A stretch of DNA of 39,819 nucleotides. It comes from Halalkalicoccus subterraneus (GTDB lineage Archaea > Halobacteriota > Halobacteria > Halobacteriales > Halalkalicoccaceae). Both the position numbers and the translations under genes were made by a program. The notes below the pieces were generated by a model, which had not been told where the DNA came from, did not search any database, and saw only the letters and a program-made list of their open reading frames with translations. The stretch covers positions 1-39,819 of the forward strand of contig NZ_RDQG01000068.1 in the NCBI RefSeq assembly GCF_003697815.1, in the 5' to 3' direction. Below are positions 1 through 39,819 of this stretch, one piece after another. Numbering within the stretch: the first letter of the stretch is position 1; every line of letters begins with the position of its first letter.

Positions 1-1
1 G

Positions 2-1402
<1,401 letters not shown>

Positions 1403-1450
1403 TCCGGCGGGCGCACTCGCCGTCCCCGGACGAACACCTGCCCCAACACG

Positions 1451-1458
1451 ATTAATTA
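1451..1458 (+). promoter_or_regulatory. TATA-like box upstream of MFS gene and leader ORF
   Basis: TTAATTAA in a GC-rich context. The expected start of transcription, about 25 nt downstream, falls close to the ATG at 1488 of a 13-codon ORF rather than at the MFS start at 1526. Confidence 0.45.
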
Positions 1459-1487
1459 AGAGGGTTCATAACGGTTCCTTCGATAGT

Positions 1488-1529
1488 ATGAAACGGGAGA
1501 ACGGGACACACTGGGCGGGGCTGGCATGA
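1488..1529 (+). CDS. possible 13-residue leader peptide ORF
   Basis: ATG at 1488 opens MKRENGTHWAGLA followed by TGA. The stop overlaps the MFS start codon in an ATGA arrangement, the classic geometry for translational coupling. A TATA-like box lies about 30 nt upstream, so the transcript could be leaderless on this small ORF. No protein family is recognisable and it may be a chance ORF; only its position supports it. Confidence 0.3.
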   Translation: MKRENGTHWAGLA

Positions 1530-2776
1530 ACGGGAACGACCGCTCGATCGCCGGATTCACCATGCTCGCCCACGGGACCTTCCACACCTACGAGCTGTCG
1601 ATTCCGCTCTTCATCGTGATCTGGCTCGACGTCTTCGAGGTCTCGGCGTTCGTCCTCGGGATCGTCGTCAGCATCGGTTACGGGTTGATCGGCGTCGGCG
1701 CGCTTCCCAGCGGCGTGCTCGCCGACCGGTACGGTTCACGACGACTGATCGTCGCCGCAGTTCTGGGAATGGGAGGGGGATTTTTCCTGCTCGCGCTCGC
1801 GCCCAACGTCTACACGCTCTGTGGGGCGATCGTCGTCTGGGGTGCCGCCGCGAGCATCTACCACCCTGCCGGGCTCTCGCTGATCAGCCGCGGGGCCGAG
1901 GAACGGGGGACCGTCTTCGCGTACCACGGCGTCGGCGGCAACGTCGGCACCGCGTTCGGTCCGCTGCTCGCCGCCCTTCTGTTGATCTTTCTCGACTGGC
2001 GGTTCGTCATCGTTGCACTCGCGATCCCGGCGGTCGTCGTCGTGGCGGTCGGCTCCGCCATCGAGTTCGACGAGACGGCCGCCACCGCGACCGACGGCGG
2101 CGAGAGAACCGACGGCGACGAAGGGCCGACGACCGACGGCGAAGACGGGGACGACGGCTTCGACCTCGGGTCGATCGTCGCCGATTCTCGCCTGCTCTTC
2201 ACGACGGGCTTTGCCCTCGCGTTCGTGATCGTCATGCTCTATGGCACCTACTACCGGGGGCTGCTGACGTTCATGCCCGACATGATCGCGGACCTCCCGC
2301 AGTTCGGCACCTACACGATCATGGGACAGTCGGCCGAACCCTCCCAGTACATCTACACCGGTCTGTTGATGGTCGGCATCCTCGGCCAGTACGCCGGCGG
2401 GCGGGTCACCGATCACGTCAGGACCGAGTACGCGCTGCTGGCGACGTTGACGGCGCTCGCGGCGCTCGCGGTCGTCTTCCTGCCCGCGGCGGGCTGGGGG
2501 GTCGTCCCGTTCCTCGCGGTCTGTGCGATCCTCGGGTTCTGCCTTTATGCGACCGCGCCGATCTATCAGGTCGTGATCGCGGAATACGCCGCAGAGGACG
2601 TCCACGGTCTCTCCTACGGCTTTACGTATCTGGGTATGTTCGGCGTCGGAGCGGGGGGCGCCGCGCTGGCAGGCGCGCTGCTGACGTACTTCAGCGCCTC
2701 CGTGTTGCTCGGAACCCTCGGCGCGATCGCGCTCCTCGCGGCTGGGCTCGTGGTAGTCGTCCTCAAATTCGTCTAA
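1526..2776 (+). CDS. MFS transporter, Fsr (fosmidomycin-resistance)-like
   Basis: 416-residue, 12-helix major facilitator permease of the cytoplasmic membrane. The loop 2-3 signature is visible as GVLADRYGSRR, and IYHPAGLSLISRG with AYHGVGGNVGTAFGP matches the Fsr-type subgroup of exporters. Between helices 6 and 7 (about residues 180-215) there is a very acidic Asp/Gly/Thr-rich cytoplasmic loop encoded by GACGGCG-like repeats. The substrate is not predictable. ATG 1526 was chosen because hydrophobic sequence begins soon after it and no upstream in-frame start fits; it overlaps the stop of the small ORF before it. Confidence 0.85.
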   Translation: MNGNDRSIAGFTMLAHGTFHTYELSIPLFIVIWLDVFEVSAFVLGIVVSIGYGLIGVGALPSGVLADRYGSRRLIVAAVLGMGGGFFLLALAPNVYTLCGAIVVWGAAASIYHPAGLSLISRGAEERGTVFAYHGVGGNVGTAFGPLLAALLLIFLDWRFVIVALAIPAVVVVAVGSAIEFDETAATATDGGERTDGDEGPTTDGEDGDDGFDLGSIVADSRLLFTTGFALAFVIVMLYGTYYRGLLTFMPDMIADLPQFGTYTIMGQSAEPSQYIYTGLLMVGILGQYAGGRVTDHVRTEYALLATLTALAALAVVFLPAAGWGVVPFLAVCAILGFCLYATAPIYQVVIAEYAAEDVHGLSYGFTYLGMFGVGAGGAALAGALLTYFSASVLLGTLGAIALLAAGLVVVVLKFV

Positions 2777-2781
2777 ACTAC

Positions 2782-3717
2782 TCAGGCGACGCGGTTTCGC
2801 AGTTCCTCCCCCGACCGGTAGCGCTCGACGTTCTCCTTCACCAGGTCGGCGATGTCAAGGTGGTACCGGTTGGTCGCAGAGCCCTTATGCGGCATGACGA
2901 TCACGTCCTCCATGTCCCACAGCGGCGATTCTTCGGGAAGGGGTTCGGTCTCGAAGACGTCGAGTGCCGCACCCGCGATCTCGCCGTCCTCGATCGCCGC
3001 AACGAGCGCCTCCTCGTCGACGATGGGACCTCGGGCGACGTTCACGAGATAGGCATCGTCGCGCATCGCCTCGAACTCCGGCGTCGAGAGCAGGCCGTCA
3101 GTCTCGGGGGTGTGCGGCAGCGTGATCGCGACGAATCGGGCGTCCGAGATCGCCTCGTGAAGCTCGTCGGGGTCGTAGACCTCCGAGACCCCGGGAACCG
3201 GTTCGTCCGAGCGCCGGACGCCGACGACCTCCATCCCTAACCCATCGGCCCGCGTGGCGATCCCCTCGCCGATGGTCCCCAGCCCGAGCACGCAGAGTCG
3301 CTCGTTTTCGACGGTGAACGGACGGTCGTACTCGGGGGTGTACCAGTGGGTTTCGTTCTGGTTGTCCCGGTAGACGTGCAACATGCGTGCAAGCGAGAGC
3401 ATACAGCCGACGGCGACCTCGCCGACGGTCGCGCCGTGGATGCCCGAACTGTTGGTTAGCGGGGTATCCGTCTCGGCGTAGGCCTCGGTATCGAAGGCGT
3501 CGTAGCCCGCTCGGGCACAGTGGACCCAGCCGGCGTCGAGGAACTCCTCGCGGGGGGCGTAGGTGACGACGCCGTCGCGCTGGTCGTACTCCCGTCCGTC
3601 GCCGACGAGTTCGACCGGGATCGAAAGATCCGAAAACGCCTCGACGAACGCCCCCTCCGGGATGACGCTGTCGACGGATTCGTGGACGTACAGCTGTTCG
3701 AGGTCGGGTGCTGCCAT
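2782..3717 (-). CDS. D-isomer-specific 2-hydroxyacid dehydrogenase
   Basis: 311-residue NAD(P)-dependent oxidoreductase interconverting a D-2-hydroxyacid and a 2-oxoacid. The Rossmann motif is GLGTIGEGIA; the catalytic Arg is in VNVARGPIVDEEAL, the Glu in DVFETEPLP and the His in VIVMPHKGS. ATG 3717 (MAAPDLEQ) was preferred over the upstream start at 3786 because the family N-terminus fits there and the intervening 69 bp hold inverted repeats. It is divergent from the ThDP enzyme gene and convergent with the MFS gene, 5 bp away. It could supply or remove the 2-oxoacid used by the ThDP enzyme (inference). Confidence 0.88.
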   Translation of the reverse strand: MAAPDLEQLYVHESVDSVIPEGAFVEAFSDLSIPVELVGDGREYDQRDGVVTYAPREEFLDAGWVHCARAGYDAFDTEAYAETDTPLTNSSGIHGATVGEVAVGCMLSLARMLHVYRDNQNETHWYTPEYDRPFTVENERLCVLGLGTIGEGIATRADGLGMEVVGVRRSDEPVPGVSEVYDPDELHEAISDARFVAITLPHTPETDGLLSTPEFEAMRDDAYLVNVARGPIVDEEALVAAIEDGEIAGAALDVFETEPLPEESPLWDMEDVIVMPHKGSATNRYHLDIADLVKENVERYRSGEELRNRVA

Positions 3718-3723
3718 GCGCGT

Positions 3724-3736
3724 GAGTGTATCACTC
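3724..3736. promoter_or_regulatory. inverted repeat GAGTG-tat-CACTC near the dehydrogenase start
   Basis: Perfect 5+3+5 palindrome only 7 bp upstream of the ATG at 3717 on the minus strand. It could be an operator or an mRNA leader hairpin; no regulator is assigned. Confidence 0.35.
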
Positions 3737-3768
3737 GCGAGGTTGAAGCTTTCGGAACGGAGCGTCGT

Positions 3769-3800
3769 CGGAACACCACGATCCATCGGAGAGTGTTCCG
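3769..3800. promoter_or_regulatory. inverted repeat CGGAACAC / GTGTTCCG in divergent promoter region
   Basis: Two 8-bp arms (3769-3776 and 3793-3800) are separated by 16 bp between the divergent hydroxyacid dehydrogenase and ThDP enzyme genes. Position and symmetry suit a shared regulator-binding site. Confidence 0.35.
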
Positions 3801-3859
3801 TGTCCGAGCTTGACAGAATTGGTAACTCTTATCACATAGTCGGACAGCATATGGGGTAG

Positions 3860-3874
3860 TCACCGTAACGGTGA
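3860..3874 (+). promoter_or_regulatory. palindrome covering the ribosome binding site of the ThDP enzyme gene
   Basis: TCACCGT-A-ACGGTGA is a perfect 7+1+7 palindrome. Its right arm carries GGTGA, complementary to the 3' end of 16S rRNA, 7 nt before the ATG at 3882; its left arm TCACC mimics the anti-Shine-Dalgarno sequence. A TATA-like TCTTATCA at about 3826-3833 would give a short leader that includes it. Confidence 0.4.
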
Positions 3875-3881
3875 GGACATC

Positions 3882-5492
3882 ATGGACGTCAACGAAGCGA
3901 TCGCGCAGACGCTACGAGAGGAGGGTGTAGAGTACCTGTTCGGCTTCCCGAGCAACCCGCTGTTCGACACGGATTCAGCGGAGGAGGCGGGGGTCCGATC
4001 CATCATCACGAGGCAGGAACGAACCGCGGTCCACATGGCCGACGCCGTCGGGCGGCTGACCTCCGGCGAGCAGGTCGGCGCGTTCGCCTGCCAGCACGGG
4101 CCGGGCACCGAGAACTCCATCGGCGGCGTCGCCCAAGCCTACGGCGAGTCCGCGCCCATCGTCGCGATCCCCGCGGGCTACGATCTGGCGAAGACCGACG
4201 TGGACCCGAAGTTCAACTCGCTGGTGAGCTACCAGTCGGTGAGCAAGTCCTGCGAACAGCTCGCGGACCCCGAGGCCGTCGGCGAGACGATGCGCCGGGC
4301 GTTCAGCTCGGCGCGTAACGGCCGGCCCCGGCCCTCCGTGGTCGAGGTCCCCAAGGACGTCTTCTACACGGATCTCGAGGAGGAGTTCGAGTACACCCCC
4401 TCGAAGGCGCGCCGGTCGGGCCCGGACCCGGCGGACGTCGAGACGGCAGCCGAGACCCTCGCCGAGGCCGAGCGCCCGGTGGTCTTCGCCGGACAGGGTG
4501 TCCACTACGCGAAGGGCTGGAACAGTCTGAAGGAACTCGCCGAAACCCTCGAAGCCCCCGTGGCGACGAGTTTGAACGGGAAGAGCGCGTTCCCCGAGGA
4601 TCACCCCCTCTCGCTGGGCGCCGCCAGCAAAAGCGAGCCCGGTCAGCTCGCCCATTTCATGCGCGAGGCCGACGTCGTCTTCGGGATCGGCTGTTCGTTC
4701 ACCGAGACCGCATACGGGTTGACCGCCCCCGAGGGCGCCGACATCGTCCACTCGACGCTCGATCCCACGGACATCGACAAGGACGTCGTCTCGACGCACT
4801 CGCTGGTCGGCGACGCCAAGCTCACCCTCGAAGCGCTGCTCGACGAACTCGACGGCCGCGTCGACGATGACCGCGGGCGGGCCGATGACGTGGCGGCGGA
4901 GATCGAGGACGTCCGCGAGGAGTGGCTCGCCGAGTGGGAGGCGAAGCTCACCTCCGAAGACACGCCGATCAACCCGTATCGAGTGGTTCGGGAGCTCGAC
5001 GAGATCGTCGACAAGGAGGAGGTCGTCATCACCCACGACGCGGGCAATCCCCGCGACTTCCTCGCGCCGTTCTTCGAGGTCACAGAACCCCTCTCCTATA
5101 TCGGCTGGGGGAAGACCACCCAACTGGGCTACGGGCTGGGGCTGACGATGGGCGCGAAGCTCGTCAATCCGGAGAAGCTCTGCATCAACGTCTGGGGCGA
5201 CGGCGCGATCGGAATGACGGCCCTCGATCTGGAGACCGCGGCCCGCGAGGACATCCCGATCCTCTCGATCCACCTGAACAACTTCGAAATGGCCTCGTAT
5301 GACACGCCATTCGGCGGCGACTGGGCGGACGTCGCGGAGGGACTCGGTTGCTACGGCGAGCGCGTCGAGGACCCCGACGAACTCGGGGCGGCCATCGAAC
5401 GCGGGATCGAGCAGACCGAGGAGGGAACGCCCGCGCTGATCGAGGTCATCACTGCGAAGGAGACCGAGCTCTCGCGGCCGGATCTCGAATAA
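3882..5492 (+). CDS. ThDP-dependent 2-oxoacid decarboxylase / acetolactate synthase-like enzyme
   Basis: 536-residue enzyme of the acetolactate synthase/pyruvate decarboxylase superfamily. The N-terminal Pyr domain has the ylide-activating Glu (E46 in ITRQERTAVHMADA) and the HGPGTEN turn; a central domain follows; the C-terminal PP domain has the ThDP/Mg motif GDGAIGMTALDLETA ending at LNN, about residues 439-467. The conserved Glu argues against glyoxylate carboligase, which has Val there. The downstream CoA-transferase raises the oxalyl-CoA decarboxylase/formyl-CoA transferase pairing, but the body of the protein does not look like Oxc. The substrate is unassigned. Start set by GGTGA 7 nt upstream. 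Confidence 0.85.
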   Translation: MDVNEAIAQTLREEGVEYLFGFPSNPLFDTDSAEEAGVRSIITRQERTAVHMADAVGRLTSGEQVGAFACQHGPGTENSIGGVAQAYGESAPIVAIPAGYDLAKTDVDPKFNSLVSYQSVSKSCEQLADPEAVGETMRRAFSSARNGRPRPSVVEVPKDVFYTDLEEEFEYTPSKARRSGPDPADVETAAETLAEAERPVVFAGQGVHYAKGWNSLKELAETLEAPVATSLNGKSAFPEDHPLSLGAASKSEPGQLAHFMREADVVFGIGCSFTETAYGLTAPEGADIVHSTLDPTDIDKDVVSTHSLVGDAKLTLEALLDELDGRVDDDRGRADDVAAEIEDVREEWLAEWEAKLTSEDTPINPYRVVRELDEIVDKEEVVITHDAGNPRDFLAPFFEVTEPLSYIGWGKTTQLGYGLGLTMGAKLVNPEKLCINVWGDGAIGMTALDLETAAREDIPILSIHLNNFEMASYDTPFGGDWADVAEGLGCYGERVEDPDELGAAIERGIEQTEEGTPALIEVITAKETELSRPDLE

Positions 5493-5522
5493 GCACCTCG
5501 CCCTCCGAGAGCGACGGGAACG

Positions 5523-5528
5523 TTTAAC
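5523..5528 (+). promoter_or_regulatory. TATA-like box (TTTAAC) for the first CoA-transferase gene
   Basis: Centred about 27 nt before the ATG at 5553, as expected for a leaderless haloarchaeal transcript. Confidence 0.45.
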
Positions 5529-5552
5529 ACCGACAGCTGAAACCACTACATC

Positions 5553-6812
5553 ATGGAATCCGATAGCACGAGTCAAGAGAAGATACTCGACGGGATCACC
5601 GTCGTCGATCTCACCACGTTCGTCACCGGCGGCTTCGCGACGCTGATGCTCGCGAACCAGGGCGCGGAGGTCATTAAGGTCGAACGGCCCGAACTGGGCG
5701 ACGACAGTCGCCACTCGGGCCCGCCGTTCGTCTCGACGGAGGACTACGAGGGACCCGGCCGGTCGGCCGCCGAGCAGGGGGAATCGCCCTACTTCTGGAC
5801 GGTCAACTACGACAAGCAGAGCGTCGAACTGAACCTCAAAAGCGAGGAGGGACTGGCGATCTGCAAGGAGCTGATCGAGGAGGCGGACGTAGTAGTCGAG
5901 AACTTCCGGCCCGGGACCGCCGAACGGCTCGGACTGGGGTATGACGATCTGTGTGAATTGAACCCCGAACTCGTCTACTGTTCGATCTCCGCGTTCGGCG
6001 AGACGGGCCCGTGGAGTGACCGCCCGGGATATGACCTCCTGGTTCAGGGCATGAGCGGGATCATGAGCGTCACCGGCGAGGAGGACGGCGACCCGGTGAA
6101 GGTCGGCCTTCCTCAAACCGATCTCATCACGGCGATGTGGGCCGCCTTCGGCATCGTCGGCGCGCTCTTCCGGCGCGAGCGCACGGGCGAGGGCGAGCGC
6201 GTCGAACTCGGCATGCTGGAGGCGGCACTGCCGTGGCTCACCAAGCAGGCCGCGAAGGCGTTCGTCGGTGAGACCCCCGGAAGAATGGGCACCAAGGATC
6301 CGGTGCTCGCGCCGTATCAGAGCTATCCCACCAGCGATGGCTATCTGAACGTCGCCTGCGGCAACCAGAAGCTCTGGGAGGGGTTCTGCACCGAGATCGG
6401 GCGGGAGGACCTCCTCGACGACCCGCGATTCGACTCCAACGCCGACCGGGTCGAGCACATGGATGAGCTAGAAGAGGAGCTCTCGGAGACGCTTCGCGAG
6501 CGCACCACCGACGAGTGGGTCGAGGCGCTGGCCGAGGAGGCGGGCCTGCCCGTCGGCCCGGTCTACGAGGTGGGCGAGGCACTGGAGAACGAGCAAGTGG
6601 AGGCCCGCGGGGCAGTGGGATCGCTCGATCACCCCGCGGCGGGCGAGATCCCGAGCCTCGAACACCCGCTGAACTTCGAGGGCGCCGACAGCGGGTTCGA
6701 CGACGCGCCGCCGCTCCTGGGCGAGGACACCGAGGCGATCCTCGATCGCCTCGGATACTCCGAGGAACAGGTCGCGGAACTGCGTGACTCGGGTGCGATA
6801 CCCGACGCGTAA
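5553..6812 (+). CDS. class III CoA-transferase (CaiB/BaiF family), first copy
   Basis: 419-residue family III CoA-transferase moving CoA between carboxylic acids through a covalent aspartyl anhydride. Landmarks are GAEVIKVERPELGDDSR (about residues 38-53), VVVENFRPGTAERLGLGY, the GMSGIMSVTG segment and the likely catalytic Asp190 in VGLPQTDLITAMWAAFG. The length is usual for the family. It follows the ThDP enzyme by 60 bp but has its own TATA-like box. A second, divergent member lies at 10008-11240. The substrate pair is unknown; an organic acid brought in by the Tct transporter is a reasonable guess. Confidence 0.88.
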   Translation: MESDSTSQEKILDGITVVDLTTFVTGGFATLMLANQGAEVIKVERPELGDDSRHSGPPFVSTEDYEGPGRSAAEQGESPYFWTVNYDKQSVELNLKSEEGLAICKELIEEADVVVENFRPGTAERLGLGYDDLCELNPELVYCSISAFGETGPWSDRPGYDLLVQGMSGIMSVTGEEDGDPVKVGLPQTDLITAMWAAFGIVGALFRRERTGEGERVELGMLEAALPWLTKQAAKAFVGETPGRMGTKDPVLAPYQSYPTSDGYLNVACGNQKLWEGFCTEIGREDLLDDPRFDSNADRVEHMDELEEELSETLRERTTDEWVEALAEEAGLPVGPVYEVGEALENEQVEARGAVGSLDHPAAGEIPSLEHPLNFEGADSGFDDAPPLLGEDTEAILDRLGYSEEQVAELRDSGAIPDA

Positions 6813-6837
6813 ACGGAGACGGCTCGGACGCAACACA

Positions 6838-6861
6838 TTTATTCGTGTGTTACTACCACAC
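6838..6861 (+). promoter_or_regulatory. TATA-like box followed by GTGTG-N7-CACAC operator-like repeat
   Basis: TTTATT at 6838-6843 is followed by an inverted repeat GTGTG (6845-6849) / CACAC (6857-6861). A dyad overlapping the space between TATA and transcription start is where archaeal repressors commonly act. The leader to the ATG at 6988 would be about 120 nt. Confidence 0.4.
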
Positions 6862-6987
6862 ATTCGAGACCGACCGCGTCGTTCGACCGTCTTGAGTCCC
6901 GAGCTAGGGCAGTTCGCGATCTCGGGCGGCGCCGATCGGACACGAACCGGAACAGCGGCGATAACCACGGAGGAGACACGCTTCACA

Positions 6988-9900
6988 ATGGCAACAACCG
7001 ACCGACACGACCCCGCGACCGACGACCGAGCGAACTACGACTACACGAACGGTGACGTCGAGCGACCCGATCTCGTGGCCGACCTCGAAGACCGCGTCGA
7101 GGGCGACGTCCGCTTCGACGAGTACTCACGGGAGCTGTACGCGACCGACGCCAGCGCCTACGAGGTCACGCCCATCGGCGTGGTCTTCCCGACCGCGACG
7201 GAGGACGTCGCCGCGGTGATGGCCTACTGCGCCGACCGAGAGATCCCCGTGCTGCCCCGCGGCGGCGGGACGAGCCTCGCGGGCCAAGCGGTCAACGAGG
7301 CGGTCGTGCTGGACCTCTCGCGGTACATGACCGACATCACCGACGTGGACCCCGACGCGATGCGGGCACGCGCCCAGACGGGGGTCACGCTCGGCGAACT
7401 TAACCGCACCCTCGAACCAGAGGGGATCAAGTTCGCGCCCGACCCCTCGACGGCCGACCGCAGCGCCTTGGGGGGTGCGATCGGCAACAACACGACCGGC
7501 GCACATTCGCTGCTGTACGGCAAGACCGACGCCTACGTCGAGGAGTGCGAGGCCGTCCTCTCCGATGGCTCGGTCCACACCTTCGGCGAGATCAGCGTCG
7601 AAGAACTCCGAGAGGAGGCCGATCCCGAGGGCGAGGTACTCGAGCGGATCTACGCGGAAGTCGTCCGGATCATCGACGAGGAGAGCGACGCAGTTGCGGA
7701 ACGGTACCCGAGCATGAAGCGAAACGTTTCCGGATATAACCTCGACGTGCTCGTCGAGGAGGCAAGCGAGGCGCAACGCGCCTCGGAGGACACGAGCGGT
7801 GTAACCGCGAGTACTGGGGAAGGAAGCACAGAGGAAGGTGTCGTGAACCTCGCGCGCCTGCTGGTCGGCAGCGAGGGGACGCTCGCCATCGTCACCGAGG
7901 CCGAAGTGAGTCTGGAGCCGATCCCCGAGACGAAGTCGATCGGACTACTTACCTACCACAGTCTGCTGGAGGCGATGGAGGACGTCGGCCCGATCCTCGA
8001 ACACGAACCCGCCGCCCTGGAGGTGCTCGACGGCGTGCTGGTCGACCTCGCGCGCGGGCTCGACGAGTTCAAGGACGTGATCGGAATTCTGCCTGATGAA
8101 ACCGATACCTTCCTCCTGGTCGAGTTCTACGCCGATTCGGACGAGGAGCGCCGGGAGAAGGTCGAGACGCTGCTGGAGGACCGGGTGGGCGAGATCGCCT
8201 TCGGCGGCTACGAGGCCTACGACGAGGAGACCCGGAAGGACTTCTGGAAGATGCGCAAGGCCTCGACGCCGATCCTCCTCTCTCGTACGGGCGACGAGAA
8301 ACACATCGCGTTCATCGAGGACGTCGCGATCCCGCCCGAACACCTCCCGGAGTACACCGCCGACTTCCAGGCGATCTTCGAGGACCACGACACGTTCGGG
8401 AGCTTCTACGCCCACGCCGGTCCGGGATGTATGCACGTCCGTCCGCTGATCGACACTAAAACTGCGGAGGGCGTCGAGACGATGGTTTCGATCTCGGACG
8501 CCGCGACGGATCTCGCGGTGAAATACGGAGGGAGCGTCTCGGGCGAACACGGTGACGGACGGGCCAGAACCCAGTGGAACAGGAAGCTCTACGGCGAGCA
8601 TCTCTGGAACGTGTTCCGCGACCTGAAGACCGCCTTCGACCCCGACTGGCTGCTCAATCCCGGCTCGGTCTGTGGCGACTTCGACATGAGCGAGAACCTC
8701 CGCTTCGGTCCCGACTACGAGTTCGAGGCGGGCTTCGAGCCCGAACTCAACTGGGAGAACGACAACGGCTTTCAGGGGATGGCCGAGCTGTGCCATGGGT
8801 GTGGCGGCTGTCGGACCAGCCAGGACGGAGCCGGCGGCGTGATGTGCCCGACGTATCGGGCCTCCCAGGAGGAGATCACGAGCACGAGAGGGCGGGCGAA
8901 CATGCTCCGGCAGGCGATGAGCGGCGATTTACCCGACGAGGAGCAGTTCGACGTGGAGTTCATGCACGAGGTGATGGACCTCTGTGTGGGCTGTAAGGGC
9001 TGTGCGCGGGACTGTCCCTCCGAGGTCGACATGGCGAAGATGAAGGTCGAGGTCGAACACGAGTACCTGAAGCGTCACGGGGTCGACCTGCGCTCGCGCG
9101 TCTTCGCGCGTATCGACTGGCTCTCGGACCTCGGGAGCGCGACCGCCCCGCTCTCGAACCTCGCGAGTTCGCTCCCCGGGTCGGGACTCGTCACCGAAAA
9201 AGTCCTGGGGATCGCCCGCGAGCGCACCCTGCCGGAGTTCGAGCCCGAGACGCTCACGGAATGGTACGAGAAACGCGGGCCGCAGGTGAGTGAAAAAGAG
9301 GCCGACCGGAAGGTTCTGTTGTTCCCCGATACGTTCACCGACCACAACAACACGAAGGCGGGCAAGGCCGCAATCGAAGTGCTCGAAGCCGCGAACGTTC
9401 ACGTGAGGGTTCCCGAAGGCGTCACCGGCAGCGGCCGGCCGGCCCACTCGAAGGGGATGCTCGACCTCGCGAAGGAGAAGGCCGACCGGAACGTCACCGC
9501 GCTCGCGCCCGACGTGAACGCGGGCTGGGACGTGGTCGTCGTCGAGCCCTCCGACGCCGTGATGTTCCAGTTGGACTACCGCGACCTCCTCTCCGGAGAC
9601 GCGGTCGAACGGGTGGCCGAAAACACCTTCGGCGTCATGGAGTACGTCGATCGGTTCCGCCTCGACGAGACGATGAGCTTCGGCGCGCTCGACGAATCGC
9701 TCACGTATCACGGTCACTGCCACCAGAAGGCGGTCAAGAAGGACCACCACACCGTGGGCGTCCTCCGGCGGGCCGGCTACCGGGTCGACCCGCTGGATTC
9801 AGGCTGTTGCGGAATGGCCGGCTCGTTCGGCTACGAGGCCGAACACTACTCGATGAGCCAGGCGGTCGGCTCCGTGCTGTTCGGACAGATCGAGGAGAGT

Positions 9901-10011
9901 GAGGGAGAGAGCGTCGTCGCCCCGGGTTCGTCGTGTCGCAGCCAGATCGGCGACGAGTACGGCGAAAAGCCGCCCCACCCGGTCAGAAAGCTTGCCGAGG
10001 CGCTGGCCTAA
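6988..10011 (+). CDS. FAD- and Fe-S-binding D-2-hydroxyacid dehydrogenase, YdiJ-type, first copy
   Basis: 1007-residue two-part flavoprotein. The N-terminal half has a type-4 FAD domain (PRGGGTSLAGQ, residues 90-100) and a GlcD-like C-terminal cap. The second half has two Fe-S cysteine clusters (LCHGCGGC near 600, LCVGCKGCARDCPS near 665) and a CCG domain (SGCCGMAGSFGYE near 939). This order and length match E. coli YdiJ, a D-2-hydroxyglutarate dehydrogenase; D-lactate or glycolate are alternatives. ATG 6988 was chosen for its GGAGGAG at 6969-6975. Relative to its paralogue it has an in-frame insert of about 16 residues (near 260-285) carrying hairpins. It overlaps the convergent CoA-transferase by 4 bp. 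Confidence 0.9.
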   Translation: MATTDRHDPATDDRANYDYTNGDVERPDLVADLEDRVEGDVRFDEYSRELYATDASAYEVTPIGVVFPTATEDVAAVMAYCADREIPVLPRGGGTSLAGQAVNEAVVLDLSRYMTDITDVDPDAMRARAQTGVTLGELNRTLEPEGIKFAPDPSTADRSALGGAIGNNTTGAHSLLYGKTDAYVEECEAVLSDGSVHTFGEISVEELREEADPEGEVLERIYAEVVRIIDEESDAVAERYPSMKRNVSGYNLDVLVEEASEAQRASEDTSGVTASTGEGSTEEGVVNLARLLVGSEGTLAIVTEAEVSLEPIPETKSIGLLTYHSLLEAMEDVGPILEHEPAALEVLDGVLVDLARGLDEFKDVIGILPDETDTFLLVEFYADSDEERREKVETLLEDRVGEIAFGGYEAYDEETRKDFWKMRKASTPILLSRTGDEKHIAFIEDVAIPPEHLPEYTADFQAIFEDHDTFGSFYAHAGPGCMHVRPLIDTKTAEGVETMVSISDAATDLAVKYGGSVSGEHGDGRARTQWNRKLYGEHLWNVFRDLKTAFDPDWLLNPGSVCGDFDMSENLRFGPDYEFEAGFEPELNWENDNGFQGMAELCHGCGGCRTSQDGAGGVMCPTYRASQEEITSTRGRANMLRQAMSGDLPDEEQFDVEFMHEVMDLCVGCKGCARDCPSEVDMAKMKVEVEHEYLKRHGVDLRSRVFARIDWLSDLGSATAPLSNLASSLPGSGLVTEKVLGIARERTLPEFEPETLTEWYEKRGPQVSEKEADRKVLLFPDTFTDHNNTKAGKAAIEVLEAANVHVRVPEGVTGSGRPAHSKGMLDLAKEKADRNVTALAPDVNAGWDVVVVEPSDAVMFQLDYRDLLSGDAVERVAENTFGVMEYVDRFRLDETMSFGALDESLTYHGHCHQKAVKKDHHTVGVLRRAGYRVDPLDSGCCGMAGSFGYEAEHYSMSQAVGSVLFGQIEESEGESVVAPGSSCRSQIGDEYGEKPPHPVRKLAEALA
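7767..7808 (+). repeat. two 3-nt-loop hairpins inside an in-frame coding insertion
   Basis: CGAGGCGC-aac-GCGCCTCG at 7767-7785 (8-bp stem) and GCGGT-gta-ACCGC at 7796-7808 (5-bp stem). Both lie in the Ser/Glu/Thr-rich segment absent from the paralogue at 18417-21527. The 3-nt loop design is the same as in the intergenic arrays of this window. Confidence 0.5.
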
Positions 10012-11240
10012 TCGGAGCCGAACGCCCCGCCCGCGGTCCACTCCTCCAACGTCGTCTGGTCGCCCGCCACGTCCTCGAAGACGTCTTCGGTGTGTTCGCC
10101 GAGCCGCGGCGCGGGCTCGCGGATCTCGGGCTCGTAGCCCGCGAAGTCGATCGGGTGACCCGGTAACAGACACTCGCCCCACTCGGGATCCTCATGAGGG
10201 ATCGTCAAATCGCGTGCCGCGGTCTGTTCGTGCTCGACGACGCCCTCGACGTCGTTGATCGGTCCGCAGGGAAAGCCGTATTCAGTAAGTGAGTCGAGCC
10301 AGTGCTCCGTGCTTTCCGTCTCGAACTCCGCCTCGATGATTTCCACAACTTTCTCGGCATGCTCCTGTCGGTCGTCGTTGGTCGGGTACTCCGCGAGCTC
10401 CTCGCGGCCCAGCAGCTCGACAAAGTCACCCCAGCGGTCGTCACTCGGCACGCCCGTGACGAGCGCGCCGTCGGCGGTCTCGAAGCGCTGGTAGGGCACG
10501 AGCGTCTGGTGGCTCGTCCCCTGTGGGCCCGGCACGCTCCCGTCCATCGAGTACTCGGTCAGGTACTCGTTCATGAGCGTCACGATCGAGTCGAACAGCC
10601 CGACGTCGAACTTCCCGACGAATTCCTCGTCCTCGCCCGCGCGCTCGCCCTCGTAGAGCCGGGCGAGGGTGCCCATCGCCGCGAACATCCCCGTCGTCAG
10701 ATCGCCGATGGCTTGGCCCACTTTCACGGGCTGGCCGCCCTCGGGACCGGTGACGCTCATGATCCCGCCCTCGGCCTGGAGGATCATGTCGAGGCCCGGT
10801 TTCTCCTTATACGGCCCGCTCTCGCCGTAGCCCTTGATGCTCGCATAGACGATGTCCGGATTACGCTGGCGGAGGTCCTCGTAGCCGATGCCGAGCTTGT
10901 CGGTGACGCCGTACCCGAAGTTCTCGACGAAGACGTCGGCGGCTTCGAGCAGCGACCGGGCGGCCTCGACGCCCGCCTCGCTCTTGAGGTCGAGCGTCAC
11001 CGACTTCTTGTTCCTGTTGTTCGCCATGAAGTAGCCCGACTTCCCGTCGGGGCCGACGCCCTGCGAGCGCGCGGGGTCGCCCGCGCCGGGACGCTCGATC
11101 TTCACGACCTCCGCGCCCATATCGGCGAGCAGCGCGCCACAGAACGGGCCCGCGCGGTGGGCGGTCATCTCGACGACCGAGACGCCGGCGAGCGGTCCCC
11201 GGTTTCCGTCCCCGTCGGTGTCCGTTTCGCTCACGTTCAC
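10008..11240 (-). CDS. class III CoA-transferase (CaiB/BaiF family), second copy
   Basis: 410-residue family III CoA-transferase with GAEVVKIERPGAGDPARSQG (about 42-61), VFVENFGYGVTDKLGIGY, GGIMSVTGPEGGQPVKVG and the likely catalytic Asp180 in GQAIGDLTTGMFAAMG. Its start codon overlaps the stop of the crotonase gene upstream (ATGA, 11237-11240), so the two are translationally coupled and probably act on the same CoA ester. Only moderately similar to the copy at 5553-6812, so it is probably not a recent duplicate. Confidence 0.88.
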   Translation of the reverse strand: MNVSETDTDGDGNRGPLAGVSVVEMTAHRAGPFCGALLADMGAEVVKIERPGAGDPARSQGVGPDGKSGYFMANNRNKKSVTLDLKSEAGVEAARSLLEAADVFVENFGYGVTDKLGIGYEDLRQRNPDIVYASIKGYGESGPYKEKPGLDMILQAEGGIMSVTGPEGGQPVKVGQAIGDLTTGMFAAMGTLARLYEGERAGEDEEFVGKFDVGLFDSIVTLMNEYLTEYSMDGSVPGPQGTSHQTLVPYQRFETADGALVTGVPSDDRWGDFVELLGREELAEYPTNDDRQEHAEKVVEIIEAEFETESTEHWLDSLTEYGFPCGPINDVEGVVEHEQTAARDLTIPHEDPEWGECLLPGHPIDFAGYEPEIREPAPRLGEHTEDVFEDVAGDQTTLEEWTAGGAFGSD

Positions 11241-12019
11241 TCACCCTCGTTGAACTCATCGACTAGCTCCCGGCGCTCGTCGCTGGCGAACTGTTCCCAC
11301 CAGAGCGCTTCCTCGAACTCGCGGGCGCTCTCCGCGTCGGGTGCTTGGGCCGCCTGATTGAGCGCGCGTTTGGAGTTCTTCACCGCATTTCTACCCGTGT
11401 TCTGGATCCCGTCGATGATCCCGTCGACCGTCGAATCGAGCTCCTCGCGCGGGACCGCGTGATTGATCAGCCCGATCCGTTCTGCCTCTTCCGCGTCGAT
11501 GAAGCCCGCGGTGAAGACGATCTCCTTTGCCTTCGCCTCGCCGACGAGTTCGATCGCGCGCTTGTTCGACCCTCCAGTGGGGATCTGACCGATGTTCGCG
11601 GTCGGTACGCCGAACTTCGCGTCCTCGACGGCGACGCGCATGTCACAGAACATGGCGAAGATCAGCCCGCCACCCACGCAGTAGCCGTTGACCTTCGCGA
11701 TCACGGGTGCGTGGCAGTCGAGCGGCTTCTGGTACATCTCGTAGAACAGCTCCTGACGGTCCTCCTGGTGGGCGTGTTCCTCCGCGGGGCCGGCGTATTC
11801 CGTTATGTCCGCACCCGCCGAGAAGGCGTCCTCGCCCTCGCCGGTGATGACGACCGCGTCGATCTCCCTGTCGAGTTGGATCTCGTCGAAGGCTCGCGAG
11901 AGGTCCAGCATTACCGCGTCGTTCAGCGCGTTGTACACCTCGGGGCGGTGGAACTCGATGGTGGCGATGCTGTCTTCGACGTCGACGCTGATGCTCTCGT
12001 AGGCCGTGTGGCTGACCAT
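11237..12019 (-). CDS. enoyl-CoA hydratase/isomerase (crotonase) family protein
   Basis: 260-residue crotonase-fold protein. The oxyanion-hole segments are visible as FSAGADI (66-72) and NGYCVGGGL (111-119). The two Glu residues that catalyse hydration in classical enoyl-CoA hydratase appear replaced: the GGGCEL position reads GGGLIF, and the PEI position reads PTA (about 139-141). Isomerase, decarboxylase, lyase or CoA-hydrolase chemistry is therefore as likely as hydration. Start set at ATG 12019 (MVSHTAYESI); the longer frame upstream would read towards the repeat element. First gene of a two-gene operon with a CoA-transferase. Confidence 0.83.
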   Translation of the reverse strand: MVSHTAYESISVDVEDSIATIEFHRPEVYNALNDAVMLDLSRAFDEIQLDREIDAVVITGEGEDAFSAGADITEYAGPAEEHAHQEDRQELFYEMYQKPLDCHAPVIAKVNGYCVGGGLIFAMFCDMRVAVEDAKFGVPTANIGQIPTGGSNKRAIELVGEAKAKEIVFTAGFIDAEEAERIGLINHAVPREELDSTVDGIIDGIQNTGRNAVKNSKRALNQAAQAPDAESAREFEEALWWEQFASDERRELVDEFNEGE

Positions 12020-12057
12020 GAGGAGACACCGCACACCCGGGGCAAAAGTCTTCCCAA

Positions 12058-12340
12058 GAAAGCCCTCGGAATGCACTGGCGTGCCATTTCTCGCTCGCTC
12101 GTTTCATGTCGCTACGAGAGATCGCTCTGCGGTCTCTCGACGCTGAGCGGCGACGATGTCGCCACGAGGTCCGCGGAAACTCTGTTCCCGCGAGATTCCG
12201 GAAATCTCCGATTTTCCGAGGACCACCAAGCCAGCCGAGTCGCGCCGTGCGACCGCACGGCGCCTCTCGGGAACCTGCCCTTCCCCGTCCCACTCGCGGA
12301 GCCGTCGAGAGTGACGGCTCCGCGAGCACCGGCCACCGCA
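12058..12340 (+). repeat. 282-bp multi-hairpin dispersed element, copy 1
   Basis: Near-full-length reverse complement of 30160-30440. Exact matching blocks of 37, 22, 16, 15 and 31 nt lie in the first 170 bp; homology is weaker but still recognisable to the end (CCTGCCCTTCCCC, ACCGGCCAC). It folds into consecutive hairpins: AGAGATCGC-tct-GCGGTCTCT; GGCGAC-gat-GTCGCC; CGCGGAAAC-tct-GTTCCCGCG; CGGAAATC-tcc-GATTTTCCG; a 10-bp stem at 12242-12263; and GGAGCCGTC/GACGGCTCC near 12298-12321. It fills most of the 390-bp gap between the crotonase and dehydrogenase genes. No ORF is credible in it. Confidence 0.85.
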
Positions 12341-12409
12341 GTAATCCAAGGGAATCCTACGGCCAGACTCCGTAACGGCTTAATCCTCTCCCCTGGTGTG
12401 TGCGAGTAC

Positions 12410-13465
12410 ATGTCTTACGAGATCACCACGATCCCGGGCGACGGGATCGGCCCGGAAGTCGTAGAGGCGGCGCTCCCGCTGTTCGAGGAGGTCGCGGGGA
12501 ACCACGGCGTCGAAATCGAGTTCACGCGGTACGACTGGGGGAGCGATCGCTACCTCGAGGAGGGCACGATGATGCCTGAGGACGGCCTCGATCGGATCGA
12601 GGACAGCGACGCGATCCTCTTGGGCGCGGTCGGCCACCCCGAGGTGCCCGATCACGTCACGCTCCACGGTCTGTTGCTCCCCATCCGCAAGGAGTTCGAC
12701 CAGCAGGTCTGCGAGCGCCCGTCGATCCTCTTCGACGGGGTCGAGAGTCCACTGAAAGGCTACGAAGGTGGGGACGTGGACTTTGTCGTCTACCGGGAGA
12801 ACACCGAGGGCGAGTACGCCGACGTCGGCGGGCGCGAACACGTCGGTTTCGACCACGAGATCGCGGTCCAGAGCTCGGTGTTTACCCGCCAGAGCACCGA
12901 GGCGATCCTCCGTGCGGCCTTCGAGGCCGCCGGGGAGCGCGAGGGTCACCTCACGAGCATCACGAAGTCCAACGCCCAGGCCTACAGCATGGTGTTCTGG
13001 GACGACCTCGTCGAGGAGATCAGCGAGGACTACCCCGATATCGAGGTCGAAAGTCTGCTCGTGGACGCAGCCTCGATGGACTTCATCCGCCGGCCCGAGG
13101 AGTTCGACGTGGTCGTCGCCTCGAATCTGTTTGGAGATATTCTGACCGACATCGGCGCGATCGTCACCGGAAGCATGGGTCTCGCTCCCTCGGGTAACGT
13201 CAACCGCTCGGGCGAGTACCCCTCGATGTTCGAACCCGTCCACGGAAGCGCCCCGGACATCGCCGGACAGGGCGTCGCGAACCCGATCGCGACCGTGCTC
13301 TCGGGGGCGATGCTGTTCGAGAACGCCGGGGAGAACGAGGTGTCCGAGGACCTTTGGAGTGCGGTTCGCGAAGTGCTTGCCGACGAATCGGCTCCGACGC
13401 CGCCGGATCTGGGCGGGTCAGCGGACACTGGAGAAATGGTCGCGGCGCTCTCCGAGCGGCTCTAG
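12410..13465 (+). CDS. tartrate / D-malate dehydrogenase-type beta-decarboxylating dehydrogenase
   Basis: 351-residue member of the isocitrate/isopropylmalate dehydrogenase family. IPGDGIGPEV opens the nucleotide fold. LGAVGHPEVPDHVTLHGLLL and RKEFDQQVCERPSILFDGVE match the tartrate/D-malate subgroup rather than LeuB or Icd. YRENTEGEYADVGG, the Lys of ITKSNAQAYS and the metal-binding Asp residues of SNLFGDILTDIGA are present. It would oxidise a D-malate-like acid and release CO2 with NAD. ATG 12410 follows the repeat element by about 70 bp. It overlaps the convergent universal stress gene by 4 bp. Confidence 0.88.
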   Translation: MSYEITTIPGDGIGPEVVEAALPLFEEVAGNHGVEIEFTRYDWGSDRYLEEGTMMPEDGLDRIEDSDAILLGAVGHPEVPDHVTLHGLLLPIRKEFDQQVCERPSILFDGVESPLKGYEGGDVDFVVYRENTEGEYADVGGREHVGFDHEIAVQSSVFTRQSTEAILRAAFEAAGEREGHLTSITKSNAQAYSMVFWDDLVEEISEDYPDIEVESLLVDAASMDFIRRPEEFDVVVASNLFGDILTDIGAIVTGSMGLAPSGNVNRSGEYPSMFEPVHGSAPDIAGQGVANPIATVLSGAMLFENAGENEVSEDLWSAVREVLADESAPTPPDLGGSADTGEMVAALSERL

Positions 13466-13896
13466 TCCGATTCGGCCCGTATCGAGACGACGGGGCAGTC
13501 CGCACCCAGAAGTACCGACTGGACGACGCTGCCGAACAGGGCCTTTCCGACCGGCGAGCGCTTCCGGCCGGCGACGACGATGTATCGGGCGTCCCGATTC
13601 CGAGCGTATTCGGTGATCTCGTCTGCGGGGTCGCCCATCAGTCCGACGGGTGTGGCCGTAGCACTCGTCTCGTCGATGGCTTCGACGGCGATGGACTCGG
13701 CCGTTTCGACCACGCTTTCGACCGGTACCGCCTCACCGGTTTCGCTCACGTTCGTCCGCTCGAGCGAGACGAACTCCTCGCGCGGGAGGACGTGGACGAC
13801 CGCGACGGAGTCGTCGAACGCCTCGCCGAGCGCCGCGGCTTCCCGGACGACGGCGCCGGATCTATCGCTCCTGTCGACGGCTGCAACGATTACCAT
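13462..13896 (-). CDS. universal stress protein (UspA family)
   Basis: 144-residue single-domain UspA fold. MVIVAAVDRSDRS forms strand 1, VAVVHVLPREE strand 2, and DARYIVVAGRKRSPVGKALFGSVVQSV holds the glycine-rich nucleotide-binding region, although its spacing departs a little from the usual G-2X-G-9X-G(S/T). ATG 13896 was chosen over upstream in-frame starts because TTTATATG lies about 25 nt before it. It is convergent with the tartrate/D-malate dehydrogenase and divergent from the Tct operon. Its role is general stress; no substrate can be inferred. Confidence 0.88.
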   Translation of the reverse strand: MVIVAAVDRSDRSGAVVREAAALGEAFDDSVAVVHVLPREEFVSLERTNVSETGEAVPVESVVETAESIAVEAIDETSATATPVGLMGDPADEITEYARNRDARYIVVAGRKRSPVGKALFGSVVQSVLLGADCPVVSIRAESD

Positions 13897-13917
13897 GGTT
13901 CGTATTATCGTGACGAT

Positions 13918-13925
13918 CATATAAA
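13918..13925 (-). promoter_or_regulatory. TATA box (TTTATATG) of the universal stress gene
   Basis: Lies 22-29 bp upstream of the ATG at 13896 on the minus strand; strong match, implying a leaderless transcript. Confidence 0.6.
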
Positions 13926-14022
13926 CGTGTACTCGTCCGCCTTCGTATCACGTTCAGGAAACGTTGATTACAGCAGACGGGAACGGGGTATCCACCCGCG
14001 TCCACGACAATATCTTAGAAAG

Positions 14023-14133
14023 GTTTATGTTATTCCTCTATAATCGTGATAGTGAGACTCTGATGTGCGTTACCGGATAACAAGGACGTTTCCGCTTCGG
14101 CGGCGGTCAGGTCGACGACCGGCCCGTGGCCGG
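14023..14133 (+). promoter_or_regulatory. promoter and leader of the tct operon
   Basis: TATA-like boxes GTTTATGT (14023-14030) and CTATAAT (14038-14044) imply a leader of about 100 nt or more before the ATG at 14178. The leader contains a hairpin CCGGCC-cgt-GGCCGG at 14119-14133. A structured leader is unusual for this window, where most genes look leaderless, and suggests regulation. Confidence 0.4.
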
Positions 14134-14177
14134 GGCGAACCGGGGATCAGCACGCAGGGTCGGTGCTCGAGGAAACC

Positions 14178-15296
14178 ATGAACGAACGACACAGCGAATC
14201 GACGACGGATGGCGGTTCGAGGAGTACAGCTCGATCGGGACGGAGACGGTTCCTACAGCTCGCCGGCGCCGGATCGGTAGCGGCGCTCGCGGGCTGTCTG
14301 GCCGGCAATGACAACGGGGGCGGTGGCGATGGAAACGGGGGTGGCGGCGGAAACGAAAGCGGCGGCGAGAGCGACTGGCAACCCGAGAACGCGATCCGGT
14401 ATATCGTCCCGTACGATCAGGGTGGCGGTACGGACGTCTACGCCCGCGGGATCCAGGAGGGACTGGCCGACGCGACCGGTCAGAACATCCAGATCGACAA
14501 CATCCCCGGTGCGGGCGGGCTCAACGGATACGGCCAGCTCATGCGGGCCAATCCGGACGGCCACACCATCCTCGGGAGCGCGACGCCCTTGGAGGTCGCC
14601 CCGCAGCTACTGGAAGACCCCGGGTTCGACCAACGAGACGCCGAGGGCGTCTGTGTCTTCGGGCAGTCGGTATGGACGCTCGTCGTCAACTCCGAGTACG
14701 AGGGCGAGGTCGAGACGTTCGACGACGTCATGGAGAAGTACAACTCCGGGGAGTGGGAGGGGATCGGCGTCCAGGAGCCCGGCAGCTCCCAGGACGTCAT
14801 CGTTCTCCTAGCGAAGTACCAGTACGAAGAGGAGTGGGGCTGGGACTGGACGGAGCGCGTCCAGTATACGGGAACCGGCCCCGTCTCGCAGGCGGTCGCC
14901 AGCGGCGAGGTCCCCGCCGGGATCGGGACCGACGCGGGCACGCAGTCGGTCGTCGACAACGGCTCGATCTACCCGGTCGTCACGTTCGTCAGCGACGGTT
15001 CGGATGTCTACCCCGACGTCGAATCGGTGACCGACGCGGGCTACCCCGAGATCGACTTCGTCGGCGGGCTGAGCCGTGGGGTGTTCGCGCCGCCCGAGAC
15101 CGAGGGCAACATCACGCAGGGGCTCTCGGACATGTTCGCCGAGGCCGTCGAGCACGAGAGCACGCAGAGCTGGACCGAGGACACCGGAAACCCCGTCTTC
15201 CACGAGGGTCCCGACGCGGCGAACCAGCTCCTCGACGACGCTTTTGCGGCCTACGAGGAGAACAACGTCATCGACCTCGTCCAAGAGAACTCCTGA
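14178..15296 (+). CDS. tctC: tripartite tricarboxylate transporter substrate-binding protein (TctC)
   Basis: 372-residue extracellular lipoprotein that captures an organic acid for the TctBA membrane unit. A Tat signal (SGRRRFLQLAGAGS) and lipobox (ALAGC) are followed by the Gly/Asn/Ser linker usual in haloarchaeal lipoproteins. The mature part begins IRYIVPYDQGGGTDVYARG, the TctC/Bug signature, with IDNIPGAGGLNGYGQLM next. The Bug fold binds dicarboxylates, tricarboxylates or related acids; the ligand cannot be read. ATG 14178 was preferred over GTG 14163 because a Tat n-region fits it. First gene of tctCBA. Confidence 0.92.
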   Translation: MNERHSESTTDGGSRSTARSGRRRFLQLAGAGSVAALAGCLAGNDNGGGGDGNGGGGGNESGGESDWQPENAIRYIVPYDQGGGTDVYARGIQEGLADATGQNIQIDNIPGAGGLNGYGQLMRANPDGHTILGSATPLEVAPQLLEDPGFDQRDAEGVCVFGQSVWTLVVNSEYEGEVETFDDVMEKYNSGEWEGIGVQEPGSSQDVIVLLAKYQYEEEWGWDWTERVQYTGTGPVSQAVASGEVPAGIGTDAGTQSVVDNGSIYPVVTFVSDGSDVYPDVESVTDAGYPEIDFVGGLSRGVFAPPETEGNITQGLSDMFAEAVEHESTQSWTEDTGNPVFHEGPDAANQLLDDAFAAYEENNVIDLVQENS

Positions 15297-15329
15297 TCGA
15301 ACGCCGTCGGCGAATCCCTATCCCATATT

Positions 15330-15956
15330 ATGTCAATAAAAAATAAACGCGAACAGGTGACCGCAGAGCACGTGATGCTCGTCGCTCTCCTCGCTCTCAG
15401 CGCGGTGTTTCTGATCGAGCCGATCGTATCGGACTACCCGGACGACGCCCGGGTGTTCCCCCAACTGATGGCGTCGGTCGTCTTGGTCGGATCGCTGCTG
15501 TTGCTCGTGCGTAACTACCTCCCCGAACCGCTGTACACCGTCGTCGGCGAGAGCATCAACATCACCACCAGCGACACTGCCTCCGAGGCCGAGGAGGAAC
15601 TCTCCGAGCGCGAAAAGGAGATCGAAGCGGAAACCGAACCGAAACAGACGCTCGCGCGGGAATACGGCTACGACGTCAACGACACGGTGTTCATGATGGC
15701 AGCCGCGACGTTGTACTTCTTCGCGGGCTGGGCGGCCGGCTTCCTGTTCGTCACGCCGCTGTTCGTGTATGGGTATACGACGTGGTTCCGCGTTCGACCG
15801 GCGATCGGGATCGGGCTCGCGGTGCTCTCGACGGTCATCGTCTACCTCTTCATCGAGTTCCTGATCCTGCCGCTGGATCAGGGCGCGATCTTCGACTTCA
15901 GCCCGTTCCTTCCGGTCGCGTTCGACCCGGTTCCGTTCGTCATCGGGGTGCTCTAG
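15330..15956 (+). CDS. tctB: tripartite tricarboxylate transporter small membrane subunit (TctB)
   Basis: 208 residues with four predicted membrane helices: about 15-33, 46-62, then after an acidic loop 126-150 and 158-182. This is the TctB layout. The cytosolic loop (EAEEELSEREKEIEAETEP) is long and highly charged, a haloarchaeal elaboration. The first codons (ATGTCAATAAAAAATAAACGC) are AT-rich in an otherwise GC-rich gene, which may keep the start unstructured. It lies 33 bp after tctC and abuts tctA directly (TAG then ATG). Confidence 0.85.
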   Translation: MSIKNKREQVTAEHVMLVALLALSAVFLIEPIVSDYPDDARVFPQLMASVVLVGSLLLLVRNYLPEPLYTVVGESINITTSDTASEAEEELSEREKEIEAETEPKQTLAREYGYDVNDTVFMMAAATLYFFAGWAAGFLFVTPLFVYGYTTWFRVRPAIGIGLAVLSTVIVYLFIEFLILPLDQGAIFDFSPFLPVAFDPVPFVIGVL

Positions 15957-17492
15957 ATGATCGTCGAAACACTCATCGGGACTCACCGGATCCTGCAGCT
16001 GGAGCCCTTCGCCGAAGGGCTGAGCATCGCGGTCAGCTGGCCCGTCATCGGGTGGATGGTCGTCGGACTCCTCCTGGGGATCGTCCTCGGCGCACTGCCG
16101 GGGATCGGTTCGCCCGTCGGAATGGCGATCGTCCTGCCGCTGACCCTGCCGCTTGACGCGACGTCGGCGATCATCCTGCTGGCGTCGATCTACAGCGGGG
16201 CGATGTTCGGCGGCTCGATCGCCGCGATCCTGATCAACGCCCCCGGTACGGAGTCGGCCGCGGCGACCACCCTCGACGGCTATCCGATGGCGAAAAACGG
16301 GCTCGCGAAGAACGCGCTGGCGATCGCGACGACCGCCTCGGCGCTCAACGGCTTTCTCGCCGCGATCGTGCTCGTGCTCATCTCGCCGGTCCTGATCGGG
16401 GTGGTTCTCGCCTTCGGCTCGCCCGAGTACTTCCTGCTCGCGATCCTCGGGATCTCGCTGATCACGATCGTCACGCAGGGTTCGATCATCAAGGGGCTCG
16501 TCGCCGGCGCGCTCGGCTTCATGATCTCGACGATCGGGACCGGGATCCTGAGCCCGACGCCGCGCTTTACCTTCGGCCAGTTCGGCCTCTACGACGGCAT
16601 CTCGTTCGTCGCCGCGTTGATCGGGATGTTCGCGTTCGCGGAGATGATGAAGCTCGCCGCCCAGACCCGGATCGCCGAGAGCGACGTCGAACTCACCGGA
16701 AGCATCAAGAAGGGCGTCATGACCGTGTTCAAATACCCCAAGACGACGATCAAAGCCGGTGTGATCGGAATGGTGATCGGAATGATCCCCGGTTCGGGCG
16801 CGACGACCTCGACGTTCGTCGCGTACGCCGAGGAGGCGCGCTCGTCGGCCAAGGACGGCTTTTTCGGCGAGGGCGATCCACGAGGAGTCATCGCCCCGGA
16901 GGGGGCGAACAACCCGACGGTGAGCGGGTCGCTCGTCCCGACACTTTCGTTCGGGATCCCCGGTAGCGGCTCGACAGCGGTGCTGCTCGGCGGGCTGCTC
17001 ATGCACGGCCTCCAGCCGGGTCCGACCCTGTTCGGCGATCAGCTCCATATCACCTACGCGCTGTTCATCTCGCTGTTCCTCGGCAACATCGTCATCGTCC
17101 TCGTCGGACTGTCGGTCATCCCGTACGCGAGCCGGATCACCGAACTCGACACCGACGTCATCATCCCGGTCGTGGTGGTGCTGTCGTTCATCGGGGCGTA
17201 CACGCTCAACCAGAACTGGTACGACGTCGGCGCGGTGCTCGTGTTGGGGGTACTCGGCTTCTATATGGTGCGGTACAACTACTCGGTGATCGCGTTCGTC
17301 CTCGGTATCGTGCTGGGACCGATCGCCGAGGAGAACTTCTTCCGGTCGCTCCAGATCTCCGGCGGGAGTTACGACATCTTCTTCGATCCGGTCAACCGAC
17401 CGCTGTCCTTCGCGCTCTCGCTTGCGACCCTCCTGATCCTGATCGGACCGTTCCTCAAGCCGTACCTCGAGCGGGTCGTCGATCGCGCCTGA
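15957..17492 (+). CDS. tctA: tripartite tricarboxylate transporter large membrane subunit (TctA)
   Basis: 511-residue integral membrane permease. Both family signatures are clear: GALPGIGSPVGMAIVLPLT near residues 44-62 and INAPGTESAAATTLDGYPMA near 93-112. A second half repeats the theme (GMIPGSGATTSTFVAYAEEAR and FGIPGSGSTAVLLGGLLMHG). With TctC and TctB it forms an ion-driven organic acid importer. The gene starts right at the tctB stop and is the last of the operon. The neighbouring CoA-transferases and hydroxyacid dehydrogenases suggest that its substrate feeds them. Confidence 0.93.
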   Translation: MIVETLIGTHRILQLEPFAEGLSIAVSWPVIGWMVVGLLLGIVLGALPGIGSPVGMAIVLPLTLPLDATSAIILLASIYSGAMFGGSIAAILINAPGTESAAATTLDGYPMAKNGLAKNALAIATTASALNGFLAAIVLVLISPVLIGVVLAFGSPEYFLLAILGISLITIVTQGSIIKGLVAGALGFMISTIGTGILSPTPRFTFGQFGLYDGISFVAALIGMFAFAEMMKLAAQTRIAESDVELTGSIKKGVMTVFKYPKTTIKAGVIGMVIGMIPGSGATTSTFVAYAEEARSSAKDGFFGEGDPRGVIAPEGANNPTVSGSLVPTLSFGIPGSGSTAVLLGGLLMHGLQPGPTLFGDQLHITYALFISLFLGNIVIVLVGLSVIPYASRITELDTDVIIPVVVVLSFIGAYTLNQNWYDVGAVLVLGVLGFYMVRYNYSVIAFVLGIVLGPIAEENFFRSLQISGGSYDIFFDPVNRPLSFALSLATLLILIGPFLKPYLERVVDRA

Positions 17493-17500
17493 CCCGTATC

Positions 17501-17508
17501 TCTATACG
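17501..17508 (+). promoter_or_regulatory. TATA-like box (TCTATACG) for the VOC-cupin-dehydrogenase operon
   Basis: Lies 22-29 bp before the ATG at 17530; consistent with a leaderless transcript separate from tctCBA. Confidence 0.45.
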
Positions 17509-17529
17509 CTTTGGCTGCGGTCTCGACGT

Positions 17530-17922
17530 ATGCACGCGACCGGCATCGACCACCTCGTTCTCACCGTCGAGGACATCGACGCGACCTGCGCCTTCTACGG
17601 GGACGTCCTCGGAGCCACCGTCGTCACCTTCGGCTCCGAAGACAGAACCGCCCTGCGGTTCGGCGACCAGAAGATCAACCTCCACGAGGTCGACGCGGAG
17701 TTCGATCCCCACGCCCGCGAACCGATCCCGGGCTCGGGCGACTTCTGTCTCGTCTTCGAGGCCGCGACGAACGAGATCGACGACCGGCTCGACGAGCACG
17801 GCGTCGAGGTCGTCCACGGCCCGGTCGGGAAACACGGTGCGCGCGGCCGGCTTCGCTCCGTCTACGTCCGCGATCCCGACGGGAACCTCGTCGAACTCGC
17901 CACCGAGGAGGAAACCGATTAG
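17530..17922 (+). CDS. VOC (glyoxalase/bleomycin resistance) family protein
   Basis: 130-residue vicinal-oxygen-chelate protein with two beta-alpha-beta-beta-beta units. Candidate metal ligands are the His of GIDHLVLTV, the His of KINLHEV, the Glu of CLVFEA and the Glu of DPDGNLVELA. Members include lyases, isomerases and ring-cleaving dioxygenases; the reaction is not assignable. Followed after 23 bp by a cupin and then by the second YdiJ-type dehydrogenase, so it probably works on a metabolite of the same pathway. Confidence 0.85.
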   Translation: MHATGIDHLVLTVEDIDATCAFYGDVLGATVVTFGSEDRTALRFGDQKINLHEVDAEFDPHAREPIPGSGDFCLVFEAATNEIDDRLDEHGVEVVHGPVGKHGARGRLRSVYVRDPDGNLVELATEEETD

Positions 17923-17945
17923 TCCTCGCGCTGCGAGGGACGGAT

Positions 17946-18368
17946 ATGAGCGATGGATGGCACCGCGTTTCGCTGTCGGATCTAACCACGAACCCTGAAA
18001 AACCCGGCGAGCGCTGGGAGCTCTCGCCCGAACTCGGGATCGACGCGTTCAACTTCAACGTCGCGGTCCTCGCGGCCGACGAGCGCCTCTCACAGAACCA
18101 CTATCACTACCACGAGAACCAACAGGAGCTGTTTTTCGTCGTTGAAGGCAAGTGTCGGATCGAGACGGAGGACGAGGGCTTCGAGATAGGCGTCGACGAG
18201 GCGGTGGTCTTCGAGGAGGGCGAGTCCGGCGCGCACGTCCTCTACAACCCCTTCGAGGAGCCCTGCAAGGTCGTCGCGCTCGGCTGGCCGGCCGACGGTC
18301 GGTATCCGGTTCATCAACTCGAAATCACCGACGATATAGCTACCCGACACGAGCGCGACGACTCGTAG
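17946..18368 (+). CDS. cupin domain protein
   Basis: 140-residue single-domain cupin. The first cupin motif appears as NHYHYHENQQELFFVVEGK, giving His and Glu metal ligands; the second is around EEGESGAHVLYNP. Small cupins are metal-dependent isomerases, oxygenases or binding proteins; no activity is assigned. It sits between a VOC gene and the second FAD/Fe-S dehydrogenase, apparently in one transcript. ATG 17946 is the first start compatible with the domain; the longer open frame upstream runs through the VOC gene. Confidence 0.85.
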   Translation: MSDGWHRVSLSDLTTNPEKPGERWELSPELGIDAFNFNVAVLAADERLSQNHYHYHENQQELFFVVEGKCRIETEDEGFEIGVDEAVVFEEGESGAHVLYNPFEEPCKVVALGWPADGRYPVHQLEITDDIATRHERDDS

Positions 18369-18416
18369 CCTGCCGACGGCGCAGGGGTTTTGAGGGTCCG
18401 CCCGGAGTGTGACAGT

Positions 18417-21400
18417 ATGGCAACGAACACGGGGTCGGCGCGGGACGAGCGGGCGTCGTACGACTACGTCGACGAGGACGAGGCCGTTCCGGACGCGCTG
18501 TCGGCACTCCCCCGGTTGGTCGGCGGCGAGGTCCGCTTCGACGACTACTCGCGGGAACTGTACGCGACCGACGCCAGCGCCTACGAGATGACGCCTATCG
18601 GCGTGGTCTTTCCGACCTCGACTCGGGACGTCCAGGTGGTGATGCGCCACTGCGGGAAGAACGGGATCCCGGTCCTGCCCCGTGGCGGCGGGACGAGCCT
18701 CGCGGGCCAGTCGGTCAACGAGGCGGTCGTCCTCGATTTCACTCGCCACATGGACGGCATCGCCGAGATCGACATCGATGGCCGGCGGGCCCGCGCGGAG
18801 GCGGGCGTCTATCTGGGCGACCTCAACGACGAACTCGCACCCCACGGACTGAAGTTCGCGCCCGATCCCGCCTGGCGCGATAAGAGCGCACTCGGCGGCG
18901 CCATCGGCAACAACTCGACCGGCGCACACTCGTTGAAATACGGCAAGACCGACGCCTATATCGAGGAATGCGAGGTCGTACTCGCGGACGGCACCCGGAC
19001 GACCTTCGGGGAGATAACGCCCGAGGAGATCGACGAGCGAGCCGACTCCGAGGGCGATATCGAGGCCCGGATCCACGCTGCGGTCAAACGGATCATCGAG
19101 GAGGAAGGTGAGGCGATCGAGGAGGCCTACCCCGACCTGAAGCGAAACGTTTCGGGATACAACCTCGATATGCTGATCGAGGAAGCGCGCGCGGTCCGGG
19201 ACGGCGCGACGGAGACGATCAACCTCGCGCGCCTACTCGCCGGTAGCGAGGGCACCCTCGCCATTATCACCGAGGCCGAGGTCTCGCTCGAACCGATCCC
19301 CGAGACCAAGGCGATGGCGCTGCTGACCTACGACACCCTGATCGACGCGATGGAGGACGTCGCGCCGATCCTCGAACACGACCCCGCCGCCGTCGAGGTG
19401 ATGGACGACGTCCTCTTGGACCTCGCCCGCGAAACCGAGGAGTTCGCGGACGTCGTCTCGATGCTCCCGCCAGAGGCGTCTTCGGTCCTCATCGTCGAGT
19501 TCTACGCCGGGAACGATCCAGAGGGCTTGAAGAAGGTCGCGGGCCTGCTCGCGGATCGAGCGCCGGAGGCCGACCACGAGGGCGAATTGGGCGAGAATCG
19601 AGCGAAAACCGACGCCCCGATCAACGCGACGGCGGCGATGGAGGCCCACGACGCCGACGAGCGCGCGTTGTTCTGGAAGATGCGAAAGAGCGGGCTGCCG
19701 ATTTTGCTCTCCCGTACCAGCGACGAGAAACACATCTCCTTCATCGAGGACTGTGCAGTGCCCCCCGAGCACCTCCCCGAGTACGCCCGCGAGTTCCAGG
19801 AGATCCTCGAGGACAACGGTACCTTCGCGAGCATTTACGCCCACGCCGGCCCCGGCGTGCTTCACGTCCGCCCGCTGATCAACACCAAGAACGTCGAGGA
19901 GGTCGAGGCGATGGTCGACATCGCGGATCGAGTAACCGACGCCGTCGCGCGATTCGGCGGGAGCGTCTCGGGCGAACACGGCGACGGTAGAGCCAGAACC
20001 CAGTGGAACAGGAAGCTCTACGGCGACCATCTATGGAGCGTCTTCCGCGACCTGAAGACGGCGTTCGATCCCGACTGGCTGTTGAATCCCGGCTCGGTCT
20101 GTGGCGACTTCGACATGAGCGAGCATCTCCGGTTCGACCCGGACTACGAGTTCGAGATGGGCTTCGATCCGGTGCTGGAGTGGGACAACGAGAACGGCTT
20201 TCAGGGGATGGCCGAGCTTTGCCATGGGTGTGGCGGCTGTCGTGGACCCCAGGAGACCACCGGTGGGGTGATGTGTCCGACGTTCCGCGCGAGCGAGGAG
20301 GAGATCACGAGCACGCGGGGCCGAGCGAACATGCTCCGACAGGCCATGAGCGGCGATCTCCCCGATGGCGAGGCCTTCAGCGACGAGTTCGTCACCGAGG
20401 TGATGGACCTGTGTATCGGCTGTAAGGGCTGTGCGAAGGACTGCCCCTCCGAGGTCGACATGGCCAAACTCAAGGCCGAGGTGACCCACGAACACCACCA
20501 ACGCCACGGTGCGGGCCTGCGCTCCCGGATGTTCGCGAACATCGATACCCTCTCGAAACTGGGGAGCGCAACCGCACCCGTCTCGAACTGGCTGTCCGAA
20601 CTGCCGGGCGCACGCATCGCGATGGAAAAGGCGATCGGGATCGCCCGCGAGCGTGAGCTTCCGACCTTCCACCGCGAGACCCTCGTCGACTGGTTCGATG
20701 AGCGTGGCCCACGGGTCAGCGAATCGGACGCGGAGCGGAAGGTCCTGCTCGTTCCCGACACCTACACCAACCACAACCACCCCGCGGTCGGCAGGGACGC
20801 CGTCCGAGTCCTCGAAAGCGCGGGCGTCCACGTCCAACTCGCGGACGTCGGCGACAGCGGCCGACCCGCCTTCTCGAAGGGCTTTCTCGACGCCGCCCGC
20901 GAGCGTGCCGAGGAGAACGTCGCGGAACTGGCACCCCGGATCGAGGCGGGCTGGGACGTGGTGGTCTGTGAGCCCACGGATGCCGTGATGTTCCAGTCGG
21001 ACTACCTCGACCTGCTTTCGGGCGATAGCGCGGAGCAGAGTCGTGGGAAATCAGGGATTCCCGGATCTAGCGAGTCTTCCGATTCGCCAGACTCCGCGGA
21101 CCGTTCGAGCGGGCAACACCCGCGAGAAGGTGCTGTCGAGTCGGTGGCCATCAACACCTTCGGCGTCATGGAGTACGTCAACGCCTTCGACCTCGACCTC
21201 CCGGACGGCGAGGGATCGCTGACCTATCACGGCCACTGCCACCAGAAGGCGACGAAAAAGGACGTCCACGCCGCGGCGGTGCTCTCGCGGGCGGGCTACG
21301 ACGTCGACGTCCTCGATTCGGGCTGCTGTGGGATGGCCGGTTCGTTCGGCTACGAGGCCGACCACTACGCCATGAGCGAGGCGATCGGCTCGATCCTCGT

Positions 21401-21527
21401 CGATCAAGTAGCGGAAAGCCCGGGCGAGCGGGTCGTCGCACCCGGTGCCTCGTGTCGCGGCCAGTTGGAAGACCTCACCGACGAGGAACCGCCCCACCCG
21501 ATCAGCGTGCTCGCGGAGGGACTGTAA
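18417..21527 (+). CDS. FAD- and Fe-S-binding D-2-hydroxyacid dehydrogenase, YdiJ-type, second copy
   Basis: 1036-residue paralogue of the enzyme at 6988-10011, with high identity along its length: PRGGGTSLAGQSVNEAVVLDF, the GCGGCRGPQ Fe-S cluster, CIGCKGCAKDCPSEVDMAKL and SGCCGMAGSFGYEADHYAMS. The first part should oxidise a D-2-hydroxyacid with FAD, and the Fe-S/CCG part pass electrons to the respiratory chain or a partner. Compared with copy 1 it has two extra segments: one near residues 380-410 (EADHEGELGENRAKTDAPIN), and a Ser-rich one of about 35 residues near 877-910 (RGKSGIPGSSESSDSPDS) whose DNA resembles the dispersed repeat. Last gene of the VOC-cupin operon. Confidence 0.9.
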   Translation: MATNTGSARDERASYDYVDEDEAVPDALSALPRLVGGEVRFDDYSRELYATDASAYEMTPIGVVFPTSTRDVQVVMRHCGKNGIPVLPRGGGTSLAGQSVNEAVVLDFTRHMDGIAEIDIDGRRARAEAGVYLGDLNDELAPHGLKFAPDPAWRDKSALGGAIGNNSTGAHSLKYGKTDAYIEECEVVLADGTRTTFGEITPEEIDERADSEGDIEARIHAAVKRIIEEEGEAIEEAYPDLKRNVSGYNLDMLIEEARAVRDGATETINLARLLAGSEGTLAIITEAEVSLEPIPETKAMALLTYDTLIDAMEDVAPILEHDPAAVEVMDDVLLDLARETEEFADVVSMLPPEASSVLIVEFYAGNDPEGLKKVAGLLADRAPEADHEGELGENRAKTDAPINATAAMEAHDADERALFWKMRKSGLPILLSRTSDEKHISFIEDCAVPPEHLPEYAREFQEILEDNGTFASIYAHAGPGVLHVRPLINTKNVEEVEAMVDIADRVTDAVARFGGSVSGEHGDGRARTQWNRKLYGDHLWSVFRDLKTAFDPDWLLNPGSVCGDFDMSEHLRFDPDYEFEMGFDPVLEWDNENGFQGMAELCHGCGGCRGPQETTGGVMCPTFRASEEEITSTRGRANMLRQAMSGDLPDGEAFSDEFVTEVMDLCIGCKGCAKDCPSEVDMAKLKAEVTHEHHQRHGAGLRSRMFANIDTLSKLGSATAPVSNWLSELPGARIAMEKAIGIARERELPTFHRETLVDWFDERGPRVSESDAERKVLLVPDTYTNHNHPAVGRDAVRVLESAGVHVQLADVGDSGRPAFSKGFLDAARERAEENVAELAPRIEAGWDVVVCEPTDAVMFQSDYLDLLSGDSAEQSRGKSGIPGSSESSDSPDSADRSSGQHPREGAVESVAINTFGVMEYVNAFDLDLPDGEGSLTYHGHCHQKATKKDVHAAAVLSRAGYDVDVLDSGCCGMAGSFGYEADHYAMSEAIGSILVDQVAESPGERVVAPGASCRGQLEDLTDEEPPHPISVLAEGL
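21036..21146 (+). repeat. in-frame palindromic insert related to the dispersed multi-hairpin element
   Basis: This stretch is absent from the paralogous gene. It contains GGGAA(A)TC-agg-GATTCCC at 21045-21062, then GGATCT at 21063, GAGTCT/AGACTC arms, TCCGCGGACC at 21093-21102, and GCGGG-caaca-CCCGC near 21110-21124. Copy 2 of the element has, in the same order, GGAAAATC-gga-GATTTCC (30285-30302), GGATCT (30304), a stem, and TCCGCGGACC (30325-30334). The gene stays in frame. Confidence 0.6.
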
Positions 21528-21828
21528 TAGCGCGGCTCGAATCCGACACCAGTGCGGTGAGCCGACGAGGAGATGCCGGAGCCGCCCACGTCGGCGACGA
21601 GTGGCCTTCGGACGAAAGTAATTGAAATCGCTAAAATCCGAACGACACAGTCATCATCGACTCGAAACGGCATTCGGGCCGTCAAGACGATCACAAGCGC
21701 TCGAATCGATGATGCGAGTGGAGTCGATAACCGAGAGTACGATCGGAAACGAGTGAACCGATCAGATAGTACGATATCGGCAGATTGACGGAGTTTCAGG
21801 CTGCACCGTGCTGGGCCGCCGATTACAA
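21528..21828. other. non-coding gap between convergent genes
   Basis: 301 bp of visibly lower GC than its flanks. It holds a 9-bp inverted repeat (CATCATCGA at 21652-21660 / TCGATGATG at 21706-21714) and adjacent GACTC/GAGTC arms that could form a terminator structure. A 71-codon ORF is present (21573-21788), but its composition and lack of a recognisable fold give it no support. Confidence 0.4.
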
Positions 21829-22743
21829 CTAGTTCTGTACTGCGAGCGCGGTTTCGATGTTCGAGTCGGTAAACAGTGACTTCGCTCGGCCCACGGCGTC
21901 GGTACCGGCTTCGGGGATGTTCTCCATCAGGACGGTCTCGCTGGGGAAGAGCCGCTCGCCGACTTCGAGACCGTGTTCGCGGGCGGTCGAGCCGGTGACG
22001 GTGAGGTAGACCCCGAGGCCGGTGTCGGCGATGTCGGCCTCCTCCTCGCGTCCCGACCCCGGATACCGGAAGTCGATGCCGTCGGTCGTATCGGTTCCCA
22101 GAACGGCGCGGACGAGGCGCTCGTAGCGCGGTGAGATACAGACGGGGCCCTCGTAGTCGGTGAGGAACTCCCGAGAAGGGGTTGGTTCGGCGTCGTCGGC
22201 CGCGATGACGTCGGATCGCCCGAGCAGGGTGTGATACACCGTATCCCCGAGTCCCGTCACGACCCGGACGTCCGTATCGCGGGGGTCGATCCGCTCGTTG
22301 ATGTCGGCGATCGTCGAAAGCGGTTCGGGTTCCAGCGAGACGACCTCTTCGAGGACGAGGTCAGCGCTGTCGAACCCCAGTGCGAACTCGTGGGTGCGAA
22401 GCGCCCGGAAGGGCTCCTCGCGCCCGATCAGTTGGAGGCACAGATCGTCGCGTTCGAGGGTGAGGCTATCGAAGACGACGCGTCGAGGCTTGCCGTCGCG
22501 GTCGTCGCGAAGCAGGGTGAACTCCGGGCGAGCAGGGTCCGAGAGGTCGCTGTACTCCGCGAGGCGGTCGTAGACGTTCTTCTCGGCGGTCTTCCTGCCC
22601 TTGGTGATCGCCTTCTCGTATCGAAGGGTCGAACAGATCTCGTCGGCGACTGCCGTCGCGTCCATCCGGGCGGCCAGTCGGTCGAGCACGGCCTCCAGTG
22701 GTCGACCCTTGCGCGGGACGGCCACCGGGATCGTCGCGGTCAT
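21829..22743 (-). CDS. HisG (ATP phosphoribosyltransferase)-like protein, function unknown
   Basis: 304 residues. The N-terminus (IPVAVPRKGRPLEAVLDRL) resembles the KGRL loop of HisG, and the C-terminal part (FLTDYEGPVCISPRYERLV, then DIADTGLGVYLTVTGSTAREHGL and FPSETVLMEN) follows the order of the HisG PRPP-binding region. The middle, about residues 40-130, does not match well. Whether it makes phosphoribosyl-ATP is doubtful; it may be a paralogue with another phosphoribosyl or binding role. ATG 22743 was chosen because GTTTATCA lies 22-29 bp upstream. It follows the coiled-coil gene by 47 bp on the same strand. Confidence 0.5.
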   Translation of the reverse strand: MTATIPVAVPRKGRPLEAVLDRLAARMDATAVADEICSTLRYEKAITKGRKTAEKNVYDRLAEYSDLSDPARPEFTLLRDDRDGKPRRVVFDSLTLERDDLCLQLIGREEPFRALRTHEFALGFDSADLVLEEVVSLEPEPLSTIADINERIDPRDTDVRVVTGLGDTVYHTLLGRSDVIAADDAEPTPSREFLTDYEGPVCISPRYERLVRAVLGTDTTDGIDFRYPGSGREEEADIADTGLGVYLTVTGSTAREHGLEVGERLFPSETVLMENIPEAGTDAVGRAKSLFTDSNIETALAVQN

Positions 22744-22764
22744 TGTCCACACAACGGGCCAGCG

Positions 22765-22772
22765 TGATAAAC
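22765..22772 (-). promoter_or_regulatory. TATA-like box (GTTTATCA) of the HisG-like gene
   Basis: Lies 22-29 bp upstream of the ATG at 22743 on the minus strand. It falls in the 47-bp gap after the coiled-coil gene, so the HisG-like gene has its own promoter. Confidence 0.45.
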
Positions 22773-22790
22773 GGATTACGGCTCGGCCGT

Positions 22791-23459
22791 CTACTCGGTA
22801 CCGATACTCACGCCGACACGTTCGCGCCACGCCTGGATCTCCCCGACTTCGTCGTAGAGCGCGTCCAGGTCGTCGCTGACGGCCTCTATATCGGCCGCGA
22901 GGTCGGCGGTTCCGTCGGGTTTCCGGTCGGGTCGCTCGAGGTTCGATTCGAGGGCGCCGATCGCCTCGTCCTGCCTATTGATCGTCGCCTCGACACGGGC
23001 GTCGATCGTTGCAATGTCCCGACGGAGTGCGGAGAGTTCGCTGACGAGTTCCTCGAGGAATCCGCCGTCGATGTCGGACGCGTCGAGCATGGGACGGTCG
23101 TCGGGTTCGACGGGATCGACTGTGACCTCCGGACGGTTCATGAACGCTGTTGCGTCGGCGTCGTCCGAGATTCGGATCCCGTAGACCGTCACGACCGTCG
23201 TCCCGGGGTCGATTCGGCTCTCGAAGACGAGGCGTTCCTCGGTGATCGTCCACTGCTCGTCGTCGTAATCGGGATGAAGGCCGATCGCCGCGGGCGAAAA
23301 GGAGTCAGGAACTCCCTCCTCGAGGCGGACCTCGACTGGCGTTTCCCGAGTCGACCGGATCTCGAACCCGATCGTCGGCACCGCAAACCGCTCGGGTTCG
23401 TATCGCTTCGTGACCGTCACCCCTTCCGCCTCGACGCGGAGCGGGTCGCTCATTTCCAT
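22791..23459 (-). CDS. haloarchaeal protein of unknown function with C-terminal coiled coil
   Basis: 222 residues, no recognised family. Residues 1-110 look like a beta-sandwich (alternating strands such as VTVTKRYEPERFAVPTIGF and WTITEERLVFESRIDPG). Residues 130-200 are a predicted coiled coil (LEELVSELSALRRDIATIDA and LAADIEAVSDDLDALYDEV). The protein is acidic and soluble with no signal peptide. ATG 23459 was preferred because TTTATG lies about 26 bp upstream; a second ATG at 23453 is equally possible. The start region is markedly AT-rich. Confidence 0.65.
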   Translation of the reverse strand: MEMSDPLRVEAEGVTVTKRYEPERFAVPTIGFEIRSTRETPVEVRLEEGVPDSFSPAAIGLHPDYDDEQWTITEERLVFESRIDPGTTVVTVYGIRISDDADATAFMNRPEVTVDPVEPDDRPMLDASDIDGGFLEELVSELSALRRDIATIDARVEATINRQDEAIGALESNLERPDRKPDGTADLAADIEAVSDDLDALYDEVGEIQAWRERVGVSIGTE

Positions 23460-23484
23460 ACAAGATATAATACAACGCAAATAA

Positions 23485-23490
23485 CATAAA
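23485..23490 (-). promoter_or_regulatory. TATA-like box (TTTATG) of the coiled-coil protein gene
   Basis: Lies 26-31 bp upstream of the ATG at 23459, inside a short AT-rich stretch. Confidence 0.4.
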
Positions 23491-23522
23491 ACGATCGGGC
23501 GTTTTCCCGAACTGGCGGCGAC

Positions 23523-24353
23523 TCAGAGATCGACGCGGTCGCCGATCTCGACGAGTTCCAGCCGGCGGGGATACTCGAAGCTCTTCGCGTGGTGGTGGAG
23601 GTTCTTCGGGTCCGCCGTCAGCCCCTTCCACATGTCCCAGTGACTCGGTAGGAGGCGGTCGAGCCGGAGGTCGTTCGCACTCTCGATGATCTGTGACTCG
23701 TCGCTGTACCACTTGGTCTTCCGGGATTCACCGCTTTCCTTGTCGGGGATCGTTCCCACCGTTCCGAACGCGAGCACGCCCAGATCGATGTCGTAGTCCT
23801 CGCCGATGGCCTCGAACTCGCCGGGACGGGCGTCGCCGCCGTGGAAGAAGGTTCCGGCCTCGTGTTCGATTACGTAGCTGACTGGATGGGAGGCGTCGGG
23901 GTCGTTCGCGGGCTCGACGTTCACCGTAAAGGGGCCGATCTCGTGGGTTTCGTCCTCGTAGACGTCGACGAACTGGTCGTCGTCGAGGGCCCACGCCTCG
24001 CCCCACGCTTCCTCCTCGCGGGCGACCGCGAGGCTGTCCTCGGGGCCGTACATGGTCGCGCCGGTGTTCTCGAGGATCGGAGCTTGACTCTCGCCGTGGA
24101 CGTGGTCCGTGTGTTCGTGGGTGACGAGCAGCGCGTCGGCCGCCTCGACGTCCTCGGGGTCGAACGGGACGGGGATCATTCTCACTGTCCGTGGCGGGTC
24201 GCCGGTGCCCAGATACGGGTCGACGAAGACGGTGGTTCCGTCGCTCGCCTTCAGAACGAAGCCGTTGCAGCCGAGATACCAGATCGCGACGCCCTCCGGC
24301 GAACTCTCCTCTACCTCGCGGACGAGCCAGTCGCCCCAGTCACTTCGTGTCAT
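23523..24353 (-). CDS. MBL-fold metal-dependent hydrolase, UlaG-like
   Basis: 276-residue metallo-beta-lactamase fold protein. The signature HxHxDH is THEHTDH (79-84); further ligands are HGGDA and the His of LPSHWDMWKG. IWYLGCNGFVLK and VFVDPYLGTGDPP match the UlaG/YtnP-type group that opens lactones or phosphodiester-like substrates. The substrate is unassigned. ATG 24353 has a TATA-like AATTAGGG about 26-33 bp upstream, suggesting a leaderless transcript. It lies on the same strand as the YlbF gene but is separated from it by a 250-bp structured gap. Confidence 0.83.
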   Translation of the reverse strand: MTRSDWGDWLVREVEESSPEGVAIWYLGCNGFVLKASDGTTVFVDPYLGTGDPPRTVRMIPVPFDPEDVEAADALLVTHEHTDHVHGESQAPILENTGATMYGPEDSLAVAREEEAWGEAWALDDDQFVDVYEDETHEIGPFTVNVEPANDPDASHPVSYVIEHEAGTFFHGGDARPGEFEAIGEDYDIDLGVLAFGTVGTIPDKESGESRKTKWYSDESQIIESANDLRLDRLLPSHWDMWKGLTADPKNLHHHAKSFEYPRRLELVEIGDRVDL

Positions 24354-24420
24354 GGCCGGATATGCACGAGACAGCGCCCTAATTGTACCGGTCCGTTCGA
24401 AGCGCGGTTGCGGAGCCGGC

Positions 24421-24473
24421 GAGAACGCGGGGGGCAGTCCGCCGCCCGCGTTCTCGGGGCGGGGAAGGGCAGG
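24421..24473. repeat. 11-bp hairpin plus GGGGAAGGGCAGG motif
   Basis: GAGAACGCGGG (24421-24431) pairs perfectly with CCCGCGTTCTC (24445-24455). Immediately after comes CGGGGAAGGGCAGG (24460-24473), the exact reverse complement of 12274-12287 in copy 1 of the dispersed element; its GGGGAAGGGC core is also at 30214-30223 in copy 2. Possibly a partial relative of that element. Confidence 0.45.
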
Positions 24474-24534
24474 CCTACTCGATTAATTTGACCGCGAGCG
24501 AGTGCAGCGAGTGAGCGGCGTTTTTTGGTCCAGA

Positions 24535-24595
24535 TTTTTTGCGCGAGTGGTGCCCGCAGCGCGCGGAGCGCGTGAGGACACCCGAGCGCAAAAAA
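24535..24595. terminator. composite hairpin with T6/A6 ends, likely bidirectional terminator
   Basis: TTTTTTGCGC (24535-24544) is mirrored by GCGCAAAAAA (24586-24595), with GGTG/CACC arms inside and an inner GCGCGC-gga-GCGCGT hairpin. It lies 9 bp downstream of the YlbF stop (minus strand), where it would supply a T-tract. Another T6 run is at 24521-24526. Confidence 0.55.
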
Positions 24596-24604
24596 GGTGG
24601 GTGC

Positions 24605-25000
24605 TCAGTCCTGACAGCAGCCGCCGGCCTGCTCGCCGAAGTCCACCGAAAGCGGCTCGGAGATCGCCTCGTTGAGCGCTTCGAGCTTCGCGTCGAGTTC
24701 CGCCTGTGCCTCGAGGTACTCGGCCATCACGGGAATGTCGTGCAGTTCTCCTTGGGCCTGTTGAAGCTTCTGAAGGTCCTCCTGGGTGGCGTCGCCGGTC
24801 TGGCGTGCGAGCATGAACTCCTGGCGAAGCGACTCGAATTCGTCGATCTTGCCCTGGGCGTGCTCGCTCTCCTTGACCTGCTTCTGGGCCGCCTCGTAGG
24901 CTTCGTACTCCTCGCTTCGAGCGATCAACTCGCCGAGTTCGCCCGCAATTCCCTCGATGTCGGTTGCCTCGGCCACCGTCGGCTCGGTTTCGACGCTCAT
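24605..25000 (-). CDS. YlbF/YmcA family protein
   Basis: 131-residue, mostly helical protein (LGELIARSEEYEAYEAAQKQV and AQGKIDEFESLRQEFMLAR) typical of the YlbF/YmcA/Com fold, which in Bacillus belongs to a complex affecting RNase Y and mRNA processing; the haloarchaeal role is unknown. The C-terminus ends GGCCQD, a Cys pair seen in YlbF-type proteins that could bind an Fe-S cluster or metal. Divergent from dph2, with an 88-bp shared promoter region. Confidence 0.75.
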   Translation of the reverse strand: MSVETEPTVAEATDIEGIAGELGELIARSEEYEAYEAAQKQVKESEHAQGKIDEFESLRQEFMLARQTGDATQEDLQKLQQAQGELHDIPVMAEYLEAQAELDAKLEALNEAISEPLSVDFGEQAGGCCQD

Positions 25001-25058
25001 ACCCGCCGTTGGGTCTCGCGTGGTTTCAACCTGCCGGAACCCACCCCGAAGCGTCGAC

Positions 25059-25065
25059 GTTAAAC
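25059..25065 (+). promoter_or_regulatory. TATA-like box (GTTAAAC) of dph2
   Basis: Lies about 24-30 bp before the ATG at 25089; consistent with a leaderless transcript. Confidence 0.5.
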
Positions 25066-25088
25066 GCCCACGGCCGGTAGACGGGACA

Positions 25089-26123
25089 ATGAGTCAAAAC
25101 GAGTTTTCCGAAGGGGATCTGCGGAACACGGGCATGTCGTTGAAACACGACCGGGAGTGGGACTACGAACTCGACCGGATCGTCGAGGCCGTCCACGACC
25201 GGGACGCGACAAAGGTCGGCCTGCAGTTCCCCGAGGGGCTCAAACGCCGCGGTCCGAAGGTCACCGACGATCTGCGCGAACTCCTGCCCGAGGACGTCAC
25301 CGTGATGATGTCGGGCCAGCCCTGCTACGGCGCCTGCGACCTCGACACCTACATGATGCGCCGTACGGACGTCTTCGTCCACTTCGGCCATTCCCCGATG
25401 AAGGAGTCGGAGAAGATCATCTACGTGCCGCTGTTCTCGAACGTCGAGGTGCTCCCGATCATCGAGGAGTCGCTCGACGAGATCGAGGGTGAGGAGGTCG
25501 GCCTCGTCACCACCGCCCAGCACATGAACCGCTTTGAGGAGATGCGCGAGTATCTCGAGGGGCAGGGCTACGAGGTCCATACCCGCAAGGGCGACGACCG
25601 GCTCACCCACGAGGGGCAAGTGCTCGGCTGTAACTACGCCTCTGCGGACATCGACGCCGACAACGTACTCTACGTCGGTGGCGGGAAGTTCCATCCGCTC
25701 GGGTTGGCGATGGAGCACCCCGAGAAGAACGTCGTGATCGCAGACCCCGTCAACAACGTGGTCACGATCGCGGACACTGAGAAGTTCATGAAACAGCGCT
25801 ACGCCTCGGTGCACAAGGCGATGGACGCCGAGAAGTGGGGCGTCATCTTCTGTACGAAGATCGGGCAGGGTCGCTGGGATCAGGCCGAGGAGATCGTCGA
25901 TAACAACGAGAACGCCTACCTGATCACGATGGACGAGGTCACACCCGATCGCCTGCGAAACTTCGACATGGACGCGTTCGTCAACACCGGTTGTCCGCGG
26001 ATCACCACCGACGACGGCCCGCAGTTCCACAAGCCAATGCTCACCCCCGGCGAATACGAGATCGCCGTCGGGAACAAATCCCTCGATTCGCTGGAGTTCG
26101 ACACCTTCCACGGTACCTGGTAA
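25089..26123 (+). CDS. dph2: diphthamide biosynthesis enzyme Dph2
   Basis: 344-residue archaeal Dph2, a non-canonical radical-SAM enzyme that transfers the 3-amino-3-carboxypropyl group of SAM to the conserved His of elongation factor 2. Conserved Cys residues for the 4Fe-4S cluster are in SGQPCYGACD (Cys79, Cys83), VLGCNYAS (Cys181) and NTGCPRI (Cys302). GLQFPEGLKRRGPKV and VHFGHSPM are family hallmarks. ATG 25089 was chosen over in-frame starts from 24957 because the N-terminus fits and a TATA-like box is properly spaced. A T5 run follows the stop directly, then an eight-hairpin array. Confidence 0.94.
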   Translation: MSQNEFSEGDLRNTGMSLKHDREWDYELDRIVEAVHDRDATKVGLQFPEGLKRRGPKVTDDLRELLPEDVTVMMSGQPCYGACDLDTYMMRRTDVFVHFGHSPMKESEKIIYVPLFSNVEVLPIIEESLDEIEGEEVGLVTTAQHMNRFEEMREYLEGQGYEVHTRKGDDRLTHEGQVLGCNYASADIDADNVLYVGGGKFHPLGLAMEHPEKNVVIADPVNNVVTIADTEKFMKQRYASVHKAMDAEKWGVIFCTKIGQGRWDQAEEIVDNNENAYLITMDEVTPDRLRNFDMDAFVNTGCPRITTDDGPQFHKPMLTPGEYEIAVGNKSLDSLEFDTFHGTW

Positions 26124-26142
26124 CGGACCTTTTTACTCGTCG

Positions 26143-26374
26143 GGTCCGCTCGCGTAGCGAGCGAACCGCTCCGAGCAAAAATCTCCTCCATTGCCGGACT
26201 CCGTCCGGCAGGCGGTCAGAGCTTCGCTCTGACCACATCACCGGATTCCGTTGGAATCCGGTTAGCAGCCAGAAACCAGAGGTTTCCGGCGACATCGTAG
26301 GAGCAAAGCTCCTGCTAGCAACCAGACGCCGCTGGCGTCTGGTAACAAAAAGTCGGCGCGGCGAAGCCGCGCCG
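26143..26374. repeat. array of eight consecutive hairpins, all with 3-nt loops
   Basis: In order: CGCTCGC-gta-GCGAGCG (26147-26163); TGCCGGAC-tcc-GTCCGGCA (26192-26210); GGTCAGAGC-ttc-GCTCTGACC (26214-26234); ACCGGATTCC-gtt-GGAATCCGGT (26240-26262); GAAACC-aga-GGTTTC (26272-26286, extendable); GGAGC-aaa-GCTCC (26300-26312); ACCAGACGCC-gct-GGCGTCTGGT (26321-26343); CGGCGCGGC-gaa-GCCGCGCCG (26354-26374). Stem sequences are all different. It lies between the convergent dph2 and esterase genes. Confidence 0.85.
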
Positions 26375-26404
26375 GTCCGCCCTCCAGCGTGCTCTACTGC
26401 CAAC

Positions 26405-27337
26405 CTACTCCTCGAACGCCCTCTCCAAGTCCGCCCCGAGCGCGTCGATCGCCTCGCCCGCGGCGTCGAGGTGATCGAGCAGGTTCACGAACCCGTGGAT
26501 CATCCCCTCGTACTCCCGATGAGTGACCTCGACGCCCGCCGCTTCCAGCCGGTCGGCGTACTCGCGACCCTCGTCGCGGAGCGGGTCGAAGCCCGCCGTG
26601 AGGACGCTCGCCGACGGCAGTTCCGAGTGGTCGCGCGCGAGCAGCGGCGCGGCGTAGGCGTTTCGGTGATCCACCGGATCGGGAAGGTACCGTTCGAGGA
26701 ACCACTCGACGCTCGCGGCCTCGAGCATGTAGCCCTTGCCGTTCTCCTCGTAGCTCGGAAACTCGTGGACGGCAGGCGAGGCGACGGCGGGGTAGAGCAG
26801 GGACTGATGGGCGATCTCGGGGCCGTTTCGATCCCGGCTCATCAGCGAGACGGCCGCCGCGAGGTTGCCCCCGGCGCTGTCGCCGCCGACCGCCACTCTC
26901 TGTGGATCGCAGTTCACCCGATCCCCGTACTCGGCGGCCCACTCCAGGGCGGCGTAGGCGTCCTCGACGGCCGCCGGGAACGGGTGCTCGGGCGCGAGCC
27001 GATAGTCAACCGAGAGCACCGCACAATCGGCGGCGTTCGTGAGGGCGCGACAGAGGGGATCGTAGGTCTCGATATCGCCGATCACCCACCCCCCACCGTG
27101 GTAGAAGACGAGCAGCGGGAGGTCCTCCCCGTCGGGCGCGTAGAGCCGAACCGGGATCGATTCGGCCGGGCCGGGAATCTCGAAGTCCTCGATGCGGTCG
27201 ACGGATTCGCCCTCACCTCCGAACAGTTCTCGGATCCGCTCGCGGGCGCTCTCGGGCGCGAGCGCGTAGGTCGGAGGAACGCCCATCGTTTCAACCGTTT
27301 CGAGCAGCGCTTCTGCCTGCGAGTCGAGTTCCGCCAT
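26405..27337 (-). CDS. alpha/beta hydrolase, hormone-sensitive lipase-like esterase
   Basis: 310-residue cytosolic esterase of the HSL (family IV) group. The oxyanion motif is YHGGGW (79-84), and the nucleophile elbow GGDSAGGN places Ser154. The acid is in TAGFDPLRDEG and the catalytic His in GMIHGFVNLL near the C-terminus. YRLAPEHPFPAAVEDAY is also diagnostic. Acts on short acyl esters; the natural substrate is unknown. Convergent with dph2 across the hairpin array and divergent from the 129-residue gene. Confidence 0.92.
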   Translation of the reverse strand: MAELDSQAEALLETVETMGVPPTYALAPESARERIRELFGGEGESVDRIEDFEIPGPAESIPVRLYAPDGEDLPLLVFYHGGGWVIGDIETYDPLCRALTNAADCAVLSVDYRLAPEHPFPAAVEDAYAALEWAAEYGDRVNCDPQRVAVGGDSAGGNLAAAVSLMSRDRNGPEIAHQSLLYPAVASPAVHEFPSYEENGKGYMLEAASVEWFLERYLPDPVDHRNAYAAPLLARDHSELPSASVLTAGFDPLRDEGREYADRLEAAGVEVTHREYEGMIHGFVNLLDHLDAAGEAIDALGADLERAFEE

Positions 27338-27419
27338 ACCACACTACTCGACCGCCCGGCGCTTAGGTTTCGGCCTCCCGGTGATTCAAGGAATTACTAC
27401 TAAGCATCTACAAAGACTT

Positions 27420-27427
27420 TTGTATAT
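27420..27427 (+). promoter_or_regulatory. TATA-like box (TTGTATAT)
   Basis: Lies 23-30 bp before the ATG at 27450 in an AT-rich stretch; good match for a leaderless haloarchaeal promoter. Confidence 0.5.
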
Positions 27428-27449
27428 CCACTGTGTATGAATTTCCACA

Positions 27450-27839
27450 ATGAGCACGCTACAGCGTTCCGCGGTCGAACCGTGTCGATCCGAGGAGATC
27501 ACCCCCGTCCGCCTGAACGCGGAGGCGCTCGATTCGACCGCGCCCGAGTACCTGCGTGAGTTCAAGGAGGACCTGGCTGCTGACCGTCTCGTCCCCGCCC
27601 GACTAACTGTTGAAGCCTGTTTCGATGAGGACTGTTCGCTCTCGACCCAGGAGGAGGCAAAGCGGATCCGCGAGTACATCCGCGCGGCGGCCTTCCTCGG
27701 AACGGGTACCCTCACCGTCTCCTTCGAGGACGTCGCAGACGAGCGGAAGGTCCGGCCCGCGTTGGCGGCCTGTGCGGAACGTGCCGACCGCGAGGGTCTT
27801 ACGCTCGAACTCGACGGCCCGATCGACCTCGAATCCTAA
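27450..27839 (+). CDS. haloarchaeal protein of unknown function (129 aa)
   Basis: A mixed alpha/beta acidic cytosolic protein with no recognised domain. It contains an ACFDEDCSLSTQEEAKRIREY segment with two Cys and a region of probable strand-helix-strand (TGTLTVSFEDVADERKVRPALAACAERA). It lies 31 bp upstream of the METTL5-like methylase gene on the same strand with a good promoter, so the two are probably cotranscribed and may act together. Confidence 0.75.
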   Translation: MSTLQRSAVEPCRSEEITPVRLNAEALDSTAPEYLREFKEDLAADRLVPARLTVEACFDEDCSLSTQEEAKRIREYIRAAAFLGTGTLTVSFEDVADERKVRPALAACAERADREGLTLELDGPIDLES

Positions 27840-27870
27840 GCTTTCTCCCCGTTCCCGGCCTCGGTTCCGC

Positions 27871-28494
27871 ATGGACAGCAAGCGGGCGCTCGAACGCCGC
27901 CTCTCCCTCGTTCGGGGATTCGACGCTCCGAGCGCGGAGCTGGAACAGTACTCCACGCCCGCCGACATCGCCGCCCAGCTCGTCCACCTCGCCGACCTAC
28001 AGGGCGACCTCGACGGCCGCGTCGTCGACCTCGGAACGGGCACCGGAATGCTCGCCCTCGGCGCCGCGCTGCGGGCTCCAACGGGGGTGGTCGGATTGGA
28101 TGCGGATCGCGCGGCACTCACCGTCGCCCGAGAAAACGAGCGCCGGGTCGAACCCCCCATCGGGATCGACTGGCTGTGCGGCGACGGCGGGCGTCTCCCC
28201 CTCACGCTCTCGAACGCGACCGTGCTCATGAACCCGCCGTTCGGCGCCCAGCGGGGCAATCGCGGTGCGGATCGGCGATTTCTCGTCACCGCCCACGAGA
28301 TTGCGGACGTGATTTACTCGATCCACAACGCCGGCAGCCGCGAGTTCGTCGAATCGTTCGTCGCCGATCACGGTGGAGTGGTTACCCACGCCTACGAACT
28401 CTCCTTCGACCTCGAACGCCAGTTCGACTTCCATACCGAGGAAACGCGGACGATCCGCGCGGAGTGTTACCGGTCATCGTTTCGGGGGGCGTAG
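27871..28494 (+). CDS. METTL5-like N6-adenine rRNA methyltransferase
   Basis: 207-residue SAM-dependent methyltransferase. Motif I is VVDLGTGTGMLALGA (52-66) and the N6-adenine catalytic motif is NPPFG (121-125). The N-terminal STPADIAAQLVHLA and C-terminal FDFHTEETRTIRAECYR match METTL5, which methylates a conserved adenine of small-subunit rRNA. In archaea the partner and target are less well defined. ATG 27871 follows the upstream gene by 31 bp. The 3' end overlaps the convergent rhomboid gene by 28 bp. Confidence 0.87.
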   Translation: MDSKRALERRLSLVRGFDAPSAELEQYSTPADIAAQLVHLADLQGDLDGRVVDLGTGTGMLALGAALRAPTGVVGLDADRAALTVARENERRVEPPIGIDWLCGDGGRLPLTLSNATVLMNPPFGAQRGNRGADRRFLVTAHEIADVIYSIHNAGSREFVESFVADHGGVVTHAYELSFDLERQFDFHTEETRTIRAECYRSSFRGA

Positions 28495-30086
28495 GTCTCT
28501 CGTTCGGCGATCGGAACGGCGCTCGTGTCGTCGCTTGCGACGAGTCGACCGTCATCGTTCGCGATCGTGAGCCCGTTGACGGTTCTGACCTCGCCCGTCT
28601 CGGGGAGCACGGCGCGTTCGCGGGCGCTCGCGTTCTCGACCTCGACGAGGAATTCGCCCGACTCACTGAGCAGGGTGATCGTCCGACCGTCGACGACCGC
28701 GTCGGCCCTCGCGGGCTCGGAGTCGTAGGCATGGATGCGCTCGCCGTCGGTTTCGAACTCGACGGCGTAGATCCGGTCGTCGCCGACGATCCATCCGGTC
28801 CGCTCGACGTGGATCGCCTCGCTCCAGGTCAGTCCGCCGACCCTGACGGTGGCGGTCCCGTAGGTTTCGAGGGCCGTGGTCGACACCTCCCGACCCCAGA
28901 CGTGGCGCTCGTCGCTGGTGACGATCACGCCGCTGGTGGTCACGTTCGTCGACTCGCCGAGCGCCTCGATCTCGACGACCGAGAACATCCGGTCCTCGAC
29001 CTCCTCGTCGTAGAAGACGGTGTAGTCCCCGGCGGTGACCGCCCCGTCACGGGACGTGTCCTCGACGGTCGTGAGGTTGAGCGGGACCGCGACGAGACAC
29101 ATGACGAGGAGGGGGACGACGAGTGCCCCGGCCGCGGTCTGTTTGAGCGTCACCTCGCCGACCAACGGACGTTTGGGAGCGGCGATCGCGGCGGTGATCA
29201 GCACCGAGAGTGCGAGGACCAGAACGACGCCCAGTGCGCGATAGAGGACGTACGTCCTCGCGCCGCGGATCCACCAGACCGCCCACAGCGACAGCGAGAG
29301 CGTCGTCAATAGCGTTCCGAGCCAGAGCCGCGCCGCGTCCGGATCGACCCGACGCCGCCACAACAGCGCGATCCCGAGGAGGACGCCGATGAGGAAGCCG
29401 ATCGCGTGGCCCTGGATCGCGATCCCGTACCACCACGGTGGGGAGACGCCCGCAGTCACCTCGACGACCGAGACGGGGTCGCCGAGCGCGCCGGTGAGGG
29501 TCCTGATCGCGCTTCTGACCGCGAGCGCGACGACGGTCAAAAGCGGGTAACGCACGAGGACGAAGCCGATCAGCGCGAAGACGGTGCCCGAAAAGCCGAT
29601 GACGGGTCCCCACGAGAAGAGGCTCGTCACGATCCCGACGGCGAGGACGCCCAGAGCGAAGCCGACGGCCCGACCACGCGGGTCGGTAATCCGGGCGGTC
29701 CCGTCGGAGTAGTGGCCCCAGACGTACTCGGCGAGCGGGGCGAACACGAGCGCAGTAGTGAGGTTTCCTTCCAGATGCCCGGGGCCGACGTGAGCGAAGC
29801 CCGCGAACAGCATTCCGAGCGGGGAGAAGTACGACCACGCCGAAAACGGGATCGCGAGGGGTGCGCCGGGGTGCCAGAGCCCGCCCTGGACGAACAGGTA
29901 CACTCCGAGCACCCACCCGAACACGAGCAGCGATCCCCACGGTACCCCGCGGTGGAAACGCTCGTGGAGCGCGGAGCCGATCCCCTGATGGTCGGCAAAG
30001 CGGGAGACGAGCCAGACCGAGCCGACCAGTGCACCGACGACGAGGGCCTGCCACGCGAGGGCGACGAGGGCGTCGGCGACCGACAT
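28467..30086 (-). CDS. rhomboid family intramembrane serine protease
   Basis: 539-residue membrane protein. The rhomboid core covers about residues 10-240. HVGPGHLEGN (99-108) supplies the His and Asn of the loop/TM2 motif, GFSG places the catalytic Ser166, and GHAIGFLIGVLLG gives His227. About two further helices follow, then an extracytoplasmic C-terminal domain of some 200 residues, rich in strands (VGGLTWSEAIHVERTGWIVG), with no known family. The soluble tail is unusual and may bind substrate. Overlaps the METTL5-like gene by 28 bp tail to tail. Confidence 0.88.
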   Translation of the reverse strand: MSVADALVALAWQALVVGALVGSVWLVSRFADHQGIGSALHERFHRGVPWGSLLVFGWVLGVYLFVQGGLWHPGAPLAIPFSAWSYFSPLGMLFAGFAHVGPGHLEGNLTTALVFAPLAEYVWGHYSDGTARITDPRGRAVGFALGVLAVGIVTSLFSWGPVIGFSGTVFALIGFVLVRYPLLTVVALAVRSAIRTLTGALGDPVSVVEVTAGVSPPWWYGIAIQGHAIGFLIGVLLGIALLWRRRVDPDAARLWLGTLLTTLSLSLWAVWWIRGARTYVLYRALGVVLVLALSVLITAAIAAPKRPLVGEVTLKQTAAGALVVPLLVMCLVAVPLNLTTVEDTSRDGAVTAGDYTVFYDEEVEDRMFSVVEIEALGESTNVTTSGVIVTSDERHVWGREVSTTALETYGTATVRVGGLTWSEAIHVERTGWIVGDDRIYAVEFETDGERIHAYDSEPARADAVVDGRTITLLSESGEFLVEVENASARERAVLPETGEVRTVNGLTIANDDGRLVASDDTSAVPIAERETYAPRNDDR

Positions 30087-30159
30087 GGGCGTCCCACGGG
30101 GCGAGGACGATTGAGGGTTGTGATCGTTTGCCTCCCCTACCTATGACGGTTCGGTGCGG

Positions 30160-30440
30160 TGCAGTGGCCGGTCCGAGCGTGGGCGGCACTCACGTCGCCC
30201 GCGTGAGGAGGGTGGGGAAGGGCTGGCGTTCCCGGAAGCGGCGCGTGATCACGCGCCGCGACTCGGCAGTGCCTGGTGGTCCTCGGAAAATCGGAGATTT
30301 CCGGGATCTCGCGGGAACAGGGTTTCCGCGGACCTCGCGGCGACATCGTCGCCGCTCAGCGCCGAGAGATCGCTCCGCGGTCTCTCATAGCGACATGAAA
30401 AGGGCGAGAAATGGCACGCCAGTGCATTCCGAGGGCTTTC
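30160..30440 (-). repeat. 282-bp multi-hairpin dispersed element, copy 2
   Basis: Inverted relative to copy 1 (12058-12340). It contains a perfect 22-nt palindrome at 30238-30259, CGGAAAATC-gga-GATTTCCG, CGCGGGAAC-agg-GTTTCCGCG, GGCGAC-atc-GTCGCC and AGAGATCGC-tcc-GCGGTCTCT. The GAAAGCCC end lies 36 bp before the rpoL start, much as copy 1 ends 38 bp before the crotonase start. The 390-bp gap between the rhomboid and rpoL genes holds little else. Confidence 0.85.
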
Positions 30441-30476
30441 GAAGGCTTGAAACGCGCCACACGCCAAGGGCGCGCC

Positions 30477-30758
30477 ATGGAACTACGCGTACTCTCCCGG
30501 GAGGATCAGGAGTTGGCGCTGGAAATCGCCGGCGAGGACCATACGTTCATGAACGTTCTCAAGGGAGCGCTGCTCGAAACCGATGGAGTCGTCGCCGCGA
30601 CCTACGACGTCAACCCCGAACAATCCGGCGGCCAGACCGACCCCGTGCTTACCGTCACGACCGAATCGAGCGTCGACCCGCTGGATGCGATCGGCGCGGC
30701 CGCGGCGGAGATCCAGGAGACGACCGATTCCTTCCGCGACGCCTACGCCGCGGCCTAA
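30477..30758 (+). CDS. rpoL: DNA-directed RNA polymerase subunit L (Rpo11)
   Basis: 93-residue archaeal subunit L, which pairs with RpoD in the alpha-like assembly platform of RNA polymerase. Hallmarks are [22 protein letters not shown] and a C-terminal helix ([20 protein letters not shown]). ATG 30477 was chosen because MELRVL is the family start; an in-frame ATG at 30411 would add residues encoded by the dispersed element. The promoter must lie in the 36 bp between element and gene, or in the element itself. Convergent with hisF. Confidence 0.94.
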
Positions 30759-30884
30759 CGACCAATCGCGAGTCCTCACGAGATAACGTGCGACGTCCAG
30801 CAGCGCTCTCAGCGATCTCTGAGCGGACTCGCAGCACTCGAACTCGTCGAGATACCGCTTCTCCTCGCGGTGGGTTTCAAGCGC

Positions 30885-31697
30885 TTACAGACGAACCGGA
30901 ACGTCGTGCTCGTCGAGGTATGCCTTGACCTCCTCGATGGAGTATTCGCCGAAGTGAAAGATGGAGGCCGCGAGTGCGGCGTCGGCGCCCGCTTCCTCGA
31001 AGACCTCGTGCATGTGTTCGGGTCCACCGGCGCCCGAGGAGGCGATCACGGGCGTCGAGACGGCCTCACAGACCGCGCGGGTGACCGGCAGGTCGTATCC
31101 TTCTTTCGTGCCGTCGGTATCGATGGAGTTGACGAACAGTTCGCCCGCACCGCGCGATTCGGCCTCCGCGGCCCACTCGACGACGTCGATGCCGGTACCC
31201 TCGCGTCCGCCCTTCACCGTGCACTCGAACCAGCAGGACTCGCCGTCGATCTCCGTGTAGTACTCCCCGCGCTCGTCGAACCGGCGTTTGGAGTCGACGC
31301 TGATGACGATACACTGGCTGCCGAAGGCACGGGCCCCCTCGGTGATGAGTTCGGGGCGTTCGAGCGCGCCGGTGTTGATCGAGACCTTGTCCGCGCCCGC
31401 TCTGAGAGTCTCCTTGATGTCTTCGGTAGTCCTAATTCCGCCACCCACCGTGAGGGGGATGAACACCTCGTCGGCGACCCGCGAGACGGTGTCGAGCATC
31501 GTTTCCCGTCCCTCGGCCGAGGCCGTGATGTCGAGGAAGACGAACTCGTCGGCGCCCGACTCGTTGTAGGCCTTCGCCATCTCGACGGGATCGCCGGTGT
31601 ACTCGAGGTTCTCGAAGTTGACGCCGGTGTAGACCGCCGCGTTGCCCTCCTCGTCCACGTCGACGTCGATACAGGGGATGATGCGCTTCGTAAGCAT
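30885..31697 (-). CDS. hisF: imidazole glycerol phosphate synthase cyclase subunit HisF
   Basis: 270-residue TIM barrel that, with HisH, converts PRFAR and ammonia to imidazole glycerol phosphate and AICAR in histidine synthesis. The catalytic Asp residues are Asp11 in IPCIDVDVD and the Asp of VISVDSKRR. The phosphate-binding motifs PLTVGGGIR and VIASSGAGG are intact. ATG 31697 ([11 protein letters not shown]) is the family start; the open frame upstream overlaps the divergent membrane-protein gene and is not coding. No other his gene is adjacent. Confidence 0.96.
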
Positions 31698-31751
31698 TCG
31701 TTGGCGGGGGTTCGCGCGACGCCGGGTTGAGCGTTTCGACCGGATGGGTGT

Positions 31752-31759
31752 GTTTAAGA
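31752..31759 (+). promoter_or_regulatory. TATA-like box (GTTTAAGA)
   Basis: Lies 23-30 bp before the ATG at 31782, implying a leaderless transcript for the small membrane protein. Confidence 0.5.
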
Positions 31760-31781
31760 GTTGCGCGCAACGACTGGGGAT

Positions 31782-32057
31782 ATGAGCAATCAGGACGATC
31801 ACGTACCCGACGAGCGGGCCGAACGAGAGGACCGTGTCGACGCCACCGGCGACGAGGCCACCGGCATGACCGACGAGGACCCCGGCGCTCAGGAGGCCGT
31901 CGCGAGCGGCCCGGAGAAGGAAACCGAGACGAAACACCCGCTCGCCGAGCGCACGACCGCCCCACAGAGCCCGTATACGACGAAACAGGCCGGGATCGGT
32001 GTCGCCGTCCTCGTCGTCGGCCTGCTCGTCACGTTCGGGATCCCGGTGTTGCTCTAA
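31782..32057 (+). CDS. small haloarchaeal membrane protein, unknown function (91 aa)
   Basis: Residues 1-65 are strongly acidic and probably disordered ([19 protein letters not shown] and similar). One C-terminal membrane helix follows ([23 protein letters not shown]), so it is probably a tail-anchored protein. The [12 protein letters not shown] region just before the helix looks like the structured part. Good leaderless promoter. Convergent with the ThuA-like gene, 3 bp apart. Confidence 0.78.
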
Positions 32058-32060
32058 GCG

Positions 32061-32777
32061 CTACTCGATCGACTCCAGGGGTTCGCGCTCGCCGTATTCG
32101 GGGTCAGGCCCCTCGCCTGGGGCGGCCCACTCAACGGCGTTTGCGAGCACCTGTTGGATCTCCGATTGGTGATAGATCGGGTAGGTCTCGTGACCCGGCC
32201 GGAAGTAGAATATCTTTCCGGCGCCGCGACGGTAACAACAGCCCGAGCGAAAGACGTTGCCACCCTCGAACCACGAGGTGAACACGAGCGTCTCTGGCGC
32301 GGGGACGTCGAAACGCTCGCCGTACATCTCGGCCTCCGGGAGTTCGATGTACTCGTCGATTCCCTCGGTAATGGGGTGACTCGGCTCGACGACCCACAAG
32401 CGCTCGCGTTCGCCTGCCTCGCGCCACTTCAGCGAACACGAGGTGCCCATAAGCCGCTTGAACACCTTCGAGTAGTGCGCCGAATGGAGCACGAGCAGGC
32501 CCATCCCATCTAAAACCCGTTCCTGAACGCGGTCGACGACCTCCTCGTTCACCTCGTCATGGGCGGCGTGGCCCCACCACAGGAGGACGTCGGTGTCGTC
32601 GAGGACTTCCCCGGTCAGACCGTGATCTGGCTCGTCGAGGGTTGCGGTTCGGGTCTCGAAGCCCCGTTCGTCGAGGAACTCGGCGATAGTTTCGTGGATA
32701 CCGTCGGGGTACTGCTCTGCGACGACGTCGTCCTCGCGTTCGTGGCGGAACTCGTTCCAGACGGTGGCGGTGACCAT
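32061..32777 (-). CDS. ThuA-like protein (trehalose utilisation family)
   Basis: 238-residue protein of the ThuA family (glutamine-amidotransferase-like fold), linked in rhizobia to trehalose/maltitol use. [59 protein letters not shown] and [15 protein letters not shown] are all close to the family consensus. The biochemical activity in archaea is unknown. It follows the uracil-DNA-glycosylase-like gene by 45 bp on the same strand, with no obvious functional link. Confidence 0.9.
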
Positions 32778-32822
32778 ACGCGAGCCTCACCGCGGGAACA
32801 AAAGGAACTACCGGTGGCGCCC

Positions 32823-33479
32823 TCAGCGCACGAAGTACAGCTCGTCAGTGCCCAGAAACCGGCTCAGGTCGGCCGTCCGGCGGTAGTCGCTGCCGCGGAT
32901 CGCGAGCAGGGAGTCGATCAGACGCTGGCCGTCACCCTCCTCCCAGTCGGTCGGCTCGCGGATCGGGACGACCAGAAATCCGCTGCCCCGGACCTCGCTC
33001 GCGTGGAGCTTCGCCATGTCCAGTTCGATCCGGCCCAGGCGTGCGGTGTACTGATCGACGACGTACTCCATTGCGCGCTCGCCGACGGGCAACAGGACGT
33101 GGGCGGCGATCGCCCGGAGTTCGGCGTCGAAAAAGCGCTCCATGTTCGCGTAGCTCTCGGCAGTCGGTTCACCGTCCGCCGGACAGCACATGTGGAGGTA
33201 GCTCAGAAAGCAGTTCTCCAGTTCGGGGGCGTCGCCGTAGGGCTCGCTTGCGAAGCCGGTCTCGAACAGCGCCCGCTGGATCGCCTCGCCGGCCGGGCGT
33301 TCGGTAAAGGGAACGCCCGTCTCGCGTCCGCCGTGGATTCCCGGGTAGTCGCCGATGACGTGGAAATCCGCGTTCGCGTCGCCGTAGCCGAAGGCCGCCT
33401 CGCTTCGCTCGGAGCAGGGCGACTCGCAGGCGGGTCGCATCCCGAAGGGGTTGCTCGTCCGGTCGGTTACGTTCTCCAC
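32823..33479 (-). CDS. uracil-DNA glycosylase superfamily protein
   Basis: 218-residue protein with the UDG fold signature FHVIGDYPGIHGGRETGVPFTERPAGEAIQ, resembling the GEAPG...G.PFVG.AG motif of family 4/5 enzymes. Cysteines suited to a Fe-S cluster occur near the N-terminus (ACESPC, Cys18 and Cys22) and in HMCCP near 97-98, but I see no Cys at the usual fourth site after NMERFF, so the cluster may be altered or rebuilt with the CC pair. Presumed DNA repair enzyme; specificity unknown. Confidence 0.78.
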   Translation of the reverse strand: MENVTDRTSNPFGMRPACESPCSERSEAAFGYGDANADFHVIGDYPGIHGGRETGVPFTERPAGEAIQRALFETGFASEPYGDAPELENCFLSYLHMCCPADGEPTAESYANMERFFDAELRAIAAHVLLPVGERAMEYVVDQYTARLGRIELDMAKLHASEVRGSGFLVVPIREPTDWEEGDGQRLIDSLLAIRGSDYRRTADLSRFLGTDELYFVR

Positions 33480-33524
33480 GAGGGAGGTACCGAGCAGAGG
33501 CTCAAAACGCTCGCGGTTTCCCGG

Positions 33525-34016
33525 TCATCCGTCGACGGCGACCGCTCCGCGCATCCCCTGCTGATCGTGGGGGATGCAGGTGTACTGCGAGACGCCAGTC
33601 TCCTCGAAGGTGTGTTCGAACGTATAGCCCTCCTCGGTCTCGATGGGGCTCTCGTAGACCTCGTTTTCCTCCGCGACGTTGTGTCCGCCGCCGTCTCCGG
33701 TCCACTCCCAGACCACCGTGGTCCCGGGGTCGACCATGATCGCCGCCGGCGAGAACGACCGCCCGCGACTGCCGGTGCCTACCATCACGGTGACCTCGCT
33801 CTCACCACGGAGGTCGGCGGTGCCATCGTAGCTTTGGGCGGAATCGAGCCAGCCACCGTAGTCGGGTTCCTCCTCCTCGGACACCGTCTCGTACTCGGGC
33901 TCGCCGTCGTCGCCACTGCCACCGCCGTCGGTACAGCCCGCGAGCGTGCCGGTCGCGACGAGCGCGCCGGCAGCACGGAGGACTGTGCGACGGCCGAAGG
34001 ACGAGTCGGATCTCAT
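33525..34016 (-). CDS. halocyanin-type blue copper lipoprotein
   Basis: 163-residue extracellular electron carrier. A Tat signal (FGRRTVLRAAGALVATG) ends in the lipobox TLAGC, followed by a Gly/Asp linker and one plastocyanin-like domain. The type-1 copper ligands are the His of GGGHNVAEE and the Cys, His and Met of QYTCIPHDQQGM. FSPAAIMVDPGTTVVWEW is typical. ATG 34016 gives the proper Tat n-region. It lies near copA and its regulator, consistent with a copper-related neighbourhood. Confidence 0.92.
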   Translation of the reverse strand: MRSDSSFGRRTVLRAAGALVATGTLAGCTDGGGSGDDGEPEYETVSEEEEPDYGGWLDSAQSYDGTADLRGESEVTVMVGTGSRGRSFSPAAIMVDPGTTVVWEWTGDGGGHNVAEENEVYESPIETEEGYTFEHTFEETGVSQYTCIPHDQQGMRGAVAVDG

Positions 34017-34093
34017 GTCGGTCTCCAAGTACGTACCGAGCGGGCAAAAGCGGCCTGAAACTACCGTCTGAGTGGTGCGTGCTACCGAATCTC

Positions 34094-34414
34094 TCAGGGG
34101 GCGCCGACGAGAACGAATCGGCTCTCCGTCTCGCCGTTCTCGATCCGTCGTGTGGCCTCGGCGGGAATTCTGACCGCATCGCCCTCTGCCATCTCGACCG
34201 AATCACCCTCGATCTCGACGGTCGCCTCGCCGTCGACCAGCAGGTAGACTTCTTCCTCACCCTCATCAGCGTGGTCATGCTCCTTCCCGGTCCAGCCCGG
34301 TTCGCACTCGAGGACGCTCACGCCGAGATTCTCACAGTCGAGCGGTTCGCGCAGGAAGTACAGCGACTCGGCGATGGGATCGACGTCGGTATAGTTGGTC
34401 TTGGTGTAGGCCAT
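34094..34414 (-). CDS. cupin domain protein
   Basis: 106-residue single cupin. Motif 1 is KEHDHADEGEEEVYLLVDG, giving two His and a Glu for metal binding; motif 2 is around MAEGDAVRIPAEATRRIEN. Small cupins of this kind are common in haloarchaea and mostly uncharacterised; metal-binding or sensing is possible. It lies between the halocyanin and the copper ATPase on the same strand, with a structured 286-bp gap on the ATPase side. Confidence 0.85.
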   Translation of the reverse strand: MAYTKTNYTDVDPIAESLYFLREPLDCENLGVSVLECEPGWTGKEHDHADEGEEEVYLLVDGEATVEIEGDSVEMAEGDAVRIPAEATRRIENGETESRFVLVGAP

Positions 34415-34524
34415 CGCCTCGCTGTTGGCGTTCGAGCGTCAAGTAACCCCGCCACGGCGTTCGTTTTCTTTGCCGTTGATAGATATCCAATTATCCCTAT
34501 TCGTACGAACTCATCGCGATAGAA

Positions 34525-34568
34525 CGCTGAAAAGGGAGGGGGCGGTTCACCGTCCCCTCCCGTCAGCG
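34525..34568. terminator. long hairpin between copA and cupin genes
   Basis: CGCTGA (34525-34530) pairs with TCAGCG (34563-34568), and GGGAGGGGGCGG (34534-34545) with CCGTCCCCTCCC (34550-34561) around a TTCA loop. It lies downstream of copA and upstream of the cupin gene on the minus strand, so it may terminate copA, control the cupin gene, or belong to a small RNA. Confidence 0.45.
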
Positions 34569-34639
34569 GTGGTGCTGGGGATGGTCGTGGTGTGTCACGC
34601 CAACGCAGGTTGTCTATGGCCTCAGTCTGCGGTCTCCCA

Positions 34640-34657
34640 GCGTTCTGATGAGAACGC
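34640..34657. terminator. hairpin downstream of copA
   Basis: GCGTTCT-gatg-AGAACGC, a perfect 7-bp stem 44 bp past the copA stop on the minus strand; probably part of the copA 3' end. Confidence 0.4.
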
Positions 34658-34700
34658 CCCATATCAGTAAGTGTTGTGTTTTCTGATACTTGAGGAACAG

Positions 34701-37367
34701 CTATCGGAGCCGGCCGAGCGGGCGGTAGCGCTCGTGGGGGTCGTACCCGCGGAACAGGAGGCTGTTGGTCATCACCGAGATGGACGAGCCGGCCATCGCC
34801 AGCCCCGCGAGTGCGGGGTTGAGCAGACCGAGCGAGGCGACCGGGATCAGCGTCGCGTTGTAGGCGAGCGCCCAGAAGAGGTTCTGGTGGACCTTCTGGA
34901 GCGTCGCCTCGGAGATCCGGATCGCCTTCAGCACGTCGTCGGGATCGTCGCGCATCAGCGTCACGTCGGCCGACTCGATGGCGACGTCGGTGCCCGATCC
35001 GATGGCGACGCCGACATGGGCGGCGGTGAGCGCCGGGGCGTCGTTGACGCCGTCACCGACCATCATCGTGCGCTTCTCCTCGGACTGGATCGCCTCGACC
35101 GCGTCGGCTTTGTCCTCCGGCAGGACCGCCGCGCGGACGTTGGACTCCTCGATGCCGACCTCGCGGGCGACCGCGCGGGCAGTGCGTTCGTTGTCGCCGG
35201 TCAACATCACGACGTCGAGCCCGCGATCGCGCAGGGCCGCGACGGTTCGCTTCGCGCTCTCTCGCACCGTGTCGGCGGCCGCGACGACGCCGAGCAGTTC
35301 GCCGTCATCCCGCGATGACGAGTCCCCTCTCGCGTCGCTCGCGGGGACGCCGCCTCGTGCGACCAGCATTGCGGTCTTGCCCTCGCCCTCGAGTCGCTCC
35401 ATCGTCTCTTCGGCGGGTGCGGGGTCGATCCCGTTGTCCTCCATCAATTTGCGGTTGCCGACGAGCACTTCGCTGCCGTCGACCGTGGCGCGGATCCCGT
35501 GACCGGGGACGTTCTCGAAGTCGGTCGGTTCCCCGAGGTCGAACCCGCGCTCGCGGGCCCCCTCGACGATGGCGCGCGCAAGCGGGTGCTCGGAGCCCGA
35601 TTCGGCGCTGGCGGCCGCCGAGAGGACGCTCTCCTCGTCGACCCGCTCGGCCAGGACGCCGCCGTCGGGTCGGGGGTCCGACGAGGATCGCGGTTCATCC
35701 GGTCGCTCACCGCCGTCTTCGATTGGCTCGCCCCCGTCGCTGCGTGCCTTCCGAATCGGCACCACGTCGGTGAGCTCCATCTCGCCGTGGGTCAGGGTGC
35801 CCGTCTTGTCGAAGACGACCGTATCAATGTCGCGGGCGCGTTCGAGGACGTCCGCACCCTTGAACAGGACACCGTTGGTCGCGGCAATGGTCGAGCCGAC
35901 CATCGTCGCGGCGGGCGTCGCGAGTCCCAGTGCACAGGGACAGGCGATCAACAGCGCGCTCGCGAGCACGATCATCGAGAACTCCGCGACGGGCACGCCC
36001 CCGGCGACGGGGCCCCCGCCGACGGGTTCGAGCACCGGGATCCACGCCCCGAGCGCCGAGGAGACGCCGTAGAGCGCATCGGGGAACAGCGCCCAGACGA
36101 CCGCCCAGACGACGGCGTTGACGATCACCGCGGGGACGAAGTAGGCACTGACCGTGTCGACCAACCGTTGGATGTCGGGCTGGCGCGATTGGGCCTCTTT
36201 GACTCGCTCGACGATCCCCTGGATCGCGGTGTCCGAACCGACCCTCGTGGCCTCCACGAGGAGGACGCCGTTCTCGTTGATCGTCGAACCGATCACCTCG
36301 TCGCCCTCCCTCTTCTCGACGGGCACCGACTCGCCGGTCACCATCGACTCGTCGACCGCGCTCGACCCCTCGCGAACGACGCCGTCGGTGGGCACGCGCT
36401 CGCCGGGCCGGACCTTCATCAGGTCGCCGACCTCGACCTCCGTCAGGGGTACCGTCCGCTCCTCGTTCCCGTCTACGATGGTGGCTTCCTCGGCCTCCAT
36501 CTCCAGCAGCTTTCGCAGCGCGTCGCTGGCTTGGGCCTTCGAGCGGGCCTCGAGCCAGTTACCGAGGGTGATGAACCAGAGGATGAAGGCGACGGCCTCG
36601 AAGTAGAGCCCGCCAGTGATCGCTCCCAAGAGGACCGCCGTCGAGTAGACGTACCCTACTGAGGACCCCATCGCGACCAGCGTGTCCATGTTCGCCCGGC
36701 GGCTCTTCGAAAGGGCGCGCCAGGCCCCAGAGAGGAACTCCCGGCCGAGCGTCGCCATCAGCACCGTCGCGAGCGCGAACTCGATCCAGCCGACCGAAAT
36801 CCCGAGCACGGTCTCGGGTACCACTCCGAACCCGAGCATGTCGGCCATCACGAGTGCGAACGGTGCGGTCAACACGCCACCGAAGAGGACGAGGCGCCAC
36901 TGCTTTCGCATCTCGCGTTCGGCGGCGCTCTCGCGCTCGCCCTCATCGGCGTCCTCCTCGCGGACCGGCTCGTAGCCGGCGTCCTCGATGGCGTCGTATA
37001 CGTCCCCGAGGTCGGTCGCGCCGGGGGCGTACTCGATGCGGGCCTCGTCCGAGGCGAAGTTCACGTTCGCGCCGAGCACGCCCGGGACCGATTCGATGGC
37101 CTCCCGGTTGGTCTCCGAGCAGGTCGCACATGACATCCCGCCGATCTCGATCGTTCGGCTCTCGCGGGCGGGTTCGTAGCCCGCCTCCTCGATCGCTGCG
37201 TAGATCTCCGCGAGGCTCACCCGCTCGGGATCGTATTCGACCGCTCCCTCGTCGGTGGCGAAGTTCGCGTCCACGTCCGAAACCCCGTCGAGGGAGCCGA
37301 CCGCCTCCTCGATGGTGCCCGAGCAGGTCGCACACGACATGCCCGATATCTCCAGTTGAACCCTCAC
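34701..37367 (-). CDS. copA: copper-translocating P1B-type ATPase CopA
   Basis: 888-residue membrane pump exporting Cu(I). Two N-terminal HMA domains carry GMSCATC (Cys12/15 and Cys80/83). Eight membrane helices include the CPC metal site in [13 protein letters not shown] (about 477). DKTGTLT holds the phosphorylated Asp; [10 protein letters not shown] and [10 protein letters not shown] complete the ATPase motifs. The start is GTG (37367). Compared with usual CopA there is a charged insert of about 30 residues after VVPIRKA and a short one ([13 protein letters not shown]) in the nucleotide domain. Preceded on the same strand by the Lrp/TRASH regulator gene. Confidence 0.94.
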
Positions 37368-37380
37368 AGTATCACCGTAC

Positions 37381-37428
37381 TTCTAGAAAGGGGCCAACCG
37401 TTGATCCCGTTTATTCTTTCGTATCGAA
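37381..37428 (-). promoter_or_regulatory. copA promoter region with palindromes
   Basis: On the minus strand GAATAAAC (about 37409-37416) is a TATA-like box. TTCTAGAA (37381-37388) is a perfect palindrome near the expected start of transcription, and TTCG-tat-CGAA (37418-37428) lies just upstream of the TATA box. The TCGTATCGA core of the latter recurs at 38117-38125. Confidence 0.4.
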
Positions 37429-37450
37429 GGTCGGAGTAGCACTTCACGAT

Positions 37451-37460
37451 CGATTCGAAA
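37451..37460. promoter_or_regulatory. candidate regulator site CGATTCGAAA (copA side)
   Basis: The same 10 nt in reverse complement (TTTCGAATCG) occur at 38110-38119 in front of the regulator gene. It lies about 35 bp upstream of the copA TATA-like box. Confidence 0.4.
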
Positions 37461-37461
37461 G

Positions 37462-38052
37462 TCAGTCTGCACCCTCGGCGAGTTCCTCGTACTTCTCGAC
37501 GTAGAGTTGCTCGCAGGAGGGACAGCAGAATCGTTTCATCTCGCCGTCGATCCGCCGGGAGACGCCGTCCGCGCCGACCTCGTTCTCGCAGAGCACACAG
37601 GAGACGGCGAACGCCGCCTCGCCCCGGATCCGGGCCGTTCGGTCGGAGCCGGTCAGGAGTTCGACGTCGAGTTCGCGGACGGCCCCGTCGTCGACGTGCT
37701 CGAACAGCCACGCACCGACGTCGGCCGTCGGGGCGTGGGCGGTGAAGACGACCCGGCCTCCGGCGGTGATGAAGACGTGTTCGACTCCCTCAATCCCCGA
37801 GAGCGCATCCCTGACCTCGTCGGCACCCCCCGGTGAAACCGAAAGCGTCACCAGTACAGGCGTCCCCTCGCGCAGCTGTGAGCGGTCCAGATCCAGCGTA
37901 AAGCGCCTGATGATCCCCTGATTTTCGAGCTTCGAAACGCGATCCGAAACCGCGGGCGCCGAGAGGTCCACCCGCTCGCCGATCTCGCTGTATGGCCGCC
38001 GGGCGTCCTCGCTCAGTAGTCGAAGAATTCGGAGGTCGATCTCGTCGAGCAT
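37462..38052 (-). CDS. Lrp/AsnC-type regulator with C-terminal TRASH metal-sensing domain
   Basis: 196-residue regulator. The N-terminal helix-turn-helix (IDLRILRLLSEDARRPYSEI, then SAPAVSDRVSKLENQGII) is of the AsnC type. The TRASH domain at the C-terminus has Cys152, Cys155, Cys176, Cys177 and Cys180 (VLC and RFCCPSCEQLY). TRASH regulators next to CopA sense copper in other archaea, so control of copA is very likely. ATG 38052 was chosen because MLDEIDLRIL is the standard start. Sites shared between the copA and regulator promoters support autoregulation. Confidence 0.9.
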   Translation of the reverse strand: MLDEIDLRILRLLSEDARRPYSEIGERVDLSAPAVSDRVSKLENQGIIRRFTLDLDRSQLREGTPVLVTLSVSPGGADEVRDALSGIEGVEHVFITAGGRVVFTAHAPTADVGAWLFEHVDDGAVRELDVELLTGSDRTARIRGEAAFAVSCVLCENEVGADGVSRRIDGEMKRFCCPSCEQLYVEKYEELAEGAD

Positions 38053-38101
38053 ACGGTCAGTTCGATCCTCGGAGACAAAGGCGCTCCGCCAAATTCGCTT
38101 T

Positions 38102-38125
38102 CGATTCCGTTTCGAATCGTATCGA
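38102..38125. promoter_or_regulatory. candidate regulator operator upstream of the Lrp/TRASH gene
   Basis: CGATTC-N6-GAATCG (38102-38119) is an inverted repeat overlapping TCGTATCGA (38117-38125). Both TTTCGAATCG and TCGTATCGA also occur before copA. The site lies between the divergent regulator and chaperone-like genes. Confidence 0.45.
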
Positions 38126-38198
38126 CAACTCATTCGACGAAAGCCGAACGGTGAAAGAGTACTCCCCCGTAGGGCCCGTCTGTCTCCCTACCCTACGT

Positions 38199-38357
38199 AT
38201 GAGCGGGATGAACTGTACGGGATGGGAGGAGACCGTCGTCGAGAGCACGAGCACCGACCACGAGGCCGGAACGGTTACCGCCGACGGCGAGGCGGACCGA
38301 GAAGAACTCGGCGCGGCGATCGCCGATGTGGGTACGAACCCGCAGCCGATCCCCTGA
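38199..38357 (+). pseudogene. degenerate HMA-type copper chaperone
   Basis: 52 residues beginning MSGMNCTGWEETVVEST. This resembles the CopZ/HMA start GM(S/T)CxxCExxV, but the second Cys is Trp and the segment that usually follows (alpha 1 to beta 2) is shortened; the end (DREELGAAIADVG) again fits HMA. Loss of one of the two Cu(I)-binding Cys suggests it no longer carries copper, though a regulatory or decoy role is possible. It is divergent from the copper regulator, where an intact chaperone gene is expected. Confidence 0.55.
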
Positions 38358-38537
38358 TCGACCTAGAGGTGTCGCGCGTCCCTGTGAACTGACCTAGTGA
38401 CCCAACGCGTGACGCACATAGGATCGCGAACGAATCGCACTACTCGCGGGCACCGGAAAATCGAAGGGAAACGACCGTACTCGTGGAGGAGGGCGACTGC
38501 GTCAGCGGGGCACTCGACTCGCGGGCGCGAGCGGAGG

Positions 38538-39752
38538 CTATTCGAGAGTTCTGAGGGCGACTCGAAGACCACGACGGCGTTCTTCGTCGATGAGCGGCTT
38601 GCCGGCCATCGGGTCGTCGAGGTTGACGGGCGCGCCGATCCCCGATTCCTGAGGCTCGCCGACGCCGTACTGGTTGCCCGAGGACTGCCAGTCGTGCCAG
38701 CCGCTTCCGACGTTGACTTGCCGATACGGAACGGGCTGCCCGCTCGTGTTCGCGGGGTTCTCGAAGTCCGGATCGACGTCGTGGAGAAACCGGTTGTTCT
38801 CCGTGATGTACACGTCATCAGGATACCCTCGGAAGGCGATCGCTTGGCAGTCGTAGTCCCGGATCGAGTGCGTGAACGCGAACGTACACCGGCGGACCTC
38901 GACGCGACCACCGGCAGTGAGGTCGTCGCCGTAGCCGTTCTCGGCCAGACAGTGCATGTCGACCGCATGGCTGTACGTCGTCGGCCCGAACACACTATCT
39001 TCGAGCGTGTACCCGCAGGTCGGGTGGCCAAAACCCGCAATCGCGTGGCGCGTCGCGTTGAAGTAGCTCATCTCGATTGTCGGGTGGCCGTTGAACACGT
39101 CGATGACGTAGCCCGCACCCACCATCATACAGTCGTGGCCGTAGATGTGATGGATGGACGGTGAGACGGCGTTCGACGAGGTGCCGATGGCGATGGCCTG
39201 ATTGGGCCAGCCGTAGATCTCACAGTTGTCGACCTCGACGTCGTCGGCCAGAATACGGAGGCCACGGGCGTACCGACCCTCGCGAGCCTGACGGCGCTCG
39301 CTCGTGTTGCCGCTATCGAGCGGGATGTAGCCCGGATACTCGGGGTCGTCGTAGTAGTCGTGGTACGGCCCCCGGAGGCGCACGCCGCTAAGACGCGACC
39401 CGCCATCCATCGTGATCAATCCTCGGCCATTCGACCCGCCGTCCCACGCCGGGGAATCGTGGCCGTGGTCGGTCGTATAGAGTAGGGCGCCGGGCGAACC
39501 GTCGATACCGCGATCCGAGACGATCGTCTGGCCCGAAAGCGTGAGGTCCTCGCCTGAAAGATCGATCCGGGCCGTGCCCGGAATGCCGATCACGTCGGCC
39601 GATGAGTTGAGCGCGTCGAAAAACGCTGATCGAGTTTCGACGGTCACGTCGGCGTCGGCGAGGCCGATGTCCGCGTGGTGGCCGACGCCGCCGCCGATCG
39701 GACGCCCTTCGAGACACTCGAGGACGCGGTCGTTGGTGAAATACTGGGCCAT
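38538..39752 (-). CDS. right-handed beta-helix repeat protein, possibly viral
   Basis: 404 residues. The centre (about 110-330) has the short repeated strands and turns of a parallel beta-helix (VEVDNCEIYGWPNQAIAIG, VIDVFNGHPTIEMSYFNATR, YTLEDSVFGPTTYSHAVDM). It resembles pectate-lyase-like and tail-spike proteins that bind or cut polysaccharide. Unlike most secreted haloarchaeal beta-helix proteins it has no Tat or Sec signal, which suggests a virion component. It starts 4 bp after the stop of another gene, so the two form an operon continuing beyond the window. Confidence 0.72.
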   Translation of the reverse strand: MAQYFTNDRVLECLEGRPIGGGVGHHADIGLADADVTVETRSAFFDALNSSADVIGIPGTARIDLSGEDLTLSGQTIVSDRGIDGSPGALLYTTDHGHDSPAWDGGSNGRGLITMDGGSRLSGVRLRGPYHDYYDDPEYPGYIPLDSGNTSERRQAREGRYARGLRILADDVEVDNCEIYGWPNQAIAIGTSSNAVSPSIHHIYGHDCMMVGAGYVIDVFNGHPTIEMSYFNATRHAIAGFGHPTCGYTLEDSVFGPTTYSHAVDMHCLAENGYGDDLTAGGRVEVRRCTFAFTHSIRDYDCQAIAFRGYPDDVYITENNRFLHDVDPDFENPANTSGQPVPYRQVNVGSGWHDWQSSGNQYGVGEPQESGIGAPVNLDDPMAGKPLIDEERRRGLRVALRTLE

Positions 39753-39756
39753 TGGA

Positions 39757-39819
39757 TCAGAGGTGGGCGTCCTCGTGGGCGGCGACGTTCAGATCGAAGT
39801 AGTAGTACCAGAAACGATT
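39757..39819 (-). CDS. C-terminal fragment of an unidentified protein (5' part outside window)
   Basis: The minus-strand frame entering at 39819 is open and reads NRFWYYYFDLNVAAHEDAHL then TGA at 39757-39759, 4 bp before the ATG of the beta-helix gene. The tight spacing supports a real gene in the same operon. Too short to identify. Confidence 0.5.
   Translation of the reverse strand, partial: NRFWYYYFDLNVAAHEDAHL

Follow-up and report, generated by a model that had tools for sequence, protein, structure and literature searches.

Palindrome-associated transposable elements (PATEs) are abundant in the haloarchaeon Haloquadratum (H. walsbyi) (PMC3119063). They are the closest described haloarchaeal elements to the repeat reported here. 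In bacteria, the REP/BIME elements with RAYT combine palindromes with constant linkers into mosaics that occupy intergenic DNA at gene borders; BIMEs lie mostly at 3′ ends and conserve their palindrome sequence. The BOX elements of pneumococcus are modular intergenic repeats with optional internal modules, and to our knowledge they have no border-fixed left end. Integron attC sites are imperfect hairpins next to stop codons, with variable sequence and constant structure.

The window (the whole 39,819-nucleotide stretch of Halalkalicoccus subterraneus DNA that was analysed) contains two inverted copies of a multi-hairpin sequence, at 12058–12340 on the forward strand (283 bp) and 30160–30440 on the reverse strand (281 bp), which share 83% identity (BLAST, query 9–291, E 1.7e-77); within the inverted arms, one block of 37 nt matches exactly and a 138-nt arm is 91% identical. 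The sequence-only reading had seen a near-full-length inverted pair here, repeated and rich in hairpins, with shared ends, no ORF and no name that it recognized, and all of this stands. No protein of the kind it had raised as a counter-explanation accounts for the window copies, the ORFs that cross them being out-of-frame readings. Neither are these the only two copies in existence, as it had also allowed for: about 10 copies, along with fragments, occur in this Halalkalicoccus genome alone, where the element is a chromosomal multi-copy family, and well over a hundred have been read in the class. The two window sequences are thus copies of a widespread family of haloarchaeal non-coding elements that is undescribed in the searchable literature; searches for haloarchaeal intergenic palindromes, REP, MITE and the terminal sequence returned only PATEs as close, and Rfam gave no match apart from a chance microRNA match at a relaxed threshold.

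Copy 1 (12058–12340, +), in the size class of about 281 nt, begins 38 nt upstream of the ATG of echA (enoyl-CoA hydratase, Pfam ECH_1; 11240–12019, −), which diverges from it, and is followed by a gene of the isocitrate/isopropylmalate dehydrogenase family (Pfam Iso_dh; 12410–13465, +) that reads in the same direction as the element. Its left part (12058–12105, +) consists of the terminus GAAAGCCCTC, a left hairpin with loop TGGC, whose stem is imperfect in this copy, and linker 2. Internal hairpin modules follow at 12113–12225 (+; AGAGATCGC../GCGGTCTCT, GCGGCGACGATGTCGCC and GGAAATCTCCGATTTTCC), which are missing in the 165-nt size class, then the conserved middle hairpin at 12240–12275 (+; GCGCCGTGCGACCGCACGGCGC) and the right part at 12276–12340 (+), made up of the linker CCTGCCCTTCCCCG, the right hairpin CTCGCGGAGCCGTC..GACGGCTCCGCGAG and the terminal CGGCCACCG near 12338. 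Copy 2 (30160–30440, −) has 30440 as its left end, which leaves 36 nt before the ATG (30477) of the RNA polymerase subunit L gene rpoL (Pfam RNA_pol_L_2; 30477–30758, +), again diverging from the element, and a rhomboid-family gene on its right (Pfam Rhomboid; 28467–30086, −), again in the direction of the element. Both copies lie between divergent genes, with the GAAAGCCC end toward the left gene in each. Elsewhere in the window, segments 7096–9989 and 18519–21508 are co-linear and 73–79% identical, about 11.4 kb apart, and are probably paralogous gene clusters.

With a model of the left 50 nt, the family is detected in 69 of the 391 haloarchaeal genomes sampled, spread over 30 of 86 genera and 8 families, a count that includes the weakest matches (E near 1e-6, mainly in family f13 and some in f4) on the model match alone; most haloarchaeal genomes are without it. 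Each Halalkalicoccus genome has between 8 and at least 15 copies, those of genus g8 of f7 have 9–13, f8 genomes one each and f5 genomes one or two, and none were found in plasmids, phages or viral contigs. Iterated profile searches over the fetched loci yielded 37 complete copies with common ends, mainly of about 165, 223 and 280 nt, lengths that differ by whole internal hairpin modules. The shared layout runs from GAAAGCCCTC through a 9-bp stem with loop TGGC, TCGCCCTTTTCATGTCC and the optional hairpins to CCAGG, the middle hairpin, CC(A/T)GCCCTTCCCCG, the right hairpin and CGGCCACCG. Constant linkers, near-invariant between families, separate the hairpins; they are strand-asymmetric and rich in pyrimidines, with GCCCTY in three of them.

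Several variants of this layout were seen. Some copies carry extra hairpins inside the left-hairpin loop with the outer stem still paired, giving branched palindromes (L057, L265, L281, L012, L253); others have an added hairpin module, GCTCACGG..CCGTTCGCCAGCGAGATTGC, near the right end, at times as a hairpin array (L033, L045, L046, L052, L059, L086), or a left module of about 51 nt duplicated in tandem (L056, L060, L120, L176, L232, L344). At L130 and L209 there is a second element-like sequence, inverted (CGGGGAAGGGCAGG), as though the convergent gene carried a copy too. Linker 2 and the first base of the left end change together, AAAAG going with CTTTTT and GAAAG with CTTTTC (L353, L354, L360, L343 and L323 versus the rest), which suggests an outer stem that would extend to the stop codon. 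Exact matches to the left-end pattern at L133, L134 and L139 lack both hairpin and linker and were discarded as chance.

The position of the left end is closely tied to gene borders. About 95% of left ends with resolvable context, counted with miscalled antisense ORFs corrected by eye, fall either at −7 to +3 of a stop codon or about 34–45 nt upstream of a divergent ATG. At stop codons the junction is often T|GA, with the GA contributed by the element. The element is polar, gaps on the right being looser than those on the left, and it shows no clear preference between 3′ and 5′ gene borders. Exceptions are the second modules of tandem copies (L056, L120, L176, L344), L003, where an ATG lies 6 nt from the copy, and L050 and its orthologues, in which the gene runs on into the element and terminates inside the left stem, such that the protein C-terminus would be element-encoded. 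At L050, L117, L170, L189 and L191 the upstream gene apparently ends inside the left stem (..MQTKAL..), the stem sequence being species-dependent. At L047, L004 and L065 the element sits between gyrB and a gyrA-like gene (starting MSSDVP) for which no obvious promoter was seen by eye.

Different families carry the element at some of the same housekeeping-gene borders. Its most widespread host is a gene whose product has Beta-Casp and RMMBL domains and which we take to be aCPSF1 from its C-terminal motif and general knowledge. Its stop codon bears the element in families f1, f6, f7 and f8, with unrelated DNA there in other genomes; automatic gene calls had put several of these copies at antisense ORFs, and they were reassigned by eye. 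In f8 (Natrialbaceae-type) the copy is present at this stop codon in 22 of 22 genomes read, with one match per genome to the left-end model R1. Two or more families also share the element at the borders of these genes, named by eye from protein sequence: gdh, ileS, phoU, a TPR gene, an eIF2B-like gene, a ferredoxin-reductase-like gene, a small DUF gene ending RYQ(F/M) and a gene ending DMWYSEV..FL.

The sequences do not follow the positions. For elements at loci common to different genera, the best match is to another locus in the same genus in 49 of 49 cases, and copies at the same locus in different genera score 62.1 bits, the background level seen for different loci in different genera (62.9 bits). 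Positions are therefore common between genera and sequence is homogenized within them, reflecting either ancient positions with sequence exchange among copies or re-colonization of the same sites in each lineage. Within a genus, copies at the same locus score higher (143 bits) than those at different loci (110 bits).

The stems are free in sequence as well. Left stems occur as 85 distinct sequences that retain complementarity, with 92.8% of cells paired and 152 cells changed on both sides, and the covariation score is 0.992 versus 0.281 when shuffled and at most 0.164 when slid, indicating that structure is kept and sequence is free. G.U pairs are tolerated in RNA helices, yet among 498 distinct hairpins with 4751 Watson-Crick pairs there are 46 G.T and 72 A.C mismatches, with 18 and 21, respectively, in the left stem only and 7 of each in the single-locus f8 copies. 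Since G.T is not commoner than A.C, the two strands appear equivalent, as in DNA palindromes, and loops and their complements (TTC/GAA, TCC/GGA) are about equally frequent. The mismatch counts favour a constraint that looks like that on DNA palindromes rather than on RNA helices, or for a mutational process that perfects palindromes.

The element is a good candidate for a gene-border or insulator element. We tentatively favour reading it as an ancient, cis-acting DNA element, polar, modular and palindromic, that may mark the border of a transcription unit, a proposal that falls a little short of being probable; it corresponds best, at the DNA level, to the transcription or topology element that was one of three guesses in the sequence-only reading, next to a mobile element and a small RNA, both of which fare worse. 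Somewhat more doubtful is the fuller version, in which cruciform-forming modular palindromes would constitute a class-wide archaeal border element at the edges of housekeeping units, aCPSF1 included, with positions persisting between families and sequences evolving in concert within each genus. On the favoured reading, the palindromes would act as DNA where the edges of transcription units are under supercoil stress, either by cruciform extrusion or by hairpin formation on single strands exposed there; the linkers may be bound by protein, and neighbouring units would be insulated topologically or transcriptionally. Copies would spread and be homogenized through recombination or some mobilizing activity. 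Some considerations count against a border element. Loss is tolerated: in Halalkalicoccus, four genomes (G000, G001, G002, G004) carry the element at rpoL, whereas G005 keeps no more than a stub of the left end and the site is empty in G003 and G006, and at echA the site is empty in G003 with a right-end-like stub left behind. The absence of the element from most haloarchaeal genomes counts the same way. Mutation by template switching can also keep palindromes perfect without selection, and an RNA function, too, would predict pyrimidine-rich, strand-asymmetric linkers.

A second reading, which we regard as somewhat unlikely, is a mobile but non-autonomous palindromic repeat, akin to PATEs or REP/BIME, that would move through a single-stranded DNA intermediate with left-hand TNC-N3-Y targeting, its positions being simply harmless sites. 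The left flanks point this way, the only marked preferences among 54 distinct contexts being for T at −7 (41 contexts) and C at −5 (31), as do the shared ends and size classes of a multi-copy family, homogeneity within genera, a copy number per genome that ranges from 1 up to 15 or more, gain or loss within a genus, tandem left modules and the abundance of PATEs in Haloquadratum (PMC3119063). However, a three-base motif cannot account for fixed distances to stop codons and promoters, positions −4 to −1 hold no fixed target word 5′ of the left end, the same loci are filled in different families, and a single copy is kept at one locus in 22 genomes. The ends show no terminal inverted repeat (identity 0.29), and there is no target duplication (shared word 3.39 versus 3.21 with swapped partners, sd 0.13). 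The Y1 transposase PF01797 was undetected in seven copy-bearing genomes (G001, G002, G003, G006, G052, G189, G124), some of these assemblies being incomplete. A classical non-autonomous transposon, as guessed from the sequence, is thus disfavoured by the missing terminal repeats, target duplication and consistent transposase and by positions common to several families. Among specific candidates, a MITE was rejected for want of terminal repeats and target-site duplication, and Y1 transposase was rejected as the driver, PF01797 being undetected in several copy-rich genomes.

A third reading, which we consider unlikely, is a transcribed RNA element, serving as a terminator or mRNA 3′-end signal for transcription leaving the left gene (in the sense direction at stop codons, divergent antisense at promoters) and perhaps linked to aCPSF1. 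The outward polarity is fixed, elements begin right at stop codons, the hairpins are followed by linkers rich in U and C, and the element strand folds much better as RNA than its dinucleotide shuffles do (z −5.5), compared with a moderate difference as DNA (z −2.1). The element also lies at the aCPSF1 stop codon in four families, and aCPSF1 is described as a termination factor that works generally in archaea, together with U-tracts (PMC7515710, PMC8716108). Against this, G.U is not in excess over A.C in the hairpins, there is no Rfam match, and a large share of copies, both window ones included, lie upstream of promoters; moreover, one copy lies between gyrB and the gyrA-like gene that has no obvious promoter of its own. 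The lack of wobble enrichment and the promoter-side copies similarly disfavour the small RNA of the sequence-only reading. That an ancient repeat persists as neutral debris with no present function, its palindromes maintained by template switching, would suit the element's frequent loss, patchy distribution and variable modules but is very improbable given the near-invariant linkers and the positions conserved between families.

Should the border-element reading be true, haloarchaea would possess a polar DNA element dedicated to gene borders and comparable to BIMEs, but bound to a single gene edge and with its loci conserved between families. It would offer a route into how archaea keep neighbouring transcription units apart, and a clear natural case of shared positions combined with sequence homogenization within genomes. 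Because f8 genomes have their copy at the stop codon of aCPSF1, a link to transcription termination is directly testable in culturable Natrinema.

Compared with known systems, the element shares compensatory stem changes with structured RNA families but has neither an Rfam match nor an excess of G.U over A.C, and unlike transcription terminators it is not confined to 3′ ends of transcription units, many copies being upstream of divergent genes. It resembles BOX in being modular and intergenic with optional inner modules, and differs in domain of life and in sequence. Like attC sites, it has hairpins of constant structure and variable sequence beside stop codons, but it is found at fixed housekeeping genes, with many of its copies on the promoter side, and no cassette array was seen. 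With REP/BIME it shares intergenic mosaics of palindromes with constant linkers, whereas its stems vary freely and many copies lie upstream of promoters; REP/BIME with RAYT was set aside as an identity, as no REP-associated Y1 (RAYT) transposase or RAYT-type partner was found. The likeness to PATEs (PMC3119063) is closest, both being haloarchaeal, short, non-coding and multi-copy, with near-end palindromes, internal deletions, and neither terminal inverted repeats nor target duplication. Unlike PATEs (PMC3119063), the element lacks an adjacent 4–6-bp target word and a consistently present Y1 transposase, and it is set apart from them by a left end fixed at gene borders, loci conserved between families and stems that are not conserved in sequence.

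Follow-up and report, generated by a model that had tools for sequence, protein, structure and literature searches.

An in-frame insertion in a Halalkalicoccus dehydrogenase gene is very probably a copy of a dispersed haloarchaeal palindromic element

A YdiJ-type dehydrogenase gene on contig C68 of G000, a Halalkalicoccus genome of 3.6 Mb, encodes a Ser-rich stretch that is missing from its paralogue on the same contig; where did this coding DNA come from? The whole stretch of DNA that was analyzed, called the window here, spans 39,819 nt, and its relevant features are listed in Table 1. The initial annotation had read the extra segment as a palindromic element that inserted into a coding sequence and persisted as a loop of the protein. 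This reading was supported by the analysis; the insert and its motifs proved to be real, although the coordinates had to be shifted and the direct match to the intergenic repeats of the window is marginal.

Table 1. Positions of the element copies, their parts, and their host genes in the window
Feature	Coordinates	Strand	Basis
Paralogous YdiJ-type gene, host of the second element copy	6991-10011	+	68% identity to the host protein
Second element copy, in the paralogous gene	7759-7819	+	Covariance model, E 2.1e-10; empty sites
Intergenic multi-hairpin repeat, copy 1	12058-12350	+	Element-related module on the - strand, 12152-12200, E 0.011
Host gene, YdiJ-type FAD/Fe-S dehydrogenase, 1036 aa	18417-21527	+	NCBIfam YdiJ model, E 3.5e-161, a match that falls under the curated cutoff of the model
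In-frame insertion DSAEQSRGKSGIPGSSESSDSPDSADRSSGQHPREG, 36 codons, 108 nt	21024-21131	+	Empty orthologues L011, L012, L013, L014, and L015
Hairpin 1, outer stem GCGGAG (21030-21035) / CTCCGC (21092-21097)	21030-21097	+	Fold and model alignment
Extra hairpin A, GGGAAATC-AGG-GATTCCC	21045-21062	+	Sequence and fold
Extra hairpin B, GCGAGTC-TTCC-GATTCGC	21070-21087	+	Fold
Hairpin 2, GCGGG-CAACA-CCCGC (most conserved part)	21109-21123	+	Fold and covariance model
Intergenic multi-hairpin repeat, copy 2	30150-30440	-	Element-related module on the + strand, 30302-30374, E 0.012

Of 59 related genomes, 53 contain an orthologue of the host protein, and the alignment of these orthologues confirmed that the segment, estimated earlier at about 35 residues and now counted as 36 codons, is absent class-wide; it is missing not only from the paralogue but also from five of the six congeners (G002, G003, G004, G005, and G006). 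It starts directly after the residues DLLSG, and three close Halalkalicoccus relatives possess precisely empty sites at this position. With the empty site CTTTCGGGG-TCG-GCCGTCGAG of L012 as the reference for its borders, the insert replaces one codon, resulting in a net gain of 105 nt. The interval originally assigned to it, 21036-21146, was placed about 12 nt too far downstream, whereas the motifs named within it are all present, i.e., GGGAAATC (21045-21052), AGG, GATTCCC (21056-21062), GGATCT (21063-21068), and TCCGCGGACC (from 21093). Most other haloarchaea have 0 to 8 extra residues at the insertion point. The orthologue of the sixth congener, G001 (L010), features an unrelated 51-aa insert at this codon boundary, and G038, G041, and G058 carry unrelated inserts of about 25 aa each. 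The G001 insert was rejected as an old copy of the element, as the covariance model described below gave no match to it. Because some lineages carry such unrelated inserts, the site is regarded as a permissive loop, in which an insertion could therefore survive. A structural model had been suggested as a check, and AlphaFold places the insert in a stretch of low model confidence (residues 870 to 901, pLDDT below 50) flanked by helices 853-867 and 902-912; the insert is thus predicted to be a disordered segment between two helices.

The origin of the insert was addressed by alignment to three full-length intergenic repeat copies in G000, with dinucleotide shuffles and 6,256 real genomic windows as backgrounds. 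Gapped local alignment gave p values of 0.006 to 0.04 and 0.01 to 0.07, respectively, and ungapped alignment a p value of about 0.13 against both. Since these values are marginal, the pairwise comparison proposed with the initial annotation was rejected as proof of origin, whereas at the level of the element family the nucleotide likeness is highly significant. The intergenic copies are also unconvincing as the immediate donor, since dispersed copies in relatives match far better. Specifically, bases 60 to 97 of the insert match dispersed sites in other Halalkalicoccus genomes with E values of 2e-9 to 1e-5 (six congeners searched). These sites carry the same sequence of about 60 nt within unrelated open reading frames, in a single reading frame throughout (e.g., DSAERSSADRSSGQRPREEA), and the sequence of their second hairpin also occurs within intergenic repeats. 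A covariance model was seeded with an ungapped alignment of nine copies, leaving out the window copy; these nine form two hairpins, with pairing in 98% of the stem cells and two-sided changes in five pairs. The element consensus of about 55 nt reads AGCGCGGAAC-NNN-GTTCCGC-GGACC, followed by TTCGAGCGGGC-NNN-GCCCGCGAGAAGA, and encodes the peptide SAERSSADRSSGQSPRED. The model matches the window insert at 21021-21134 with 56.5 bits and an E value of 3.6e-16. An ordinary length-variable surface loop, in which an unrelated Ser/Asp-rich low-complexity expansion arose at an indel-prone site and resembles the repeat by chance, would agree with the unrelated inserts of up to 51 aa found at the same place in G001, G038, G041, and G058 and with the marginal direct alignment. 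We consider it highly improbable, as it is refuted by the family-level match of a model built from copies in other genes and genomes and by the occurrence of the same DNA in unrelated genes with empty sites. Searching the proteome of G000 for similar inserts, another suggested check, returned the insert itself as the sole match; the insert peptide is too short, so the family is invisible in a protein search of one genome. Rfam gave no match above the gathering score in the window.

The core of the window insert is the two-hairpin element of about 55 nt, which encodes about DSAERSSADRSSGQSPREDG and is enlarged by two extra hairpins, A and B, enclosed in the loop of hairpin 1. The first hairpin of this copy is non-standard, and an alternative reading by the covariance model takes 21063-21134 as a complete element (E 5.8e-9). 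Hairpin 2 with its flanks (21092-21129) is the portion that matches the dispersed congener copies. Hairpin A resembles GGAAAATC-GGA-GATTTCC of the intergenic repeat, and hairpin A, GGATCT, a variable stem, and TCCGCGGACC follow one another in the same order as in that repeat. The fold of the window copy is only mildly better than that of shuffled sequences as single-stranded DNA (z = -1.6), with a z value of -2.6 as RNA. The window copy is a longer version of the element, and its two added hairpins resemble modules of intergenic arrays. A single modular family of hairpins, we infer, gives rise to the intragenic copies as well as the intergenic arrays.

A second element copy, overlooked in the initial annotation, is located in the paralogous YdiJ-type gene. 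It accounts for a net gain of 48 nt in both G000 and G001 and is absent from G002, G003, G004, and G005. The copies at this site in G000 and G001 are identical at 60 of 61 bases, with flanking DNA differing by about 12%; G002, G004, and G005 are closer relatives than G001, yet lack the copy. The third and fourth best covariance-model matches in the window are the two intergenic repeat copies, and the strands of the matching modules agree with those named for the repeats earlier. This intergenic repeat, about 290 nt long, consists of several hairpins, the stem differences between copies being seemingly compensatory; full or partial relatives occur in all seven Halalkalicoccus genomes, and it matches no Rfam family.

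The flanks of 19 insertion-bearing genes were searched across the genus for empty sites, and 40 orthologous stretches were compared. In 15 further genes, a single Halalkalicoccus species, or occasionally two, carries the element, which is precisely absent from others, with a net gain of 42 to 105 nt that is a multiple of 3 every time. The interrupted genes encode A-type ATP synthase subunit B, ribonucleotide reductase, HemB, a TrpG-like amidotransferase, glycyl-tRNA synthetase, inositol monophosphatase, HutH, a superfamily-1 helicase, SucC, PheT, a FixC-like oxidoreductase, a quinone oxidoreductase, an isopropylmalate synthase-like protein, a Cdc48-like AAA ATPase, and what we guess to be a proline dehydrogenase-like protein (L176); the names were taken from Pfam or NCBIfam for some and from reading of the sequence for the rest. 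Three plasmid genes also carry the element in frame +0, i.e., those for CobN (Natronococcus occultus), MerA (Halorussus vallis), and a mismatch-repair protein (Halorussus aquaticus), according to NCBI annotation and gene coordinates. The open frames, the coding flanks, and the essential nature of host genes imply that the inserts are probably translated and the host proteins functional. In the quinone oxidoreductase gene, one site is filled in both G001 and G006 (L150 and L177) and empty in G002 and G004. The two copies have identical stems and differing loops, and the shared site reflects either cross-species recombination or repeated insertion at one target. L182 of G002 contains two element copies about 1.6 kb apart within one open frame of 1,362 codons.

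Reading frame was assessed by scoring the flanks of 105 copies by codon usage. Both flanks were coding in one frame for 67 copies, of which 65 were in frame +0, two in frame +1, and none in reverse; 15 were non-coding on both sides and 23 unclear. The model was seeded with frame +0 copies, so that some bias is possible; its score uses nothing but DNA and pairing, and non-coding copies are found as well. Among 65 distinct 63-nt copies, frame +0 contains no stop codon and frame +2 is closed by TAG in 37, while frame +1 and the three reverse frames almost never contain a stop (2, 2, 2, and 3 copies with one). As five of the six frames are open, open frames cannot account for the frame bias, which must come either from host proteins tolerating the hydrophilic peptide or from insertion being directional. 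In the same 65 copies, 96% of the stem cells are paired, and 107 cells show changes on both sides, compared to at most 49 in 500 shuffles. These compensatory changes alter both residues concerned, codon 4 (E, A, or V) varying with codon 9 (S, A, or T) in the combinations E4/S9, A4/A9, and V4/T9. At four sites common to two species, fourfold-degenerate positions differ in 3 of 42 cases inside the element, compared to 116 of 312 in the codons on either side (p = 4e-5). This low divergence may stem from selection acting on the hairpin, from gene conversion between copies, or from similar copies having inserted separately at a single target; with so few sites, it serves as a lead only. Because the stems covary and synonymous divergence is low inside shared copies, the conserved entity, as judged from sequence, is the hairpin rather than the peptide. 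The hairpin might accordingly have been exapted, i.e., selected as an mRNA or DNA structure (for stability, pausing, a transcription-coupled process, or as the target of a DNA-binding protein) beyond being tolerated selfish DNA. The persistence of stems while loops change, the low fourfold-site divergence, and the frequency of compensatory changes that alter amino acids speak for this possibility. Against it, the divergence data come from four sites, where gene conversion, independent insertions at the same target, or recent acquisition give an equal pattern, and the distribution does not point to a needed function, since most copies occur in a single species whose relatives lack them. We regard exaptation as possible but rather doubtful.

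Genome-wide counts are lower bounds, since only the best 36 to 150 candidates per genome were scored. On this basis, the Halalkalicoccus genomes contain at least 25 to 50 matches each at E ≤ 1. At E ≤ 1e-3, matches occur in at least 103 of 116 genomes and at least 43 of 47 genera of Halobacteriales, amounting to at least 1,218 in total and up to at least 41 per genome. In a phylum-wide sample, at least 22 of 28 Halobacteriales genomes possess a match, compared to at least 1 of about 119 others (Fisher p = 1e-19), the lone match outside the order being weak (E 2.5e-4). Carriers include Haloarcula vallismortis, Haloarcula sebkhae, Salinibaculum, Halorubrum rubrum, and Haladaptatus sp. DYF46 (at least 30 matches); in Halobaculum litoreum, the covariance model found no element among the best-scored candidates. 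Near-identical 63-nt copies occur in unrelated genes across dozens of genera (up to 84 to 88 bits), and intragenic copies often have extra modules upstream or downstream. Intergenic relatives in other genera form arrays of several such hairpins, about 270 nt long. G083 (L286-L290) and G013 (L291-L294) contain families of these arrays, whose core copies are identical between several chromosomal locations; the likeness of the G083 arrays, 82 to 92% over about 270 nt, suggests a fairly recent spread. Local hairpin-driven duplication or template switching, which would generate similar sequences de novo at many sites without a mobile element, could explain the tandem hairpin modules and the lack of a visible target duplication, but the near-identical copies just described speak against it, and it could not yield the linker GGACCGTTCGAGC common across genera; we consider it highly improbable. 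The element family is large and apparently undescribed.

Sequence comparison thus established that unrelated genes and genera share the sequence, that empty sites define precise in-frame insertions, that one frame predominates, that the stems covary, and that the element is spread across the order. The window insert is very probably one copy of a dispersed haloarchaeal palindromic element that is mobile or copied and is kept in genes as a tolerated, translated loop. The element would move, or be copied, into new sites by transposition or templated copying. Genic copies would be retained where the site is a surface loop and the element lies in sense orientation, in the frame reading as SAERSSADRSSGQSPRED, and the added peptide would be translated as a flexible, tolerated, and presumably neutral loop; selection removing harmful insertions would then produce the frame bias. 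Mobility we infer from distribution, because no transposition was seen and the empty-site alignments display no clear target-site duplication. No viral contig in IMG/VR contained the strict element pattern, which is too strict to exclude viral carriage. REPs lie outside genes and are linked to a Y1 (RAYT) transposase. REP/BIME elements form intergenic hairpin arrays, as do the relatives of about 290 nt found here, but the haloarchaeal element lacks the tie of REPs to Y1. Y1 transposase genes are present in 8 of 13 element-free and 9 of 17 element-rich genomes (p = 0.72), and PF01797 (Y1) is absent from the element-rich genomes G041, G087, G062, G014, G060, and G002. With no such association, a Y1/RAYT transposase was rejected as the mobilizer. 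The same data weigh against mobilization of the IS200/IS605 type, in which the element would be a terminal-only remnant, as the many copies in those six genomes coexist with zero Y1 genes. Its model would be the PATEs of Haloquadratum walsbyi, which are described, along with other small mobile repeats of this species, as short, palindrome-bearing, and devoid of transposase or target duplication, 52-bp terminal-only versions being known (PMC3119063); we judge this origin unlikely. In the parts of that source consulted, PATEs and small repeats are described as inserting mostly in other mobile elements, with no mention of in-frame insertion in host genes (PMC3119063).

The closest parallel, drawn already in the initial annotation, is provided by the Rickettsia palindromic elements (RPEs), which occur between genes and in frame within conserved, unrelated protein genes, where the added peptide is tolerated (PMC10969869, PMC2229807; Ogata et al. 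2000, 2002). Like RPEs, the haloarchaeal element is a palindromic multicopy repeat inserted in frame in unrelated conserved genes, in one frame and with a conserved hydrophilic peptide, and the analogy extends to the 15 further genes with empty sites. RPEs are described as one long stem-loop of about 105 to 150 bp, in ten families and one bacterial genus (PMC2229807), whereas the haloarchaeal element measures about 55 nt, forms two short hairpins, is GC-rich, and spans an archaeal order. By analogy, it would work like RPEs; it was not filed as one, since its length and layout differ from their published description. Coding palindromic insertions have also been reported for Wolbachia (PMC2229807; Ogata et al. 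2005), whose repeats, as far as described there, are protein-coding like the haloarchaeal element but bacterial. The same source mentions that coding palindromic repeats have become part of protein genes in an archaeon, Methanocaldococcus jannaschii (PMC2229807), a hyperthermophilic methanogen outside the clade of the present element, the comparison being one of descriptions. The claim that such insertions were new for haloarchaea consequently holds in part: no report of in-frame palindromic elements in haloarchaea was found in the open-access literature, a search that mostly excludes subscription papers and whose outcome is no proof of absence, but coding palindromes as such were already known from an archaeon.

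Reports of in-frame palindromic insertion have come from a few intracellular bacteria and a single methanogen. In haloarchaea, it would be a general and apparently continuing process in nearly all sampled genera of a free-living order with good genetics. A bolder and tentative proposal is that an order-wide, enzyme-mobilized hairpin creates loops in essential genes and is then itself selected, which would impose a dual constraint of coding and of DNA or RNA structure. The element supplies essential enzymes with new protein segments that can be counted, and with paired filled and empty alleles at hand, whether insertions are neutral, harmful, or useful becomes a testable question. Indels annotated in haloarchaeal alignments may be mobile-element insertions.
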